From NCBI GenBank assembly GCA_021927905.1, contig BLLK01000056.1, positions 1 through 64,000 of the forward strand: DNA of 64,000 bases. The letters are read 5' to 3'. Numbering within the stretch: the first letter of the stretch is position 1; each line of letters opens with the position of its first letter. Source of the stretch: Chaetoceros tenuissimus (taxonomy: Eukaryota; Bacillariophyta; Thalassiosirophyceae; Chaetocerotales; Chaetocerotaceae). Position numbers and translations under genes: made by a program. The notes beneath the pieces were generated by a model. That model saw nothing but the letters and a program-made list of their open reading frames with translations. It searched no databases and was not told the origin of the DNA. This document shows positions 1-64,000 of the stretch, piece after piece.

Positions 1-570
1 CATGAGACAAGTACAGATGAGTATCACTGTTTTGCGGAACAAAAGGATTCATTTCTTGTATCGATGCAACGTGTGGCAAAGGTGACTGGAGAATATTGGC
101 ACGATGAAGAAGGGACTAAACTATGTGTGCATCCAATATATGGAACGTGGACTGCGTTAAGAGCTGTGCTTGTATTCCATCCAAGAAAAGTCAATCATGA
201 TGACGATCTCTCCAGTGAAAAGAAGAGTATTCCTTCACTTCCGACACCATGTACATGTCCTGTTCCAAAACAAGACATTGAAACAGCCAAAGAAGTAATG
301 CAGTATGCTTTGCAAATGTCAACCGGAGGAAATTCGTATGTAGATACAGATAATCAAAATGTGAAGGATTTGTGTACCATGCTACATGATCGCAAGAGTT
401 CTGGAAGTGATTGGTCAAAAGTTTCACCATCCATGAGACCTTGGATTAAATTGAGAGATTGTATATCGATTGGAAGAGATGATTATAGGTATTGCGATGA
501 GCAATTATTGTATCATTATACAAAGGATTCTGATATTCTAGTGAATTTATTGAAGCCACTGGTGTTGTAG
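1..570 (+). CDS. MMACHC-like cobalamin trafficking protein, 3' part (5' end outside window)
   Basis: The frame is open from the first base of the window to the stop at 568-570, so this is the C-terminal ~189 residues of a longer protein; the ATG at 64 is probably internal. The segment LCVHPIYGTWTALRAVLV matches the part of human MMACHC (CblC) that reads CIHPRFGGWFAIRGVVLL. The upstream QRVAKVTGEYW and the later LRD...YCDEQLLYHY also fit the order of conserved blocks in that family. MMACHC binds cobalamin in the cytosol and removes its upper ligand before delivery to methionine synthase and methylmalonyl-CoA mutase. Many diatoms depend on external B12, which makes the role plausible. The assignment rests on remembered similarity over the C-terminal half only. 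Confidence 0.55.
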   Translation, partial: HETSTDEYHCFAEQKDSFLVSMQRVAKVTGEYWHDEEGTKLCVHPIYGTWTALRAVLVFHPRKVNHDDDLSSEKKSIPSLPTPCTCPVPKQDIETAKEVMQYALQMSTGGNSYVDTDNQNVKDLCTMLHDRKSSGSDWSKVSPSMRPWIKLRDCISIGRDDYRYCDEQLLYHYTKDSDILVNLLKPLVL

Positions 571-1207
571 GAAATTTAAGAGTTATTGGCGTTATAGTCC
601 AACTTGATTGCATTATGGTTAAAGAGCGTTTCTAGGACTAGATCAAGTTGTATTCCACTTACTTTTTTTTTTAAATAAAGAAGCAAAGCTACTACACGTA
701 GTTCTAAAAAATAATTAAAAAGGAAATGAATGTTAGCTCGTGCTTCAAATCAGTGCAAGAGATTGTTATCATTAGAATTCGCTTTTTTATAATATATTTT
801 ATGATTATGGATCTGCTATGCAATTTCGTAATTATAAATCGATCATCGACCTTCGTTCAAATACCAAAAGGAACAAAACGGAAAAATAAAATGAGCATGA
901 TAGATACCGCTATAATGGCGTTATTTGAAATAGAGTATCCGTAACCACAAAGATGGGACTCGACATACACACTCGCTCTGACTCACATGTGCAAACACAT
1001 CAAAGACATACTCATTGCATTATGTTCTTCTCAGCAGACACTCATCATGAACGTGATGATGAAGTGATGGCCACCTCCATCGAACACTTCATTCAGATAT
1101 GTTCAGTCCTCAGCCTTTATGAAGTAGAGGAGCTGCAGTAGAGATCTCAATCTCCTCATAAAATTTCCAAAAGCAAAATCTTTTCTTCTCGTCACAAAAT
1201 CTCTAAA
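571..1207. other. Intergenic region, LHCX promoter side
   Basis: No convincing gene. Two short open frames (726-944 and 953-1141) have no recognisable domain and low-complexity composition. The last 70 bases before the LHCX start are A/C-rich with little G, as in a 5' leader. Confidence 0.5.
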
Positions 1208-1957
1208 ATGAAGCTTGCAATCTTTTCTACTCTCATCGCAGCATCTTCTGCATTTGCTCCATCTACTTCCATCAAGTCCACCTCTGCTTTACGTTCCACT
1301 GAATCTATCGAAGAGCCAGAAGCAGCACCAGTAGCTTCTCTCAACGGATGGACTCCAGACGCATACGAAAACTGCTACGGACTCCCAGGAGCAATCGCAC
1401 CAACAGGATTCTTTGACCCATTGGGATTTGCAAGAAGAGGAATCAGTCTTACCGAAGTCAAGCGTAACCGTGAGGCAGAAGTTATGCACGGACGTGTAGC
1501 TATGCTTGCATCTGTAGGATATTTAGCTGGTGAAGCTGTATCTGGACCATTTCACACTGTTGGACCTGCAAATGATCAACTTGCTCAAATTCCATTGCCA
1601 GCATTCGCCCTATTGACAGTCATTATTGCAACTGCTGAATTAAAGCGTGCAAGAACTGGTTGGGTAGAACCAGATTTTGGTAGCTGGGAAAAGACTCTTT
1701 GGACCCTTCGTGATTCGTATTATCCTGGTGATCTTGGATTTGATCCACTTGGATTGAAACCAACCGATGCAAAGGCATTTGCCAATATGCAAACTCGTGA
1801 ATTGCAAAATGGACGTCTTGCTATGCTTGGAGTTGCAGGAATGTGTTCTCAGGAGCTTGTGAATCATAGAGGAATCTTTGAGACATTTGACTTTTATTCC
1901 AAGGTTTACTCTGGTGTGAATCCATATGCTACTTGTGGTGATGCAATCATTTGTTAA
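1208..1957 (+). CDS. LHCX-type fucoxanthin chlorophyll a/c-binding protein
   Basis: A 249-residue light-harvesting protein of the LHCX (LI818-like) group, which binds chlorophyll and xanthophylls in the thylakoid and supports energy-dependent quenching in diatoms. The N-terminus is a signal peptide followed by AASSAFAPST, the A-F cleavage motif of diatom plastid presequences. The mature part starts with FFDPLGFARRG, then helix 1 with the chlorophyll-ligand motif REAEVMHGRVAML (residues ~95-107). Helix 3 has the second motif TRELQNGRLAML (~197-208). The order FFDPLGF, LxxxP in the middle segment and YxPGDLGFDPLGLKP before helix 3 fits LHCX rather than LHCF. Both Glu-Arg ligand pairs are intact. 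No intron is seen; the start is the only ATG that gives the presequence. Confidence 0.9.
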   Translation: MKLAIFSTLIAASSAFAPSTSIKSTSALRSTESIEEPEAAPVASLNGWTPDAYENCYGLPGAIAPTGFFDPLGFARRGISLTEVKRNREAEVMHGRVAMLASVGYLAGEAVSGPFHTVGPANDQLAQIPLPAFALLTVIIATAELKRARTGWVEPDFGSWEKTLWTLRDSYYPGDLGFDPLGLKPTDAKAFANMQTRELQNGRLAMLGVAGMCSQELVNHRGIFETFDFYSKVYSGVNPYATCGDAIIC

Positions 1958-2187
1958 TTAGGAATTTGATAAAATATATAAATTGTAGATTACACGTATG
2001 AGTTAAGCAAATAGGTTTGCTATGTATTTATTCTAGTATCTTGTATGTAAGTATGTAAATGCATCTCTCTTGTCTTATTGTAAATATGAACGCGAACCAG
2101 AATACTTTTTACATGGATATATTTCTTTCCTCTAGAAATCAAAGCAATTCATCTTTGTATAATTTGTCTATTCACCTTCATCTTCAT

Positions 2188-2883
2188 TTATTGATTAAAT
2201 TGATTCTCAAGTTTCATATGATTCACAGTCAATTTACTAACAGCTTTAAAATTCTCATGTTCAGCCGATTGCATCAACATGAAAGCCAAACTCTGCGCAG
2301 TAGTTAAAAAAGCTCCTGCACTCTCCATTCTCTTGAGAGCCATTTCACGATCATATTTCTGCTGAGAAGAAACACCATCACATACAATATGAACTTCTTT
2401 TCCCTGTTCTAGTAAATCAAGACAAGTTTGCTGTACACAAACATGTGCTTCAATTCCAAATAAAACTATAGAATTTCTATTTTGAAATTCTTCATTTGTA
2501 TCAAGATAAGATTGTACTTCATCCGTCATCATGCTGAATTTCTTCTTTTCAAAAATTCTATTCTTTTGAATGAGTTCATCAATGTCTGTTTGACCATTGG
2601 CGAAGCAGTCTGTGAGTGTGTTACCAAATACTTTGGTATATTGTTGAGTAGCGATTAAAGGGATGGAAAGTTCTTTGGACATGGAAGTCAGGTATTGGGC
2701 CGTATTGACAATTGTTTCAGTGTTGTAAATCAATGGACGGAAACGTTCTTGGATGTCACATAAAAAGAAGGCGGTTGTCGAAGGGGAAAGTTTTCCTACG
2801 GATCGAGCTGCTTTGGCGACGGACATGGCTTTGATGCTTGGAAGAGACAAAAAGAGAATTACTAGTGATAGGAATGTTTGCAT
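2188..2883 (-). CDS. Isochorismatase-like cysteine hydrolase
   Basis: A 231-residue single-exon protein of the isochorismatase-like superfamily, close to the ISOC1/ISOC2 type. The catalytic triad is visible: Asp in FFLCDIQERF (~40-49), a Lys in the KNRIFEKKKF segment, and the nucleophile Cys in IEAHVCVQQTCLDLL (~145-159). The LFGIEAHVCVQQT block is typical of the family. A hydrophobic N-terminus (MQTFLSLVILFLSLPSIKA) suggests a signal peptide or organelle targeting, without an A-F plastid motif. The substrate cannot be told from sequence. The gene runs toward LHCX, with the two stops ~230 bases apart. Confidence 0.8.
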   Translation of the reverse strand: MQTFLSLVILFLSLPSIKAMSVAKAARSVGKLSPSTTAFFLCDIQERFRPLIYNTETIVNTAQYLTSMSKELSIPLIATQQYTKVFGNTLTDCFANGQTDIDELIQKNRIFEKKKFSMMTDEVQSYLDTNEEFQNRNSIVLFGIEAHVCVQQTCLDLLEQGKEVHIVCDGVSSQQKYDREMALKRMESAGAFLTTAQSLAFMLMQSAEHENFKAVSKLTVNHMKLENQFNQ

Positions 2884-3260
2884 CTGCAGTAGTTAGATAG
2901 CTTGAATACAATAACTAGTTGACAGAGTGGTGATACATGTAGTCTATGCATGAAATACAAATAATGAAAAGTATCGACAAAAGGTATCTATGCTAAATGG
3001 CTAGATTTATTTATGTAGCTATATGTATCTTCCTTCCATTTCATCACTGATAATGGTAATAGAATGAGGTAATCAGGTCGGGTTTTGATGTATTGGACTT
3101 CTCATCTGTCATAGTACGTACCTTACAGAAGAATATCTTTGGAACAACAACAACAATACGGAACACAGATGAAAGATGAACTGGAAACAGGGAATTGAAA
3201 GGCTTGATGGCTTGATCAAAACTAGTTGTCATAAATCTCCAACGCTAAACTTTGTCTAAA
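2884..3260. promoter_or_regulatory. Divergent intergenic region
   Basis: 377 bases between the starts of the isochorismatase-like gene (minus) and the P450 gene (plus), so it must hold both promoters. It is AT-rich, contains short repeated CAACAA near 3150, and shows no clear TATA box or other element that can be named. Confidence 0.4.
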
Positions 3261-4877
3261 ATGTTCTCAAAAATTTCCGAAACATCATCGTCATCTCCCA
3301 CGCCACATCTTGCATTCTTGTTGACATCATTCTTCTTGTATTTCTTATACAAAAAGTTTACTTCCTATTTACGATGGAAGCAATCACCACTCTGGAAATT
3401 GCCAGGAACAAAACAGAAGGATTGTTGGTGGCTTACTGGTAACTTCTTTGCAATCTCAAAATCACCATTCATGACACTTCAACAGAAATGGTTCAAGGAA
3501 GCGAATGATGTTAATATTCCATTCTTGCATTCCTGCATGCTGTTTGGAAATCATACAGTCGCTGTTCTCGATGCAGATATAGTCAAGATGATTTTATATG
3601 AAAGCTACACAAAGGATAATTCACGATTTGTCAAGCAAATGAAGGTTTTGATGAATATTCTAGGTATGGGTTTGATTACTTATGAAGGCGAGGAGTGGCA
3701 GCGTCATCGAAGAATTGTACATCCTTCCTTTCAACCGAAATTGGTAAAGGAAGCCCTTGAATCGACAGCACCTGGTGTTGTCAAGAAATTTGTTGATTGT
3801 TGGAAGAAAGCTGGTGGAAATAGAGAAATAGATGTCATGACACATTTTTCAAGTGCTACTTTGGATATTATTGGGAAAGCTGCCTTCTCTCATAACTTCC
3901 ATGCTTTAGATTCTATTGAGAAGTGGGCAGATGCCAAAGATTCAAAAGACGAAAGTAATAGTGCTGAAGTTCCAAAAATGAGCGATAGATTAATTGTTTC
4001 CTTTGGAAATTTGTTCAAATTCACACCTTTGCGGATTATACTAGCACTCAATGATCTAAGTTGGCTTGATAGAGGAAGAAACAAAGCTAGAGCTGTGATG
4101 AAAGAAGCGGTGTCTAATATACTTGATGCGGCAAGAGCGAAGAATAAACATAATGATGAAAGCAGTGGAGAAGCATTATCTTTGCTTCAAGTATTACTAA
4201 AGGCAAATGATACTGATGCAAAAGTCCATGCTAGAAATAGGCTCAATGATGAAGAATTGCAAAATGAAATCAAAACGTTTCTTCTTGCAGGTCATGAGAC
4301 AACTGCAACCTTATGTTATTGGGTAATGTATATTTTGTGTACAGAGCATCCTGAGATTCAAGAAAAAGTCTCTGCTGATATCATGAAACATTCATCGCAT
4401 TTACAAGTGGATGAATTCAATATCGAAGTTGTAGAGAAAATGGAATACTTTGATGCATTTATAAAGGAGGTGTTACGATTTTACCCTCCAGCAGGTCTTG
4501 TCATTCACCACACTACACAAGATGAAAATATGAAGGGATGTATCATTCCAAAGAAGACTCGAATTATGATCCCAATCTACCTTCTCCATCGGCATCCAAA
4601 ATATTGGAAAGACCCAAACACATTTAAACCCGAGAGATGGATGGAGGATAGTCATCCTGCATCGCATCCGTGTGCATACTTACCATTCAGTTTAGGTGGT
4701 CGTAATTGTATAGGTAGCCAATTCGCTCTTTGGGAAGCGAAACTGTTGCTTGCACCAATCTTGAGGGAGTTCAGTATCAGGATTGCGTCTTCTATGCGTA
4801 ACACTGAGTTCACTCTGACTCAAGCCATCACCCTCAAGACCAAGCCACGCCTACGAATATGTGTTGAGAAACGCTGA
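3261..4877 (+). CDS. Cytochrome P450 monooxygenase
   Basis: A 538-residue single-exon P450. The start is the ATG at 3261; the frame is open a little upstream only through a TTG. An N-terminal hydrophobic anchor (LAFLLTSFFLYFLYKKF) places it on the ER membrane with the catalytic domain in the cytosol. All core motifs are present: WQRHRRIVHPSF in helix C, AGHETTATL in helix I (oxygen activation), KEVLRFYPP with the ExxR pair in helix K, FKPERW (PERF-like), and the haem loop PFSLGGRNCIGSQFALWEAK with the thiolate Cys. The pattern resembles the CYP3/CYP4/CYP72-type clans, but no subfamily or substrate is assigned. Nothing looks damaged. Confidence 0.92.
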   Translation: MFSKISETSSSSPTPHLAFLLTSFFLYFLYKKFTSYLRWKQSPLWKLPGTKQKDCWWLTGNFFAISKSPFMTLQQKWFKEANDVNIPFLHSCMLFGNHTVAVLDADIVKMILYESYTKDNSRFVKQMKVLMNILGMGLITYEGEEWQRHRRIVHPSFQPKLVKEALESTAPGVVKKFVDCWKKAGGNREIDVMTHFSSATLDIIGKAAFSHNFHALDSIEKWADAKDSKDESNSAEVPKMSDRLIVSFGNLFKFTPLRIILALNDLSWLDRGRNKARAVMKEAVSNILDAARAKNKHNDESSGEALSLLQVLLKANDTDAKVHARNRLNDEELQNEIKTFLLAGHETTATLCYWVMYILCTEHPEIQEKVSADIMKHSSHLQVDEFNIEVVEKMEYFDAFIKEVLRFYPPAGLVIHHTTQDENMKGCIIPKKTRIMIPIYLLHRHPKYWKDPNTFKPERWMEDSHPASHPCAYLPFSLGGRNCIGSQFALWEAKLLLAPILREFSIRIASSMRNTEFTLTQAITLKTKPRLRICVEKR

Positions 4878-5416
4878 ATGATGATGATTAATGTGATGAT
4901 CACATCAATAATATTTTAAAATCACCAACAATTATTTCTCCGTTTGTTATCCAGGCTATCTATTTCTCCAATATCCACTTAAAGTCACATTGGGTCAAGC
5001 TCAGATTGCACAAAAATGTGAAATGAAAATACCAATTATAAAAGTACTAGTCTACACTAAGTAATAAAAGTGATAAAAAGTTTCTCATAGTCTACCTCAT
5101 ACCTCATCGTATGCAAATAAGTAATAAGTCAATAAGTAATTGAAACTGTAACGATCTGCTGGTCACATCTTGTTTTCACTCAATAAGTAATTGGAAGCAT
5201 TTCATGGGAATGAAGTATTCGAGTCGGTTTTAACAAAATAGTTTACCCGATTGACCGATTTTGGCACAATGACTTGTGAAGAGGATACTGTTTTACTGCA
5301 AATTCACACAAGAACTGGAAACAAAAAGGAGAAGGTTTCTCTGTGCAAGATGCAACTGTCAGTTACGGTACTTATTGATATTGCTACTGCAATTCATTGT
5401 ACTACTCATTAAAACG
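4878..5416. other. Intergenic region with AATAAGTAAT repeats
   Basis: No gene. The short motif AATAAGTAAT or close variants occurs several times between about 5060 and 5195, twice as CAATAAGTAATTG. This may be a promoter element of the downstream gene or simple AT-rich drift. Confidence 0.4.
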
Positions 5417-6799
5417 ATGTCCAGAGTTGATAGCAGCAACATCATCAATTTAGGTTCATCAAGTGAAGAGACTCGTATGAATCCGATAAGTATTGATTCT
5501 TCCTCAAATTGTTCTCTTCTTCCTAGTGATCATCATGTACTAGGGTACAACGATGACGATCCTACAAGTCGTAAATCTGTTACTACTTCAACAAGTAGTG
5601 AAAAACGAGCAAACAATATATTAGAAAGTAGAAATGCTACAGTGGAAAGATTTGACGATTCAGATTTGACAAGATGTGTCAGCAACGAGGAAGAAACTGA
5701 AATAGAAGAGAATCGCAATAGTGATTTGAGTGAAGAAACTAGTATGGCTGCCAAAAAGACCCAAGAACATTGCATCAACGAGAGTAAACAAAGTACAAAT
5801 GATCAGCAAGTGAGCAGAATGTCTTTAAAGATGCTATCCTTGACTAACTCAGGAAAAGAAGATCTTGATGCATTCTATAACTCTGATATCGTGTCCTTAA
5901 GCGGTACTCCAGCAAACAAAGCAAATGCTGTAATGCCTACTCCTGCGAATTTTGTTGCTCAACATGATAATATGGACAAGAATATTTTGAGCATGGATGT
6001 GAAATTCGCTTCACCAAAACGAAATGATTTGAATGCTAATTCTCTTGTATTCAGCCCTCTGCGAAAGCTTTCCTCAGCGCCAAACAGTCGCCCAAGAAAT
6101 CACTTTTTACCTCCTGCTACTACTACTTCGAGTAGTACGAGTAATCGAAAGCGACTTTTTGACGAAAGTAGTACTTGTATTCCACAGTCTAGAAAGAAGA
6201 AGCCAAAAGTAGAGAGTCAACCTCAAGTACATACTCGTAACAACAATGATTTCATCACCAGCAAAGATGATACATATACGACATCGACAAATATCATCCC
6301 TCGTCGCAAGATACAAATACCAGAACATGCCAAAAAGTACGGCACGCAATTATCGATTGAGATATTCCAGCACTTTACAATTTCAGAATTCAAAGAATCA
6401 GATCGAGGCTGTAAACGATCAAAATTACCTGTTGGTACATATGGATTCGCATGCGGTTACTGTGATGGTCGTCATGGTAAAAAGAGAGGGGGTAGATGTG
6501 GAAGATACTTTCCATCCTCTTTGAAAACACTAGCTGATCCGAATAAGATACTCTTTTGTATGTATCGTCATTTACAAAGATGTGAAGATTGTCCTTCTGA
6601 AAGTAAGGAACGTTTGGATAGTGCATATGAAGTGTATGATGAAGAAAGGTTAGGACAAGGGCGTGGTTATCAGAAAAAGTTTTATAAGGAAGTATGGAGG
6701 GATTTGCATCGTGGTCGTCTTGGAAATGACAATGAGTTTGTAATAGAGCAACAGGAAGAGACGCAAGAGGATAATGCAGTAGAAGAACCAGAGGACTAG
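5417..6799 (+). CDS. Protein with diatom-type Cys-rich (CxxC/HLxxCxxCP) C-terminal domain
   Basis: A 460-residue protein. The frame is open upstream from a GTG at 5276, but the first good start is the ATG at 5417. Residues 1-310 are low-complexity, rich in Ser, Thr and Asn, with basic stretches such as SRKKKPKVES that could be a nuclear localisation signal. The C-terminal ~140 residues are ordered and contain FACGYCDGRHGKKRGGRCGRYF, PSSLKTLADPNK and HLQRCEDCPSESK, which look like metal-binding Cys/His ligands. I recall similar blocks in other diatom proteins but know no named family or function. A nuclear nucleic-acid-binding role is an inference. Confidence 0.7.
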   Translation: MSRVDSSNIINLGSSSEETRMNPISIDSSSNCSLLPSDHHVLGYNDDDPTSRKSVTTSTSSEKRANNILESRNATVERFDDSDLTRCVSNEEETEIEENRNSDLSEETSMAAKKTQEHCINESKQSTNDQQVSRMSLKMLSLTNSGKEDLDAFYNSDIVSLSGTPANKANAVMPTPANFVAQHDNMDKNILSMDVKFASPKRNDLNANSLVFSPLRKLSSAPNSRPRNHFLPPATTTSSSTSNRKRLFDESSTCIPQSRKKKPKVESQPQVHTRNNNDFITSKDDTYTTSTNIIPRRKIQIPEHAKKYGTQLSIEIFQHFTISEFKESDRGCKRSKLPVGTYGFACGYCDGRHGKKRGGRCGRYFPSSLKTLADPNKILFCMYRHLQRCEDCPSESKERLDSAYEVYDEERLGQGRGYQKKFYKEVWRDLHRGRLGNDNEFVIEQQEETQEDNAVEEPED

Positions 6800-7200
6800 T
6801 AACTCTTTCATTCATTTTTAATAATGTATAAAATTTTGTTCATATTTCCAATGACACGTAATGAATTTCTTTTTCGCATTCAAAGAGAGAGTTTCTTCCA
6901 GTATATTTTAAAATATATAACATAAATACATAACTGCATTATTTGCCAAATTTATATATTAATGACAGAGCCAGAACGTATCATGAAAACCAGAAAATAT
7001 TTTCCAATGACAGGAGCAGCTTTTATGTAGCTACATAGCCTAGCTATTACTACGTGTACAAAACGCTGGCGACGACAGCAGACAAAAGCAAAAAAGGAGA
7101 CGAAAGCTCAAAGTTATTTTCTATTCATGTTAATACATCTCTCTACATTCTTTCTTCGTATCTAGACTTGAAAACTTTACAATAGAAAGCAGTATCTAAA
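6800..7200. other. Intergenic region
   Basis: About 400 bases of AT-rich sequence between two plus-strand genes. The last 60 bases are a C/T- and A-rich leader. No element is recognised. Confidence 0.4.
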
Positions 7201-8025
7201 ATGTCTGAAAAAGAAGCAACAGAAGCAGCGACTCCAGCAGCAGCTGTCGAAAAGAAGGCCTGGACCAACGAAGATCTCATCTCTCTCATCCAAGCTGTCA
7301 AATTTTCCAACAAGGAAGCATCTCAACGACAAGTCCATACCGAAATCACAACTGTAATGAGTAAAACTTCATCTTTTGAATTTCTATCCGACATTACTTT
7401 GAATGACGTCAAGAAAGTCTGGAAAAAGGCCTTGACGCAAAAGAAAGCAAGTAGTGAAGCTAAAGATGTGTTACCTTCTACAGGAGGCATTTTGAAATTT
7501 TACACTGTAGGCGATGGATCGGTCAAGACTCTTGCTGAACAATATACAAATAAAGCAGCTGCGGCTTTAGTAGCGACGGAAGAAAAGGAGGAAGAAGAGG
7601 AGATGAAGCATTATGTTCATGTGTTTCTCAATGTACCCGCTGATAAATCGGGAACAAAGCCTCATCAAGCCTTGATTAATTTTCAAAAAAAGTCTAAAGG
7701 AAAGGGTAAGAAGGCGAGTGATGGAAAGGAGATTGTCAAGATTCAATCGGCTGGTGTTATACCCGGTATGGAAGATGTCAAGAATCCAATGTTGCTTTAT
7801 AATCAGAGTAGAACAGCAAGGACTTTCATACATCCTGATGAGAATGGTGAAGATGATGAAGGATATGATAAGATCAAAGCATTGATTGAAGAAGCGGGGA
7901 AATCTGGTGTTGTTACAGGTGGTGGTTTAAAGGCTTACTTTTATGCAAAGATTAGTAAAAGGCCGGGAGAGCAAGATGTCATTAGCATTGACGTGAAGGA
8001 ACTTGCTCCAGCTCAAGCTTGGTAG
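7201..8025 (+). CDS. Uncharacterised 274-residue protein
   Basis: Single exon, clear ATG. The N-terminus is Ala/Glu-rich, followed by KKAWTNEDLISLIQAVK, which looks helical and loosely like the first helix of a SANT/Myb-type domain, though without the tryptophan spacing needed to call one. An acidic run (EEKEEEEE, ~residues 129-136) precedes a basic patch (KKSKGKGKK) and a folded-looking C-terminal half ending in ISIDVKELAPAQAW. There is no signal peptide or membrane segment, so it is probably cytosolic or nuclear. I do not recognise a family. Confidence 0.75.
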   Translation: MSEKEATEAATPAAAVEKKAWTNEDLISLIQAVKFSNKEASQRQVHTEITTVMSKTSSFEFLSDITLNDVKKVWKKALTQKKASSEAKDVLPSTGGILKFYTVGDGSVKTLAEQYTNKAAAALVATEEKEEEEEMKHYVHVFLNVPADKSGTKPHQALINFQKKSKGKGKKASDGKEIVKIQSAGVIPGMEDVKNPMLLYNQSRTARTFIHPDENGEDDEGYDKIKALIEEAGKSGVVTGGGLKAYFYAKISKRPGEQDVISIDVKELAPAQAW

Positions 8026-8229
8026 TAATGATGTATGGAGATCATGGAAGTAGTAATATTTGTTGTTAAAGTTATTATAGACAGCTACAGTATAATATAG
8101 TCGCCTGTCGTGTATTAGAAAGCATGGCATGGTCTTCATTTTGTTTGGCTTTGAATAGAGAGGACTGGCAAATGCTACGGCTTCAATATAGTAGCACTTC
8201 GTTAGTTGCATACAAAGGTAGAGCAAAAG

Positions 8230-9723
8230 CTACCATAAGAAGAAGCGAGATCTCTTCGCCTTTGCAATAGTTGACTCTTCCTTGGACGCACTTTCAAGCT
8301 TTTCAATCTTTCTCTTCATGACTTTCACTTTACTTGCACCTTCTTCCTTTGCCTCGTCTAGTTCCAACTGTAAATAGGTGTTTTCTTCACGGAGACTTTG
8401 AATGGTCTTGTCTTTTTCGTGTTCAGAGACAATTTTGGCTTCAAGCTGCTTCATGATACCTTGATTTTCAAAACGAAACTCTTCTTTCTCTGTCTCAAGG
8501 GTTTGAATGGTTTTTGTATCAGCCTCCTTCTCTGCTTGAAGAGATTTGAGACTTTCTTTGGCTCTTTTGTTTTCAACTTGTAGGGCTTGAATGAGTTTCT
8601 TTTCCTTGCCAAAAGATGTAATTAATTCAGCATGACTCGCCTTCTCTGCTTGAAGAGATTGAATAGTTTCCTTTGCTTTGACATTCTCAGTTTGTACAAC
8701 TTGGATTGCCCTCTCGTGATCTTTCTTTTCTTCCTCCTTTTCCTTCTCGAGCTTCTGTAGTCTAGCCTCGAGAGATTCAATAACCTTGGCATCCGAGTTC
8801 ATCTTGTCTTCCAGCATCTTATTATTTGACTCAAAGGTCGATACTTCCTTTTGGAGAGATGCAATTGCCTTCTTCTTTTCATCTTCAAGACAAGCTGCCT
8901 CTCTTACCTCGATCACTTCTTGAGAAAGTTTGTCGTGGAAGTAACTGAGGAAGTCCTTCCATTCCTGCGACGTGTGTTTGTCACTAGATTCTAGTCCCTT
9001 GATGAGACTGAGAGGAGTTTGACCTCGATTATCCTTTGCAACGAACAACTCCAAATCTCCTGCTTCGAAAAAGACCCGAAGGCCTTGAGGTCCATGATAA
9101 TCTGCGCATTGAAGTGCGATGTGAAATGGTGTTGATCCATAAATATCCCGAGACATGAGAAGATCCTTCCCTCCTACATCCAACAATAGCTTCAAAGCAT
9201 AAGGAGTAAGTTTGTTGAAGCATGCATTATGTAAGCATGTATTTTTCCTTTGGTTGGTGGTCTCTAAAACAAGCTCCTTTCCTCCGACATCTACCATGGG
9301 TTTGATATCAGCAACATCAATGATATCATTGCAGCATACACTATGCAATGCTGTAATATTTTCGGCAAGAGTTTTTTTCATTAAAATCTTCTTCCCTCCT
9401 ATCTCGACAAGGAGTTTCATGATGTCAACATCAACTCTTTGGTAACATGCACCATGTAGAGGCGTAACATTATTCTTTGTTACAATGTGAATAATATCAT
9501 TCCCTGCAATATCGATCATTGACTTGATAATATCTATTGGTGATTTCATGGAACAAGCAGTACTGAAAGTAGTCCATCCATTTTTATTCTTCCAATAGAT
9601 TTGCTCTTTCTTGATATCATTAGATAAGTCAGATTGATCTAAGTATTTTTGTACTTCATCCCACTTTTTGCCGAGGCAAAAATCGAACAGATAACGAGGA
9701 GAGCTGGATTCTTCGGAACTCAT
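8230..9723 (-). CDS. Ankyrin-repeat/coiled-coil protein (paralogue 1)
   Basis: A 497-residue protein. The frame continues upstream to a TTG at 9801, but the first ATG is at 9723. After a short head (YLFDFCLGKKWDEVQKYL) come about six ankyrin-like repeats to residue ~260, with the recurring pattern TPLHGACYQRVDVDIMKLLVEIGGK and the hallmark VGGK/GGKxL between repeats. Residues ~270-480 form a long Glu/Lys-rich coiled coil (repeated SLQAEKE heptads). No membrane segment or signal peptide is present. The same architecture occurs in the gene at 11657-13153 on the same strand, so the two are tandem paralogues now separated by a dehydrogenase gene. Function unknown; a scaffold or protein-binding role is likely. 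Confidence 0.85.
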   Translation of the reverse strand: MSSEESSSPRYLFDFCLGKKWDEVQKYLDQSDLSNDIKKEQIYWKNKNGWTTFSTACSMKSPIDIIKSMIDIAGNDIIHIVTKNNVTPLHGACYQRVDVDIMKLLVEIGGKKILMKKTLAENITALHSVCCNDIIDVADIKPMVDVGGKELVLETTNQRKNTCLHNACFNKLTPYALKLLLDVGGKDLLMSRDIYGSTPFHIALQCADYHGPQGLRVFFEAGDLELFVAKDNRGQTPLSLIKGLESSDKHTSQEWKDFLSYFHDKLSQEVIEVREAACLEDEKKKAIASLQKEVSTFESNNKMLEDKMNSDAKVIESLEARLQKLEKEKEEEKKDHERAIQVVQTENVKAKETIQSLQAEKASHAELITSFGKEKKLIQALQVENKRAKESLKSLQAEKEADTKTIQTLETEKEEFRFENQGIMKQLEAKIVSEHEKDKTIQSLREENTYLQLELDEAKEEGASKVKVMKRKIEKLESASKEESTIAKAKRSRFFLW

Positions 9724-10339
9724 TGTAAAGAAACTAATCGAAGAAAGAATTCTTGTACAACAGAAGAGGTTGTATCTGGCTGTTGATTTAGAATACAGCA
9801 AATGAAGAAGAGTAGAGCAAGGAGTTGATGCTTTTATAAATCAATACGAGTAAACTCCTATTCCTCTCACAGCAGATCAATTCCTTTCCAAGCACCAGTC
9901 CCATCAATCAAAGACCAGAATGCTCGCCAATGACGGAAATAGACAGGATGGATGTCACGACTGGATTAAAAAATTAACGGAAATCAAAAGTTGATCGATG
10001 CATCAACGCTTTTTGTATAACTTATGTAATTGACCATGAGGATATTTTAGATATAATGGCTTTTTCATTCTATAAAAAATTGAGTATTTGCTAGTTGATG
10101 AATCAGCAATATGCAGGGAAATGCAAAGTTATTTTTTTATGAAAAGTACATGGCAAGGGGGTATTATGTTGGCTAGAAAGTGAATCTTTTGCGATGAGAA
10201 AAATGAGACATTCATCAACATGGAGTTGTTTGCAATAATTGCACTTCTTTTGTTTACCCTCTTCTCTATCAAAAGAATCAAGCTTGTGTCGTCTGCCTAT
10301 CCCTTCATATTTGTATTATTAATACATCGAGTTCAAAAA
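9724..10339. promoter_or_regulatory. Divergent intergenic region
   Basis: 616 bases between the ankyrin gene (minus) and the SDR gene (plus). It contains AT-rich stretches, with no named element. An in-frame ATG at 10220 opens a 40-residue hydrophobic extension of the SDR, which I consider upstream of the true start. Confidence 0.4.
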
Positions 10340-11536
10340 ATGAGGCGGACTTTCCTTTCTCTGCTCCTCTTTCTAGCATTCTTTGCATCGATAAAAACAG
10401 ATGCATTCTCGTTACACATGTCGTCATCTCCAACAACAAAGCCAAATGGAGGCCTCACCTATTCACACATTCAAAACATGGCTCAAAAGCGGTTCCATAA
10501 CAAATCTTCAACACCAATGAAAGATAAAGTGACTGTGATTACAGGATCAGCTGGAGGCATCGGGTCAGAACTCTCGACAGTCATTTACAATCTAGGAGGA
10601 ACAGTCATCGCCTTAGATCGCGATCAGCAAGGCTTGGAAAAATTACAAGAAAAGTTAGAAGCTAGTAATTCCAATACTGGAGCATTTATACCAATGATTG
10701 CTCAACATGAAGATCTCAACAGTGTGTCAAACGTCGCGGAAGAAATTCTAAAAGAATTTCCCAAAGTGGATGTATTGATTAATAATGCAGGATTGACGTA
10801 TCGAGATACTACACTACTATCATCACATGGAAATGATTTATCCTTTACTGTGAATTATCTATCGCACTTTTTATTAACGGAGAAATTAGCAAAGGCTTTA
10901 TCGAATGCACATGGTAGGATTGTACATATTACTTCAACGTATCATTGGCAAGTAGATGGGTCAGAATTGATTCCAGTCAATGGGAGGGGACCAATGGCTT
11001 ATGAAGGTCAGAAGGAATATCAAAGTAGTAAACATGTCGAAAGGGCATATGGAAATTCAAAGTTGGCACAGATTTGGCATTGTCGAACGACAAATATTGA
11101 GAATGTGAATTCTGTATGTGCATGTCCGACTTGGGCTTCGACGGGGATTGGAGGTGAAGATGCAAGAGACTTTTTGCAAAAGTATGCATTTCCTGTTGCA
11201 GACTGTGGTCCGGGGATTTCTAGTTCTTTGAATGCTATATTGAAATCGGATGATGAATTGAAGGGTGCTTTGAATGGCGGTGATTGCTTTGTTGCTAATT
11301 CTAGGATATTAGAATACATTTTGGGAAGAAATACGATACTTGCTGGGGACTTTGTTACAAATGTATTGGGATGGAGAGATACTATTACGGATATTGCAGG
11401 TATGGTTCTGCTGTTTGGACAAAAGAGAACGTATAGTGACTTTATCATACAAAAGACTTCGCCACAGTCGAATGATGTTGGAAAGATGAAGAAGTTACGA
11501 GAATGGAGTTTGAAGGAGGTTGCTCAGTGGCTATAA
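10340..11536 (+). CDS. Short-chain dehydrogenase/reductase, targeted
   Basis: A 398-residue SDR from the ATG at 10340; an earlier in-frame ATG at 10220 would give 438 residues. The later start is preferred because it gives a standard signal peptide (MRRTFLSLLLFLAFFASIKTDAFSLH) whose end, DAFS, resembles the A-F plastid cleavage motif. The Rossmann fold is intact: VTVITGSAGGIGSELS (TGxxxGIG), an Asp for adenine at VIALDRDQ, NNAGLTY (NNAG), a Ser in HITSTYHW and the catalytic YGNSK (YxxxK). The fold resembles retinol dehydrogenase- and protochlorophyllide reductase-like SDRs, but the substrate is not predictable. It is divergent from one ankyrin paralogue and convergent with the other. Confidence 0.85.
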   Translation: MRRTFLSLLLFLAFFASIKTDAFSLHMSSSPTTKPNGGLTYSHIQNMAQKRFHNKSSTPMKDKVTVITGSAGGIGSELSTVIYNLGGTVIALDRDQQGLEKLQEKLEASNSNTGAFIPMIAQHEDLNSVSNVAEEILKEFPKVDVLINNAGLTYRDTTLLSSHGNDLSFTVNYLSHFLLTEKLAKALSNAHGRIVHITSTYHWQVDGSELIPVNGRGPMAYEGQKEYQSSKHVERAYGNSKLAQIWHCRTTNIENVNSVCACPTWASTGIGGEDARDFLQKYAFPVADCGPGISSSLNAILKSDDELKGALNGGDCFVANSRILEYILGRNTILAGDFVTNVLGWRDTITDIAGMVLLFGQKRTYSDFIIQKTSPQSNDVGKMKKLREWSLKEVAQWL

Positions 11537-11656
11537 GTATAAGAACTTAGTTTATTCTGCATCTGGTGCTTTTCTTCGAACATAAAATAGACAGCTTCAG
11601 TTTCAAATGTTCATAGAAGCCTGTCGAGTTTCGATTTCGTTCTATTTCTAGTTTTC

Positions 11657-13153
11657 TTACATACTAGCAACATCTTCATCGCTACTATCAGAGCCTGTAT
11701 GTGCTTTCTTCAGTTGGTCGTATTCATCCATGATTTCATTTTCCAACTTTTCAATCTTTCTCTTGTACTGCTGATTTTGCTGAGTTAACTCTTTGACTTC
11801 TTCCTTTGCCTCATCTTGTTCAAGCTGCATAATGGTAATGTCTTGATGGAGGTCCTCGATTTCTTCTTGTAGCTTCTTCTCATTCTCCTTGGACTTGATT
11901 TCTAATAATGCAATTTTGCTCTTCAAGTCTGCCACTGCCTTTGTCTTGTTGTTGTATGAGATAAGAAACTGAGTACTTTGATTTGCAACTACCTCCTTTG
12001 CATGCTCATATTTTCTCACAAGAGCAAACAAAGGCTTCCATTCTTCGGATTGATACTTGGTCCCGCTCATGTCGAGGATCTTGATTCGATCTAGACAAGT
12101 TTGACCTGATTTGATTTCTTGAGCATTTAGAAGTTCTATACCTCCTTTCTCGACGAAATACTTGAGAAGCTGTGGTCCATGAGCATCGCTCTTTTTCAAA
12201 GCAACATGGAAAGCAGTTTCTCCAAACTTGTTTGGAGCTAGTAGAATGTCTTTTCCCCCCGCTTCGACCATCAGCCTCACAGACTCAATAGAAGCTTTTT
12301 TCATACATATAGTGTGCAATACAGTGTCCTGACGGGCATCTCTCGCGAACAAAAGATCCTTACCACCGACATCTAAAAGTAGTTTAACAACATCTGTCCC
12401 GCCATTGTTTCTGCATGCAAAATGGAGTGATGTATTTCCAGCACTAGTTGCAAGCACTAAATCTTTTCCTCCAGCTTCAACAAGGATCTTGATGATATCC
12501 AAGATGGCGTCATTTATGCATGCAGTGTGCAAACAGTTTACACGTTGGGCAGCCATTTGGAGTAATAGATCATTTCCTCCTGTATTGATTAGTAACTTGA
12601 TCACATTGGCATTTTCATTTACACCATTGCAAGCGTGATGAAGGACAGTGTATTTCAACTTATTACAAGTTTGAAAGAGTACCTCTTTACCTCCAACATC
12701 CAAAATCAATCTCAATACTTCCATGTTGGGATTTATATTCTTCTGTACAAGGTTACTTAGGGGAGAAAGCCCTTCCAATGTAGCCTCAAAAAGGATGGAT
12801 TTCCCTACAAGATTGATCATCAAGTTGATGATATCAAATGGAGCATTTCGTCCACATGCCGCATTGAATGTAGTGAGTCCGTATTTCTTATCTTTCCATT
12901 CTTTCCACTGAATTTGTTCCTTCTTCATGTCGTTAGAGATATCATCTTGATTCAAGAAGTCTCGAGCTTCCGTCCACTTTGCCAACAAACATAAATCGCT
13001 GAGAAAAGAAGCATTATCTGCTGGATCAGACACCTTCGCAACTGAACTTGAAGTATTCGTGCCCTGATTTGATTGTTTTTCCATAAGTTGCTTATGTGCT
13101 TCTGCTCGTTTGAAGGCGTCACGAAGGTAAAGACCTGTTGCTTTAGGATTCAT
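11657..13153 (-). CDS. Ankyrin-repeat/coiled-coil protein (paralogue 2)
   Basis: A 498-residue protein with a clear ATG at 13153. A ~60-residue head is followed by a block shared with the paralogue at 8230 (LCLLAKWTEARDFLNQ; ISNDMKKEQIQWK). About eight ankyrin-like repeats follow, to residue ~340, marked by VLHHACNG, CLHTACIN, SLHFACRN and VLHTICMK, each followed by LLLDVGGKDLL-type ends. Residues ~380-480 form a coiled coil, shorter than in the paralogue. The end is acidic (GSDSSDEDVASM). No signal peptide or membrane segment. Function unknown; likely a protein-binding scaffold. Confidence 0.87.
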   Translation of the reverse strand: MNPKATGLYLRDAFKRAEAHKQLMEKQSNQGTNTSSSVAKVSDPADNASFLSDLCLLAKWTEARDFLNQDDISNDMKKEQIQWKEWKDKKYGLTTFNAACGRNAPFDIINLMINLVGKSILFEATLEGLSPLSNLVQKNINPNMEVLRLILDVGGKEVLFQTCNKLKYTVLHHACNGVNENANVIKLLINTGGNDLLLQMAAQRVNCLHTACINDAILDIIKILVEAGGKDLVLATSAGNTSLHFACRNNGGTDVVKLLLDVGGKDLLFARDARQDTVLHTICMKKASIESVRLMVEAGGKDILLAPNKFGETAFHVALKKSDAHGPQLLKYFVEKGGIELLNAQEIKSGQTCLDRIKILDMSGTKYQSEEWKPLFALVRKYEHAKEVVANQSTQFLISYNNKTKAVADLKSKIALLEIKSKENEKKLQEEIEDLHQDITIMQLEQDEAKEEVKELTQQNQQYKRKIEKLENEIMDEYDQLKKAHTGSDSSDEDVASM

Positions 13154-14111
13154 GGTATCTGAAGTTGAAGTGCAATATTTGGTTGCTCTCTATTTACTGT
13201 TTGCATTAAAATAAGTCAAGGCATAGTGATAGAGATGGCTTTGATTCCATAGATTGAAACTCCGTCGATACTCCGTGTTCTACATTCTTATTCAAATATC
13301 AATCCCATCATTGTTGAGAGGAGGTTGCGCGCTAATGATTGTTTTAGACAGATGGAACGATCCACGAATGTAAATAGAAACTTCCATGAAACATGTGCAG
13401 TTTCTTACACATACAAAGCATATTCCGAGCAGGACCTTGAATTGATCAAAGCTAGAAATCTTCTTTGATAGCTATATATTCAACTCATTTGTAAATCACA
13501 TTGATCGCTCTTGAAGAAACACTATTCCCTCTGTTGCTTCCATTCTCATTTTATGTTTAAATAATTGAGTAAAATAATTCGCCAAAGAAGAAGAAATCAC
13601 TTGTGTAAGCTTAGACTTAGGCAGCTACAGTAAAAATACTGCATGGTCCAATATGTATTTTTCAAGATGCAGTCCTTTCATGGTGGCAAACGAAAAAGGG
13701 GAAGAGTTCGCAGTGTTCGCATTTGAAGCGTTCGATTTTCAATTTTTATTCGAGGACATTTGATGACATAATAGCACGTAAATACTAAATTAGTAAAAAT
13801 ATGACGAGTCATAATACCAATCTCATCTTTTGGCGAAGACATAAGTCTAAATTACTAAAATAGATGAGCTAATCCATTTTCCTGTAACTGAAACAAGACT
13901 TGTACGAGTCTGGTACGTACACTTTTCTAAACTCAACGCTCGCAAAATGAAAAAAGATCCTCATCTGTGATGATTATTGTACCACACCTTGTTTTATAAA
14001 ACTTTATTATTCCAATTCAACTGCATCTAGTTATCATACAAAGAACACTTTTCCAACGCTGTGCTGCTAATATCAACTATACAATACATATGCATATTTA
14101 TATTCTAAAAG
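13154..14111. promoter_or_regulatory. Divergent intergenic region
   Basis: 958 bases upstream of both the ankyrin gene (minus) and the SASA esterase gene (plus). It has several related runs of the type CTAAATTAGTAAAA / CTAAATTACTAAAA at 13785-13862. No gene or RNA is seen. Confidence 0.4.
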
Positions 14112-15716
14112 ATGTCTAGGCGGTTACTTTCATATATTATTTCATGGATGGCTTTATTAACGTCCCATCAAGTCTATGCAACGAGTAACACACCTCCTAC
14201 TTTCCAAAAGTACTGTCAAGGCACTTCCATAAAATGTGAATCCAATCACGAATGTACATCATCACAAGTTTGCAGGCATCCTTTTGAATGGACAGCAGTC
14301 GAAGAACCAGATCATTCCAAGAAACTCAAAGTATTCATCATGATGGGTCAAAGTAACATGATTGGCTATGGCCAAGTACATCCTGTACAAACACAGGGAA
14401 CGTTATTGAATGAAATATCAAATGGAAATTATCCACATTTAATCACGGGTTTCAACGGTACACATGCTACCTGGAGAGAACGAAGAGATGTACGTATTGT
14501 ACATAGAAGATATACATCCAGTGAACAGGGTAATACACATCTAAGTGTAGATTGGATCGATGATAGTTTTGTCGGTTTAGAAGTACAATTTGGAAATATT
14601 GTAGGTCATGTCTTTGATAACCCTATATTGATTATCAAAGTTGGTGTCGGTGGAAGATCGATGGGGTATGACTTCTTACCTCCTGGTAGTGCACGATACA
14701 CTTCCGGTGGGAAATCGTATCCTGGGTATGGGCAGTGTCCACAAGTATCCAATGGAAATGCCATACAAGCGACAGAGGATGACTGTGGTTCATGTCGAAG
14801 CCATACAGGACCTACATGTCCTGTGTTTTGGGATAGTATTGAAACTTGTAAAAGTTCTTGTGGGTCTGGAAGTCATGCGGGTCAACAGTATGACAATGAT
14901 GCACGGAATGTAAAAGCTATCTTGAGTGATATACATTCATATTACCCAGACTATCAAGATCAGGGATTTGAAATTGCTGGCTTTGTCTTTTGGCAGGGAT
15001 ACAATGATCAATTCCATGATGGGCATCCTGCAAGATATAAGGTGAATATGCAGAACTACATCAACGCTTTGATGAATGAATACAGTGAATATGAAGGTAC
15101 CAAGAAATTTGTTCATGCAACTGTTGCCTTTGGAGGTAACGAGCCTCACAGTGATACAAATAAAGATGGGTATAAAAGTGCTGAAAATGTAATCTATCAG
15201 GCGCAAAAAGATGTCAATGGTGATGATATCCCAGCCTTCAAGGATATAGTAAAGGTTGTAGATACTCGGCCATTCTGGAGGTCAGGTGAAGAATCTCCAG
15301 TTGCAAACCGAAGACATCACTACCATCAAAATGCAAACGTATACATGGATGTTGGAAATGCTCTTGGATGGGCAATGGTTGACTTGCTTCTTGATACGGA
15401 TGAGTTTGCAAGTATTCAAGGTACCTATCAGCCTAGCGCTCCTCCGACAAAGACACCATCCACCAGTCCTTCCCTCCGACCTACAAGCACTCCCTCTGCT
15501 AGTACTTTCTATCCTACAAAGACCAAGTCATCATCTCCCACTTCTGAACCATCTTCATCACCAGTCATTAGCAGGGAACAAGAAAAAGAACAAGAAAAAG
15601 AGCAAATTTCAACAATTTTTACACAAGCCATGACTACCTCCTCTGCTTATTCATTGACCTCAAAAGCATCCATCTATTCCGCAGTTTCTTTGTTCCTCTT
15701 CATGATGTACAATTAA
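14112..15716 (+). CDS. Secreted SASA-type (sialate O-acetylesterase-like) carbohydrate esterase
   Basis: A 534-residue single-exon protein. Residues 1-24 are a signal peptide ending in VYATSN. A Cys-rich segment (~34-56) precedes the SGNH/SASA hydrolase domain, which opens with VFIMMGQSNMIGYG (nucleophile Ser in GQSN). GVGGRSMGYDF is a likely second oxyanion block, and FVFWQGYNDQFHDG is the third block. A late His-rich segment (RRHHYHQNANVYM) could supply the catalytic His. From ~residue 440 a Ser/Thr/Pro linker (PTKTPSTSPSLRP) and a charged EQEKEQ stretch lead to a hydrophobic C-terminus (SAVSLFLFMMYN), as in GPI-anchored surface proteins. A role in deacetylating surface or environmental polysaccharides is inferred. 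Confidence 0.75.
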   Translation: MSRRLLSYIISWMALLTSHQVYATSNTPPTFQKYCQGTSIKCESNHECTSSQVCRHPFEWTAVEEPDHSKKLKVFIMMGQSNMIGYGQVHPVQTQGTLLNEISNGNYPHLITGFNGTHATWRERRDVRIVHRRYTSSEQGNTHLSVDWIDDSFVGLEVQFGNIVGHVFDNPILIIKVGVGGRSMGYDFLPPGSARYTSGGKSYPGYGQCPQVSNGNAIQATEDDCGSCRSHTGPTCPVFWDSIETCKSSCGSGSHAGQQYDNDARNVKAILSDIHSYYPDYQDQGFEIAGFVFWQGYNDQFHDGHPARYKVNMQNYINALMNEYSEYEGTKKFVHATVAFGGNEPHSDTNKDGYKSAENVIYQAQKDVNGDDIPAFKDIVKVVDTRPFWRSGEESPVANRRHHYHQNANVYMDVGNALGWAMVDLLLDTDEFASIQGTYQPSAPPTKTPSTSPSLRPTSTPSASTFYPTKTKSSSPTSEPSSSPVISREQEKEQEKEQISTIFTQAMTTSSAYSLTSKASIYSAVSLFLFMMYN

Positions 15717-16127
15717 AAAGAATTGGTAATTCGACTATCCTATGTTCCACTACTTCTTGAGGAGATAATTTGAAAAGAAGTCTAGTTATATAATAAATCC
15801 ATAGCTAATTCCAGTTTCAGAAATACTACTATACTTTTTGTTTGTCTACTTTGGAATGGTTCCATCATTAGCCAGCCATTATTTCGGGTCTTTCAATCCT
15901 TTTGTTAACCATGGACAGATTTCACAGGTCAAAGTATGTGTGAGAAAACAAGTGGAATGAACCTCGATCTTGGATTCACTAGTCTTTCCCTTGATCTACC
16001 CTCCCAAAATCAAGTGAAGTCCTTTCTATTGTGGCTTTGAATAGATTCTAAAATAATTTCACATTTCTAACCCTTGGTTTGATTTTACGTTTAATGAAAT
16101 ATCGAGTACCTAGAACTCTAGGTGCAA
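15717..16127. other. Intergenic region between convergent genes
   Basis: About 410 bases between two converging genes, holding both 3' ends. No gene, repeat or RNA is recognised. Confidence 0.4.
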
Positions 16128-19100
16128 CTAGGTGCATGGACCACAAGTTGCTGGGCTTGCTTTTTGATCCTCCAGTTGACTACCAGTCGAAAGCGAGCTC
16201 ACATGTTCTTGTAAACAATGTAGAAATCCTTCTTCGTGACATTTATCAAGTTTTTTCGCAAGCGTCTCATCCATTGGATCTATCATGGAATCTGGAAGCT
16301 CTTCCCCTAGATTGATTGTTTTAAGAGCTTTCCTAGTTTCCGTCGGAAGAAAAATATCACTCTCAAACTTTCTACAACAAGGAACACCATACCCTCCTTC
16401 AAGAATACTAAGTACTCTGCCACTACAGCTCTTCTTCGCCATTTGACAAATTACATGGGTCACTGTTCCAAAATCTTGCGCAGACAGACCACCCATTCCA
16501 AGTGGGTCGTTCACATGCGCATCAAAACCAGCGGAAATAATAATTAGCTCTGGATCAAACTTTTCAACAGCTGGAGTAACTTGACTAACCAATGCAGTGC
16601 CTACAGATGATGCAGTTACTCGCTTTCCAAGTGGAATATTGAGAACTCCAGGGTGAGGTGATGTGTCTCCACATCTACCTGGGAAAATTCCTTCGTTCTT
16701 GTTAGTGCGTAGTCCACGACCTAAAACATCTGCCTCGTTATCATCTTGATAGCCATTGATGTGGGGTCCTCCAACATGAGTTGATACGTAGAGAAATCTA
16801 GGATCGTATGTGGAGCATAAGATGTCCTGTGTACCATTTCCATGATGCAAATCGATATCAATTACACATACGCGCTTCAAACCCAAACCTCCTTGAGATC
16901 TTGGAGCTGCCGCATAGAGAGCTGCTGCAGCGGCAGCATTCAAAAGACAAAATCCATTCGATATTGCTTTCATCGGGCGCAATTCTCTACCAGCATGATG
17001 ACCAGGTGGCCTAACCGCACAGAATGCATTTACGCAATTACCTCCTACAATCATATCAACTCCCTTGAGAGCAGCAGCAACGGCAGACACAGCGGCTGTA
17101 AATGATCCTCTAGATCCCACTATTGAGACAAGTAAATAGCATTAGAAAGGAAGCAAAAGAAACTGAAAACAAGGCGAAAACATTTACTTACTTGTATCTT
17201 CACCACCTTCACCATCACTGTCGTCTGTCAAAGGTACTCCTTTTGCATCCTGAGGCAAACTAGTAATTTTCTTTTTGATTCTCTTCAAGTAAGAAGCTTT
17301 ATGAGCCATTGGCAATACTTTGTCCTCAGCTAATGTCAAGTATTCATCTTCGATCTTTGTGATCAAAGGCATTGTAGGTTTCTTTCCGGCTCCAGCCTTT
17401 TTTGCACCTTTGAGTGCAGCAGGAAGTCTGACAGCACGCTCAAAACTACCACTTGCAGTAATATGTTCATTGCACCTGGAGTCCGTTAGGACTGCAGTAA
17501 CATTGTTTCCAGAGTCAACATGACTCAAACGGACAATAGCTCGACGGAAGATTCTCTCACAAGTTTTTCTCCATTCCTTGACAATCTTATCCTTGTTCAT
17601 AGAAGGAGGCAATGCGTTTGAATAAACATTCTCTTCGTACTGTCCCTTGGTACTCATGCAAGTAATTAGAAGAGAGGAAAGTTTATTTCTTCGAGTTTCT
17701 AAATCTTGTACTCTCTTTTCAGATTCTGTCACGACATGGTTCAAAGTGTTTACAAGCTTTTGCAAGGCATTTTTTAGGAAAGTGAGTGGTGATGGTTTGC
17801 CGTCAATATCAGCCATTGCTTGTAGTAGATAAGGACTTGCAAAATAATCAATGGTCCAAATTGTCTTTTCATCTACAGACAAAGATCCCATATTTGGAGA
17901 AATAGAAGGTGTGAGTCCTTTGGAGTCAGGAATGGAAAGGGGTTGCACCTTCTTCTTTGGAGTGACAAGAACATTGTGGTCGGCTTGAGTGGGATTTGCA
18001 TTCCAACAATAAGGAGGTGCAATACTTGATAGTACTCCATGTAGTTGCATGATTGGTTCTGTCACATCTTCGGAATCATCCATAGCGGTAGCTTTCGTTT
18101 TTGTTGGATCGGGATATTTTTGAAGCATGTAGTCAAATGGAAGATTGAGTAGTGCATCTGGAAAGTGAAAAGTCTTTATGGACAATGGATGCGTATCGGT
18201 AAGCGAAGCTGTGGCAGATGCGTCAATATCGGAAAGGTCATTCTCTTGATTGTGTGTTTGTGCATATAATTTGAGAGCCATTGCAAGACGGTGAGCATCG
18301 AGAAATCTTGGGAAGGCAGCTTTTGGAAGTCCGAGGAAACTGAATTCGTTTCGTAGTCTAGTGACAGACAACTCTTCATCAGTAGAGTAAGGATACTTCA
18401 TGATTGTATTAGAGGAAACATCAAGGGTCTCAAGTTCAAATAAAGGTCCGGTGGAAAATTGACTAGTTGCAGCAGGGTTACTTCCTTTCTCATCTCCATT
18501 CCAAAAAGGAGCCAAGAAAATGACATGGACTTCATTTTTGGACGAACTCCGCCTAGAACTAAGCTGACTCCCAAGTGCCTTGATCTCAGTAACATGCAAG
18601 ATTCTTGCAGGCCATGGTTGACCACCTTTATTTCTATAGCTCTTGGCAAGAATGATTCCCTCTCCAATTCCATCAACTGTAAAGTTTCGATTCTCCTCGT
18701 AGCGAATGCTTGGTCTAGTCCTTCCAGAAGAAGTATTCTTGTTGGCGTTTCTCCGTTGAATCTTTCGTTCCCACTTCTTCATTCCCTCTTGCAATTCATC
18801 AGACTCTAAATCAAACGTCTCAAGGTCATCAATCCAAAGACATTTCCATAAATCTCCAAGATCTTCATCTCTTACAAAAGCAATGACTATAGCTTCAAAG
18901 CCTTGCCAAATAGCTCTTCGACCAATGAGATAAGAACCACCACTATGTCCATCGGGCTTATCTGCCTTGACAGTAGTCCATCCATCCTGTGTCAAAACAC
19001 ACGGATCATAGGATATTCTCCTCACAGCATCCAAAATAATTTGATTTCTCTCTGGAATCGAACTCACAGGACATTGAATCGTATACGCCAAGATACGTTT

Positions 19101-19916
19101 GGCAGTACTGGGAGTATCATGCAAATGATAAATAAATCGAAACAACAATTCAATCGCAGTAAAATCCTGTCCATTACGAGCATGCTTGACAACCCATTCA
19201 TGAAATGGCATTTCAATTCTCTTGACTGTGGAATTACTCATGATTTCAGCTTGATTCATGAGAATATCCTTTTCAATCATTTGCAAATTCCCATTCCAGT
19301 CTTGTCGCCATGTGAATTCATTCACGACTTTTTCAAATTGCGGTCCAATTTGTAGAGATGTTTCAAGTTGTACCAGTTCCCTTGGAGTAAGTTTGGCTAG
19401 TGGTGGAGCAGGTGGTATCGGTTCTAATTTCACCAAGGATAAAAAGGCTGGGTCACATTCTGGTATCTTCATGGCTTCGGGTGTAGAGAGTGCCGCTAGT
19501 GAATCATTGTTGGTATAAGCTATTCTCGACTGTTTGGGAGTTTCCGATTCCTTTTTCTCTTCCATTATAGCTGAATTTGAATTCGATTTGGATCCAATTG
19601 GCGATGAAGACGAGGATGATGCCGGTAAAGCATTCGATGCATTGATGATTACTGAATCCAAAGTGGAAGAATCGAGTTTGAAATTTTTAGGATTGGATTC
19701 TTCTTGACTCGACACTTGGTCCATCTTTCGTTTTTGCAAAGATGAATTCGATTCTGTTGAATTAGACTGCGAGTCGCTAGTTGTAGTATTACTGGTTTCT
19801 TGGGAACCTTGTTGTTGCTTGGCATTGGAAGTCCCATCGTCATTGCTATTGTTGGCTATAGGAGACGACAATGATGCAAGTGTATCCATTTTCTGATTTG
19901 AATCTGAGTTCTCCAT
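16128..19916 (-). CDS. Histone deacetylase with PWWP-like N-terminal extension (two exons)
   Basis: Two exons, 19916-17192 and 17119-16128, joined by a 72-base intron (17191-17120, GTAAGT...CAATAG). The join makes an ATG codon and gives GGEDTMGSRGSFTAAV, which continues the conserved start of the HDAC fold (HKASYLKRI ... EDT ... GSFTAA), so homology supports the splice. The product is ~1238 residues. Catalytic blocks are intact: RPPGHHAG (His pair), DIDLHHGNGTQD and SAGFDAHVNDPLG (zinc ligands), LEGGYG (Tyr). The order fits class II-type deacetylases. The first ~130 residues are Ser/Asn-rich; ~330-400 hold a Trp-rich block ending in DLETFDLESDEL; ~410-500 hold a PWWP-like segment (GEGIILAKSYRNKGGQPWPA). 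Removal of acetyl groups from histones, guided by a chromatin-reading N-terminus, is inferred. Confidence 0.85.
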
Positions 19917-20968
19917 GGTTTATAATAATATAATATATAAATAAATATATTGAAAGAGTCTTTGGAGAGTACTAGAGCTTGCTGGAAGAGCCAAAGAATA
20001 ACTTTTTATTTTTTGAAAAAAAGTGACTTTTTTTTTTCAAATTTGAAAGGCGGTATTTTGTCGTAACTAGAATGAATCTTTAGGAAGCGAGCCAAGGAAA
20101 TACAGATTCTATTCTATAAAAGGAAAGGAAGCAATGTGAGTATTCTCTTTTTTTGAAATTTGATAATGGCATGCAATATCACTACAATTCAATTACAGGC
20201 TGAATAAGTACGAAAAATAGACTCGACACGACTCGATCAATGGCATTCTAGATCTCCTCTTCCAGCCACCTTTTGAAAGAGACGATTGCTACTTGTCTTC
20301 TATACGTACAGTATCAATGTAAAGCAATCAGTGTCCAAAGCCTCCTTTCATTGGCAGTATTTGCAATACAGTCATGCAACTAAAATGAAAGGTGTTGCCT
20401 CTCAAATGTCTCTGCTTTTTGGTGAGACGCCTTTGGAGACTACGTGGCTAGAAGTATACAAACTTCATTTTTAACATGGCAATGCACCGAAAAGTCAAAT
20501 CGGAATACCATTGTTTTCTCCCTTATTTAAGAAGCGAATCAAAACTCATGCCACGATTCACGTACCTCTAATACTAAAGGAAGTTCTTCTTGTGGTTGCA
20601 AAGTGTTTGAATGGAATTTAATGATGCAATCCAATATACCTAGTTTCTAGTGGAGAGACATTTTTGTGCTAAAAAAGGGAGAGGGAGTCGATCAGCGCAG
20701 TACGTACGTCGTACGTTTCCATTTTTCTCTCTCTCTTTTCCCTTTGCATCTCTTTTGAGTCTGACGATGAAGAAAAGCTTTTTCGTGTTGGATTTTTGAC
20801 CAAACATCAACATCAAATGAATGAAATAAAAGATACACACTGGTATTTCATTGAAATAAATGAGTGAGCTTAGTTTCAGTTGCCATAGCTCTTTATAGCA
20901 CCTTTTATATACACACTACTAGCAAATATAGTACTGATTTTATAGAAATTTGAAAAGAAAGATAAAAA
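19917..20968. promoter_or_regulatory. Divergent intergenic region
   Basis: 1,052 bases between the HDAC gene (minus) and the GPX-like gene (plus). It contains a long T-run near 20028-20038 and a GTACGTACGTCGTACG alternation near 20700. A 62-codon open frame at 20286 is not convincing. Confidence 0.4.
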
Positions 20969-22080
20969 ATGAAGACAAGAATATCGCAAACAATCCTAAC
21001 TTGCATCCTTGCAACCTCGCATGCATTTCAGACAAGCAATACAGTAAGACCTACAACTGCTCTATCCATGAAACAAAATGATAAATATTCAACCACAAAA
21101 TCAATTGGATCGACACGTAAAGCATTCCTTGCATCTCTCATTACATCTTCCATCATTGGTACTACAGCTGCAAATGCAAATGCAGAAGAAGAAGGGTTTG
21201 AAAGTATAGCCGCTCGTGCAGCTAGTATGGCTCAAAAAGCTGAAAAGGAAGAAGCAATCAAGGAGGAACAATTTAAAAAGGCAGCTGCGGATCCTAGATC
21301 TGCCTATGACTTTTCACTTCCCATCAAGGGGGAAGATGTGCCTTTTGACAAATTGATTGGTCAAGAATTTACAGAAACGAGTGTCGTTGTCAAAGCTTCT
21401 GTAGAGGGAGAAGAGGATACCACTGTTGTCAAGAAAGATGCTAAAGTCAAGGCTATCTTGGTGGTGAATATTAAACAAGATGATCCTATTGCAAGAAAGA
21501 ATATTCCAGAATTGATTTCATTGGCTTCCAAGTAAGTTTCTTACATTTTATATTATTATCTAGCCATCTCGAATAGAATATAGTCCAATTGATACTCACG
21601 CTTTGATTCTTCAACTCTAGATTTGGACGTTCTGGAGAATTTGCAGTCATTTGTTCACCTACCGATCAAGGATATTTCGAACCAGATACATCCGCTTTGA
21701 TTCGTCTTAAACTTGCATCGGAGTACGGATATGGAATCAATCCAGCAACCATCATCACTGATAAAATGAATTTATTAGGAACAGGTGCACATCCTTTCTG
21801 GAGATGGATTGAAGGAACTTGTAGAGCACCATCTGGATTAGGTAGAATACAAGGAAATTTTGAAAAGTTTTTGGTGGATGGGAATACTGGAAAGGCGGTT
21901 AGAAGATATCCTAGAAAATACCAGCCTTTTGACATTGCGGAAGATATTGATGCTTTGATGAAGGGAAAAGTGCTTCCTCCTGCTGGTTCAAATTGGAAAG
22001 AGGAGTGGAGAAATTCAGATAAGGAGGCTGAAAAGGATACATACCGTTTCCAAAAGGGATTGAATGTTTTTGATCAGTAA
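20969..22080 (+). CDS. Plastid glutathione-peroxidase-like protein lacking the catalytic Cys (two exons)
   Basis: Exons 20969-21531 and 21621-22080, intron 21532-21620 (GTAAGT...CTCTAG); the join reads LASKFGRSGEF and the product has 340 residues. The N-terminus is a signal peptide ending SHAFQTS, an A-F plastid motif, and a second hydrophobic stretch (AFLASLITSSIIGTTAANA) could direct it into the thylakoid lumen. The thioredoxin-fold part follows GPX: ILVVNIKQDDP aligns with LIVNVASKCGL, TDQGYFEP with the Gln-containing loop, and GNFEKFLVDGNTGKAVRRY with the WNFxKFLV block. At the catalytic positions Cys/Sec is replaced by Asp and Trp by Gly, while Gln and Asn remain. It therefore should not be a normal peroxidase; a structural or regulatory role is possible. 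Confidence 0.75.
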
Positions 22081-22589
22081 CGTAACTAACTGAGAATGAA
22101 AGTTGGACTTGGTGAAATTGGATATTTAGTCTTGGCTACTAAAGTAGATGGTAAAATACTGATTTAAATTATCATAGTCTACTTTTCATTAAAGAAATGT
22201 TGTAAAAATGATCAAAATCATGCTCTACCCTTTCCATATCTAGAAGGGGTTTCAAAGTACGTATTGAAGCTACTTACGACGTTGAATACATAAACATACG
22301 ACAATTAGTACTAAGACATACGCTGCACATATACGATCAGAAGTATGTACGAAAAGGACAAAAATACCCAAAGTTGAAGTTGGAACACATTAGACCTCAT
22401 TAGACCCTTCGCGCACTTTAAAGTTTGAAATTATTTATAGGCATTCTTTATCAAGGTCATCATAGACAGATAATCAAAAAGGTTCGCTCTATGCAAAATA
22501 TAAAGTATAACACCAACTACTACAAAAAGAAGACGTGTTCAGTAAGCAAACCTTAAATTGAGAAGTTGAGAAAATAGACAAGAAGAGTA
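22081..22589. other. Intergenic region
   Basis: 509 bases between two plus-strand genes. AT-rich, with no recognisable element or RNA. Confidence 0.4.
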
Positions 22590-24537
22590 ATGATGAGCAT
22601 GAGTTGTGATGCTGGCTTCAATATATGTTTCACTGCCTCTAAATGTAACGATGGAAGAACTTCTACCTCAGCATGCTGGATTTTTATATTGTGCAAGTGT
22701 TGCTTGACACTTTTCCTTCTTTTTCGACTTTATAAAAACGAGAGAAGAGTATATATCGGAGATGAAAATGTTAAAGCAGCAGTGAGTTCCGATATGGATA
22801 GATTGAAAGCTTTATCGAAGAAAAGTTTTCTTTCAAAGAGTATATTAGATAGAAGTGTAACTGCGTCAAATATTACCGAACTCGAAGCCTGTCCCTTGAG
22901 CAGAACCTTTAGGTCTGAAGAAAATTTCAAAAAGAGTAACAGAGATGAGACTATATTGTTTCCATCACAGTATCCACCCGAATATATACCTGTGGGTAAG
23001 TTTTTCATTATTTTTAGCAATAAGCAATATTCTATTGAATCTATCCTTTGATCATGTATCTCATATTATTCGTGCTAGGTATAACATCATATGCAGAGTT
23101 TATTCGAACAATCAATTTTGTAATGAAGTATGATCTTCACACTAATGTGGCTGTAAATAAATGCTTTGTCTTCTCTATGTTCACAGGTATTAGCTCATCT
23201 CTTATAGGTGCGTAGTTATTGCTCAACGCGCATGGTATTCTTTAATTTTTTCATCACGATCCTAACGAGCTTTCTTTCTCTAACTGAAGCAATGCTACAT
23301 AAATATGAACGTCATCTAGAAGTAGACTGCGAGTTTCTAGAGCATGAGCAAGACCCAGCTATACAACTCAAAAATTTCATCATGGGACTGAAGAGCCCGT
23401 TTACATTTGCAGTGACTTCCTACAAATTTCTACCAATCTTTTTGCTCTTGGCATACATAGCATTTCTTGTCGATAGATGGCGTAATTTCATGGTTGTTTG
23501 TCATACCATTCAAGGCAGACTTCACGATCTTGGCGCAATCATTGGGTCCATTCCTGGAAAGAATGTTAGTGATGAAGAAAAGACTCAATTGTACAAATTG
23601 TATAGACTTATGAATACACTGCATATTATTCTTTACAAAGATCTATTACGCGAAGAATTCAAACACGGTACTCTCTTTTTAACTCTTGTTGATCTAAATT
23701 TGCTTACACAGAATGAGGCTGAAGCGTATGTAGCACGAGGAAGTAAATTGAGAGACAGCCTTGCATCAAATTTGATGACAGAGATTAGTGAATTAATTAA
23801 GATTTCTAACAAAAGGCAAGAAAACTCCATCAACTCACAATTGTTGGAAAGTAAGTCAATTGTTGCTCATCAAAAAGTATGCGACCTTCGTGGATTGATG
23901 TCCAAGTTTGTTGACCTATCCATTCGAGATAATCCCAATGAGTACATACTAGCAATGCGAGTAGTCGTCGAGCTACTAAAAGGTTAGTCATTTGTCATTT
24001 GGGTCTTATTTCTTTGCTTCCGAAGTATTGCTCTAAACTGTTTATGTTTTTACAGTTATGATTATGTTCGGGTATCCAATCCTAATGTTTGCAGAAAGCT
24101 CGGCTGACTACAACTGCTTTCAGCCTTTGGCTATATTCGGGACTCTATTTATTTTACTATCACTTACAATGCCCTTTATTTTGTTTGAAAGACTTGCTTC
24201 CCCTTTTGACGCTGCTGACGATATACGACTAGAGCATTTGTGTGCATCCACGGAACTAACTCTTTTCCAATGCTTACGGAGTCAATACTGTGATGATTTG
24301 AATATCAAAATAACATCCAATGCTACTGGAAGTAATTTCAGCAACGATTATGATTCTTCTGACGAATCTTCTTGTGCATTTCTTCCTAGTGTGAAGGATG
24401 ATCAAGGAAGGAGTTCACATGCAGCAAGTATCAAGAAATCGAATAGAAAATCAAGACCTCCTGCAAGTCGTCTAGAAAAGTTCTTGAAATCAGTCAATGG
24501 CACAGCTGGACTTGTCAAGATACAAGAGGGGAAGTGA
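22590..24537 (+). CDS. Bestrophin-like membrane channel protein (four exons)
   Basis: Exons 22590-22995, 23079-23207, 23290-23982 and 24056-24537, with introns of 83, 82 and 73 bases, all GT-AG and phase 1; the product has ~569 residues. The joins give PVGITSYAEF, SLIGAMLHKY and LLKVMIMFGY. Transmembrane segments include WIFILCKCCLTLFLLFRLY, FLPIFLLLAYIAFLVDRW, and a pair in exon 4 (PLAIFGTLFILLSLTMPFILFE). Exon 3 has the order RWxxF...I.GRLHDLG...LYRLMNTLHIILYKDL, and exon 4 has LASPFDAADDIRLEHLCASTELTLF. The latter resembles the bestrophin signature of a PF motif followed by ND-L-L-IxxxI. Bestrophins are anion channels, and some algal ones supply bicarbonate to plastids; no plastid motif is seen here. 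The family call is moderate. Confidence 0.6.
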
Positions 24538-25655
24538 TCATGGGATGCTGTCTGTAGTATCTGACCTTACAAGTGATGAAAAGAAAGATGCTACTACTTC
24601 TCATGTTCGCTTTGAAAAGATACTACTCAAAAATGATAGAGAAGTAGCATCGAAAAAGATGACTTGTAGAGATGAAAACTATAGTACGAATAAAGTTGAA
24701 GAGTTAAAAGTCGAAAAAGAGGATAAAAGAACATTGTTTGCTCACAGACTGGTACTTACAAGGTTCATTTCAAAAGTAGAGAAAGAACGGCGAATAATAT
24801 TCTTTATAAATAGTAATGCAAATAGGGGAGTTTGTTTTGCTCTTTTGAATGTCACCACACAATCTATGATGATTGAAATGAGATGCTATCATCGAAACAT
24901 CTTTTTGAATGACGACCGATGATTATTTGTTCACTTTTTCTATTATTTTCATCAAAGTATCTTTTTGAATGATCATTGATGATTATTCATTTGATAGTGT
25001 TCTCTTGTTAGAAATTGTCTCGTCTTTATGATTTGTGAACTCCAATATTGCGGTTAAATACCGTTTCTCTATGCGAAGGAGAAGAATGAAGATCACCTTG
25101 AATGTTTGTCAATACAATCAAGCGCTGTTTTACATGATGAGCGCTGTTTTGGTTCATTTTATCATTATCTTTATCAATTCAACTACAAGTCTCCACATTC
25201 CTTAAGGACGCCAACACAATGTAATCAATTCTTTAGCTAATCCTATTTTTATTTTAGGCAACCTCATTTCAAATTGAAAAAAGATGATGTGTATCAACTA
25301 AGCAGATCATAACATACATCTGGTCATAGCAACATTCTCCCTTTCTGTTGAATGGTACTGACGTCTTTGACTTCATGATCTTCAACCACGAGCTATTACC
25401 TTCTGTATTTCTGATCCTTGCAATGACGTTTTCTATTTTGATATGTATTGCTGACATCATACTTTATCCTCAATCTTGCCAATCATGTCTACATCTCTTC
25501 TTTTTGTCGTACTTGAAAGGAAGGCTTCAAAGCTTTTCTCATCCCTCAAAGAAGAAGTCTGTTATGTTGCTGTAGCGCTTTAGCTCTTTATTTCCAGCTC
25601 TAGAGTATCACATTAATATTTGAAGCGGTTCTCGTCACAAGTCTCATTCCAAAAG
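24538..25655. other. Intergenic region, with an unexplained overlapping frame
   Basis: A 141-codon frame (24497-24922) overlaps the end of the bestrophin-like gene in another frame and has a mixed, protein-like composition rich in Lys and Glu. It could be a remnant of a longer C-terminus. Further on, the motif ATCTTTTTGAATGA occurs twice, ~60 bases apart (24899 and 24959), each followed by GATGATTATT. No other gene is seen before 25656. Confidence 0.35.
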
Positions 25656-27335
25656 ATGGACACGATGCAAACCTTCAGTAACCATGATTCTCTTTTGAAT
25701 GCATTCGAGATGGACGACATAGATCCCATCGATATATTTGAGGATAGGGCTAAGAGTGCTTCTATACTAGTGGAAATGCCCACCAAGCCTTCTCATTTTT
25801 TCTCAACACCCGACACACAAGAAGACGAGCTTGCTCAATTACGTCGAGAATCTGCTACAGAAAAGAAATCACTTGATCTTGGCATCACTTCTTCTTCTAT
25901 AAATACTTCCATGATCGAGACAGTCAAGTCAGAGAATGAGATGCTAGTTAGCACTCCCAGAATAGAGGTACGTATATCTGAAGGTTTACTGCTTCAAATA
26001 TCTTGTTCTTGTTTTGAATACATGTAATGTGTACATGTAATGTGTTGTACGAAGGCTTCCTTCTATATTCTGTACTTTATCAAAAGCTCAATACTGCTTC
26101 TTTCTTCTATTTATACATTCTCATAACATATACTCACGTCCTCTTTTATCACAACTATTAACTAGGATCTATGCAGTGGACTTGGACCAGTCAGCAGAAC
26201 ATCAAAAGGAGGCAACAAGAAGACTAAAGCACAAAAGAACAAAGAACCAGAAGCAGAGATACAATCTAGTACTCACAGTACCGATGATACAAGCCTAGAT
26301 CAAAAGTCAGATGAAATGGTAGAACCTGTGCTAAACTTTTTCGTACCCACCTCTACTGACAACGGGTCCGAAGCGAAACTAGAACGAAAAGAAATTATTC
26401 TAAATTCTACAAACTCAACAGTCAGTAAGCGTAACTCTCTATCGGGAGGATCACGATCTTCCAATGAAACCATGGAGGAAAGATCTCTCACAGCCGTGGA
26501 AAACTTACAGTGCTTTACAGAAAATGGCACCGAAGCAAAAGATGGTCTTGTGCCCATTCATAAAGCCTGTGCGCACTTTGCAGCCGATGCAGCCTTTATT
26601 ACAAGAATGATACAAGCTGATCCCTCCTGTCCCAATATCCCCACCAAAGTCTCGAGAAATTCTAAATATCGGAAACGAAGATCAATTGATCTTATTCCTT
26701 CGCAAAAGGAAGAAAAGATTGATTTTCTAGTGGATGATGGACAATATGCACTTCATATTGCATTATGCAATAATCCTTCTCTTGAAGTGATTCAAGTTTT
26801 ACTTCAGGCTTCACTCGGGACATTGTCTATACCCGATCATCACGGAATGATACCGCTATCACTTGCACTCTGTCATTATAATAAAACGACACGGAGAAAA
26901 GACATGCAAGCCATTATTGAATTAATTTTGAGGAGTAATCCCAAAGCAGCACGGGTGGCGGATATAAAATTCAATCTTCCCCTCCATCATGCCTGTATGA
27001 TTTCTTCCGAAGTCATGAAACTGCCTGCTGCGACTTATTCTCCCAAGAAAGTGACGCGGAGATCATCGACAGATTCGATTACTGCAAGTAGTAATTTGAT
27101 TAGTGGACTATTGGAATTGGGTGTTTCTTCTTCGGATGAATTTTTGGAAAATGTGATTCGGAAACTTATTCAGCATAATCCGGATGCGATACATGCTGTC
27201 AATTTTAATGGGAACACGCCATTGGATATTGCGCAGAATAGATCGGGTGTTGTCACGGATAAAATTGTGAATTTATTGCAGGAATATGCTTTTGAAGATG
27301 GACACATTGATGATGGTGATCTTTTGGATGTTTGA
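25656..27335 (+). CDS. Ankyrin-repeat protein (two exons)
   Basis: Exons 25656-25967 and 26166-27335, intron 25968-26165 (GTACGT...AACTAG, 198 bases, the longest in the window); the product has 493 residues. The join at phase 0 gives TPRIEDLCSG. The frame is open to a TTG at 25620, but the first ATG is 25656. The N-terminal half is acidic and Ser/Thr-rich, and likely disordered. From ~residue 240 come ankyrin-like repeats: GLVPIHKACAHF, QYALHIALCNNPSLEVIQVLL, GMIPLSLALC, NLPLHHACMIS and NTPLDIAQNRSG, with basic inserts such as KYRKRRS between them. No membrane segment. This architecture is common in diatoms; no function is assigned. Confidence 0.8.
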
Positions 27336-27826
27336 AAAGCTGTTGGACTCGACCCGCATGGCGATAAAAGGATACATGGTCAATCAATTGCGCAAGGCAC
27401 AAATATTTACATCAACGAAATGAAGCTCAAGAAAACAAAGTATAGCTTCAGAAACGAAGAAAAAAAAATGTATGCATATATTGAATTGATTTACTGTTTT
27501 ACGCAAAGGGGAAACTTGACTGTGTCATGAACTGAAAATTGCGCGAGGCGCATGAATGATTTTCATGATTGAACAGGTTGTTTTCCTAGATAGAAGAAAT
27601 TGCAAGAAAACAATCAATTTCAATCTTCATATATATCCAATTATATATATTACATTCATATATCCGAATTAAAAGGGCACACATTGAAAACAATCCCACT
27701 CCGAAGAAAGAAAATGGAAAAGACAAGATGGGAAGATGTAAATTTGTAAACTATAATGTCAGTCTTAAGATATGAATCTTTCTTTCGTAATGTAAATATA
27801 ATAGTAAATTCATTCTTGCACTACTT
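27336..27826. other. Intergenic region between convergent genes
   Basis: 491 bases, strongly AT-rich near 27630-27665 (ATATATCCAATTATATATAT). No gene seen. Confidence 0.4.
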
Positions 27827-28156
27827 CTAGTCCTCCCGCTTTCCTTTCGATATTCTTCTAGCATTTGTCGTCCTTTTCGTAGCAACGTCATTGTTACTGC
27901 CACTTTGTTGTGATTTAGTAGCATCTGGTACGGTGCCCTGGTGCATTTCATCTTTGTATGCTTTTTCAAAGTAACCTAGTGCGAACCACATTCCACCTGA
28001 TAGAAAACTCAAGATGAGCATATGGACTCTTGCTATTCCAATTAAGAATACCGAAAATGTAGTAAGGAACAGACAACATATAACGGCTCGTGTGAATGGG
28101 ATGAGCATCAGGCCTCCACCGGGACTTAAAATTTGTTGAATGAAGCCTCCCGCCAT
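27827..28156 (-). CDS. Pkr1-like ER membrane protein (V-ATPase assembly)
   Basis: A 109-residue protein with two close transmembrane segments (AVICCLFLTTFSVFLIGI and MLILSFLSGGMWFALGYF) and a Lys/Arg-rich, Ser/Thr-rich tail. Length, topology and the N-terminal order FIQQILSPGGGLMLIPFTRA resemble the fungal Pkr1 family, small ER proteins needed to assemble the Vo sector of the vacuolar H+-ATPase. The tail ends in KGKRED, a basic end that could also serve ER retention. Similarity is short, so another two-TM small protein remains possible. Confidence 0.55.
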   Translation of the reverse strand: MAGGFIQQILSPGGGLMLIPFTRAVICCLFLTTFSVFLIGIARVHMLILSFLSGGMWFALGYFEKAYKDEMHQGTVPDATKSQQSGSNNDVATKRTTNARRISKGKRED

Positions 28157-28812
28157 ACTGTATCTAAATAATATATGAAATTACTGTAGACTGTATTTAG
28201 TTGGTCAAATGCAGAGATTAAAGTTCAAAAATGAAAGGCAGAAGAAGCATTATTGAAATGTTGGTTTCCTTCGTTTTCACATTTCACATTACATACTTTC
28301 CGGGTATCTTTTCTCATTTCGAGCCAACTTACAAGCGGGAATCCATGTTTGGCTAGCCTTCGCGTCTCATTTTCAATCAAATTTGATACCGAAATCGGTC
28401 ATATTTCGTTCTTGGATCATGCTACGTATGTCATCTCTCTATTTGGAGTTGTTATGCGAAGGATATGAATAAAAGAAATTGATCCGAGTTGCTATACTGT
28501 CTACAAGGTTGGTAGCTAGAGACACATCTTATGGACATGTTTCGGAAAAAGTGGATGTAATACAATAATAGAACAGAGTTTGCGTGATGGGCTGTATCTC
28601 ATGGATAGTTTTATACAAATATATATAAATATTATTTTGGAAGATGTAGCTCCGAAATTCATCTTCTGTTTCCAACACCAAGTCAAAAGCATATAAAAAC
28701 ATACTAATCATTGACACAAACATGAACAAGAAAACACAATTAGAATCGCTCCTTACTATCCCAATAAAAACAAAATGATGATTATACAAATAAAAAAGTA
28801 AAATGAAATAAA
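28157..28812. other. Intergenic region containing a copy of the RING-gene 3' end
   Basis: About 250 bases here (28191-28442) are a diverged copy of 37859-38172, described separately. The rest (28443-28812) is AT-rich, with no gene; it is the 3' flank of the DUF1800 fusion locus. Confidence 0.6.
28191..28442. repeat. Left copy of a direct repeat flanking the DUF1800 locus
   Basis: Matches 37859-38172 in the same orientation. The first ~30 bases (CTGTATTTAGTTGGTCAAAT and on) are nearly identical, as is the stretch CTTACAAGCGGGAA...CAATCAAATTTG (28330-28385 vs 37988-38043). Past that point the right copy enters the last exon of the RCC1-RING gene. The left copy keeps only a piece related to 38130-38172 (CATATTTC.TTCTTGGA.CATGCTA) after a deletion. 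It is therefore a broken duplicate of that gene's 3' end. Confidence 0.75.
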
Positions 28813-31131
28813 CTAAAGATTTTTGCAAATCATTTGTGTGTACGCATTCGCTCCGCAACCTGCCATAATGGTGTTGTAGTCTACCAGAATTTGTCCATTC
28901 GTATTATGCCATAAGAAACATCCACATGGCAGTCCATGCCAAGTAATTAAATTCAGCCAATCAGGAAGATTCAAACTGCCATCGCCAGCAGCATATGCAG
29001 CATCGAGACATTCACTTTGAGGCACGGCAATGGAACCACTTGGACATGACGAGATACCATCTCCCTTCTCGAGCATGAAGTATGTAGAGACTGAAGATGG
29101 AAATGAGACAGGTGCTTTCGATGGTGTAGACGTTGGTGTTTTTGAAAGATGCAATGTTGGTGGAGAGACTATTGCAGTTGGTGACATAGTATCTGTACTT
29201 GGTCCGGAGTCAGTTTGGTCTGACTTGCAAATCATTTGTGTGTACGCATTTGCTCCACAACCTGCCATAATGGTGTTGTAGTCTACCAGAATTTGTCCAT
29301 TCGTATTATGCCATAAGAAACATCCACATGGCAGTCCATGCCAAGTAATTACATTCAGCCAATCAGGAAGATTCAAACTGCTTCCACCAGCAGCATATGC
29401 AGCATCAAGACATTCACTTTGAGGCACTGCAATGGAACCACTTGGACATGACGAGATACCATCTCCCTTCTCGAGCATGAAGTATATAGAGACTGAAGAT
29501 GGAAATGAGACAGGTGCTTTCGATGGTGAAGACGTTGGTGTAGATGTTGGTGTTTTTGACGGATGCAATGTTGGTGGAGAGACTATTGCAGTTGGTGACA
29601 TAGTATCTGTACTTGGTCCGGAGTCAGTTTGGTCTGACTTGCAAATCATCTGTGTATACGCATTCGCTCCACAACCTGCCGTAATGGTGTTGTAGTCTAC
29701 CAGAATTTGTCCATTCGTATTATGCCATAAGAAACATCCACATGGCAGTCCATGCCAAGTAATTACATTCAGCCAATCAGGAAGATTCAAACTGCCATCG
29801 CCAGCAGCATATGCAGCATCGAGACATTCATTTTGAGGCACGGCCATGGAACCACTTGGACATGACGAGATACCATCTCCCTTCTCGAGCATGAAGTATG
29901 TAGAGACTGAAGATGGAAATGAGACAGGTGCTTTCGATGGTGAAGACGTTGGTGTAGATGATGGTGTTTTTGACGGATGCAATGTTGGCTGTTTGGTTTT
30001 TATCATTGAAGGTTTCATTGATGGTTTAAACATAGATTCCTTGGACGGGCTTGTTGTTTTCATAGTTGGAAGTACGGATGGAATCATTGTTGAGGGTATA
30101 GTCAATCTATTGTGTGACGGGGCTTGACTAGGTTTCAATGTCGAAGTTTTCGAAGGATTTGACGTAGGATGCTTTGATGAAATTTGTGATTTACATATCA
30201 ATTGAGCTCTTGGTTCTGCCATACATCCAGTTGTCGCGGAGTTGTAATCAATCAATATGGAACCATCAGTATTATGCCAAAGAAAGCAGGTATTGCATGG
30301 AACAAAGTTCTCCCAATAAAAACTATTTAACCAGTCAGGTAAGTCTAAGCCTACCCCTACACTAGCTGCAGCTGATAAACACTCATCTTCTTGAACTTCT
30401 TTTCCTTCGGGACAACTATCTCCAACACCTATTTCCATCAAAATATATTCAAATGAATCATTCAATGTAGGCGTATTCGGTGAATTTGTGCTTGAAATAG
30501 TAGGGGTTCCAGTTGAATGGAGATTCGTAGGACTTGATGTTGGCGATGGTTCAGATGGTAGATCACAAATCAACTGAGATCTTGGTTCCGCCAAGCAACC
30601 AGTCGTTGCCGCGTTGTAATCAACCAATACAGAGTCCTCCGAAGCATAAAATAGAAAGCAACCACAAGGAACGAAATCTTCCCAAGTAAATGAATTGAGT
30701 ACGTCTGGAAGACTGAGTCCGGTATTAAGTGCTTTTGCAACTGCAAGACATTCATCTTCTTTGATAGATGTACCTTCTGGGCATTTATCTCCAACTCCTC
30801 GTTCCATAAGGACATAATTCGAGGGACCAGGCACTGGTGTTGGAAATTGCGCCTCATCTCCATCTCCATAAATGTCATTGGCACTGAGCAATTTAGAAAA
30901 TGTATTCCTATTAGGAATAACGTAATCCAATTCCTGTATGAATTTATAATTTGGTTTAGACAGATTTCGATTGTAAATATCGTGAGTACTTGTCAATGGT
31001 AAACTTACCTCGTCTGTGGTTATTCCAAACCATTCACTGACACCATTCCAAACTGAATCCCATGGAGTTGAGGGAATCATTATCCCCGGAGTGATGACTT
31101 CAGGTCCATCATTTGACAAAACATCAGGGTA
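28813..31131 (-). CDS. C-terminal segment: five tandem Cys-rich modules with PTxxPS linkers
   Basis: This is the open frame after the TGA at 31132, in phase with the DUF1501 part upstream (the read-through would be ILG-stop-YPDVLSNDG), so it is the end of the fusion protein rather than a separate gene; its first ATG is at 31080. It begins with the DUF1501 end (IPSTPWDSVWNGVSEWFGI). Five ~85-residue modules follow, each with the order MLEKGDG..CP.G...ECLDAA..AG..LPDWLN..TWHGLPCGCFLWH, then ILVDYN....GC.A..QMICK. Six conserved Cys suggest disulphides. Linkers are Ser/Thr/Pro-rich (LHPSKTPTSTPTSSPSKAP). The first two modules are diverged and the last three are almost identical. An extracellular binding module is inferred. 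Confidence 0.65.
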   Translation of the reverse strand, partial: YPDVLSNDGPEVITPGIMIPSTPWDSVWNGVSEWFGITTDEVSLPLTSTHDIYNRNLSKPNYKFIQELDYVIPNRNTFSKLLSANDIYGDGDEAQFPTPVPGPSNYVLMERGVGDKCPEGTSIKEDECLAVAKALNTGLSLPDVLNSFTWEDFVPCGCFLFYASEDSVLVDYNAATTGCLAEPRSQLICDLPSEPSPTSSPTNLHSTGTPTISSTNSPNTPTLNDSFEYILMEIGVGDSCPEGKEVQEDECLSAAASVGVGLDLPDWLNSFYWENFVPCNTCFLWHNTDGSILIDYNSATTGCMAEPRAQLICKSQISSKHPTSNPSKTSTLKPSQAPSHNRLTIPSTMIPSVLPTMKTTSPSKESMFKPSMKPSMIKTKQPTLHPSKTPSSTPTSSPSKAPVSFPSSVSTYFMLEKGDGISSCPSGSMAVPQNECLDAAYAAGDGSLNLPDWLNVITWHGLPCGCFLWHNTNGQILVDYNTITAGCGANAYTQMICKSDQTDSGPSTDTMSPTAIVSPPTLHPSKTPTSTPTSSPSKAPVSFPSSVSIYFMLEKGDGISSCPSGSIAVPQSECLDAAYAAGGSSLNLPDWLNVITWHGLPCGCFLWHNTNGQILVDYNTIMAGCGANAYTQMICKSDQTDSGPSTDTMSPTAIVSPPTLHLSKTPTSTPSKAPVSFPSSVSTYFMLEKGDGISSCPSGSIAVPQSECLDAAYAAGDGSLNLPDWLNLITWHGLPCGCFLWHNTNGQILVDYNTIMAGCGANAYTQMICKNL
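28822..30000. repeat. Three near-identical tandem coding repeats (402 and 414 bp periods)
   Basis: The sequence starting TGCAAATCAT recurs at 28824, 29226 and 29640. Periods of 402 and 414 bases differ by 12, the four-codon length change of a linker repeat (GTAGATGTTGGT). All are multiples of three, so the frame is kept. High identity indicates recent duplication or gene conversion. Confidence 0.85.
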
Positions 31132-34100
31132 TCATCCGAGAATTCTTTTGCCATTGACCTCGCCACCAATAATGAAAGCATTGGAACCCCAAGCATGATC
31201 CGAACCTGCTGCTGAATTCATTGTTAGTGTTCTTCCAAACTCGGATACACCAACAATTGTTATATCAGCCCAAACATTTTGGTCTTTCATCTCAGATGTA
31301 AAAGCTTTTAATGCATTATTAAGCTGAGTGTTCAAGAGATTAAATGTTGATTTTGTATTTCCATGCTAAAAAGAAGATTTGAAAGGAACCATTAATATTG
31401 AGTGAATTCTTCTTAAAATTGACGAAGCAACATTTGTCTTACCGTATCATATGAGCCATGCCTAGCGTAAAAAATATCCCTACTGACCCCTCGCACATCT
31501 TTTGACTTAATCAATTTCGCAATGGTTCCCAATTGCGTTCCTTAAAATCATATGAAAAAGAAGATTCGATTAGAAAAGGACTCATAACAGTTACAATCAA
31601 TCCTGTGCGGATCCCTACTCACCAATTTCATCCTCTGGAAAATTAGCAGACGTAGTTGTGGAAGTTATTGCATTGTAAAGCAAATCATTTTCACTAAGGG
31701 ACTGAAGTACCCGTGTAGACCATGTCTCTCCAAACAATCCAGACCCAATACGTGTGTACTTATTTAAATGTTTCAGTGTTTCCCAGAGTGGCTGTGCCCA
31801 TGACATGGGGTTAAATAGTTGATAGTCAAATGGATCTGCCACAAAAAGGGATGTGAGCTCAGACACTAATGCTTCAGCTATACCATAGACTGACACAGTT
31901 CCAGCAACAATGCCTTTCTTTATCAATGTATCTACCATTCTCCCCCCTATGCCGGTTCCGGGACGCTCCTTATTAATATCCATTTTCTCCACCTGTTCAT
32001 TCATAAGGTTGTGTGCAAAAAAGAGAAATCTTTGTTTTATCTCTCCAATTCAGTTCAGTGACACTCTCCTGTAGTACGCCAATATTTGATACAAATACAA
32101 GATCTTCTTCATTGTAAAGAGTTTGCAAGTGTGACAAATGTGGATGGATACCAAACTTTGTGCAGATTTGATTTGTTGCTTCAATTGGATGTAGATCTTG
32201 TTGAGGATAAGAAAGACCACCTCTAACAGATGCATAGTGATGGTAGGAATCTGTAACAAATTCGATTCATGATCAAATGTTAGACGAATTTAAATGGAAA
32301 AGAAATAATCGAGGGAAACATCAGACTTACTTCTTCCAGAACAACCAGAATGAGGAATCAACAAATTCTTAGGTGTTCATGATCAAATGTTAAATGAATT
32401 CAAATGGAAAAGGAATAATAGAGGAAAACATCAGAGACTTACCCAACTATCCATTCCGCCATCAATTTTTAGAAAGATGACTGCTTTATATCTATCACTG
32501 GATGGCTGTGGAAATTGTGAATCGGGACTCACTTCTGCCTTTGTGTCAATAACATTATTACTATGAAATTCTGGTGTCGAGAGGATAAGCTTTTGCGCTA
32601 AACGAAGACCATCTATGTGGTTCAAACTTGAATATGCATTTGCAATTATAGAACGCAAATCTTGTGATAAACGACCTCCTGTAAGGAGCAGTGAGAGTTC
32701 ATCAACAACTTGGCTGGCATCATTTGGATTGGATGGTGAAAATGTAAGCCGGCCCATATTATGACCGTTGAAATTTGGACCAACTGAAGCACACCTGCCA
32801 AAGATAGGCTGAGCGAACCCGCCATAACACTCGTTGAAGCCAAGATCTACTAAAGAAATGAGACCGTTCATAAGATTGATTATCTTTGGTCCACTCAGGA
32901 CCTGAGCCTCAGGAGATACTAAAGTTGATGCTTTGATTTTCCCGGCAGCTTGATACTCTGGTAGGAAAAAGGAGAAGACTCCTGGTGAAGAATGCGATTC
33001 TTGGCCGATTTTTGATTGCAAACCATCAAAATGAATCTCTTTTCCAGCTTCTGCACGACTTTCAAATTCCATAGCTCTCATGAAAGCAATTACCTTGATC
33101 AATGGTTCAAACAAAGCTCCTGAAAACGGATCTGCATCAAGTACGGCAGTGGTTGCTTCACGATCTAGTATAATCACTGCAATTGTAGACGAAAGGTTGC
33201 CATATTTCCCATCTCCAAATATCTTTCCACTGAAATTGAAAGTACCTGTTTTAAATGCGTTTGCTACTGCCTCTACATATCTCGGTTGGATTGCCCAAAT
33301 CTTTGAATTAATCTGTATGCCAAGAAAGGAGGCAGATTTTCATGGTAAAAGTATGTATCCAATACAGCGTCTGTCTCATAAATAGCATCTCTAGGTTCTC
33401 TGACAGCGATATTCATATGATGAGGAGGGTTGCGAAAGGATAGCACTGAACCGATTAGGCTCACTGTAGAAAGTATGTTCTTCAAAAATATCTTCTTGCC
33501 TCGATAATTCACACCAAGATAGAACTTGCACTATACCCATTAGAATCTTTCTGCCATACTTCTACTGCATCCGTATTAGAAGTTAAGGAATATCCTTCAA
33601 GCCTCCTAGGATCTACAGACCCGATAAAGAGTTTCGCTAGAATTTCGTCCAGAGTAGGCAAGGATGAAAAAACGACACTTTCATTAGTTGAAATACTGCA
33701 AATACAATGACCTTCTACCATCGAACATGCATTGTTTGCACAAGAATTTGAAGCATTAGGATAATCGCCGTTTTTCCATGGCACCTTGAAGAAATTAGGA
33801 TTTCCTTGATCTACTCGTGGGTCGGTTATATATGAGTTTGAATTCACAGGCTCATGTATCATAGCAACAAGACCATCTTCATTAACTAGAAGAAAGGAGA
33901 GACAGAAAAGGTTAAAGATATCAAAATGGAGAAACAATTGTAAATGAAACACCGGGACATACCTTTCACTTTTACCTTGCAGTCTTGATTTGTCCAGAAA
34001 AATCCTTCCTCCTCGTAAAAATTATTACAAGTGTTGGACCAAGTGTCGATGCCAGACCAATTACAAAGAGACCCAGATATGCTTTTCTCTTGACAACGAT

Positions 34101-36716
34101 CACTAGCTGTCATGTAGGTGCTTCTCTCAAAGTGAAAGTTACAGAAAGATGTCGCATACGGATTAGAAAGCAAAGGCTGTTGACAACATGCATCAAAATG
34201 ACGAAGATGAATGTTGGCACACATTGACCTTTGCTTTGAACCTGCATTATATTTTGTGGCAATTTTTTTGCTTGAAGAAAAGAATGCGAGCTCCACACAT
34301 TCAGGGCGTTGATACTATTTCAAGATTTGTTAAGTAAATATTTTCATAACGCGAAATAATGAAATGAACTTGACTTACCTCATAATAAATCGGAGGGTTT
34401 TGTTGAACTTGTAATAGCCTCACGTCTTCCAAATGGCACTCTTCTCCAAAACATTCTATGTCAGAGTCCAAAGTAACTATTGCTTGCAAATTAGAAAGGA
34501 CAGTCTTTAAATTTGAAGTTTCTGCAAGAATAGTCACTTTGAGAGCATGAAAGTTAATTGATGAAGTTTGGTCATGAAGCTCTGGTCTTGCAGATGAACC
34601 AAGCAGCCTGAAAGTTGCTCCAGCTTTTAAAAATTGCCTAGGTGGAAGGTCTACACATAGAACTTTTTTGTCTGCGACAAAACCTTACTTCAAATCCATT
34701 TTAGGGAATGGATCTCTCCAGTCTGCAACAACCTTCATTGGATCCATACGATTCAACCATTCAGTTTCCAAAGCTTCATAGTTACTTCTTGCTTCAACTC
34801 TTGTGAAACCAGTCCACGCACGTCTAAAAGATTTGCAAATAATAATGAGTTGGATGTACTAATTTGTGAAATCGAGTGAAGACACATACTACTTACGCAA
34901 AGTTTTGAATATCGTCATTGTCATAAGTTGCAATGAGATCACTATTCTCATCTCTTCTATAGGTTCCATCCAAATTCAACATATTAACACCTAATGAAAA
35001 TAGTTGCATTACCTCCCTAGCGTAGTTTTCATCAGGCTTCAGATTTGCCCCTGTAGTTTCGTAGACATATGACGAACTCTTTGAATCTACATATGAAAGC
35101 ATTTCGGCCATCCTTCATGTACAATAGAGCATCAAAATAAGTTAATGTTAGAACAGAAACTTTCAAAAGCAAGTGGAACATAAATGGACTTACATAGGAC
35201 TATAAGAAACTTCTTTCAATATGTCGAAGTAATTACCAAATGCATGCCTAGTAAAGATGTCGAAGAAATTTAAATAAATCTCAGAATAGCCAATATCAGC
35301 TATCTGGTTTGGGGTTATCACCAAAATTTGAGACAGAGCCCATGCAACTCGTTGACGAAGTTGATCAGAACTTTGCATCGCAATTGCAGCCCATACATTC
35401 CTCTTTTGATTCGGGGTAGGTGTCCTTACGTCGCCAAGAGGAGCAAACGTATTTTGAGCTAAAGGATCATTGGCAACTTCATTAGGACTACCACATACTA
35501 ACACATAATCCCCGTGCCTATCCTTTTTGTACGCACTACTGCATGCATTTGGAGCATTTGATAGGTAGCAACTTGAGCGCACTTCAGAGAAAATGAGAGA
35601 TTTTGTAGTGTTTGTAATCATAGATGTATTCAAAGTCTGAACTTACAATTCAAGAACGATGTAGAAGGTACAGGGCAAATTTTTGTACTTCCTTCCATCA
35701 TCTCACCACCGCCATTAATCATTGGTGTCTCCAGAGAATTTTCATGAAATTTAATGTTGCCAGCATAGTAAGCTTGCCCGCCACCGGAGATATTTCCTAA
35801 AATTCCATGGTACTTTCCGTCTCTTAGAATCTCGAAACATTGCAAATTCGAAACAGCATTCTTCAGGTAAAGTGCTTCACCAAACTTGTGTTCTATATGA
35901 TACGACGAAGAAAGTATTGGGTTGATCATTCCAAAATTTGATCGATCAGGTAGATTCACCACTCTAATATTGGAATAGCTGTTGTATAGACTTGCTGGTA
36001 GATTCACACGAGGATTGCCACCATGGACACCAGTGCAGCGATTATTAACTGTTACTTTCAGCACACCATGCACTCTTTCTTCCGGATGCCAACAAATCTT
36101 ATACTGCCCTAATGACAAAGGATGTCCATAGTCCGTCTGCCAAGTTGCCAAGAGAGTGCGCGGAATACCTCCTACAGTCAACAAATACTGACCACCGAAA
36201 CTTGTAACTTGTACCTTTATGTTTGAAATAGAAACAAATTTAGTAAACTTCATCAAGAAAGAGTGAATAGAAAACAAATGAGCATTCTTACATCCATATA
36301 AAAGTCATCCACGGTAAAAGAGTACTCCCTCCAACGAGCATACTGATCACATGGATGATAGCCATGGAAGTGATCATTGAACCTTTTGACACCATTTGCA
36401 GATCCACCCTCGAAGACAGCTGCTCTATCAAGATTTTTTCGAAAGTATGCGCGATGTGAGGTAGGTGTAGTTTGAGTTTCATCCATTTGCTTTTCCAACC
36501 AATTAGACATTCCTTGCGAAATTTCTTGATCGTAGTTCCATGAATCAATCATAGCCATGGTAGGGCCGAAAGTAGTTTTCTGAAAAAATCTGCTGACTTT
36601 TTCCTTGTTTCCATTAGCAGCGGTATTTGTGAAAGACATCAGAACGAAGTGACCATCATCATAAGGAGGCAAGGAATGTACTTCTAGTGTGCATAAGCCT
36701 GAAGTACAACTAATAC

Positions 36717-36734
36717 TAGTCAAATCTTGATATG
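36717..36734. repeat. Target-site duplication, left copy
   Basis: TAGTCAAATCTTGATATG, identical to 37103-37120. On the minus strand it encodes the YQDLT found on both sides of the insertion. Confidence 0.9.
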
Positions 36735-37102
36735 AAGGGGGAGGGGTTAGCTCAGTTGGTAGAGCAGTCATCTTCATGGTGAAAGGTTGTGGGTTCAGGT
36801 CCCACCCATTTCCCCCTGTTCAAGCCTGGATATGCTTGAACAACCGGCAGTGTGTACATGCTGCCACCAACAAGATTTCTTAAAATCTATTCTGTCCCCC
36901 TCCTTGTCCCAGGGGGGTAGCGCACAACACAATTTGAGACATATGAAGAGGCAAGGTGGTTTTCACAATACGGGAAGTTGGCTTTCCCCTAGCCACAAAT
37001 AACAGAAAACATTATCAATTGTCATCCACCTTCGGGCCGATGTAATGAAATTGATGCTATCCATATAATATAGTGATTAATATCAGTAAAGATTTTCAAT
37101 TT
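36735..37102 (+). mobile_element. tRNA-headed SINE with 18-bp target-site duplication
   Basis: A 368-bp insert bounded by two perfect copies of TAGTCAAATCTTGATATG (36717-36734 and 37103-37120). Its left end carries a tRNA-like head (~36737-36815) with an A box (TTAGCTCAGTTGGTAGAG) and a B box (GGGTTCAGGTCCC). D and T arms fold well, but the anticodon stem and acceptor stem do not, as expected for a SINE head. A ~290-bp body follows, ending in an AT-rich tail (ATAATATAGTGATTAATATC) without a poly-A run. A tRNA-derived body and long duplication point to LINE-mediated insertion. It sits in antisense inside a coding exon; removing it plus one duplication restores the reading GAYQDLTSISCTS. Perfect duplication suggests recent insertion. 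Confidence 0.85.
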
Positions 37103-37120
37103 TAGTCAAATCTTGATATG
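37103..37120. repeat. Target-site duplication, right copy
   Basis: TAGTCAAATCTTGATATG, the second copy created when the SINE inserted. Confidence 0.9.
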
Positions 37121-37634
37121 CTCCAGCTAACCTTTCCCACGGAAATGAATTATAGGATCGGGCAACAGGAATCATGTTAAAGTCATCTGTCTTCGATGTT
37201 CGGGAGAAACTTTCAATAGATTTGGTTTCATCCACACTACTGACACGGAGAAGGAGACATAGGGCATCCTCACTAGTAATATGTATTTGAACTGCAAATG
37301 AAGAGTTGCTCGAATCTAAATAAAAGAACAAATAGTGAGATTAGGAAAAAAAGTGACATAAAATTTTAGTGTAGTCATTCTCACTCACCATTGACCACAA
37401 TAGGTTCCTCGTTGGGTTGAGGGCAAAAGAAAGCCTCACCGCTTTGTAGAAATCTGCTTTCAGATCTTCTTTTGACGGAAGCGAATTCATCTTCGGCAGT
37501 ACTAGAAAAAGAAGTATTCTTGTGGTTCTCATCACTTGTATTTTTAAGATGTTAGCAGAAAATCCGTAAAAAGAGAAGATGCTGACCAAAAAACCCAGCA
37601 AAAAAAGAGTCGAGAGTCTCCAAATACCAATCAT

Positions 37635-38024
37635 ATGTAGAATGGAATTAGAATCGAAATGTGCAAATTAAATTTCCTTCTTTTTTCAAGTAGTGGTGAG
37701 GGTTAGAAGAAATATTGTACCAGTAAGCAGCGAAAGTCTGGTTTGGATGTTACTTCTTCGAGATGGGACGTTTGTTTCTCGACGGGTCATCGGGTCATTT
37801 CATTTCAAGATGGGTCATTTAAAAATTTGTTGAACGAAGTACTATGAAAATACTGAAACTGTATTTAGTTGGTCAAATGCAGAGATTATAAAGTTCAGCT
37901 CAAAGAACCATTATTTGAATATTATTTTACTTCTCATTTTCGCGTTTCAGCATTTTAACTTTTCTGATTTCGAGCCCACTTGCCAACTTACAAGCGGGAA
38001 TACATGTTTGGCTAGCCTTCACGT
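37635..38024. other. Intergenic region upstream of the DUF1800 fusion
   Basis: Holds the promoter side of the fusion gene and the 3' flank of the RING gene. GACGGGTCATCGGGTCATTT and GATGGGTCATTT form a short repeated GGGTCATTT motif (~37780-37820). Part of it (from 37859) belongs to the direct repeat described above. Confidence 0.5.
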
Positions 38025-38172
38025 CTAAATTTCAATCAAATTTGCATCCAAGAAATCATTTCGACAAAGAGGGCAATCGGAATGATTCATCAACCAAGCA
38101 ACTATGCAATCCGTATGGTAAACATGACTGCATATTTCATTCTTGGACCATGCTATGTCATCTCCCTCTCTA
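37859..38172. repeat. Right copy of a direct repeat flanking the DUF1800 locus
   Basis: The source-like copy of the repeat at 28191-28442: it includes the 3' flank and the last ~150 coding bases of the RCC1-TM-RING gene. The two copies bracket the DUF1800-DUF1501 locus, about 9.7 kb apart. Confidence 0.75.
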
Positions 38173-39746
38173 TATTCCTCTACGCAAATAGAGCAAAGCT
38201 TTGGATATTGCATTCTTGGAGCTTCTTCGTCATTTTCTTTATGAGTAGAAATATTGAGTGAAGATCTTATAGACTTGGATCGTTCAAGAAATCGCTTTCT
38301 TCTTCGTTTGCTGTCTTGATGTTGTTCTCCTACGGTAGGAGAATTCAATTCAATTTCAACAAACGCTCCAGAGTCTGATGAATGGAAAGAACATTCTGTA
38401 ATTTCATGAATCGACATTGACACCTTATTAGAGGCTTTGTTGTGCTCAGTGCTTTGTATAAGATCGCAATGCTCAAACTTTTTATGGACAATGTTTTGAT
38501 ATATGATTTCATGTCTCTTTTCACGCTCAAGTTGAACATTGTGAGCAGAGTCGGCATTCAATTCATTCGAAGCTCTACCTTTAATGAAATATCGTAGGAT
38601 AAAAGTTATTGCAAAAAGAATCAAAACAAGAACAAGCAATAATTCTCCAGTAAATTGAAAGGAGCCACTTGAATTCAACACTTTCATTTGGTGTGGATAG
38701 CATGTGGATTGTAAAGCAGGATCTGAATCTCCGTCGCCAAGTGTCCCATATGTATTTGTGCCCCAAGAAAGAATGCCTCCATCTTCTAAAATTGCATGCC
38801 CTGTTCGAGCCGTCAGATGAATAGAGTCAATCCGTGTATCATCACTCAGAATAGACACTTTTGAAGGTTCAAATGTATCGATGTCTTCTTTGCACAATCC
38901 TAATTGAAAGAAATCATTTTGTCCCCATGCATATGCTTGACCAGATTTGGTGAGTGCGAATGTAGAATTATCTGTGGCATCAATCTGCTTTGCATCTTCC
39001 AAGACTAGCATTGGCTGTTCTATAAATGGTTGCTCTACACTGTTTGCACCAACTGCACCATTTTTATTCGTACCCCAGCATAAAACATTTCCATTGTGAA
39101 GAAGTGTACATACATGATCACTGCCCGCTACAATTTCTTTCACAGAGCTAGGAATATCGATATCTTTAGCCCACTGTCCAACACATTTAATCTTTGTTTT
39201 ATCAACAGAAGCACATAGATAATTATCCGCAAGAGCCAGTTTAGGTGCTTGCGAATCGTGACTATTACCACTCAACGATTCAACAATTTGAGGAACGCCG
39301 CTTGTGATTCCTTCTTTATTGGTAGTGTTTGAGTCTAGATGCATATTGCTCCCCCAACACCAAACAGCATAGCTTGTATCTATTGCACATGCGTAGTTTT
39401 GACTAGAATAAATATCAATCACATTTCTTAGATTCGGTATGGAGTAAGGTTTGGGATATATTTCTTCTTCACCCATTTTATTTCGGATAAGTCCTATACA
39501 TAAAACTCGGCCCTCAGATAGAATGCAAGTATATTCTTTTCCACAAATTATCTTTTCTACCTGATACTGATCCCAGATCTTGGATCGTAAAAACTGCTTT
39601 GCTATTGATGGTTCTGCAACTCCAGTCCCAAGTTGATAGTTATTATTTTTTCCAACACATTGCACATACGACCCATCGATTACTATACATATATTATGAT
39701 CATGTCCGAAGCTGAGAATTTGTATTCTTGTTTTGTTTATTTTCAT
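38025..39746 (-). CDS. RCC1-repeat, single-TM, RING-H2 protein (likely E3 ubiquitin ligase)
   Basis: A 573-residue single-exon protein. Residues ~10-355 are RCC1-type repeats forming a probable beta-propeller, with recurring CVDKTKIKCVGQW, HVCTLLHNGNVLCWGTNKNG, FALTKSGQAYAWGQNDFFQLG and HAILEDGGILSWGTNTYGTLG. A strong membrane segment follows (LLLVLVLILFAITFILRYF, ~370-390). A ~120-residue polar linker leads to a C-terminal RING-H2 finger: CSICVEEY ... CSHVYHTDCIVAWLMNH ... CPLC, with all eight ligands present. No N-terminal signal peptide is evident, so the propeller side is uncertain. RING-H2 domains recruit E2 enzymes, so a membrane-bound ubiquitin ligase with an RCC1 sensor or binding domain is inferred. 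Confidence 0.85.
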   Translation of the reverse strand: MKINKTRIQILSFGHDHNICIVIDGSYVQCVGKNNNYQLGTGVAEPSIAKQFLRSKIWDQYQVEKIICGKEYTCILSEGRVLCIGLIRNKMGEEEIYPKPYSIPNLRNVIDIYSSQNYACAIDTSYAVWCWGSNMHLDSNTTNKEGITSGVPQIVESLSGNSHDSQAPKLALADNYLCASVDKTKIKCVGQWAKDIDIPSSVKEIVAGSDHVCTLLHNGNVLCWGTNKNGAVGANSVEQPFIEQPMLVLEDAKQIDATDNSTFALTKSGQAYAWGQNDFFQLGLCKEDIDTFEPSKVSILSDDTRIDSIHLTARTGHAILEDGGILSWGTNTYGTLGDGDSDPALQSTCYPHQMKVLNSSGSFQFTGELLLVLVLILFAITFILRYFIKGRASNELNADSAHNVQLEREKRHEIIYQNIVHKKFEHCDLIQSTEHNKASNKVSMSIHEITECSFHSSDSGAFVEIELNSPTVGEQHQDSKRRRKRFLERSKSIRSSLNISTHKENDEEAPRMQYPKLCSICVEEYREGDDIAWSKNEICSHVYHTDCIVAWLMNHSDCPLCRNDFLDANLIEI

Positions 39747-40081
39747 GGTTATTTTTGATTTACTTTTCTAGGTCAGAGTATAATAATTGCATTCGTGTGC
39801 ATGTCAAATGCGAACACGTTGAAGAAATGTGATGCATCTGAGTGTCATGCATAGAGTCTTGCAAAAAAATGAATTTGTGAGCATTGACAATTTGAGACTT
39901 TTCCGAATAATTTAGTTGATCTAGTTGGAATTTAGAAACCGTTGACGACATTATATTTGAGCGTTGAGTGGATTTTTGGCACTTTTTTTTTCTTTCTCTC
40001 ATTTTTTGAACTCATATTAATACTTTCTAACTTCCAATAACTCGAAAGAATCAATTTATTCTACTATTGCCCTCAATCAGT
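39747..40081. promoter_or_regulatory. Divergent intergenic region
   Basis: 335 bases between the RCC1-RING gene (minus) and the secreted Cys-rich gene (plus). T-rich run TTTTTTTTTCTTTCTCTC at ~39983-40000. No further element recognised. Confidence 0.4.
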
Positions 40082-41479
40082 ATGAAAGTTCTATCATCAA
40101 TTATCTCCCTGAGCCTTTGGCAAGCTGCTGTTTCTGCCGCAGGACATGATGAGGATCCTGTTTCTTCATTCATTAGTCACAGAAGGAATCTTTTTCTCAA
40201 AAACGCTGCAAAACATGGAGTGACTAGATCCTCTATCTCTTCAAAAGAATCTGATGTAAATGCTAAAGAAAATATGAAAGCCTTCCTATCTTCACTGCAT
40301 GGAAAAAAGGTGTCAGATAGCACTGCTTGTAGTGATGCATACGAAAAAATGTACGAAGCTTATTATTTTGATCTAGATATCTTTGAGTTTGCCTTTTATG
40401 AAGTTGTAGTCGATGGTATCTACACATTCTCAATTGAAGATCAAACTGCATTTGATACTTACACTGATACTTGTGAAGCTTTAGACGGTAGAGTCATGTT
40501 TCTGAATTATTTGGCAGATAGTTGTTATTACGAAAAGTACGACGAAGACTTCAACCCTACAGGAGAAGTCTACTACACCCAGCCACTCGAAACACTTTAT
40601 CACATGCCAGATTGCATTCCAAATGCTTGTTCTACAAACAAAGAAATTGCGAATACGTTGGAATCTATGTACGATCCTACTGACTATGGCGACAATTGCG
40701 AACTTAAAATTGAGGTATCTGAAGAAGAAATTACAGAAGAAAAACTTGGTTGCATTAATGCTACTGTAGAAATTTTGTTTGACGAAACAATGTGGACAAA
40801 TGAATTTTTCAACTCAACTGTTGATTATGATGAGGATACAAATACTATGAGTTGGATCGGGAGTGAAGAGGATTTAGCATCCTTTGATACTGCTTGCCAA
40901 GCTCTTGATGGAAGTACTTACCTTACTAGTGCATCTTCCGACGAATGCTATTACTATGATTACTACGAAGAGAAATTTTCAGATGAAAAGTTAGTTGACT
41001 GGATAAGGCTTCCGGATTGTATCCCAAATACATGCTCAAGTACAAAGGATGCTGTTGATACTTTGGAGATGCTCTATGGCACCCCAAATTGCGATTCATT
41101 GAAGATCAAACTTGATATTCCAAACGGATGCAAAGACTCTGGTGTAAAAATGCTTTTGAAAAGAGATGGTGTAACAAAGAAAAGAGGTTGTGAGTGGATT
41201 CTTCGAAAGGAGGCACTCAGAGAAAAACGTTGTGGTTTGAAAGAAGTTGCTTCTCATTGTCCAAGTACTTGTCATGAAGTGACAACACCAAATTCTTGCG
41301 AAGAGTATTCATGTGAAGACTCGAAAATGAAATGGACACGGTGGGGGAAACATGAAAAGGTTCTAGATTGCGCTTGGGTTAAGGAAAGTCCAGAAAAGAG
41401 ATGTAAGAAGAAAGGTGTTGCCGCTACTTGTAGAAAGACTTGCGGGTACAAAAGTGACTTCCTAGATTGTTCCAATTGA
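40082..41479 (+). CDS. Secreted Cys-rich protein with ShK-like C-terminal modules
   Basis: A 465-residue protein from the ATG at 40082 (a TTG at 40067 opens the frame slightly earlier). A signal peptide (SSIISLSLWQAAVSAAG) precedes two related domains of ~120 residues, each built on AFDTYTDTCEALDG / SFDTACQALDG, a CYYxxYxE block and LPDCIPNxCSxxK. The repeated halves indicate an internal duplication. The last ~120 residues hold two ShK-like modules: GCEWILRKEALREKRCG...CPSTC, and DCAWVKESPEKRCKKKGVAATCRKTCG. Acidic, Tyr-rich composition and N-glycosylation sites fit an extracellular protein. Similar ShK-like modules end the lectin protein at 60853. No function is assigned. Confidence 0.75.
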   Translation: MKVLSSIISLSLWQAAVSAAGHDEDPVSSFISHRRNLFLKNAAKHGVTRSSISSKESDVNAKENMKAFLSSLHGKKVSDSTACSDAYEKMYEAYYFDLDIFEFAFYEVVVDGIYTFSIEDQTAFDTYTDTCEALDGRVMFLNYLADSCYYEKYDEDFNPTGEVYYTQPLETLYHMPDCIPNACSTNKEIANTLESMYDPTDYGDNCELKIEVSEEEITEEKLGCINATVEILFDETMWTNEFFNSTVDYDEDTNTMSWIGSEEDLASFDTACQALDGSTYLTSASSDECYYYDYYEEKFSDEKLVDWIRLPDCIPNTCSSTKDAVDTLEMLYGTPNCDSLKIKLDIPNGCKDSGVKMLLKRDGVTKKRGCEWILRKEALREKRCGLKEVASHCPSTCHEVTTPNSCEEYSCEDSKMKWTRWGKHEKVLDCAWVKESPEKRCKKKGVAATCRKTCGYKSDFLDCSN

Positions 41480-41662
41480 ATAGGAAGGTATATGAAAAGT
41501 GAAAGGAACGGTATTTTGAGTTGAATATATGTTATTGATAGATATTTATAATTGAAGAATAAAGAGTAAAGAGTTGTTATTATATGAAAATATACACATG
41601 CAATGGTAGCGAAAAACTTTAGGCATCCACTCTTGTTCTTTCGGCTTTGTTTAGTTAAAAAA

Positions 41663-42353
41663 TCATGCTTTTTCTTTCAACTCCTTTTTGTATTTTCCAA
41701 GCTTGTAGGCCACAGTAGAATACAAGGCCAATCCTATAATGCTAATAACGAGCACAACTGTAAGGATTGTTTTAGCTTCATCTTTCTCGGAATCTACTTC
41801 CTCCTTATTATGATTGCGATAACTATATCTTGAAGAAGATTCATTAGTGTCTTTTTCATCATTAGAAAAATTCATTAGCCCTTTTAAAAGTAGTCCACGA
41901 AGTAGCAAGAAATAGAAGCGCAACACCCTGGTAAGAAGCCTTGACAATGCACGCAATCTGTGTCAAGTTAATGAGTTTCAAGTCGTCATTCACACATCCA
42001 TAATGTCCAACAAGGGCAGTAAAAATATATACAGCATCAAGAATAAGAATACCAGCGTTCTTGACGTTCCCTACCAAAGAGAAGATCAGATTTGCCAATT
42101 CTAAAATGAGTAGAATGGTCACCCAAAGGATTGTATTCCTTCTATAATATTTAAATTGAATTAGAAGAAAGAAAGGTTTTTGGAGTTGAGAAAAGGCTTA
42201 CCTCAAGGCTTACCTCGGGGTAGCACAGCAAAAGAAAAAAGCAGCATCTTCGCCAAGACGAGGATTGTTGTAGTTCTTATTGTCCTGCTGAGGAAGCGCA
42301 ATCTTGACCATAGTACGTTGATTTTCAATGTCTTCACTTTTCATAGCCATCAT
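41663..42353 (-). CDS. Small multi-pass membrane protein (three exons)
   Basis: Exons 42353-42214, 42141-41927 and 41880-41663, introns 72 and 46 bases; the product has 190 residues. The joins give ATPRRNTILW and SYQGLMNFSND. Exon 2 holds two hydrophobic segments (VTILLILELANLIFSLVG and ILILDAVYIFTALVG) and a third further on; exon 3 ends with one (AKTILTVVLVISIIGLALYS) and a Lys-rich tail. The 46-base intron is short, but without it the frame stops after a few residues. The 5' donor of intron 1 is duplicated (AGGTAAGCCTTG repeated), with the first copy required to keep the frame. I do not recognise the family. Confidence 0.6.
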
Positions 42354-42967
42354 GATGTCGAAGTTTCTTTTCAATAGGTATTTGTAATATAGATTGTATC
42401 AAATGTCTTTTTCAAAATTATGCGAAGAGAGAAATTTTCATCTCAAAGATATTCATGACTGGTTTATGACCACTACAACACGACCAATTGGAGTGTGCTC
42501 TATGTAACGATGGTTTGGCATATTATTTCATTCTCCCGATTGAATACGATTGATGAGAAGGGTATAAGCTTTCAAAGGACATCACGACCTGTGGTTCGAT
42601 GCTTCTTTAGTCGTCCTCACAGACTTACGCTTTTGCCGTGCTTTATAATTATAGAGTAACGTAATCATTGAGTATTATTATTACCTTCCAGCGACGAGTT
42701 CTTTTTCATTTAGATTTGTGAATCCTACAGAGTATGCGACATCACGATCTATAAAAAGCCTTTTTAGTTACTTTTTGACTCACGTCAATGGAAGTTTCTA
42801 ACTGGCTATCTAAAATTATGTAGCTATCGTACAACATACCACTTCATTTTTCAATATTCATTTATTTATTCCTATTGTTCATTGAAAAAATAGAGAGTGT
42901 AGATAGAACTTAACAGCAACATTTCATCTAGCCCATCTCCATATTTATTTTATTTTTTTTCCTATAT
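42354..42967. promoter_or_regulatory. Divergent intergenic region
   Basis: 614 bases between two diverging genes, AT-rich toward the plus-strand gene (TTTATTTTATTTTTTTTCC just before its ATG). No element recognised. Confidence 0.4.
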
Positions 42968-44488
42968 ATGATGAGAGAGAGCGAAGAAATCAAAATCATT
43001 GAAAGACCAATCAGTCAATATAAAAATAACACATCTCATGTCGACACATCATCATCGTCGTCCTCCGATCAAAAACAAAAGCCGGCTACTTCGACGCAAA
43101 AACATATTCGGCCTAAACTTCGCAAAAGAAATGAAAATGTAGAATCTTTGATTGAACAAACGCGACTACAAATATCTTCCTTATCGACTCAAGAGGATCG
43201 ACTATCTGCTCTCAAAGAGTCTCTGATAGATCAACCTAGCAACATTGTAAAACCGAAACAGGGACCAAAAGGAATTCTAAAGCCTTCCAAATATACCAAA
43301 CCTGCAGCTATACAAAGTTATGAAAATGATACATTAGCTGATGAATTAGGTTTACCTAGAAATGATATGGAACCGCAACGTACCGAGGCTTTACCAAGTG
43401 TGGCGGCTTTTGTCAAAGATACAGTTTTGGAGAAAAAGATTGAAATACCCAAACCAGTAGTGACGAAACCTCAAATGAAGCAAGTAGAAAAAGAACAAGG
43501 ACCGAAGATAATTAAATCTTTGGCGGAATTGATTGAATTGGGTCAACAGGCAAATGCGCATCTAGAAAATTCAGAGACTGAGGAGAATGGTGAAAAGATG
43601 GAAACTATGATTGAAGCCAATATGGAATTTAAATGTATATCTGAAAATGAATATGAAGCTGCTATAGAAAAAGCGAAAGAAGCAGGTATATCAGTTGAAG
43701 AATATGTAGCTCAGCAAGAAAATAATTCACAAGAAGAAGATGATGAAAAGATGTCCATGAATACAGAAGAGGAGATGGACGAGGAAGAACGAGTGACGAT
43801 TGAGACGGAAGATGATATTTTCCAACAAGATGATTATATGGATGAAGAGGAAGAAGAAGAAGAAGGAGACATGTTTGAATTCTTTGGTGAAGAACAACAG
43901 GAAGAAGAAGAAGAAGTACTATTCGAGCCAGAATTACGGGCATTCATGATTCTATGGAATGCACTCAAAGCCTGGATTACAGCTGATGCAGTTGACGTTC
44001 TGAAAAAGTGCAAATCGGAAAGCTTTGCTTTTAAAGATGATAGTGAAGGGTATCGCATCACCAAACAAGATCCATTTGGGAAATCGAAAAAGGAGCAACC
44101 CTGCGACGTACATCTATCTCGTTGTGCAGGGCTCATGAATATGTTGAAATTGAATCTAACCAAGTGTCTTGATGACTGCGGATATTCAGCAGACGATGGA
44201 TACACCATTAAAACGGCTGAAAGTAGACTCTATGAGTTTGTGCAATTCTTTGATTACTCGGAACCAATGGTCAAATTTCATTCGGATATGTGGAAAGCCC
44301 TTACAGTGATTCTATTAAATATTGTTCTTCCTCGACACGACCTAGCTTTTGAGGGCAAGTCGGGAATCATTGTTCAAGATCACGCGGAGTTAACATTGCC
44401 TCTAATGTTGCGAGAGGTAGGAATCACGATGGAGGAATACAAATATTTAGTCAATAGTGCTATTCCAAGCTTAGATCTAGGTAGCTAA
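42968..44488 (+). CDS. Acidic uncharacterised protein
   Basis: A 506-residue single-exon protein. The first ~210 residues are basic and low-complexity, including the short phrase GPKGILKPSKYTKP. Residues ~250-320 are extremely acidic (long Asp/Glu runs such as DEEEEEEEGD). The C-terminal ~190 residues are folded-looking and start FMILWNALKAWITADAVDVL, with CDVHLSRCAGLMNML and FFDYSEPMVKFHSDMWKAL. No signal peptide or membrane segment, so it is probably nuclear or cytosolic. The layout (disordered N-terminus, acidic belt, helical C-terminus) is reminiscent of RNA-polymerase-associated or chromatin proteins, but no zinc-finger motif is present and I make no family call. Confidence 0.7.
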   Translation: MMRESEEIKIIERPISQYKNNTSHVDTSSSSSSDQKQKPATSTQKHIRPKLRKRNENVESLIEQTRLQISSLSTQEDRLSALKESLIDQPSNIVKPKQGPKGILKPSKYTKPAAIQSYENDTLADELGLPRNDMEPQRTEALPSVAAFVKDTVLEKKIEIPKPVVTKPQMKQVEKEQGPKIIKSLAELIELGQQANAHLENSETEENGEKMETMIEANMEFKCISENEYEAAIEKAKEAGISVEEYVAQQENNSQEEDDEKMSMNTEEEMDEEERVTIETEDDIFQQDDYMDEEEEEEEGDMFEFFGEEQQEEEEEVLFEPELRAFMILWNALKAWITADAVDVLKKCKSESFAFKDDSEGYRITKQDPFGKSKKEQPCDVHLSRCAGLMNMLKLNLTKCLDDCGYSADDGYTIKTAESRLYEFVQFFDYSEPMVKFHSDMWKALTVILLNIVLPRHDLAFEGKSGIIVQDHAELTLPLMLREVGITMEEYKYLVNSAIPSLDLGS

Positions 44489-44548
44489 CATTTTAGAAAT
44501 TGTAATTTTAGTTATCTAGACAAAACACTACTATAGAAAGATTATTGA

Positions 44549-46688
44549 TTACTTCTTTTTCTGTTCAACTGGTTCCATTTTACCCGTCTGTGGATTGAAT
44601 ACCATGGAACGCTCTTCCCTAGCCTTCTTTTGCTGTTCAATCATTTTTCTTCTTTGTTCTTCAATTCTCTCTTGTTCTGCTTGTCTTTCATCTTGGAACT
44701 GCTTCATTTCCGCCTTTGCCTTTTCTTTATAACTCTTTCTAGTCGCAACCATTTCAGTCAATTCTTCTTCTTTGAGAGATGATACCCAAAGTGCAAACTC
44801 CTTCTTGGTACTTCTTCCCGGTTGAAGAATCTCTGCTGCGAGTAATTCTGTTCCTACAAGTTGTACATCTGCTTCTGACATGGATGGACACTTGGAGCGT
44901 ACTACGTCAAATGTTGGTTCAAGTCCAGCTACAAATGCTTGAAGAGCTTCTTCTTGCTCTGGATTTCCGCTTCCGAAACGTGGAATAATATGTGCGAGTA
45001 GATTCACCTTATCTTCTGGTACCATTGCCGCTGTTCGTTGTCCTACAAGTGCCCAAAAGTCTGGTGATGGTGTTCTCAATCCCAATCCTAAACAAAAAAG
45101 TGTGAGCGGATATACCTAATAAAAAGGATTTACGACACTTGCACGATACTTTCGCCACTTACCCATTTTTAAAGCTAGAATTTGTTCATCATTACCATTG
45201 TAGCCAGGGTCTGTAATCAAATCAGTAGCAAGTTGCGCTTGCATACCAAATGTAAATGCAAATTGATCCATCTTGACTAGACTTTCATAAATCTTTGGCA
45301 GAACCTCAATATTTTCACCTACTCTAACCTTTTGTTCCTCTGTAGTAAAAGTTTTGAATGCTCTCGCAAGACGTGGCGCCAACAATTGTTTGTCACGTTC
45401 TTCAAGGGTAGGCAACAACCACATTTTAGAAGAAAATGACTTCTCTGGATCTGCTTCATTAATCTCCTGGTCAACGAATGCCTTGGTTGCCTGTACAACA
45501 AACATATTCATAGATTTTCCTCCACTCAAATTGGAAAAGAGTCCATTATCATCTACACTTTTTGCATCTTCTGGTGAACAGTCAAAACCTTTGAGATTCT
45601 CCCAACCATCACTTGCACTGAATTGGAAAAAGGATCCGCAAATCCACATATGTTGATCATCATTCATGTCTCTCCACATTTTAGTTTGTGCTCTTTCGAA
45701 TTTTGTTTTGAATGCTTCTCTATTGGTAAATGGTACCATCATAATTCCGCCGGGTTTGAGCAAGTACCATGCCGATCTTTGATAGATAGAGACTGTAAGC
45801 AACCTATAATTATATATATATAAAGAAAAGTGAGTCATGATACTCGTTACATACCTAAATACTTCACGTGGATTGGTCAAGAAATCAACAGTATTTGCCA
45901 TAATGATTGCATCGAACTGATCTGATCCTAGAGCCTTCATTTCTTCTGAATTAACACCGCGTTCTTCAATTACATCGTTAAGATTCGCTACAAAAGATTC
46001 AGTCAAGGCAGAGTTTTGATTCATCAATTGTTGATTTGCACCTACTCCTACATGACGTTCAAGTTGAAGTCCATCTGGAAGATATGATTCTTCAGCAGCT
46101 CCCAATTCAAGGACAGACATGCCATCTTTGAGATAGAAACTATAATGTCTATGGTTGAAAAGATGAGCGACCTGTACCTAAGTATATATATTTTGAAAAG
46201 CTAGAGAAAAATACTTACTCCTTCAATTTTGCAACTGCAGCAGCATCCATCTCCGTCTTGATATCCGCCTTGTCTTCTTGCCAATATTTCATAATATCAA
46301 GTTTTTCCTTCTTTTCTTCCTCAACTTCTTCAGGATTTGGTAAATTTCCAGCCAACAATCCAGTCACAGGTGAAGCATTCTTGGGTTCCTCAATATCTTC
46401 CTTTGGAGTAAACTCTGCCTCACTGTAAGGCCAAACTGGTGGCCATCTCCAAGCTCCGGTTCCTACTCGTAAGCCTGGTGCTTCGCCTTCACGTTCTTCA
46501 TCGGATGCCATTGGCATTTTCTTTTTAGCCTGTTCTTCCCTCATTTTACGAATCATAGGTCCGATGATGTACAATTGTGTCGAAGAAGTTTTTTGGACTT
46601 GATGAATGGAGGGAGAAGTGAAGGCATCACTGCCACTTAGAAACAGCGACAGAGCTAGAGTGTGTAGAGTTGATGAACTGAACTTCAT
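44549..46688 (-). CDS. Plastid-targeted SAM methyltransferase-like protein (four exons)
   Basis: Exons 46688-46219, 46139-45855, 45803-45163 and 45087-44549, introns of 79, 51 and 75 bases; the product has ~644 residues. The joins give KLKDFYLKDGMSVLELG, EVFRLLTVSIYQ and KMGLGLRTPS. The presequence is a signal peptide ending GSDAFTSPS, an A-F plastid motif. Exon 2 carries the methyltransferase motif I (MSVLELGAAEESYLP) and FDAIIMANTVDFLTNPREVF; exon 3 has WYLLKPGGIMMVPF (the usual LKPGG). The C-terminal ~180 residues are helical and charged, ending in a coiled coil and NPQTGKMEPVEQKKK. The 51-base intron is a multiple of three and has no stop, so its retention would add 17 residues. The substrate is unknown. 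Confidence 0.75.
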
Positions 46689-47102
46689 AGTTGGTAGTTG
46701 TTCATATAATATGTTTAGTAATGAAACTATGTTCTACTACTGTTATGATGAGTTGATGTTTGATGGAACAAGATTGGCTTGAAGTTGGGTTTCACACATC
46801 AAAAAGATTTCTTCAGAAGGTCATGAGCACTTCAACTTGGAAGTAGATGCGTACTTTGGATAGCTAGGGTGTGTAGCTACATTAGGTAAATTTTGACGTT
46901 TTCAACTTATGGAAACTTCTCCTGTTTGTAGAACAAGTCAATGACAACACTATTATAACAGTAATATATAAAACCTCAGAAGAGACAATGTTGAAATGAA
47001 AAACACTTTGAGAAGGTAAACGGTCTAATACAATTGATTCATGAATTAAGGTAAGAAATATATAGTCTTTTTGTATTGTGTTTTTCATAATGTAGGCAAT
47101 AA
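46689..47102. other. Intergenic region
   Basis: Promoter side of the methyltransferase-like gene and 5' flank of the tRNA pair. No other element recognised. Confidence 0.4.
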
Positions 47103-47176
47103 GGGGGGTTAGCTCAGTTGGTAGAGCGCGTGCTTAGCATGCACGAGGTCGCGGTTTCGATTACCGCAGTCTTATA
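47103..47176 (+). tRNA. tRNA-Ala(AGC)-like sequence, degenerate acceptor stem
   Basis: D arm (GCTCAGTTGGTAGAGC), anticodon arm (CGTGC TTAGCAT GCACG, anticodon AGC) and T arm (GCGGT TTCGATT ACCGC) are complete and well paired. The acceptor stem is not: 5' GGGGGGT meets 3' AGTCTTA, giving two mismatches and three G-U pairs. No T-run terminator follows. It lies 29 bases upstream of a good tRNA-Ala copy and is probably a decayed tandem duplicate. Confidence 0.6.
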
Positions 47177-47205
47177 GCTGAAATCAATGATGTGTTGTCG
47201 AAGAT

Positions 47206-47278
47206 GGGGGCTTAGCTCAGTTGGTAGAGCGCAACCTTAGCATGGTTGAGGTCACGGGTTCGATTCCCGTAGCCTCCA
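47206..47278 (+). tRNA. tRNA-Ala(AGC)
   Basis: A complete 73-base cloverleaf: acceptor GGGGGCT/AGCCTCC with discriminator A; D arm GCTC...GAGC; anticodon arm CAACC TTAGCAT GGTTG with anticodon AGC at positions 34-36; variable loop AGGTC; T arm ACGGG TTCGATT CCCGT. A and B boxes are intact. A short T-run follows at 47283-47287 in GTTTTG. Alanine identity is supported by AGC and by the G3-U70 pair of the acceptor stem. Confidence 0.95.
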
Positions 47279-49709
47279 AAAAAGTTTTGCAAGTGCGACT
47301 TCTTTTTATCCCTATCTGGTTAGAAGAACAATCAGTCCCGCACTGGTAGGTACAGATTTTCTCCGAAACTAGGAAAAACGACGAAAAGTTGCACCAACGG
47401 CAAGCGAGAACACACAACACAATATCTTATGATACCTTCACATAAAAACAGCAAGTCCAAAAGAACAACATATAACACAACAATCAACCTCACAGTAATT
47501 TGCGTTTTCCTATTGCACTCTGTCAGTAAGTGAACATTAAGGCAAAGGCTTCGGTCTGCGCCGGTATGGCCTCCATGAGTATGCAATAGGATTTGATTCA
47601 TCCATGAATCAAGAGGGGCGGGTATCAAAAACCCATGCAAAGATACTGTGCATCACTGAGCCGCCAACATCAAAAAGATACACTCCAATGCTTCACACAC
47701 CTAGTGTGGTTCGACTTCTTTTTTTATTGTATTGCATATTCAATAAGGTCACCGGTGGTCCTGTCTGTTTAACCTTTCCTGGTTATTCAGCTTGCTATCC
47801 CTGACTGATTGCTTCACAGTAACAGAAGAATCCGAATCAGCACACGTCATTACGTCGCTCCATATCGTTTGCCTTACAATCCGCGATGAAAGAACCCTTC
47901 ACCGTAGAGCCATTCTATTAACATCATATGATCCATCAGGCTTTGGAAAATATAGAAATATCAACACTTGCAATTGATTTAGATGACAAATAGATGTTTT
48001 TCAAATTGGAAGAACAAGTCGAAGCTGTCCAACTATACAATTGGACGATGGAATGCGTTCAAAGGTTGAAGTTTTTTTTGGCAAAATCCATAAGATTTCC
48101 GAGTGTAGAGGAATGTGGAGTCGTCAGAAGTTCAAAGGGGATCTATGGAAAATATTGAAGATGAACAGGTGTCAATCGATTTGACAAAGCATTTGAAGAT
48201 GATAGATGATTATTATCAATTGTCGAAAAATGAACAAATGAAAGATGTGCAATGGATCGATGATGATATACCCTTCATAGGACGACTTTGAACAGTGCTT
48301 CTGTAAAGATCTTACCATATAGAAATTTTAATTACCGTCCAGGAATGTATTGTGGTGGAATGAGAGCTAGAGCAATTTCATATTCGCAATGCAAAAGCAG
48401 CTACTGAATTCGGACATTATCCAAAATAATGTTATCAGGAAACCTGATGATAAGGGAAGCTATAATTCGATTTCATTTTTATCAAAGTACCTAAGAGCAA
48501 AGTAATTAGGACGCAAATTGCAGTCGACTACTCAAACTTTCTCAAATGATATTAAATATCGTCAATCAGCAATTTATTAATAAATAAACTACGCCAACAA
48601 ACCAGACGTACCATTTCTTGAAGTTTCAATTCCAATTAGAAATTAAATATTACAAACATATGTTGCTTCTCCGAAGTGCTGTCCTTCTTGATTGATTCTC
48701 AAGAACACTTTCTACGCACAACTCAGTATGATCAAAATAGTTATGGTACGAATAAAAGATTTGCTCATATATCAATTGCATACAAATTCAAATCGATTAT
48801 TCTATTTAGTTCAAATATATAATGTAGTCTTAGCATTATGGTTATCATTAACGAAACGATTATCTGCTGCTTATATTTCCAATTACCTTCGTATGCAACA
48901 AAAGTCCATTTTTTGTACATATCATCTGTTCAGTATGAAATTCCAATGATGTTCGATGTATGACGTCGAAACCTTCATGCAAAAGAATTACCACATCCAA
49001 TATGGATAAAGGAAATATGAGCGATAACTACACAAAACAAAATCCTTTTCACCACAAGGGCGACATCGATTAAGTCTAGTCAGTGCTGGTAAGTGGTGAC
49101 AAGCGCTGGCTGAAGCAGGAATTTGAATGTTTACGCGTTTTCCAACTCAAAAAGGGTTATTATCTATTAGCGAGTCAAATTCACAGGTTATTAACTTATC
49201 AAAATCTGATAGTGACAATGTACGTGTAAACCGCATGTATCTACTTGGCTCGTACGGATTTTGTAACGAAGACAAATATTGCAGATGCCGATGCAGCTGC
49301 GAGTTCCTTTTGTTTGAAGTGTTTTCAATTGAATCTTCCACTTCACAATCTTTTTAATTCATACATATAATCTAAATACATATTGATAGAAAATACAAAA
49401 ACAAATACAGAGAATACCATCATTTACACCGGTTAATATTATTTAGCGAGGAAATCCCCGGATGGCCATGTTAGTACTCAATGTTTACGAAAATCTTGCT
49501 CTACGAGCCCGTATTTTCATCCACATTCACACTTGTGCTCGTCTGTTGATGCAATACACACACTCAGCTTTTGCATTTGCAATCTTCGATGTCATCTACT
49601 TCGACGACAGCTATGGCAAAGAGACGATGCTAACTACTTAAGCACATGGATCGTTCATTGAAAAGAAAAGGAATCATGCCTACAAAAGTGAGTAAAACAT
49701 CATGATTAT
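47279..49709. other. Gene-poor 2.4-kb region
   Basis: The longest stretch without a supported gene. Open frames here are all under 105 codons and without domains. A stretch at ~48060-48290 has a somewhat protein-like composition, but no frame stays open. No transposon ends or tandem repeats are seen. Confidence 0.5.
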
Positions 49710-52700
49710 TTATTTCCCTTTTCTACCTTTGTTCTTCCCATTACCTTTCTTCGCTTTAGCTTTCTTCTCATGAGCTTTCTTCTCATGAGCTCGTTTCCAT
49801 TCATTGAATCTATCCTTCACGACAACCGGGACATCTGCAGGAAGAATTAGACAAAAGTCCTGAACATTCCAATCGAATTCATAAAACTTGAGATTCATTT
49901 CTTCGATTTGAATCATGCATTCTTCGATGAAGGCGTCTTTATCATCACATTCAATGTAATCAAGAACCTGCGGGTGGAATTGTTCATAGAACCGATAGGT
50001 ACCAGTATCTTTAGGAGCCAAATTTGCCTTGATTCGAGAACTTTTGAGGTAATTATTTGGACCTTCCATTTTTTGCTTCTTTTTCTTGAATAGCTTTTTC
50101 TTATCTTTATTAACTTTGTCCTTCCATTGTTGAAAATTTTTTGGAAAGAACTGCAAAGGATCAGTAAGGGTAAATGATGCTCCATCGTATTCGTAGAATT
50201 TGATATTCTCTTCATTCATAGACTGGATCAATCGTTTAGAGAAGGCCTCCTTTTCTTTCTCAGTCATGTTCTTATCTGGTGGACATTTGCTAAGTTCTTC
50301 TTGAAACATTGCACGAACTCGACGATTGCCAGGGTTTGTTTCAAAAAGATTATTATGATGTTTGGTTTTGACGTAATGATAAGCATACTTTTCCATTGCT
50401 TGTCGATCCGCCAATAACTTCTCAAGCATGTCTAGCGCGATGCGAAATGTCAAAGGCTTTTTATTGGTAGCCTTATCTTTCACATTCTTCTTGAAGAAGT
50501 TCTTGACACTATCAGTGTTTCTATATTTTTAGATGAGTAAGAAGTTCTAAATTAACTCATCGAATCATACAATAATAGACTCACCTGGTTGGGACAAAGC
50601 ATTTGATTATACGACTGTCAATAAACGCTAGGTCTCTAACTGAATTTGAAAGGTCATTTCCATATCGCGCAGTAAAGCCTTCAATATACTGTTGTATCTC
50701 TATCGAAGTCCAAGTGTCTCCTTTTACCAAGTCTTCTGGAATATATTTTTCATATAACGATTCAAAGATGATATTCATTACTTCTCGCTTTTCTACATCG
50801 TGGCGGACTATGAACATGCACTTCACGACATCGACCAAAGTTTTAACTGCATATTCAAAATCTTCCTTTGACTTTTTATTTGCTATCATGACTCCTCGCA
50901 TAGTTTGCAGCACTTCCATCCCGTCAAGATGATCTCTAATAAAGTCGCGCAGCTCCTTGTCCCTAATCGATTTCAAATATATACGTTCTTTACCGTACTG
51001 AAATCAATTGAAAAAGATTGAGCTAAAAAGATATAACAAATTTCAATACTGAATGTAGCAACTTACAAAATAGTGGAGTTTCATCTCATAAATTGTTCCA
51101 GTAAAATATGGAGTCCTATTCAAATACTTTCCAAATTGAATGTCGTTACTGACAATTATACCTTCTTCATCTTCAGTACCAATATCGACATTTACCTTAG
51201 TAATTTCTCCAGACTTGCTCGTCTTAACGACAATACCTTCAAATTTGTTTGCAACCATATTAATGCCCTCTGTGTCAAAGAGAAACTTTGCCTTCAGTAA
51301 AAATGCCATATAATACCACCCGATTTTGATCAGGTGCATTTTCTCACACCACATTCCTGCCATAAAAGCAGTGGGATCAGTCTCCATACTCTTCTTTCCA
51401 TCCCAACTGAATTTCGAAAGCAACCTATTTATAAGATGCATTTGGAAGAAGAGATCACGCTGAAAGTATTGGTCACGCCATCGTAATGGGTTGAATGCTA
51501 ATCCACTGCTCTCGGTGAAAATGACACATGATTCATTTTTGAAACAAAATCGAACTGCAGGACCCTCCTCATCGAGCTTCAAAATTGCCAACTCTTCAAC
51601 CCACCCACAATCACGAACGCATACATCATGCAAATTGTTCCTATCAGCTAAATGTTTTGTAGCTTCTGAATTATAATATGCAATCAAAACTGATCCTGGC
51701 CTATTTTCAGCTTCTACAAGGGAAGACTTAAACCTGTCGACGGCACCTTTTGTCTGATCATGAGTGAAGTTTGTACTGAAGGGCTGAGTAGGATCAATGA
51801 CTGGATCAAGCAAGTCCTCCACTTTGTCAGGGCCACCAGGAATTGATCGACAAGTATATCTACCTGCTTGGACTTGTGCAGATACATAAATTCCTCCTTT
51901 TCTTTGGTCGATCAATTTGACAGCAACAGGCCATGTTTCCCAAAATTTCAAAAAATGTAGATCTGTCCTACCACCCATTCTTTTCGCCATATGTGATTTT
52001 GCCTTTGCAACTAACTCCAATAGACTATAAAATTATGAGTTGTGGATATTCGAAATACTCATATATTTGAAAGGATTGGTCAAAACTTACTATTTCTCAC
52101 GCTCCATATACACTTCATTAGATCCCATCAATGCAATGAACTCATGGGGATTATTCTTAAGATGCAGTTCAATGAAAAATAGAGTAGAAAAGTATGATTC
52201 AATTGCACGAATTGCAATCATACGTCTCATACCATAATTCTTCCCACCATCATTAATCATCTTGCAAAGATCTCGAAAGTCAGTTGATACTGACTCACCC
52301 TCTTCTAGATCTACAATATCACAAAGAAATTTAGTATACGCATCGTCCATTGACTTCTCAGCTTTGGACCAAGATCCCTTCATGTCCAACAACTTGACAT
52401 ATGACTGATTGCCTTCACAGACATAGTCATATCTTCGGCTTGTGTTGGAAGTACATCCAATTTTTACAATAACATTCTCATTCTCATATGTGCTTTTCAT
52501 AGCATATACATGAGGTTCGTATTGTGGATCCTTGTCATTTTCACCCTCTCCAACTTTTCGAATTGTTACAAATTTCCCAGAGCAGGCGTACTTCTTTTGA
52601 TGTTGCTTTGTGATTTTCTCCTTCTTCATGAATTCTTTCAAGAATTTGTCGATGCATTCCTCTTCCAGAATAGCTAGGGTCAGCTTCTCACCAAGTTCGC

Positions 52701-53430
52701 AAAAAAGTTTGAGTAGCTTTGCATCAACGTTCCGTTTTTTAAAGATGAGTTCTAGAAGTTTTGGCATACAGAATTCATAAACTTCTGGCTGTGATGTGGA
52801 CTCTGTAGCGACAGCAGTACTTGTCTTAGTTGGCGAGCAACTCATATTAGAGAACGTAGGACTTACATCGTGATGTGAAGAAAGGTCAAATACTTCGCTC
52901 ATCGCTGATGATGAATTCGCTGGGCTTCTGATGGAAATATCTATGGGAGGTTTGGTTCTAGTGGGAGAAGGCATCGATATATCTCCTAAAGTAGAAGTAC
53001 TTGGAGCATCTTTTGCTGGAATGGTTGGCTGAGGAGTATGGTTCAAAGAGGAAGATGATTTCGACATGGCATCGGTATCTCTTCTAAAGGAGTGAGAAGA
53101 GATATCCATGGAACGGAAGCTTCTGTTTAAAGAAGCTACAACTTCCTCAACATTTTCAAATTGTGTTGTTTCAGAATATGTGCGAGGAAGGCTAGGAATT
53201 TTGAATCTCTTTCCAATTAGGTTTTTGCTAACATTGATTCCATGAAACCTTACCGAATGTTTTTGTATAAGGGATGAGGACTTTCTTGGTGCTAGCTTGA
53301 TCTTGCCGAAAGTTTTATTGCTGTTGAATAATTTCGCTTGTCGGGCTTTGTCTTTTGGAGGTAGCCCACGAGAAGCAGCAATGTGAGCTAAAGATTTAAG
53401 GTCAGGGCCAATAGGTTTTTGTTCATTCAT
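49710..53430 (-). CDS. Large protein with GIY-YIG-like segment (four exons)
   Basis: Exons 53430-52091, 52024-51067, 50997-50585 and 50520-49710, introns 66, 69 and 64 bases, all GT-AG in phase; the product has ~1173 residues. The joins read EKYLLELVAK, LHYFYGKERI and VPTRNTDSVK. The first ~230 residues are basic and Ser/Thr-rich. Residues ~300-390 contain HVYAMKSTYENENVIVKIGC, TSNTSRRYDYV and WSKAEKSMDDAYTKFL, which resemble the GIY-YIG core of MUG113/T5orf172-type proteins (VYVMK...KIGyTsn..R). Exons 2-4 carry folded regions of unknown family and a Lys-rich end (AHEKKAKAKKGNGKNKGRKG). GIY-YIG domains usually cleave DNA; whether this one is active is not clear. It could be a mobile-element or phage-derived domain adopted by the host. 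Confidence 0.65.
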
Positions 53431-53904
53431 TTTTGTATGTGATCATATTTATGTATCTATTGAAAGAGATGATTGGAGTGTTACCATTCTACTCCATTCA
53501 TATTTTGCCTTCTTCGGTCGAAGGTCAGACAGATAGTTTCCTGGCTAGTCTATAGCTTATCCATCAATTTCTTTTCTTAATTTTGTCACACATTACAAAT
53601 GGCTATTTCATTGATCTAGGTACTAATTTACGTGCGTATGTATATATCTTGCATGACAAGTGTCATCATCGGACAAAATCTACTAATCTGATGTCAAGTT
53701 TATTTGATTAAAGGCATCTTTCAGACTACGTAAAAGTATGCAAATCCAAATATTGCATTAGAAATGTTTAGTTTAGCATGAGACTATCTTCCTATCTTGT
53801 CCATGTTCTGTTTGCAATAATTGAAAGTAAGTCGTACAAACCCCTCGCAAATATTCTTCCCAAGTGATGAATATACATAATTTCAAAACTATATCAATAC
53901 ATTT
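53431..53904. other. Intergenic region
   Basis: 474 bases between two minus-strand genes, AT-rich. No gene or RNA recognised. Confidence 0.4.
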
Positions 53905-55398
53905 CTACTTGTCAGTAGTAGATTTGAGCAGTCCAAGTGCCCTCAACTTCTCTGTATTTCTGTTGACTTTTTTCTCTCGCAACTTTTCATATTCGGAAAG
54001 CTCCTTTTCTTCCTTGTCACTATCTTCGTTACTATCTTCTTTCTTCACTCTCTTAGACTTCTTTGGCTTTGCTTGTTGCATTATTCTTTTGAATTCATCT
54101 GGAGGCAAAGATTTCAAGTCATTTCTACGTTTCAATCTGTCGTTGCGAGTAAGATTTGATGCTTGCATAGAATTGCTGATTGCATCAATTGCTAATTCAC
54201 CTTCCACTTCGCCATCGCTATCATCTTCGTCACTATCGTCATCGTTGAGGCACTTACTATCAAAACTCTGAGAATCACTATCATCACTGCCGTCGCTTTC
54301 AAAGACCTGCTTTTGCTTTTTCTTCTTGATTTGAGCCTGACCAATAGCAGTGCTACTCAATTCTTCATGAAGTTTCTTTTGAATCAATTGATTCTTTTCC
54401 AAAACGGTGATGGTGGACTTTACAGAGGTGCATCCTGTTCTTTTCAAAGTGTAATCCTCAACTCTACTTTCTTGATCTTTTGGAAGAACAAACTTGTTAG
54501 CCAGAATCGATTTTTTGATAATCTTCATACGATCATGAATCTTTCCATGAACAGTCTTGTTGGCTAAAACCCGCATGCTCTTTCCATCTCTAAAAACTCC
54601 ACCGCGATCTTCAATAATTTTGATGGCTTTATTTCGTACTGCAAGTTGTTTTTTCGATAAGTCATCTTGATCAATGCTCTCTTCTTGAATGGATTTATCA
54701 AATAAATATGGAAAGTATTCTTTGGCGAATGTATCCAATAGAGCCCGATACTTAGCATTGGCAGGGTATAAATGAGTCTGACCTCCTGGACAAAATACAA
54801 CATCATTCTCTCCTGCAGTAGGATGCGCTACTACTTTCGGTTTGGAAATTGTACGGAAGCGTTCGTAAATTTTCCTTTTGATTTTAGAATCATTCATTTT
54901 GTTTCCTCGAAAATCGTAAAAGTTTCCGCCTCTTTTAGAAATAGCTGTGCTGATTTCAACAGCGATTGCATCCTTTCTGCTTTCCGATGCAGATTTGAAT
55001 TCGTCATATTTGTCTTCGCAAAGTTTGTTGAAGAAGAGGTTTCCTGGATGTGTTGTGGTTTGTGCCTGACCGCCTTTGAGAGTAATGACATCAAATTCGG
55101 AATAGTACTTATCATCATCCTGTGAAGGAGTAGGCGGATCGTTAGCTTCTTCTAATCCAGTAGATTTACCACTAGAAGACGTATCATGAGATCCAGTTTC
55201 TTTTGAAGAAAGAGTATTTGAATTCTCTGTACTTGTTGGAACAGAAACGGCGGCATTTGTCTTTGATGGAAAACAAGAAGAAGAAGAAGAAGAATTGCCT
55301 TGCTGAATTTGATTCTCATCATCATGATTTAGACCCTCGTGCACCATTCCACGATATGGATGAGGATGATTGGAGCAGCGGTCTTTTAGTGGGCTCAT
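53905..55398 (-). CDS. Two-copy DUF6824-type diatom protein, probably nuclear
   Basis: A 497-residue single-exon protein. After a Ser/Thr/Asn-rich N-terminus (~1-95), residues ~98-185 match the DUF6824 pattern common in diatoms: DVITLKGGQAQTTTHPGNLF (the usual DVLxGRGxxxNxHPGN), then YDEFK...KDAIAVEISTAI and GGNFYDF. A second, more diverged copy spans ~195-295: DVVFCPGGQTHLYPANAKYR ... KAIKIIEDRGGVFRDGKSM. A long acidic tail (DGSDDSDSQSF, DDDSDEDDSDGE) is followed by basic clusters (KPKKSKRVKKED) consistent with nuclear import. DUF6824 has no established biochemical role; a DNA- or chromatin-linked function is inferred. The ATG at 55398 is the only sensible start. Confidence 0.75.
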   Translation of the reverse strand: MSPLKDRCSNHPHPYRGMVHEGLNHDDENQIQQGNSSSSSSCFPSKTNAAVSVPTSTENSNTLSSKETGSHDTSSSGKSTGLEEANDPPTPSQDDDKYYSEFDVITLKGGQAQTTTHPGNLFFNKLCEDKYDEFKSASESRKDAIAVEISTAISKRGGNFYDFRGNKMNDSKIKRKIYERFRTISKPKVVAHPTAGENDVVFCPGGQTHLYPANAKYRALLDTFAKEYFPYLFDKSIQEESIDQDDLSKKQLAVRNKAIKIIEDRGGVFRDGKSMRVLANKTVHGKIHDRMKIIKKSILANKFVLPKDQESRVEDYTLKRTGCTSVKSTITVLEKNQLIQKKLHEELSSTAIGQAQIKKKKQKQVFESDGSDDSDSQSFDSKCLNDDDSDEDDSDGEVEGELAIDAISNSMQASNLTRNDRLKRRNDLKSLPPDEFKRIMQQAKPKKSKRVKKEDSNEDSDKEEKELSEYEKLREKKVNRNTEKLRALGLLKSTTDK

Positions 55399-56498
55399 TC
55401 TGATTTAGGGAAAGCTTTGTGAGAGAGATTCGAAAGGAAGGACAACTGAAACTAGTGAGAGTGTTTAAGGTGTACAAAGGTGTCAAGGTGGTGTTCCGCT
55501 GATGGCGCTGTTGTTCTGCTTTTGATTGATGGATGAAAGGTTGGGCTTTTTTAGCTGACGAAAGCGAACTTTTACATATTTTAGATGTAAAGGCTATTTT
55601 TGCTGATAAAAGCGAACTTATATACATTTTTAGACGCAATGATGATTTAATTCTTATCTGTTGATATATTTTCGAATTTTCATTTTTCAAAATAAATTTA
55701 GAACCCACATGATATGGTACTCTTTTCTACTTAGATTTTCACACTGATTTCATTTTTGATATCAGAATTAGTCTATCTAACTTTTATTCAGCAATATCTC
55801 TGGAATTCAGATAGCTTATAGAAGTTGTGGGCATCTTACGTTACATACTGTATATATATATATGTAGAAGGCATTTCTGTATCTCATGACTTCCATTTGA
55901 AAAATCGATTAATACAATCTTGCGATGAAAGGTTGGATTACCATTGAAAGTTGTATTTTTTCATATTTAGAACCACAAACGCAATATCACTTCTTTCACT
56001 ATCAGATGTTCAAAACTATAGAAGCTATGAAGATTTAATAGTTTACTCTGACAGTAAGTCAAGTTATCGTACTTTTATTTTGATTCAGGCCAACTAATGA
56101 TATTTACTATGTTATTCACAACATGTAAGTACGTACGCACAAATGAAAAGACTCGATTCTTCACGACATGTCAAAAGAACAAATGACGATGGTTGGGAAA
56201 CACTCTACACGTCGTATATCTTGCTCAACATCGGAGTTTATGGTGAAATCTTTTGTGTGAGTTTGATATACTTTCTTGGATGCACATATAATATAACGGG
56301 ATTGTGAATTATATTCATCATAAGCAGAGTAACCATGACAGGTCCGGGTTTTAAAATTGAAAACGCCAAGAGCGGTAGTGACATTTGTTGTAGTAAGTGC
56401 ATTGCTGAAGCACCAGCACCAGCAGCCACCAGCCAGAAAAGAATAGAGACTAGTATGTGAGACAAATATCCCAGCTTCTAGTAAATGCTTCTATAGCT
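55399..56498. promoter_or_regulatory. Divergent intergenic region
   Basis: 1,100 bases with a (TA)n run at ~55850-55862, a left copy of a diverged direct repeat (55709-55819, described below) and a CACCAGCACCAGCAGCCACCAG tract near 56410-56432. No supported gene. Confidence 0.45.
55709..55819. repeat. Left copy of a diverged direct repeat flanking the 782-residue gene
   Basis: Shares ATGGTACTCT, CTGATTTCATTTTTGATA, TTTGGAATTCAG (with one change) and ATAGCTTAT in the same order with 59349-59461. Divergence indicates an old duplication. Confidence 0.65.
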
Positions 56499-58847
56499 AT
56501 GGCGTTTAGCGATACTAACATCCTAGCCCTTTTCTCACTTTCATTTACTGCCCTCATTATTTTTCTTCTAGGTTTCTCAAATTGCAAACGAAAGATTGCT
56601 GAAGGGGAACTTTGCTTCAACTTATTCAGACGTGAAGAATGGCGACACATTGAGTGTTTTGAAATCCCTACTAAGAAAAAGAAGTTTTATCAAGGAAAAA
56701 AATCTAAGTTCCTTAAAACTTGTGTGAAAGATGAGAGTGAAGAGTCTATTCTTTCTTCGCAAGAAGGTATTGATTTAATATCAGAAGAGCTAGGATCCAA
56801 GTGCGAATCTTTCTATGTCAAGTGTTCACAACTCTTTCCCGAGGGAAACTGGAAGCAACATTCCAATAAAATCCATGAAGCAGAAGCTTTCACGAAAGAA
56901 GTGAGAATCACTAAGAAGGTTGCCGATTTGACGGATATAGAACTTGCAGAGAAGCTTGCGATGTTTATTCATAATTTCGATGATTTCCCCAATCACTATC
57001 GTGAAGAAATTCGATATGACTTGAAGGACATGCATTTCTGGGAATTGTTGGAAGAAATTCAAGTACAAGAAGGCTTTGGGAAAAAGAAGCAAATGCTTTT
57101 GGCTCTATTCATGGAACAGATCTTTAGGTCCATCGCACAAGAAGCCTGGTGGAAAATTGTTTTTTATACTGGAGGAAGCTATCTACAATATCTTTTTGAC
57201 AGAGATGGCATTGACCTTGAGTCACTTGATGAAGGTGATGAAAACTCAGATGATGGCATGGAAATTGGTTCGTTTGACGAAAGTACTGAAGACCTAGATA
57301 ACGGAAGCGTTGAAAGCTCTTACGAGGAGAGTACTGAAAGCTCTGATGACAAAAGTACAGAAAACTTGGGACAACAGATTAGGGCATTAGTTCGATGTAT
57401 CCCCGAAGCTCTTTCTTGTTATGATGAATCAAATGAATTTTGCGCAAATGAGAATTTGTACATGTTGCCGATTCATTCCGCAATCGTCATGAGTGTTGAT
57501 GAAGGCCTTGTTTCTAATCATTCATCTTCTATGTCTTTATTTTTTCTTTTGTTGGAAGAAGGATTGAAACAAGATATTCCTATTGCTCCTCCGGCTAAAG
57601 AGGATGACACAGATTTTCTCGAACGCTATGAAGATGCACGAGGTGGACTTTTCTCTCGATTTGATGATTGCGAAGAGTGGTCAACTACATTGGATCGTCT
57701 AATAGGCTGCTACAATTACGATGGTTCTGAAGTAGAATCGTCTGCTTTGGATACTTTGAAGCGCCTGAAACAGATGGAATTGATCACCAAGGATGATATT
57801 CTAGATTTCTGTTTAATTACGAGAGCAGCAGAGACTAGGAACTTTTCAATTTTGAGTTGGATTGTATCATGGTGTCCAGAGGCTTTGAAAGGAAAAGCAT
57901 GGTGGCAAGAGAATCAGTTATTCATGCATGCATGCGCTGCAGCGCGTGTTGATTTTGGTTTATTTGATGCTTACGCATTCAATGATACGGACTTTCCTTT
58001 TGAAAAAGTACTCAAAATTTCATTTCAACATTTCCCCCATGAACTCGGGCTACTCTTTTTAAAGGATGACAACGAGACGACTATGGATATTTTATTTGGA
58101 AAAAGAGGGGCAAAAGAATCTTTTGCTATATTAGAACCCACTTTTGAGAAGTTGGACCAAGACCTGTATCCTTTTGTAGTTAGAGAAACTTTGATTTTAT
58201 TTTCTCATATGATGGATTTGCGTTGCGACTTTGGTACGCATGAAAAATTTGTACAATCTTGTATTTTGAATATGTTGGAACGCTTGAAACAGATGCAAAT
58301 AATCAACAAGAATGATATTCTAGATAGCAGTCTTATTGCAAGTGCGGCAAGATGGCGGAGGTTTCAGATACTGAGATGGTTCTTAGAATGGTATCCAGAT
58401 GGACTAAAAACAAGATTGGAAGGTGAGCATCTGATGCATTTATTTGCATCAAATAAGTTTTATGGTTATCACTTGGATCCTTGGTCGGATCTCGTCGACA
58501 ATACAGATTTTCAATATAGAGAATTCCCATTTGAGATTATTCTTGATATAGCATTTCAATATTTTCCCAAAGAGCTTGGACTGCTTTTCTTAGAGAACAG
58601 CTCCAAAACATCTACCACTCTTTCAATTGCATATGAAAATTACGTTTATGAACATGGAAGAAAGGAAACAGTCTGGGAAATTATCAAATCTGCTATGGAG
58701 AAAATAGATCCCATCACAATTCTTACGATCAATAAACGTATTGGCATGTTTCCTTTCATGCTTGCCGCAAAAGGTGAATTTGCCGATCTAAATATGGTTT
58801 ACTATTTGATGCGTAAGGATCCTGCCATATGGATTTCCACGGCATGA
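56499..58847 (+). CDS. Large diatom-type repeat protein with N-terminal membrane anchor
   Basis: A 782-residue single-exon protein from the ATG at 56499; the frame is open from a GTG at 56457. A single hydrophobic segment (ILALFSLSFTALIIFLLGF) near the N-terminus is the only membrane anchor. An acidic Ser-rich linker (~residues 250-300) separates an N-terminal helical part from two related ~190-residue blocks. These begin LDTLKRLKQMELITKDDILD and LNMLERLKQMQIINKNDILD, each followed by an AA...R..F.IL.W...WxPxxLK core. Blocks such as FPFEKVLKISFQHFPHELGLLFL and FPFEIILDIAFQYFPKELGLLFL repeat as well. The pattern is ankyrin-like but degenerate. Function unknown; the flanking direct repeats hint at duplication of this gene. 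Confidence 0.75.
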   Translation: MAFSDTNILALFSLSFTALIIFLLGFSNCKRKIAEGELCFNLFRREEWRHIECFEIPTKKKKFYQGKKSKFLKTCVKDESEESILSSQEGIDLISEELGSKCESFYVKCSQLFPEGNWKQHSNKIHEAEAFTKEVRITKKVADLTDIELAEKLAMFIHNFDDFPNHYREEIRYDLKDMHFWELLEEIQVQEGFGKKKQMLLALFMEQIFRSIAQEAWWKIVFYTGGSYLQYLFDRDGIDLESLDEGDENSDDGMEIGSFDESTEDLDNGSVESSYEESTESSDDKSTENLGQQIRALVRCIPEALSCYDESNEFCANENLYMLPIHSAIVMSVDEGLVSNHSSSMSLFFLLLEEGLKQDIPIAPPAKEDDTDFLERYEDARGGLFSRFDDCEEWSTTLDRLIGCYNYDGSEVESSALDTLKRLKQMELITKDDILDFCLITRAAETRNFSILSWIVSWCPEALKGKAWWQENQLFMHACAAARVDFGLFDAYAFNDTDFPFEKVLKISFQHFPHELGLLFLKDDNETTMDILFGKRGAKESFAILEPTFEKLDQDLYPFVVRETLILFSHMMDLRCDFGTHEKFVQSCILNMLERLKQMQIINKNDILDSSLIASAARWRRFQILRWFLEWYPDGLKTRLEGEHLMHLFASNKFYGYHLDPWSDLVDNTDFQYREFPFEIILDIAFQYFPKELGLLFLENSSKTSTTLSIAYENYVYEHGRKETVWEIIKSAMEKIDPITILTINKRIGMFPFMLAAKGEFADLNMVYYLMRKDPAIWISTA

Positions 58848-60852
58848 TTCTATATCAAAGCGTTGATTCGCGATGAGAGTCTCTATCTTTGGGGTGATAG
58901 AAGATGATAACAGTAGCAAAATTGAGAGCAAAAGTGACTGGATATATCAAATCAGTTCTAAAAATAATATTCTTTCTAAAGTTGAGAATGTCTAATCCGG
59001 GCCTCATTTCATAATCACTAATAACCTTGTAAACATACGCATTCTGGCTCAATTTTGTTGCCACCAAAACCAAATCTGTTCATGAACTTGATATTTCTTG
59101 AAAGCTTTACAAAACTGAGTTCCTTATTACATCAAAAACTCTGTGTTCTATTCTCTTCACAGTGTCTTCTCTTTCCATTATGACAGTCTCAAGTTTTTCA
59201 CACTACTAGAAAGTCTATTTAGGAAACACTTCAACTCCAAGAAGAATACGGTGAAAGCGACCATAACTTTCTTTGGGATAGTGATGATTTGATCCCATCT
59301 GATGATCTTTTTTCGAATTTCCACTGTTTCAGTACAAGGAATAACATACATGTTATGGTACTCTATCTTACTCAGACTTTCATGCTGATTTCATTTTTGA
59401 TAATAAAATTTGTTTTTTTCTCTTTTGTTTGCCAATAGCTTTGGAATTCAGCCATAGCTTATCCAAAGTAAAGTTTATAAATTTCAAGATTCGGTCCCAT
59501 TTCCAGTTTCAATGTACGTACGTACTTTCAAAACCCCCATTTAACACTTTTCCAGCCAACGGGAGACACTCACATTTTTGGCGATGAACATGCATCTTTT
59601 CTTCGTACTCTACTATCTATTCAAATAGATGCTGCTCTTATATTATGATTATGCGCATCGTACTATCATCAGCTTAGTTAAAGGAAATTAAAGTAACCTG
59701 GCTAGCTAGCTTGTACGTAGCAGCCATGTCGTTTAAGCTGCAGTACTCGAGTGCTGAAAACAAATTGTTGAATTGAATCAAGAAGCGGTCGAATTCAGAT
59801 AATGATTGAGAAAGCTGGTTGGGTTCCAAATTATTGATATCTATAGATTCAACTCGAAAAGACTTTGAAAAGACCCTCAAGATCAGTCTGTTGAAAATAT
59901 GGATGATATGTGTGCCTCATCATACATCTGAAACGTGAGATTGTATAGAGATGTTTTGGCATGCTGAAATACATGTTCAGTGTACAGCACACAAATGTTC
60001 GTATTTCATTTGGTATTTGATATCTGTCATGTCCTGAGCTGTAGATGTAAAAGAGGTACTTGTGAAGAAATTATAGCATGTGGTTCTATCCAATGAAGAG
60101 GGTTTTGAAATATGTTTCAATATGGAAAGTAGCAATTTCATGGCTTCCTACCATGAATCATAAACAGCTTGGCGAATATTTCAATAAAATTGATGATGCG
60201 AAATGGACATGTGAGATTTGGTTGCAAAGGAGAGAAAGTATTCAAAAAAAGAGTGCAACGAAGATAGAAAATACGATCTCGTCCGTTTTGAAGAAAAAGA
60301 AAAGGCCTGCTCTCATGAGTATTCAAGAGATTGGAAACGCTCAGCTCGAGCATTTATTACCAAAAGAGCTTTGATGGAATACGTCAACAACTTCGACTCT
60401 TCACTTAATTGCAATAGTCATACGAGTCTTGCCCTTTTTCGACAAATGGGGGTTCAAGAGCTATACATGTATGCTTTTGACTGACTCGTATGCATTTAGC
60501 TCCAATGTATGCAAGCTAGGTCTTTCTACAAACTGAAACAGTTGTGTAAATCATTTGTTCACAATCACAGCCTGAACCAAAATCAGTTACAGAATATTGA
60601 GTTACAGTCTTTCTACATAAGATGATAGGGCAAGCAACCGTGTACAGAGCTAACATTAGAAAAGTTAAACTTATCGTGAATTTTTATGTACTTTACTACA
60701 ATTCATCTTCTCCAGATTTGCAGTAGTATTTTCATCTCACAAGAACAATAGAACATGTAAACATATATAGTAATATGCATCGAGTCATTGCTAGTCTTTG
60801 TAATAAGGCTACTTCTAGCAACAACATGACTCGATACATCAAGAAGAAAAAC
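58848..60852. other. Intergenic region with small unsupported frames
   Basis: 2.0 kb holding the right copy of the direct repeat (59349-59461). Two overlapping frames (60078-60374 and 60218-60484) have protein-like composition but no domain and disagree in frame, so they may be a decayed gene piece. TACGTACGTACTTT occurs near 59516. Confidence 0.45.
59349..59461. repeat. Right copy of a diverged direct repeat flanking the 782-residue gene
   Basis: Same order of shared blocks as 55709-55819; the pair lies ~3.6 kb apart around one gene. Confidence 0.65.
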
Positions 60853-63088
60853 TCATACTCTTCCACTATCCTCCTCAACAGCACATACATCACAAGATAG
60901 CTTGCACATATTACTGACATTGTTAAGAGCACAGTATCTCCTTTTTCTTTTTTCGGCCTTGCCTTTATTCTTGGTGAGCCAAGCACAAGTCTCTCTCTTC
61001 TTCATGTTGAGAAGAGTAAAATTACCCTCATTATCATTACAAGCAGTACATTCTCCACAGGTAGATTGACACAAACTCTTGACTTCTTCAATCACGCAAT
61101 ACTTAATCTTTCTAGCGTTGGTCTTTTTCTCGTTCTTGGTAAGCCAAGTACACTCAACTTCTTCCATCTTTTTGAATAGTTTGAAGGTACTTGTCATATC
61201 ATCGAAGCAAGTAGGGGTCTCTTCTTTGTCAATTTTACCATCACTTGGAACCATAGATGGTGTCAAGGATGGGAATGCAGATGGTAGATCTGAAGGAGCA
61301 ATAGTTGGAGGCGGAAGACAACGATTCACGTTGGAATGGAAATCTAAACCATCAGGACAGATGCATTCCAAACCAGACTCGGATGGAACAAATGTGTTCT
61401 CGCATTTGCAGAGAGCAGTGGTAGGTGAGGTCACTTCGCATTTACCTGCATTGCTGCAAGTGACACCATTACATGGCCATGGTGGTTCTTCGTACTCAGA
61501 AGTAACAACTGAAACAGTAGCAGTGAGTCCTGTGATAGAATTATTAATATTTGTAGCGATTGTTCCAGTGTTGACTGTAAAAGATGGCGCATTGAAAGTT
61601 ACATCCTGTTGAATACCAGAAGTTCCTTGAAGAGATCTAGAGTCCCTGCTAACAAGATTTCTAGAGGAATCTGAGACAATACTACTTGAGATGGTAATGG
61701 CACACTCAGAAATTTCAAATCCTTCCTCTTGTAACGCCGCAACCGCAACAATTGCAACCTTTGTGTAACTTTGCAAGGAACTGAATTGAGATTGTAAATC
61801 TTCTACTGACATGCCAACGAATATTGATCCTGAAAAGAAAACTCCAAAACTAACTGTTGGATGTGTTGAAGCAGAGGAAACACATGGCTGTTAAAGAATC
61901 GGTTAGAGAAATTAAGCAATAAATACATCCTAAGCAATCATCAAAAACATACTCCTGGAGTTGGCATAGATGTCGGTGCAGGTGTATTTGCAGCTGTCAG
62001 TGCAGGTGTCACCTGTGGAATAGAGAAAGAAAGAAGATGAAATATGTAAGTAAGTTGCTACGTCACATGAAGATTTTCAATCCAATAAAACATCTTGAAC
62101 TCTCTTCCTATCATTTTGTGAAAGTCGAATCCTACAAGATATCAAGAAAACTTACACTGGATGTCGGTGAAACAGTTTGAGAAATACAGGCTGCGAAGAA
62201 AAGAAATACAGTCAGAATAATGTTCTCATATTTCAAAAAAGCAACAATCAAGATCTGTAATACTTACGCACGTAGCTCATGCAAGTCATTCCAGTGATGG
62301 GAGTTGGGGAATAGTAAATTGCCTTTCTGATTAATGTACAAGGTGCATCATTCCAAAGGCCAAAAAGAGGATAATTTAATTCCATACAATTCTCAGAGCC
62401 GTATGAGTCATTTGGCTGACCACTTCCCCAGTTGGTATATGATGATACAGAACTTCCATCAGTAAATAACCAGTTACCTTCAGTTGCAGAATCACTTCCT
62501 CCTAACCATACCCGATCAGAACTATTTAAGAACTCAGTCAATCTTTGGTTTTGTTCAGAACAATGGATTGACACCAAGTTTGCTCCATTAACATTCGCTG
62601 CATCTTGACTAGACTGCCATGAAAGTTCGGTTGTCTGTAGACAGATGTAACCTGCAGGATCCAGGGCTGTTGGAGCTTCTGTTGGAGAACTTGTAGGCTA
62701 GAGGCAGAGAAAAGATCAAAGTTGTAAGATTACAAAGTATGTAAATAGACGGTGAACATATGAGCCTATGAAATGTCAAGAAACCACTGTCATATCTACT
62801 ATGATTCATGAAAACAAAACGTACCCCAGGAGTTGGCATAGATGTCGGTGCAGGTGTATTTGCAGCCGTCGGTGCAGGTGTCACCTGTGGAATAGAGAAA
62901 GAAAGAAGATGAAATATGTAAGTAAGTTGCTACGTCACATGAAGATTTTCAATCCAATAAAACATCTTGAACTCTCTTCCTATCATTTGATGGGAAAGAG
63001 TGAAAGAAATGGTACGTACAATCTCGTTCGAGAAAACTTCTTCTGGAATCAATCCAAGAAAAAGGAGGAGAGAAAAGTTCAATCTCAT
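60853..63088 (-). CDS. Secreted C-type lectin/EGF/ShK-like protein (six exons)
   Basis: Exons 63088-63020, 62884-62825, 62697-62268, 62190-62156, 62012-61953 and 61887-60853; the product has 562 residues, with all junctions in phase. Exon 1 encodes a signal peptide (MRLNFSLLLFLGLIPEEVFS). Exons 2 and 5 are 60-base Thr/Pro linkers (VTPAPTAANTPAPTSMPTPG) and are near copies of each other. Exon 3 is a C-type lectin-like domain: LVSIHCSEQNQRL, VWLGGSDSATEGNWLFTDG, SYTNWGSGQPND, ENCMELN and LWNDAPC, with QPN at the usual sugar/Ca2+ site. Exon 6 begins with a ~120-residue domain of unknown type, then an EGF-like unit (PCNGVTCSNAGKCEV...CKCENTF...CICPDG), a PSDLPSAFPSL linker and two ShK-like modules (CTWLTKNEKK...CQSTCGEC; CAWLTKNKGK...CKLSCDVC). 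An extracellular adhesion or carbohydrate-binding protein is inferred. Confidence 0.75.
61955..62116. repeat. Exon-intron duplication within the lectin gene, copy 1
   Basis: Covers the Thr/Pro linker exon 5 and ~100 bases of intron. Nearly identical to 62827-62988 (offset 872 bases). Confidence 0.85.
62827..62988. repeat. Exon-intron duplication within the lectin gene, copy 2
   Basis: Covers linker exon 2 and the adjoining intron. The match includes intron sequence (AAGATTTTCAATCCAATAAA), so the duplication was segmental and recent. Confidence 0.85.
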
Positions 63089-63267
63089 TTTAGACTTTGT
63101 AATCTCTATCAAAGAAAATAAAAAGAAATGTATTAGCTTGTATTTTGAATATTTCATATGAAAAGAAAGGGTGATGTGATACAATTAGCTCAGCCCAATT
63201 TATTTTTTCTTTTTCACTTCTTCCGGAATCGGACATATGTTTGACGATTTAAGTTTCGAACAAGACT

Positions 63268-63389
63268 TCTTTACTCTTCATTCTGGATCTTGTAGGGTAG
63301 AAGAGTCTTGATTTGCGTGCTATCCTTGTCTTTACTCTTCAGTCCGGATCTTGTAGGGTAGAAAAGTCTTGATTTGCGTGCTATCAGAT
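63268..63389. repeat. 61-bp tandem duplication
   Basis: Two adjacent copies beginning TCTTTACTCTTCA at 63268 and 63329, differing at a few bases. Confidence 0.85.
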
Positions 63390-63472
63390 CGTGTACATCT
63401 ATATCAGACTTACGTTTTTGCAAGTATTTCAAGTGATATCAAAAGATGAAAACTAAAACTATGAAGAGACAT

Positions 63473-63559
63473 GTGTTTTGTCAAAATGTTCTTCCAAATT
63501 TGTGTTTTGTCAAAATGTTCTTCCAAATTTGTGTTTTGTCAAAATGTTCTTCCAAATTT
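63473..63559. repeat. 29-bp tandem repeat, three copies
   Basis: Three identical 29-base units (start GTGTTTTGTCAAAATGTTCT) at 63473, 63502 and 63531. No spacers. The unit resembles the end of the 105-bp repeat that follows (GTGTTGCAAAATGTTCCAAA). Confidence 0.95.
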
Positions 63560-63560
63560 C

Positions 63561-63835
63561 ATGAGCTTTCCGTTATCGTCCGTTGAGTCTATGGTTGTAC
63601 CATGGTATATGTGTACGTGGACAAGTATGGTACTTTGTTTTGTGTTGCAAAATGTTCCAAATTTCATTAGCTTTCCATTATCGTCCGTTGAGTCTATGGT
63701 TGTACCATGGTATATATGTACGTGGACAAGTATGGTACTTTGTTTTGTGTTGCAAAATGTTCCAAATTTCATTAGCTTTCCATTATCGTCCGTTGAGTCT
63801 ATGGTTGTACCATGGTATATATGTACGTGGACAAG
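63561..63835. repeat. 105-bp minisatellite, about 2.6 copies
   Basis: Units start at 63561, 63666 and 63771; the third is truncated. Copies differ at very few positions. Each contains the palindrome TACCATGGTA. 105 is a multiple of three, so long open frames run through all copies in both directions without coding meaning. Confidence 0.95.
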
Positions 63836-64000
63836 TACCATTACTTATGGACAAGAAAAATTTAGGGAGAACTTCCGTCTTTTCACCTAGAAGATTCTTT
63901 GCAAAATTGAAAAGCTAACGCATCGGAAAAGGCTTGAGGCAGCTTGAAGGAATCAATCTGGAAATAGGAAAGAAGGAAGGGCTGTAGCGAGTGTCTACCT

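Follow-up and report, generated by a model that had tools for sequence, protein, structure and literature searches.

A low-copy tRNA-headed SINE family and its candidate partner LINE in the diatom Chaetoceros tenuissimus

A minus-strand reading frame of the diatom Chaetoceros tenuissimus is broken by a 368-bp insert that lies between two identical 18-bp repeats, which raises the question of what the insert is and how it came to be there. The window analyzed here is the first 64,000 nucleotides of contig BLLK01000056.1; the insert occupies positions 36735–37102, between a 5′ copy of TAGTCAAATCTTGATATG at 36717–36734 and a 3′ copy, in the same letters, at 37103–37120. A preliminary description of this DNA had reported the insert and its perfect 18-bp target-site duplication, and both are exact at these positions. 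As set out below, the insert, near full length and on the plus strand, is very probably a young member of a tRNA-headed SINE family of low copy number, put in place by a tail-recognizing LINE via target-primed retrotransposition.

When the window was scanned for direct repeats 13 bp or longer at 250–500 bp spacing, 17 emerged, and among the 15 longest, 14 fall in a tandem array at 28.8–29.6 kb and the other is the repeat flanking the insert. Among 20 randomized versions of the window (first-order Markov), one likewise contained an 18-bp repeat at this spacing, so the repeat is by itself no proof of insertion. The array itself (28823–29600) has spacings of 402 and 414 bp, with exact stretches of up to 114 bp. 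The 38-base junction of the empty site was absent from the assembly at up to 3 mismatches; as the assembly apparently represents one haplotype, the missing junction says nothing on heterozygosity. The right flank (37100–38200) had no second genomic match except partial ones (72–78% over about 110–210 bp).

A search of the C. tenuissimus assembly (41,027,912 bases, 68 contigs) with the insert returned 33 matches, comprising nine SINE rows, one head fragment and 23 tail-only matches. With the window copy named W and the other copies and fragments named by contig label, the nine rows are W, the near full-length copies C33, C21 and C36, C58 in two pieces, C28, and two body fragments on C29; the head fragment, of about 60 bp, is on C65. 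The preliminary description had proposed a search for further copies with their own duplications, and had held that a lack of other copies anywhere in the genome would tell against its reading; further copies do exist, with six near full-length in all, five of which have a duplication of their own. In gap-free columns, W is 93.7–96.1% identical to its four near full-length relatives and 72.6% identical to the subfamily copy C28; C33, C21 and C36 are 98.4–99.2% identical to one another and 95.6–96.1% identical to W; C58 is 93.2–94.1% identical to W, C33, C21 and C36; and C28 is 68.4–72.6% identical to the other five. C33, C21 and C36 have a 22-column stretch that W does not carry. The length of the SINE is 368–397 bp in five copies and 370 bp in C58 once a later insert is subtracted. 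This later insert (292 bp; L005:1190–1481, near 832.1–832.4 kb of C58), with 19-bp inverted ends CCGTCACTCTGAAAATTCC and TA on both sides, is a MITE-like element younger than the SINE. On C29, near-identical stretches at 160307 and 72217 (L007 and L008) lie in opposite orientation with the same headless SINE fragment in each, and appear by eye to be an inverted duplication.

The middle of W (36817–37018, plus strand) is a family-specific body with several predicted short hairpins that matches only copies and fragments of the SINE: as a query it gave 8 genomic matches at E ≤ 1, each a copy or fragment of the family. No Rfam family matched the body, no long reading frame was seen in the SINE on informal inspection, and the overall fold was no better than that of shuffles (z = −1.01; 26 of 200 shuffles did as well).

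Upstream of the body lies a tRNA-like head (36741–36813, plus strand), which scores 33.9 bits against Rfam RF00005 (gathering score 29) when the stretch 36700–37130 is searched alone; a faster Rfam scan of the whole window did not list it. ARAGORN delimits the head at 36739–36816 and names it tRNA-SeC(tca), an odd tRNA. The heads of C58 (36.2 bits), C33 and C36 (31.6 bits each) also exceed the gathering score, and that of C28 (25.9 bits) falls below it. Read by eye against the consensus, TAGCTCAGTTGG (36748–36759, plus strand) is presumably A-box-like and GGTTCAGGTCC (36792–36802, plus strand) B-box-like. An exact 21-base head motif with GGTTC no more than 30 bases further on occurs six times in the genome, always within the six SINE copies, and the head pattern had no relatives in viral contigs. 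All six copies contain a TTTT run inside the body, through which RNA polymerase III would need to read. In a comparison with eight host tRNAs (7 of 63 genome matches plus one further window tRNA), the nearest to the head was tRNA-Ala(TGC), agreeing in 57 of 83 columns, followed by tRNA-Met(CAT) with 55 of 81; none of the eight is a clear source. Elsewhere in the window (47103–47279), two tRNA-Ala(AGC) calls stand about 30 bp apart, and the first, which scores 44.2 bits against 69.4 for the other, may be a decaying copy.

The tail-only matches lead from the SINE to a LINE. All 17 of those fetched, out of 23, run upstream into LINE sequence; a further 5 follow immediately after LINE ORF matches, and the remaining match is C38:1635297. 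In the main LINE (LINE1; L014:3–4745, with L052; 337–343 kb of C42), an ORF1-like frame, with 377 codons in view, is found just upstream of a 1873-codon ORF2 frame that ends about 10 bp before the tail common to the SINE and the LINE. The full 1873-codon frame is free of stops in the copies at C42:339052 and C17:1136703. A search of the genome with the LINE protein, in which 38 of 124 candidates were scored, gave at least 40 matches; these belong to several lineages, the most distant at 30–39% identity, and viral contigs contained no relatives of this protein. The 5′ end is in view in nine LINE copies, six of which combine 5′ truncation with duplications of 14–20 bp; L021 and L023 show no duplication at the junction, and L026 has only an 11-bp repeat off the junction. 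The AP-like endonuclease domain of APE-type LINEs (PF03372) reached 24.8 bits (cut-off 24.5) in a sister copy at C21:1070075 only, the scores in LINE1 being under the cut-off (17.7, or 16.3 in another search), and RNase H (PF00075) scored 19.3 bits, below its cut-off of 25.8. Searches of the reverse transcriptase region against Pfam (RVT_1) and PDB chains (phmmer and profile searches) returned nothing believable, and none of the 90 matches listed in a genome search with RVT_1 is at a LINE1 site; the putative reverse transcriptase is consequently read from motifs only, in particular a GGGFIDD motif recognized by eye.

The tail that the SINE has in common with the LINEs (37019–37097 in W, plus strand) is 78–86% identical to LINE 3′ ends and 84–86% identical to most main-LINE copies; over its roughly 79 bp it is at most 86% identical to any LINE tail. 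Alignment of W with the LINE1 tail gave a score of 94, which none of 2000 shuffles reached. The element closes with AATTT (37098–37102, plus strand), an ending that differs between SINE copies. The preliminary description had suggested looking for a LINE with the same 3′ end, and the tails that match at 78–86% belong to a multi-copy LINE. Its classification of the insert as a tRNA-headed SINE is thus borne out by the tRNA-model score, by genomic copies with duplications of their own and by a LINE with a common 3′ end.

Target duplications are general for tRNA-derived SINEs with a LINE tail, and perfect flanking repeats, all of different sequence, surround W (18 bp), C33 (17 bp), C21 (13 bp), C36 (18 bp) and C28 (15 bp). 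No duplication adjoins the SINE in C58. A 13-bp direct repeat at that locus (L005), TACTTTTTCTACT, stands off from the SINE, by about 40 bp on the upstream side and 19 bp on the downstream side, which would fit the insertion of a longer unit. The duplications begin with an exact TA in 3 of 5 SINE and 4 of 6 LINE cases; tolerating a single ambiguous T in front raises these counts to 4 and 5. Of the dinucleotides of the window, 6.4% are TA. In the LINE, the TA start can be partly an effect of the TTA-repeat end. Open frames at the empty sites span 233 codons at W, 179 at C33, 446 at C36, 27 at C21 and 42 at C28, and several SINE insertions therefore break frames that are otherwise still open. 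At 300 positions drawn at random from these short loci, the fraction with a frame at least as long was 0.52 for W, 0.43 for C33, 0.54 for C36, 1.0 for C21 and 0.91 for C28; the frame lengths are therefore ordinary, and show no preference for exons. The 446-codon frame at C36 (L004) is rich in hydrophobic stretches and has, by eye, the look of a membrane protein.

These sites also bear on whether the family could be old and dead, with W appearing recent only because it sits in a tolerant exon of a one-haplotype assembly. A dead family would fit the small number of copies, the distance of about 4% between W and the C33/C21/C36 group, and the state of C58, which is without an intact duplication and carries the later 292-bp insert; however, C33, C21 and C36 are 98.4–99.2% identical, five sites retain perfect duplications, three of these five insertions break open frames of 179–446 codons, and open copies of LINE1 exist, and we consider this explanation unlikely. 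The preliminary description had called the insertion recent, and the word is apt insofar as the two copies of the repeat are identical and the host exon is otherwise open; it stands in that sense only, and implies no age in years. Because each empty site is known to single-base precision, strains can be genotyped for the insertions.

At the window locus, the preliminary description had further claimed that the insert splits a minus-strand exon and that its removal restores the frame. When the insert and one repeat are left out, an open minus-strand frame of 233 codons does result, reading ...NSFPWERLAGAYQDLTSISCTSG... / ...SFPWERLAGAYQDLTSISCTSG..., in agreement with that claim. With the insert in place, the frame reads ...AGAYQDLTKIENLY and then ends, within the insert, at a premature TGA (37083–37085, minus strand), whose codon, starting at 37085, is the seventh from the junction. 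The host gene (approximate span 32431–37667, minus strand, with the exon broken at 36735–37102) apparently encodes a DUF1800 protein: PF08811 scores 33.7 and 29.4 bits (cut-off 26.1) in two same-strand open frames, and neither of the pieces adjoining the insert has a Pfam match. We infer from order and strand that the interrupted exon and the DUF1800 frames form one gene, which the insertion would truncate and may have knocked out. A genome search with PF08811 gave 42 exon-level matches, and several DUF1800 genes are thus present in C. tenuissimus. A neighboring minus-strand frame (38025–39764) encodes RCC1 repeats and a C-terminal RING finger. The host gene might still work if the insert were spliced out as an intron, and the frames suggest that the gene has several introns; the stop at the seventh codon from the junction, which would be met without splicing, speaks against this, and we judge such an outcome improbable. 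A one-off retrocopy, in which template switching in reverse transcription joined a tRNA pseudogene to the 3′ end of a LINE without there being any SINE family, would account for a head and tail that differ in origin and for the few copies, but is scarcely credible given that the head-body-tail order recurs at six places, that five of these have different, independent target duplications, which contradict it, and that the 200-bp body was found only in six copies and two fragments.

The reading of the insert as a SINE moved by a tail-recognizing LINE draws attention to what such a LINE might recognize. The tail of W folds into a first hairpin (37023–37042, plus strand; CATC-CA-CC-UUCG-GG-CC-GATG, with a UUCG loop), as predicted from the fold of the tail alone and from covariation among 8 sequences, and into a second, approximate predicted hairpin (37046–37087, plus strand; columns 30–69 of alignment A1), which the best tail fold of W itself pairs slightly differently. 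Hairpin 1 appeared in 8 of 10 tails folded alone, C58 and a C29 fragment folding otherwise, and was replaced by other pairs when the whole W element was folded. A loose version of the hairpin motif is not rare: a scan of 520,454 bases, which counts the two strands of some 260 kb of partly redundant sequence, gave 93 hits, and no fewer than 19 of these are known tails.

The 3′ end of C28 differs from that of the other SINE copies and points to a second LINE lineage (LINE2), which the protein search found in C32 and C27 (39% identity over nearly the whole query) and, in pieces, in C38 (30–47%). Other LINE2-like copies are located at C27:2034498, C13:1464313, C29:233721 and C59:324814. The LINE2 3′ ends at C32 and C38 (L061 and L062) have a hairpin on the same plan as LINE1: CATC-CA-CCC-loop-GGG-CC-GATG in LINE1, ACTC-CA-CTC-loop-GGG-CC-GGGT in LINE2 and TACC-CA-CTC-loop-GGG-CC-GGTA in the C28 SINE. 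C28 aligned with the C32 LINE2 tail over 45 columns with a score of 37, reached by none of 2000 shuffles, whereas W against the LINE2 tail was at chance level (324 of 2000), as was LINE1 against LINE2 (165 of 2000). The last 31 or so nucleotides of C28 are closer to LINE1 (5 of 2000 shuffles) and its hairpin part is LINE2-like, so that the tail is a mosaic; given this LINE1-like end, the true partner of C28 may be a third, unseen LINE relative. A genome search with the end of the C28 body and the hairpin, a query that stopped short of the last 57 or so nucleotides, found SINE copies only. From the resemblance of the C28 tail to the second lineage, it is probable that two or more LINEs have mobilized the SINE.

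In an 8-row alignment of hairpin 1, whose structure was chosen after folding the same sequences, all 56 cells pair, 3 of 7 pairs show changes on both sides, and the covariation score was reached by none of 500 shuffles; the internal loop has CT in place of CC in two of the eight sequences (LINE1 of L021 and SINE C58). Left out of this alignment were L010, L026 (whose inner stem is one base short), L028, L062, C33, C21, C36 and further near-identical copies of LINE1. Among ten close tails, taken without LINE2 and C28, no pair shows changes on both sides, and the covariation thus comes from the addition of LINE2 and C28. Two other hairpin alignments were rejected, one for wrong coordinates and the other for a misplaced inner stem. 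Both kinds of tail have a predicted hairpin with a CA/C(C/U) internal loop and a covarying stem, which together suggest an RNA feature read by the LINE protein.

The steps by which W arose can be proposed from these features. The SINE RNA would be made from a promoter in the tRNA-like head, and its 3′ end would bear a tail akin to the one found on a resident LINE. The ORF2 protein of the LINE would then recognize this tail, and notably, judging from conservation and covariation, the hairpin with the CA/C(C/U) loop, nick the target DNA and reverse-transcribe the SINE RNA into it, leaving behind a duplication of 13–18 bp as the footprint that is seen. In the window, the RNA would have been copied into a coding exon, truncating the host gene, which is apparently of the DUF1800 kind; the second SINE subfamily would use a tail like that of a different LINE lineage. 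Transfer of the tail from LINE to SINE, rather than the reverse, as well as RNA polymerase III transcription and current activity, are likewise inferred. A bolder reading, to which we give slightly less than an even chance, is that this is a currently active diatom SINE whose family made a switch between two LINE lineages with proteins about 39% identical, both recognizing one hairpin architecture, and, as far as the literature was searched, the first characterized stramenopile SINE/LINE pair. That architecture would be a stem of variable sequence broken by a near-fixed CA/C(C/U) internal loop, and if the switch did occur, it would amount to a natural experiment showing which features of the template a LINE protein reads.

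SINEs as a class are already known in diatoms. They have been reported in Phaeodactylum tricornutum (a putative SINE class of 13 elements, 1,454 bp), C. cryptica, S. costatum and Pleurosigma, and the genome paper of C. tenuissimus itself (PMC8613185) assigns them 0.02% of the genome; two of the diatom papers cite an earlier view that SINEs are absent from, or mostly missing in, single-celled eukaryotes. In the oomycete Phytophthora infestans, fifteen SINE families have been named (infSINEs; Whisson 2005, as cited in PMC5063351). The review by Ohshima (PMC3747384) counts 58 SINEs with a 3′ end in common with a LINE, and the words diatom, stramenopile, oomycete and Phytophthora are absent from its main text. 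Zebrafish and eel LINEs need a stem-loop in the tail, to which, in zebrafish, ORF2 binds (PMC4176376). In the open literature searched, we found no described diatom or stramenopile SINE family with a partner LINE. The suggestion in the preliminary description that SINEs of this kind were undescribed in diatoms accordingly fails for the class, and agrees with the literature found as regards a described family or partner LINE. What the analysis adds is one diatom SINE family and its candidate partner LINE: a SINE that can be traced over its whole length in the small genome of a diatom, with its copies, duplications, candidate helper LINE and interrupted frames, and a diatom example of a SINE/LINE partnership better documented so far in animals and plants.

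Set beside the known systems, the family resembles most closely the tRNA SINEs of the "stringent" type, namely those of eel (with UnaL2), tobacco (TS, with an RTE LINE) and Chlamydomonas (SINEX-3, with L1), with which it has in common a tRNA promoter head, an unrelated body and the 3′ end of a resident LINE (PMC3747384). As here, the tails of such pairs contain a stem-loop, for which compensatory changes are described in one plant example (PMC3747384, PMC4176376). The infSINEs are likewise stramenopile SINEs, and are likened to the present family by their description only (PMC5063351); the SINEs of the diatom genome papers bear the same label, and the main texts of those papers give class totals from repeat annotation and no head, tail, duplications or partner LINE. 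The family differs from the stringent-type pairs in its diatom host, in a partner LINE whose reverse transcriptase is unrecognized by Pfam, and in its termini, the LINE ending in TTA repeats and the SINE in AATTT.
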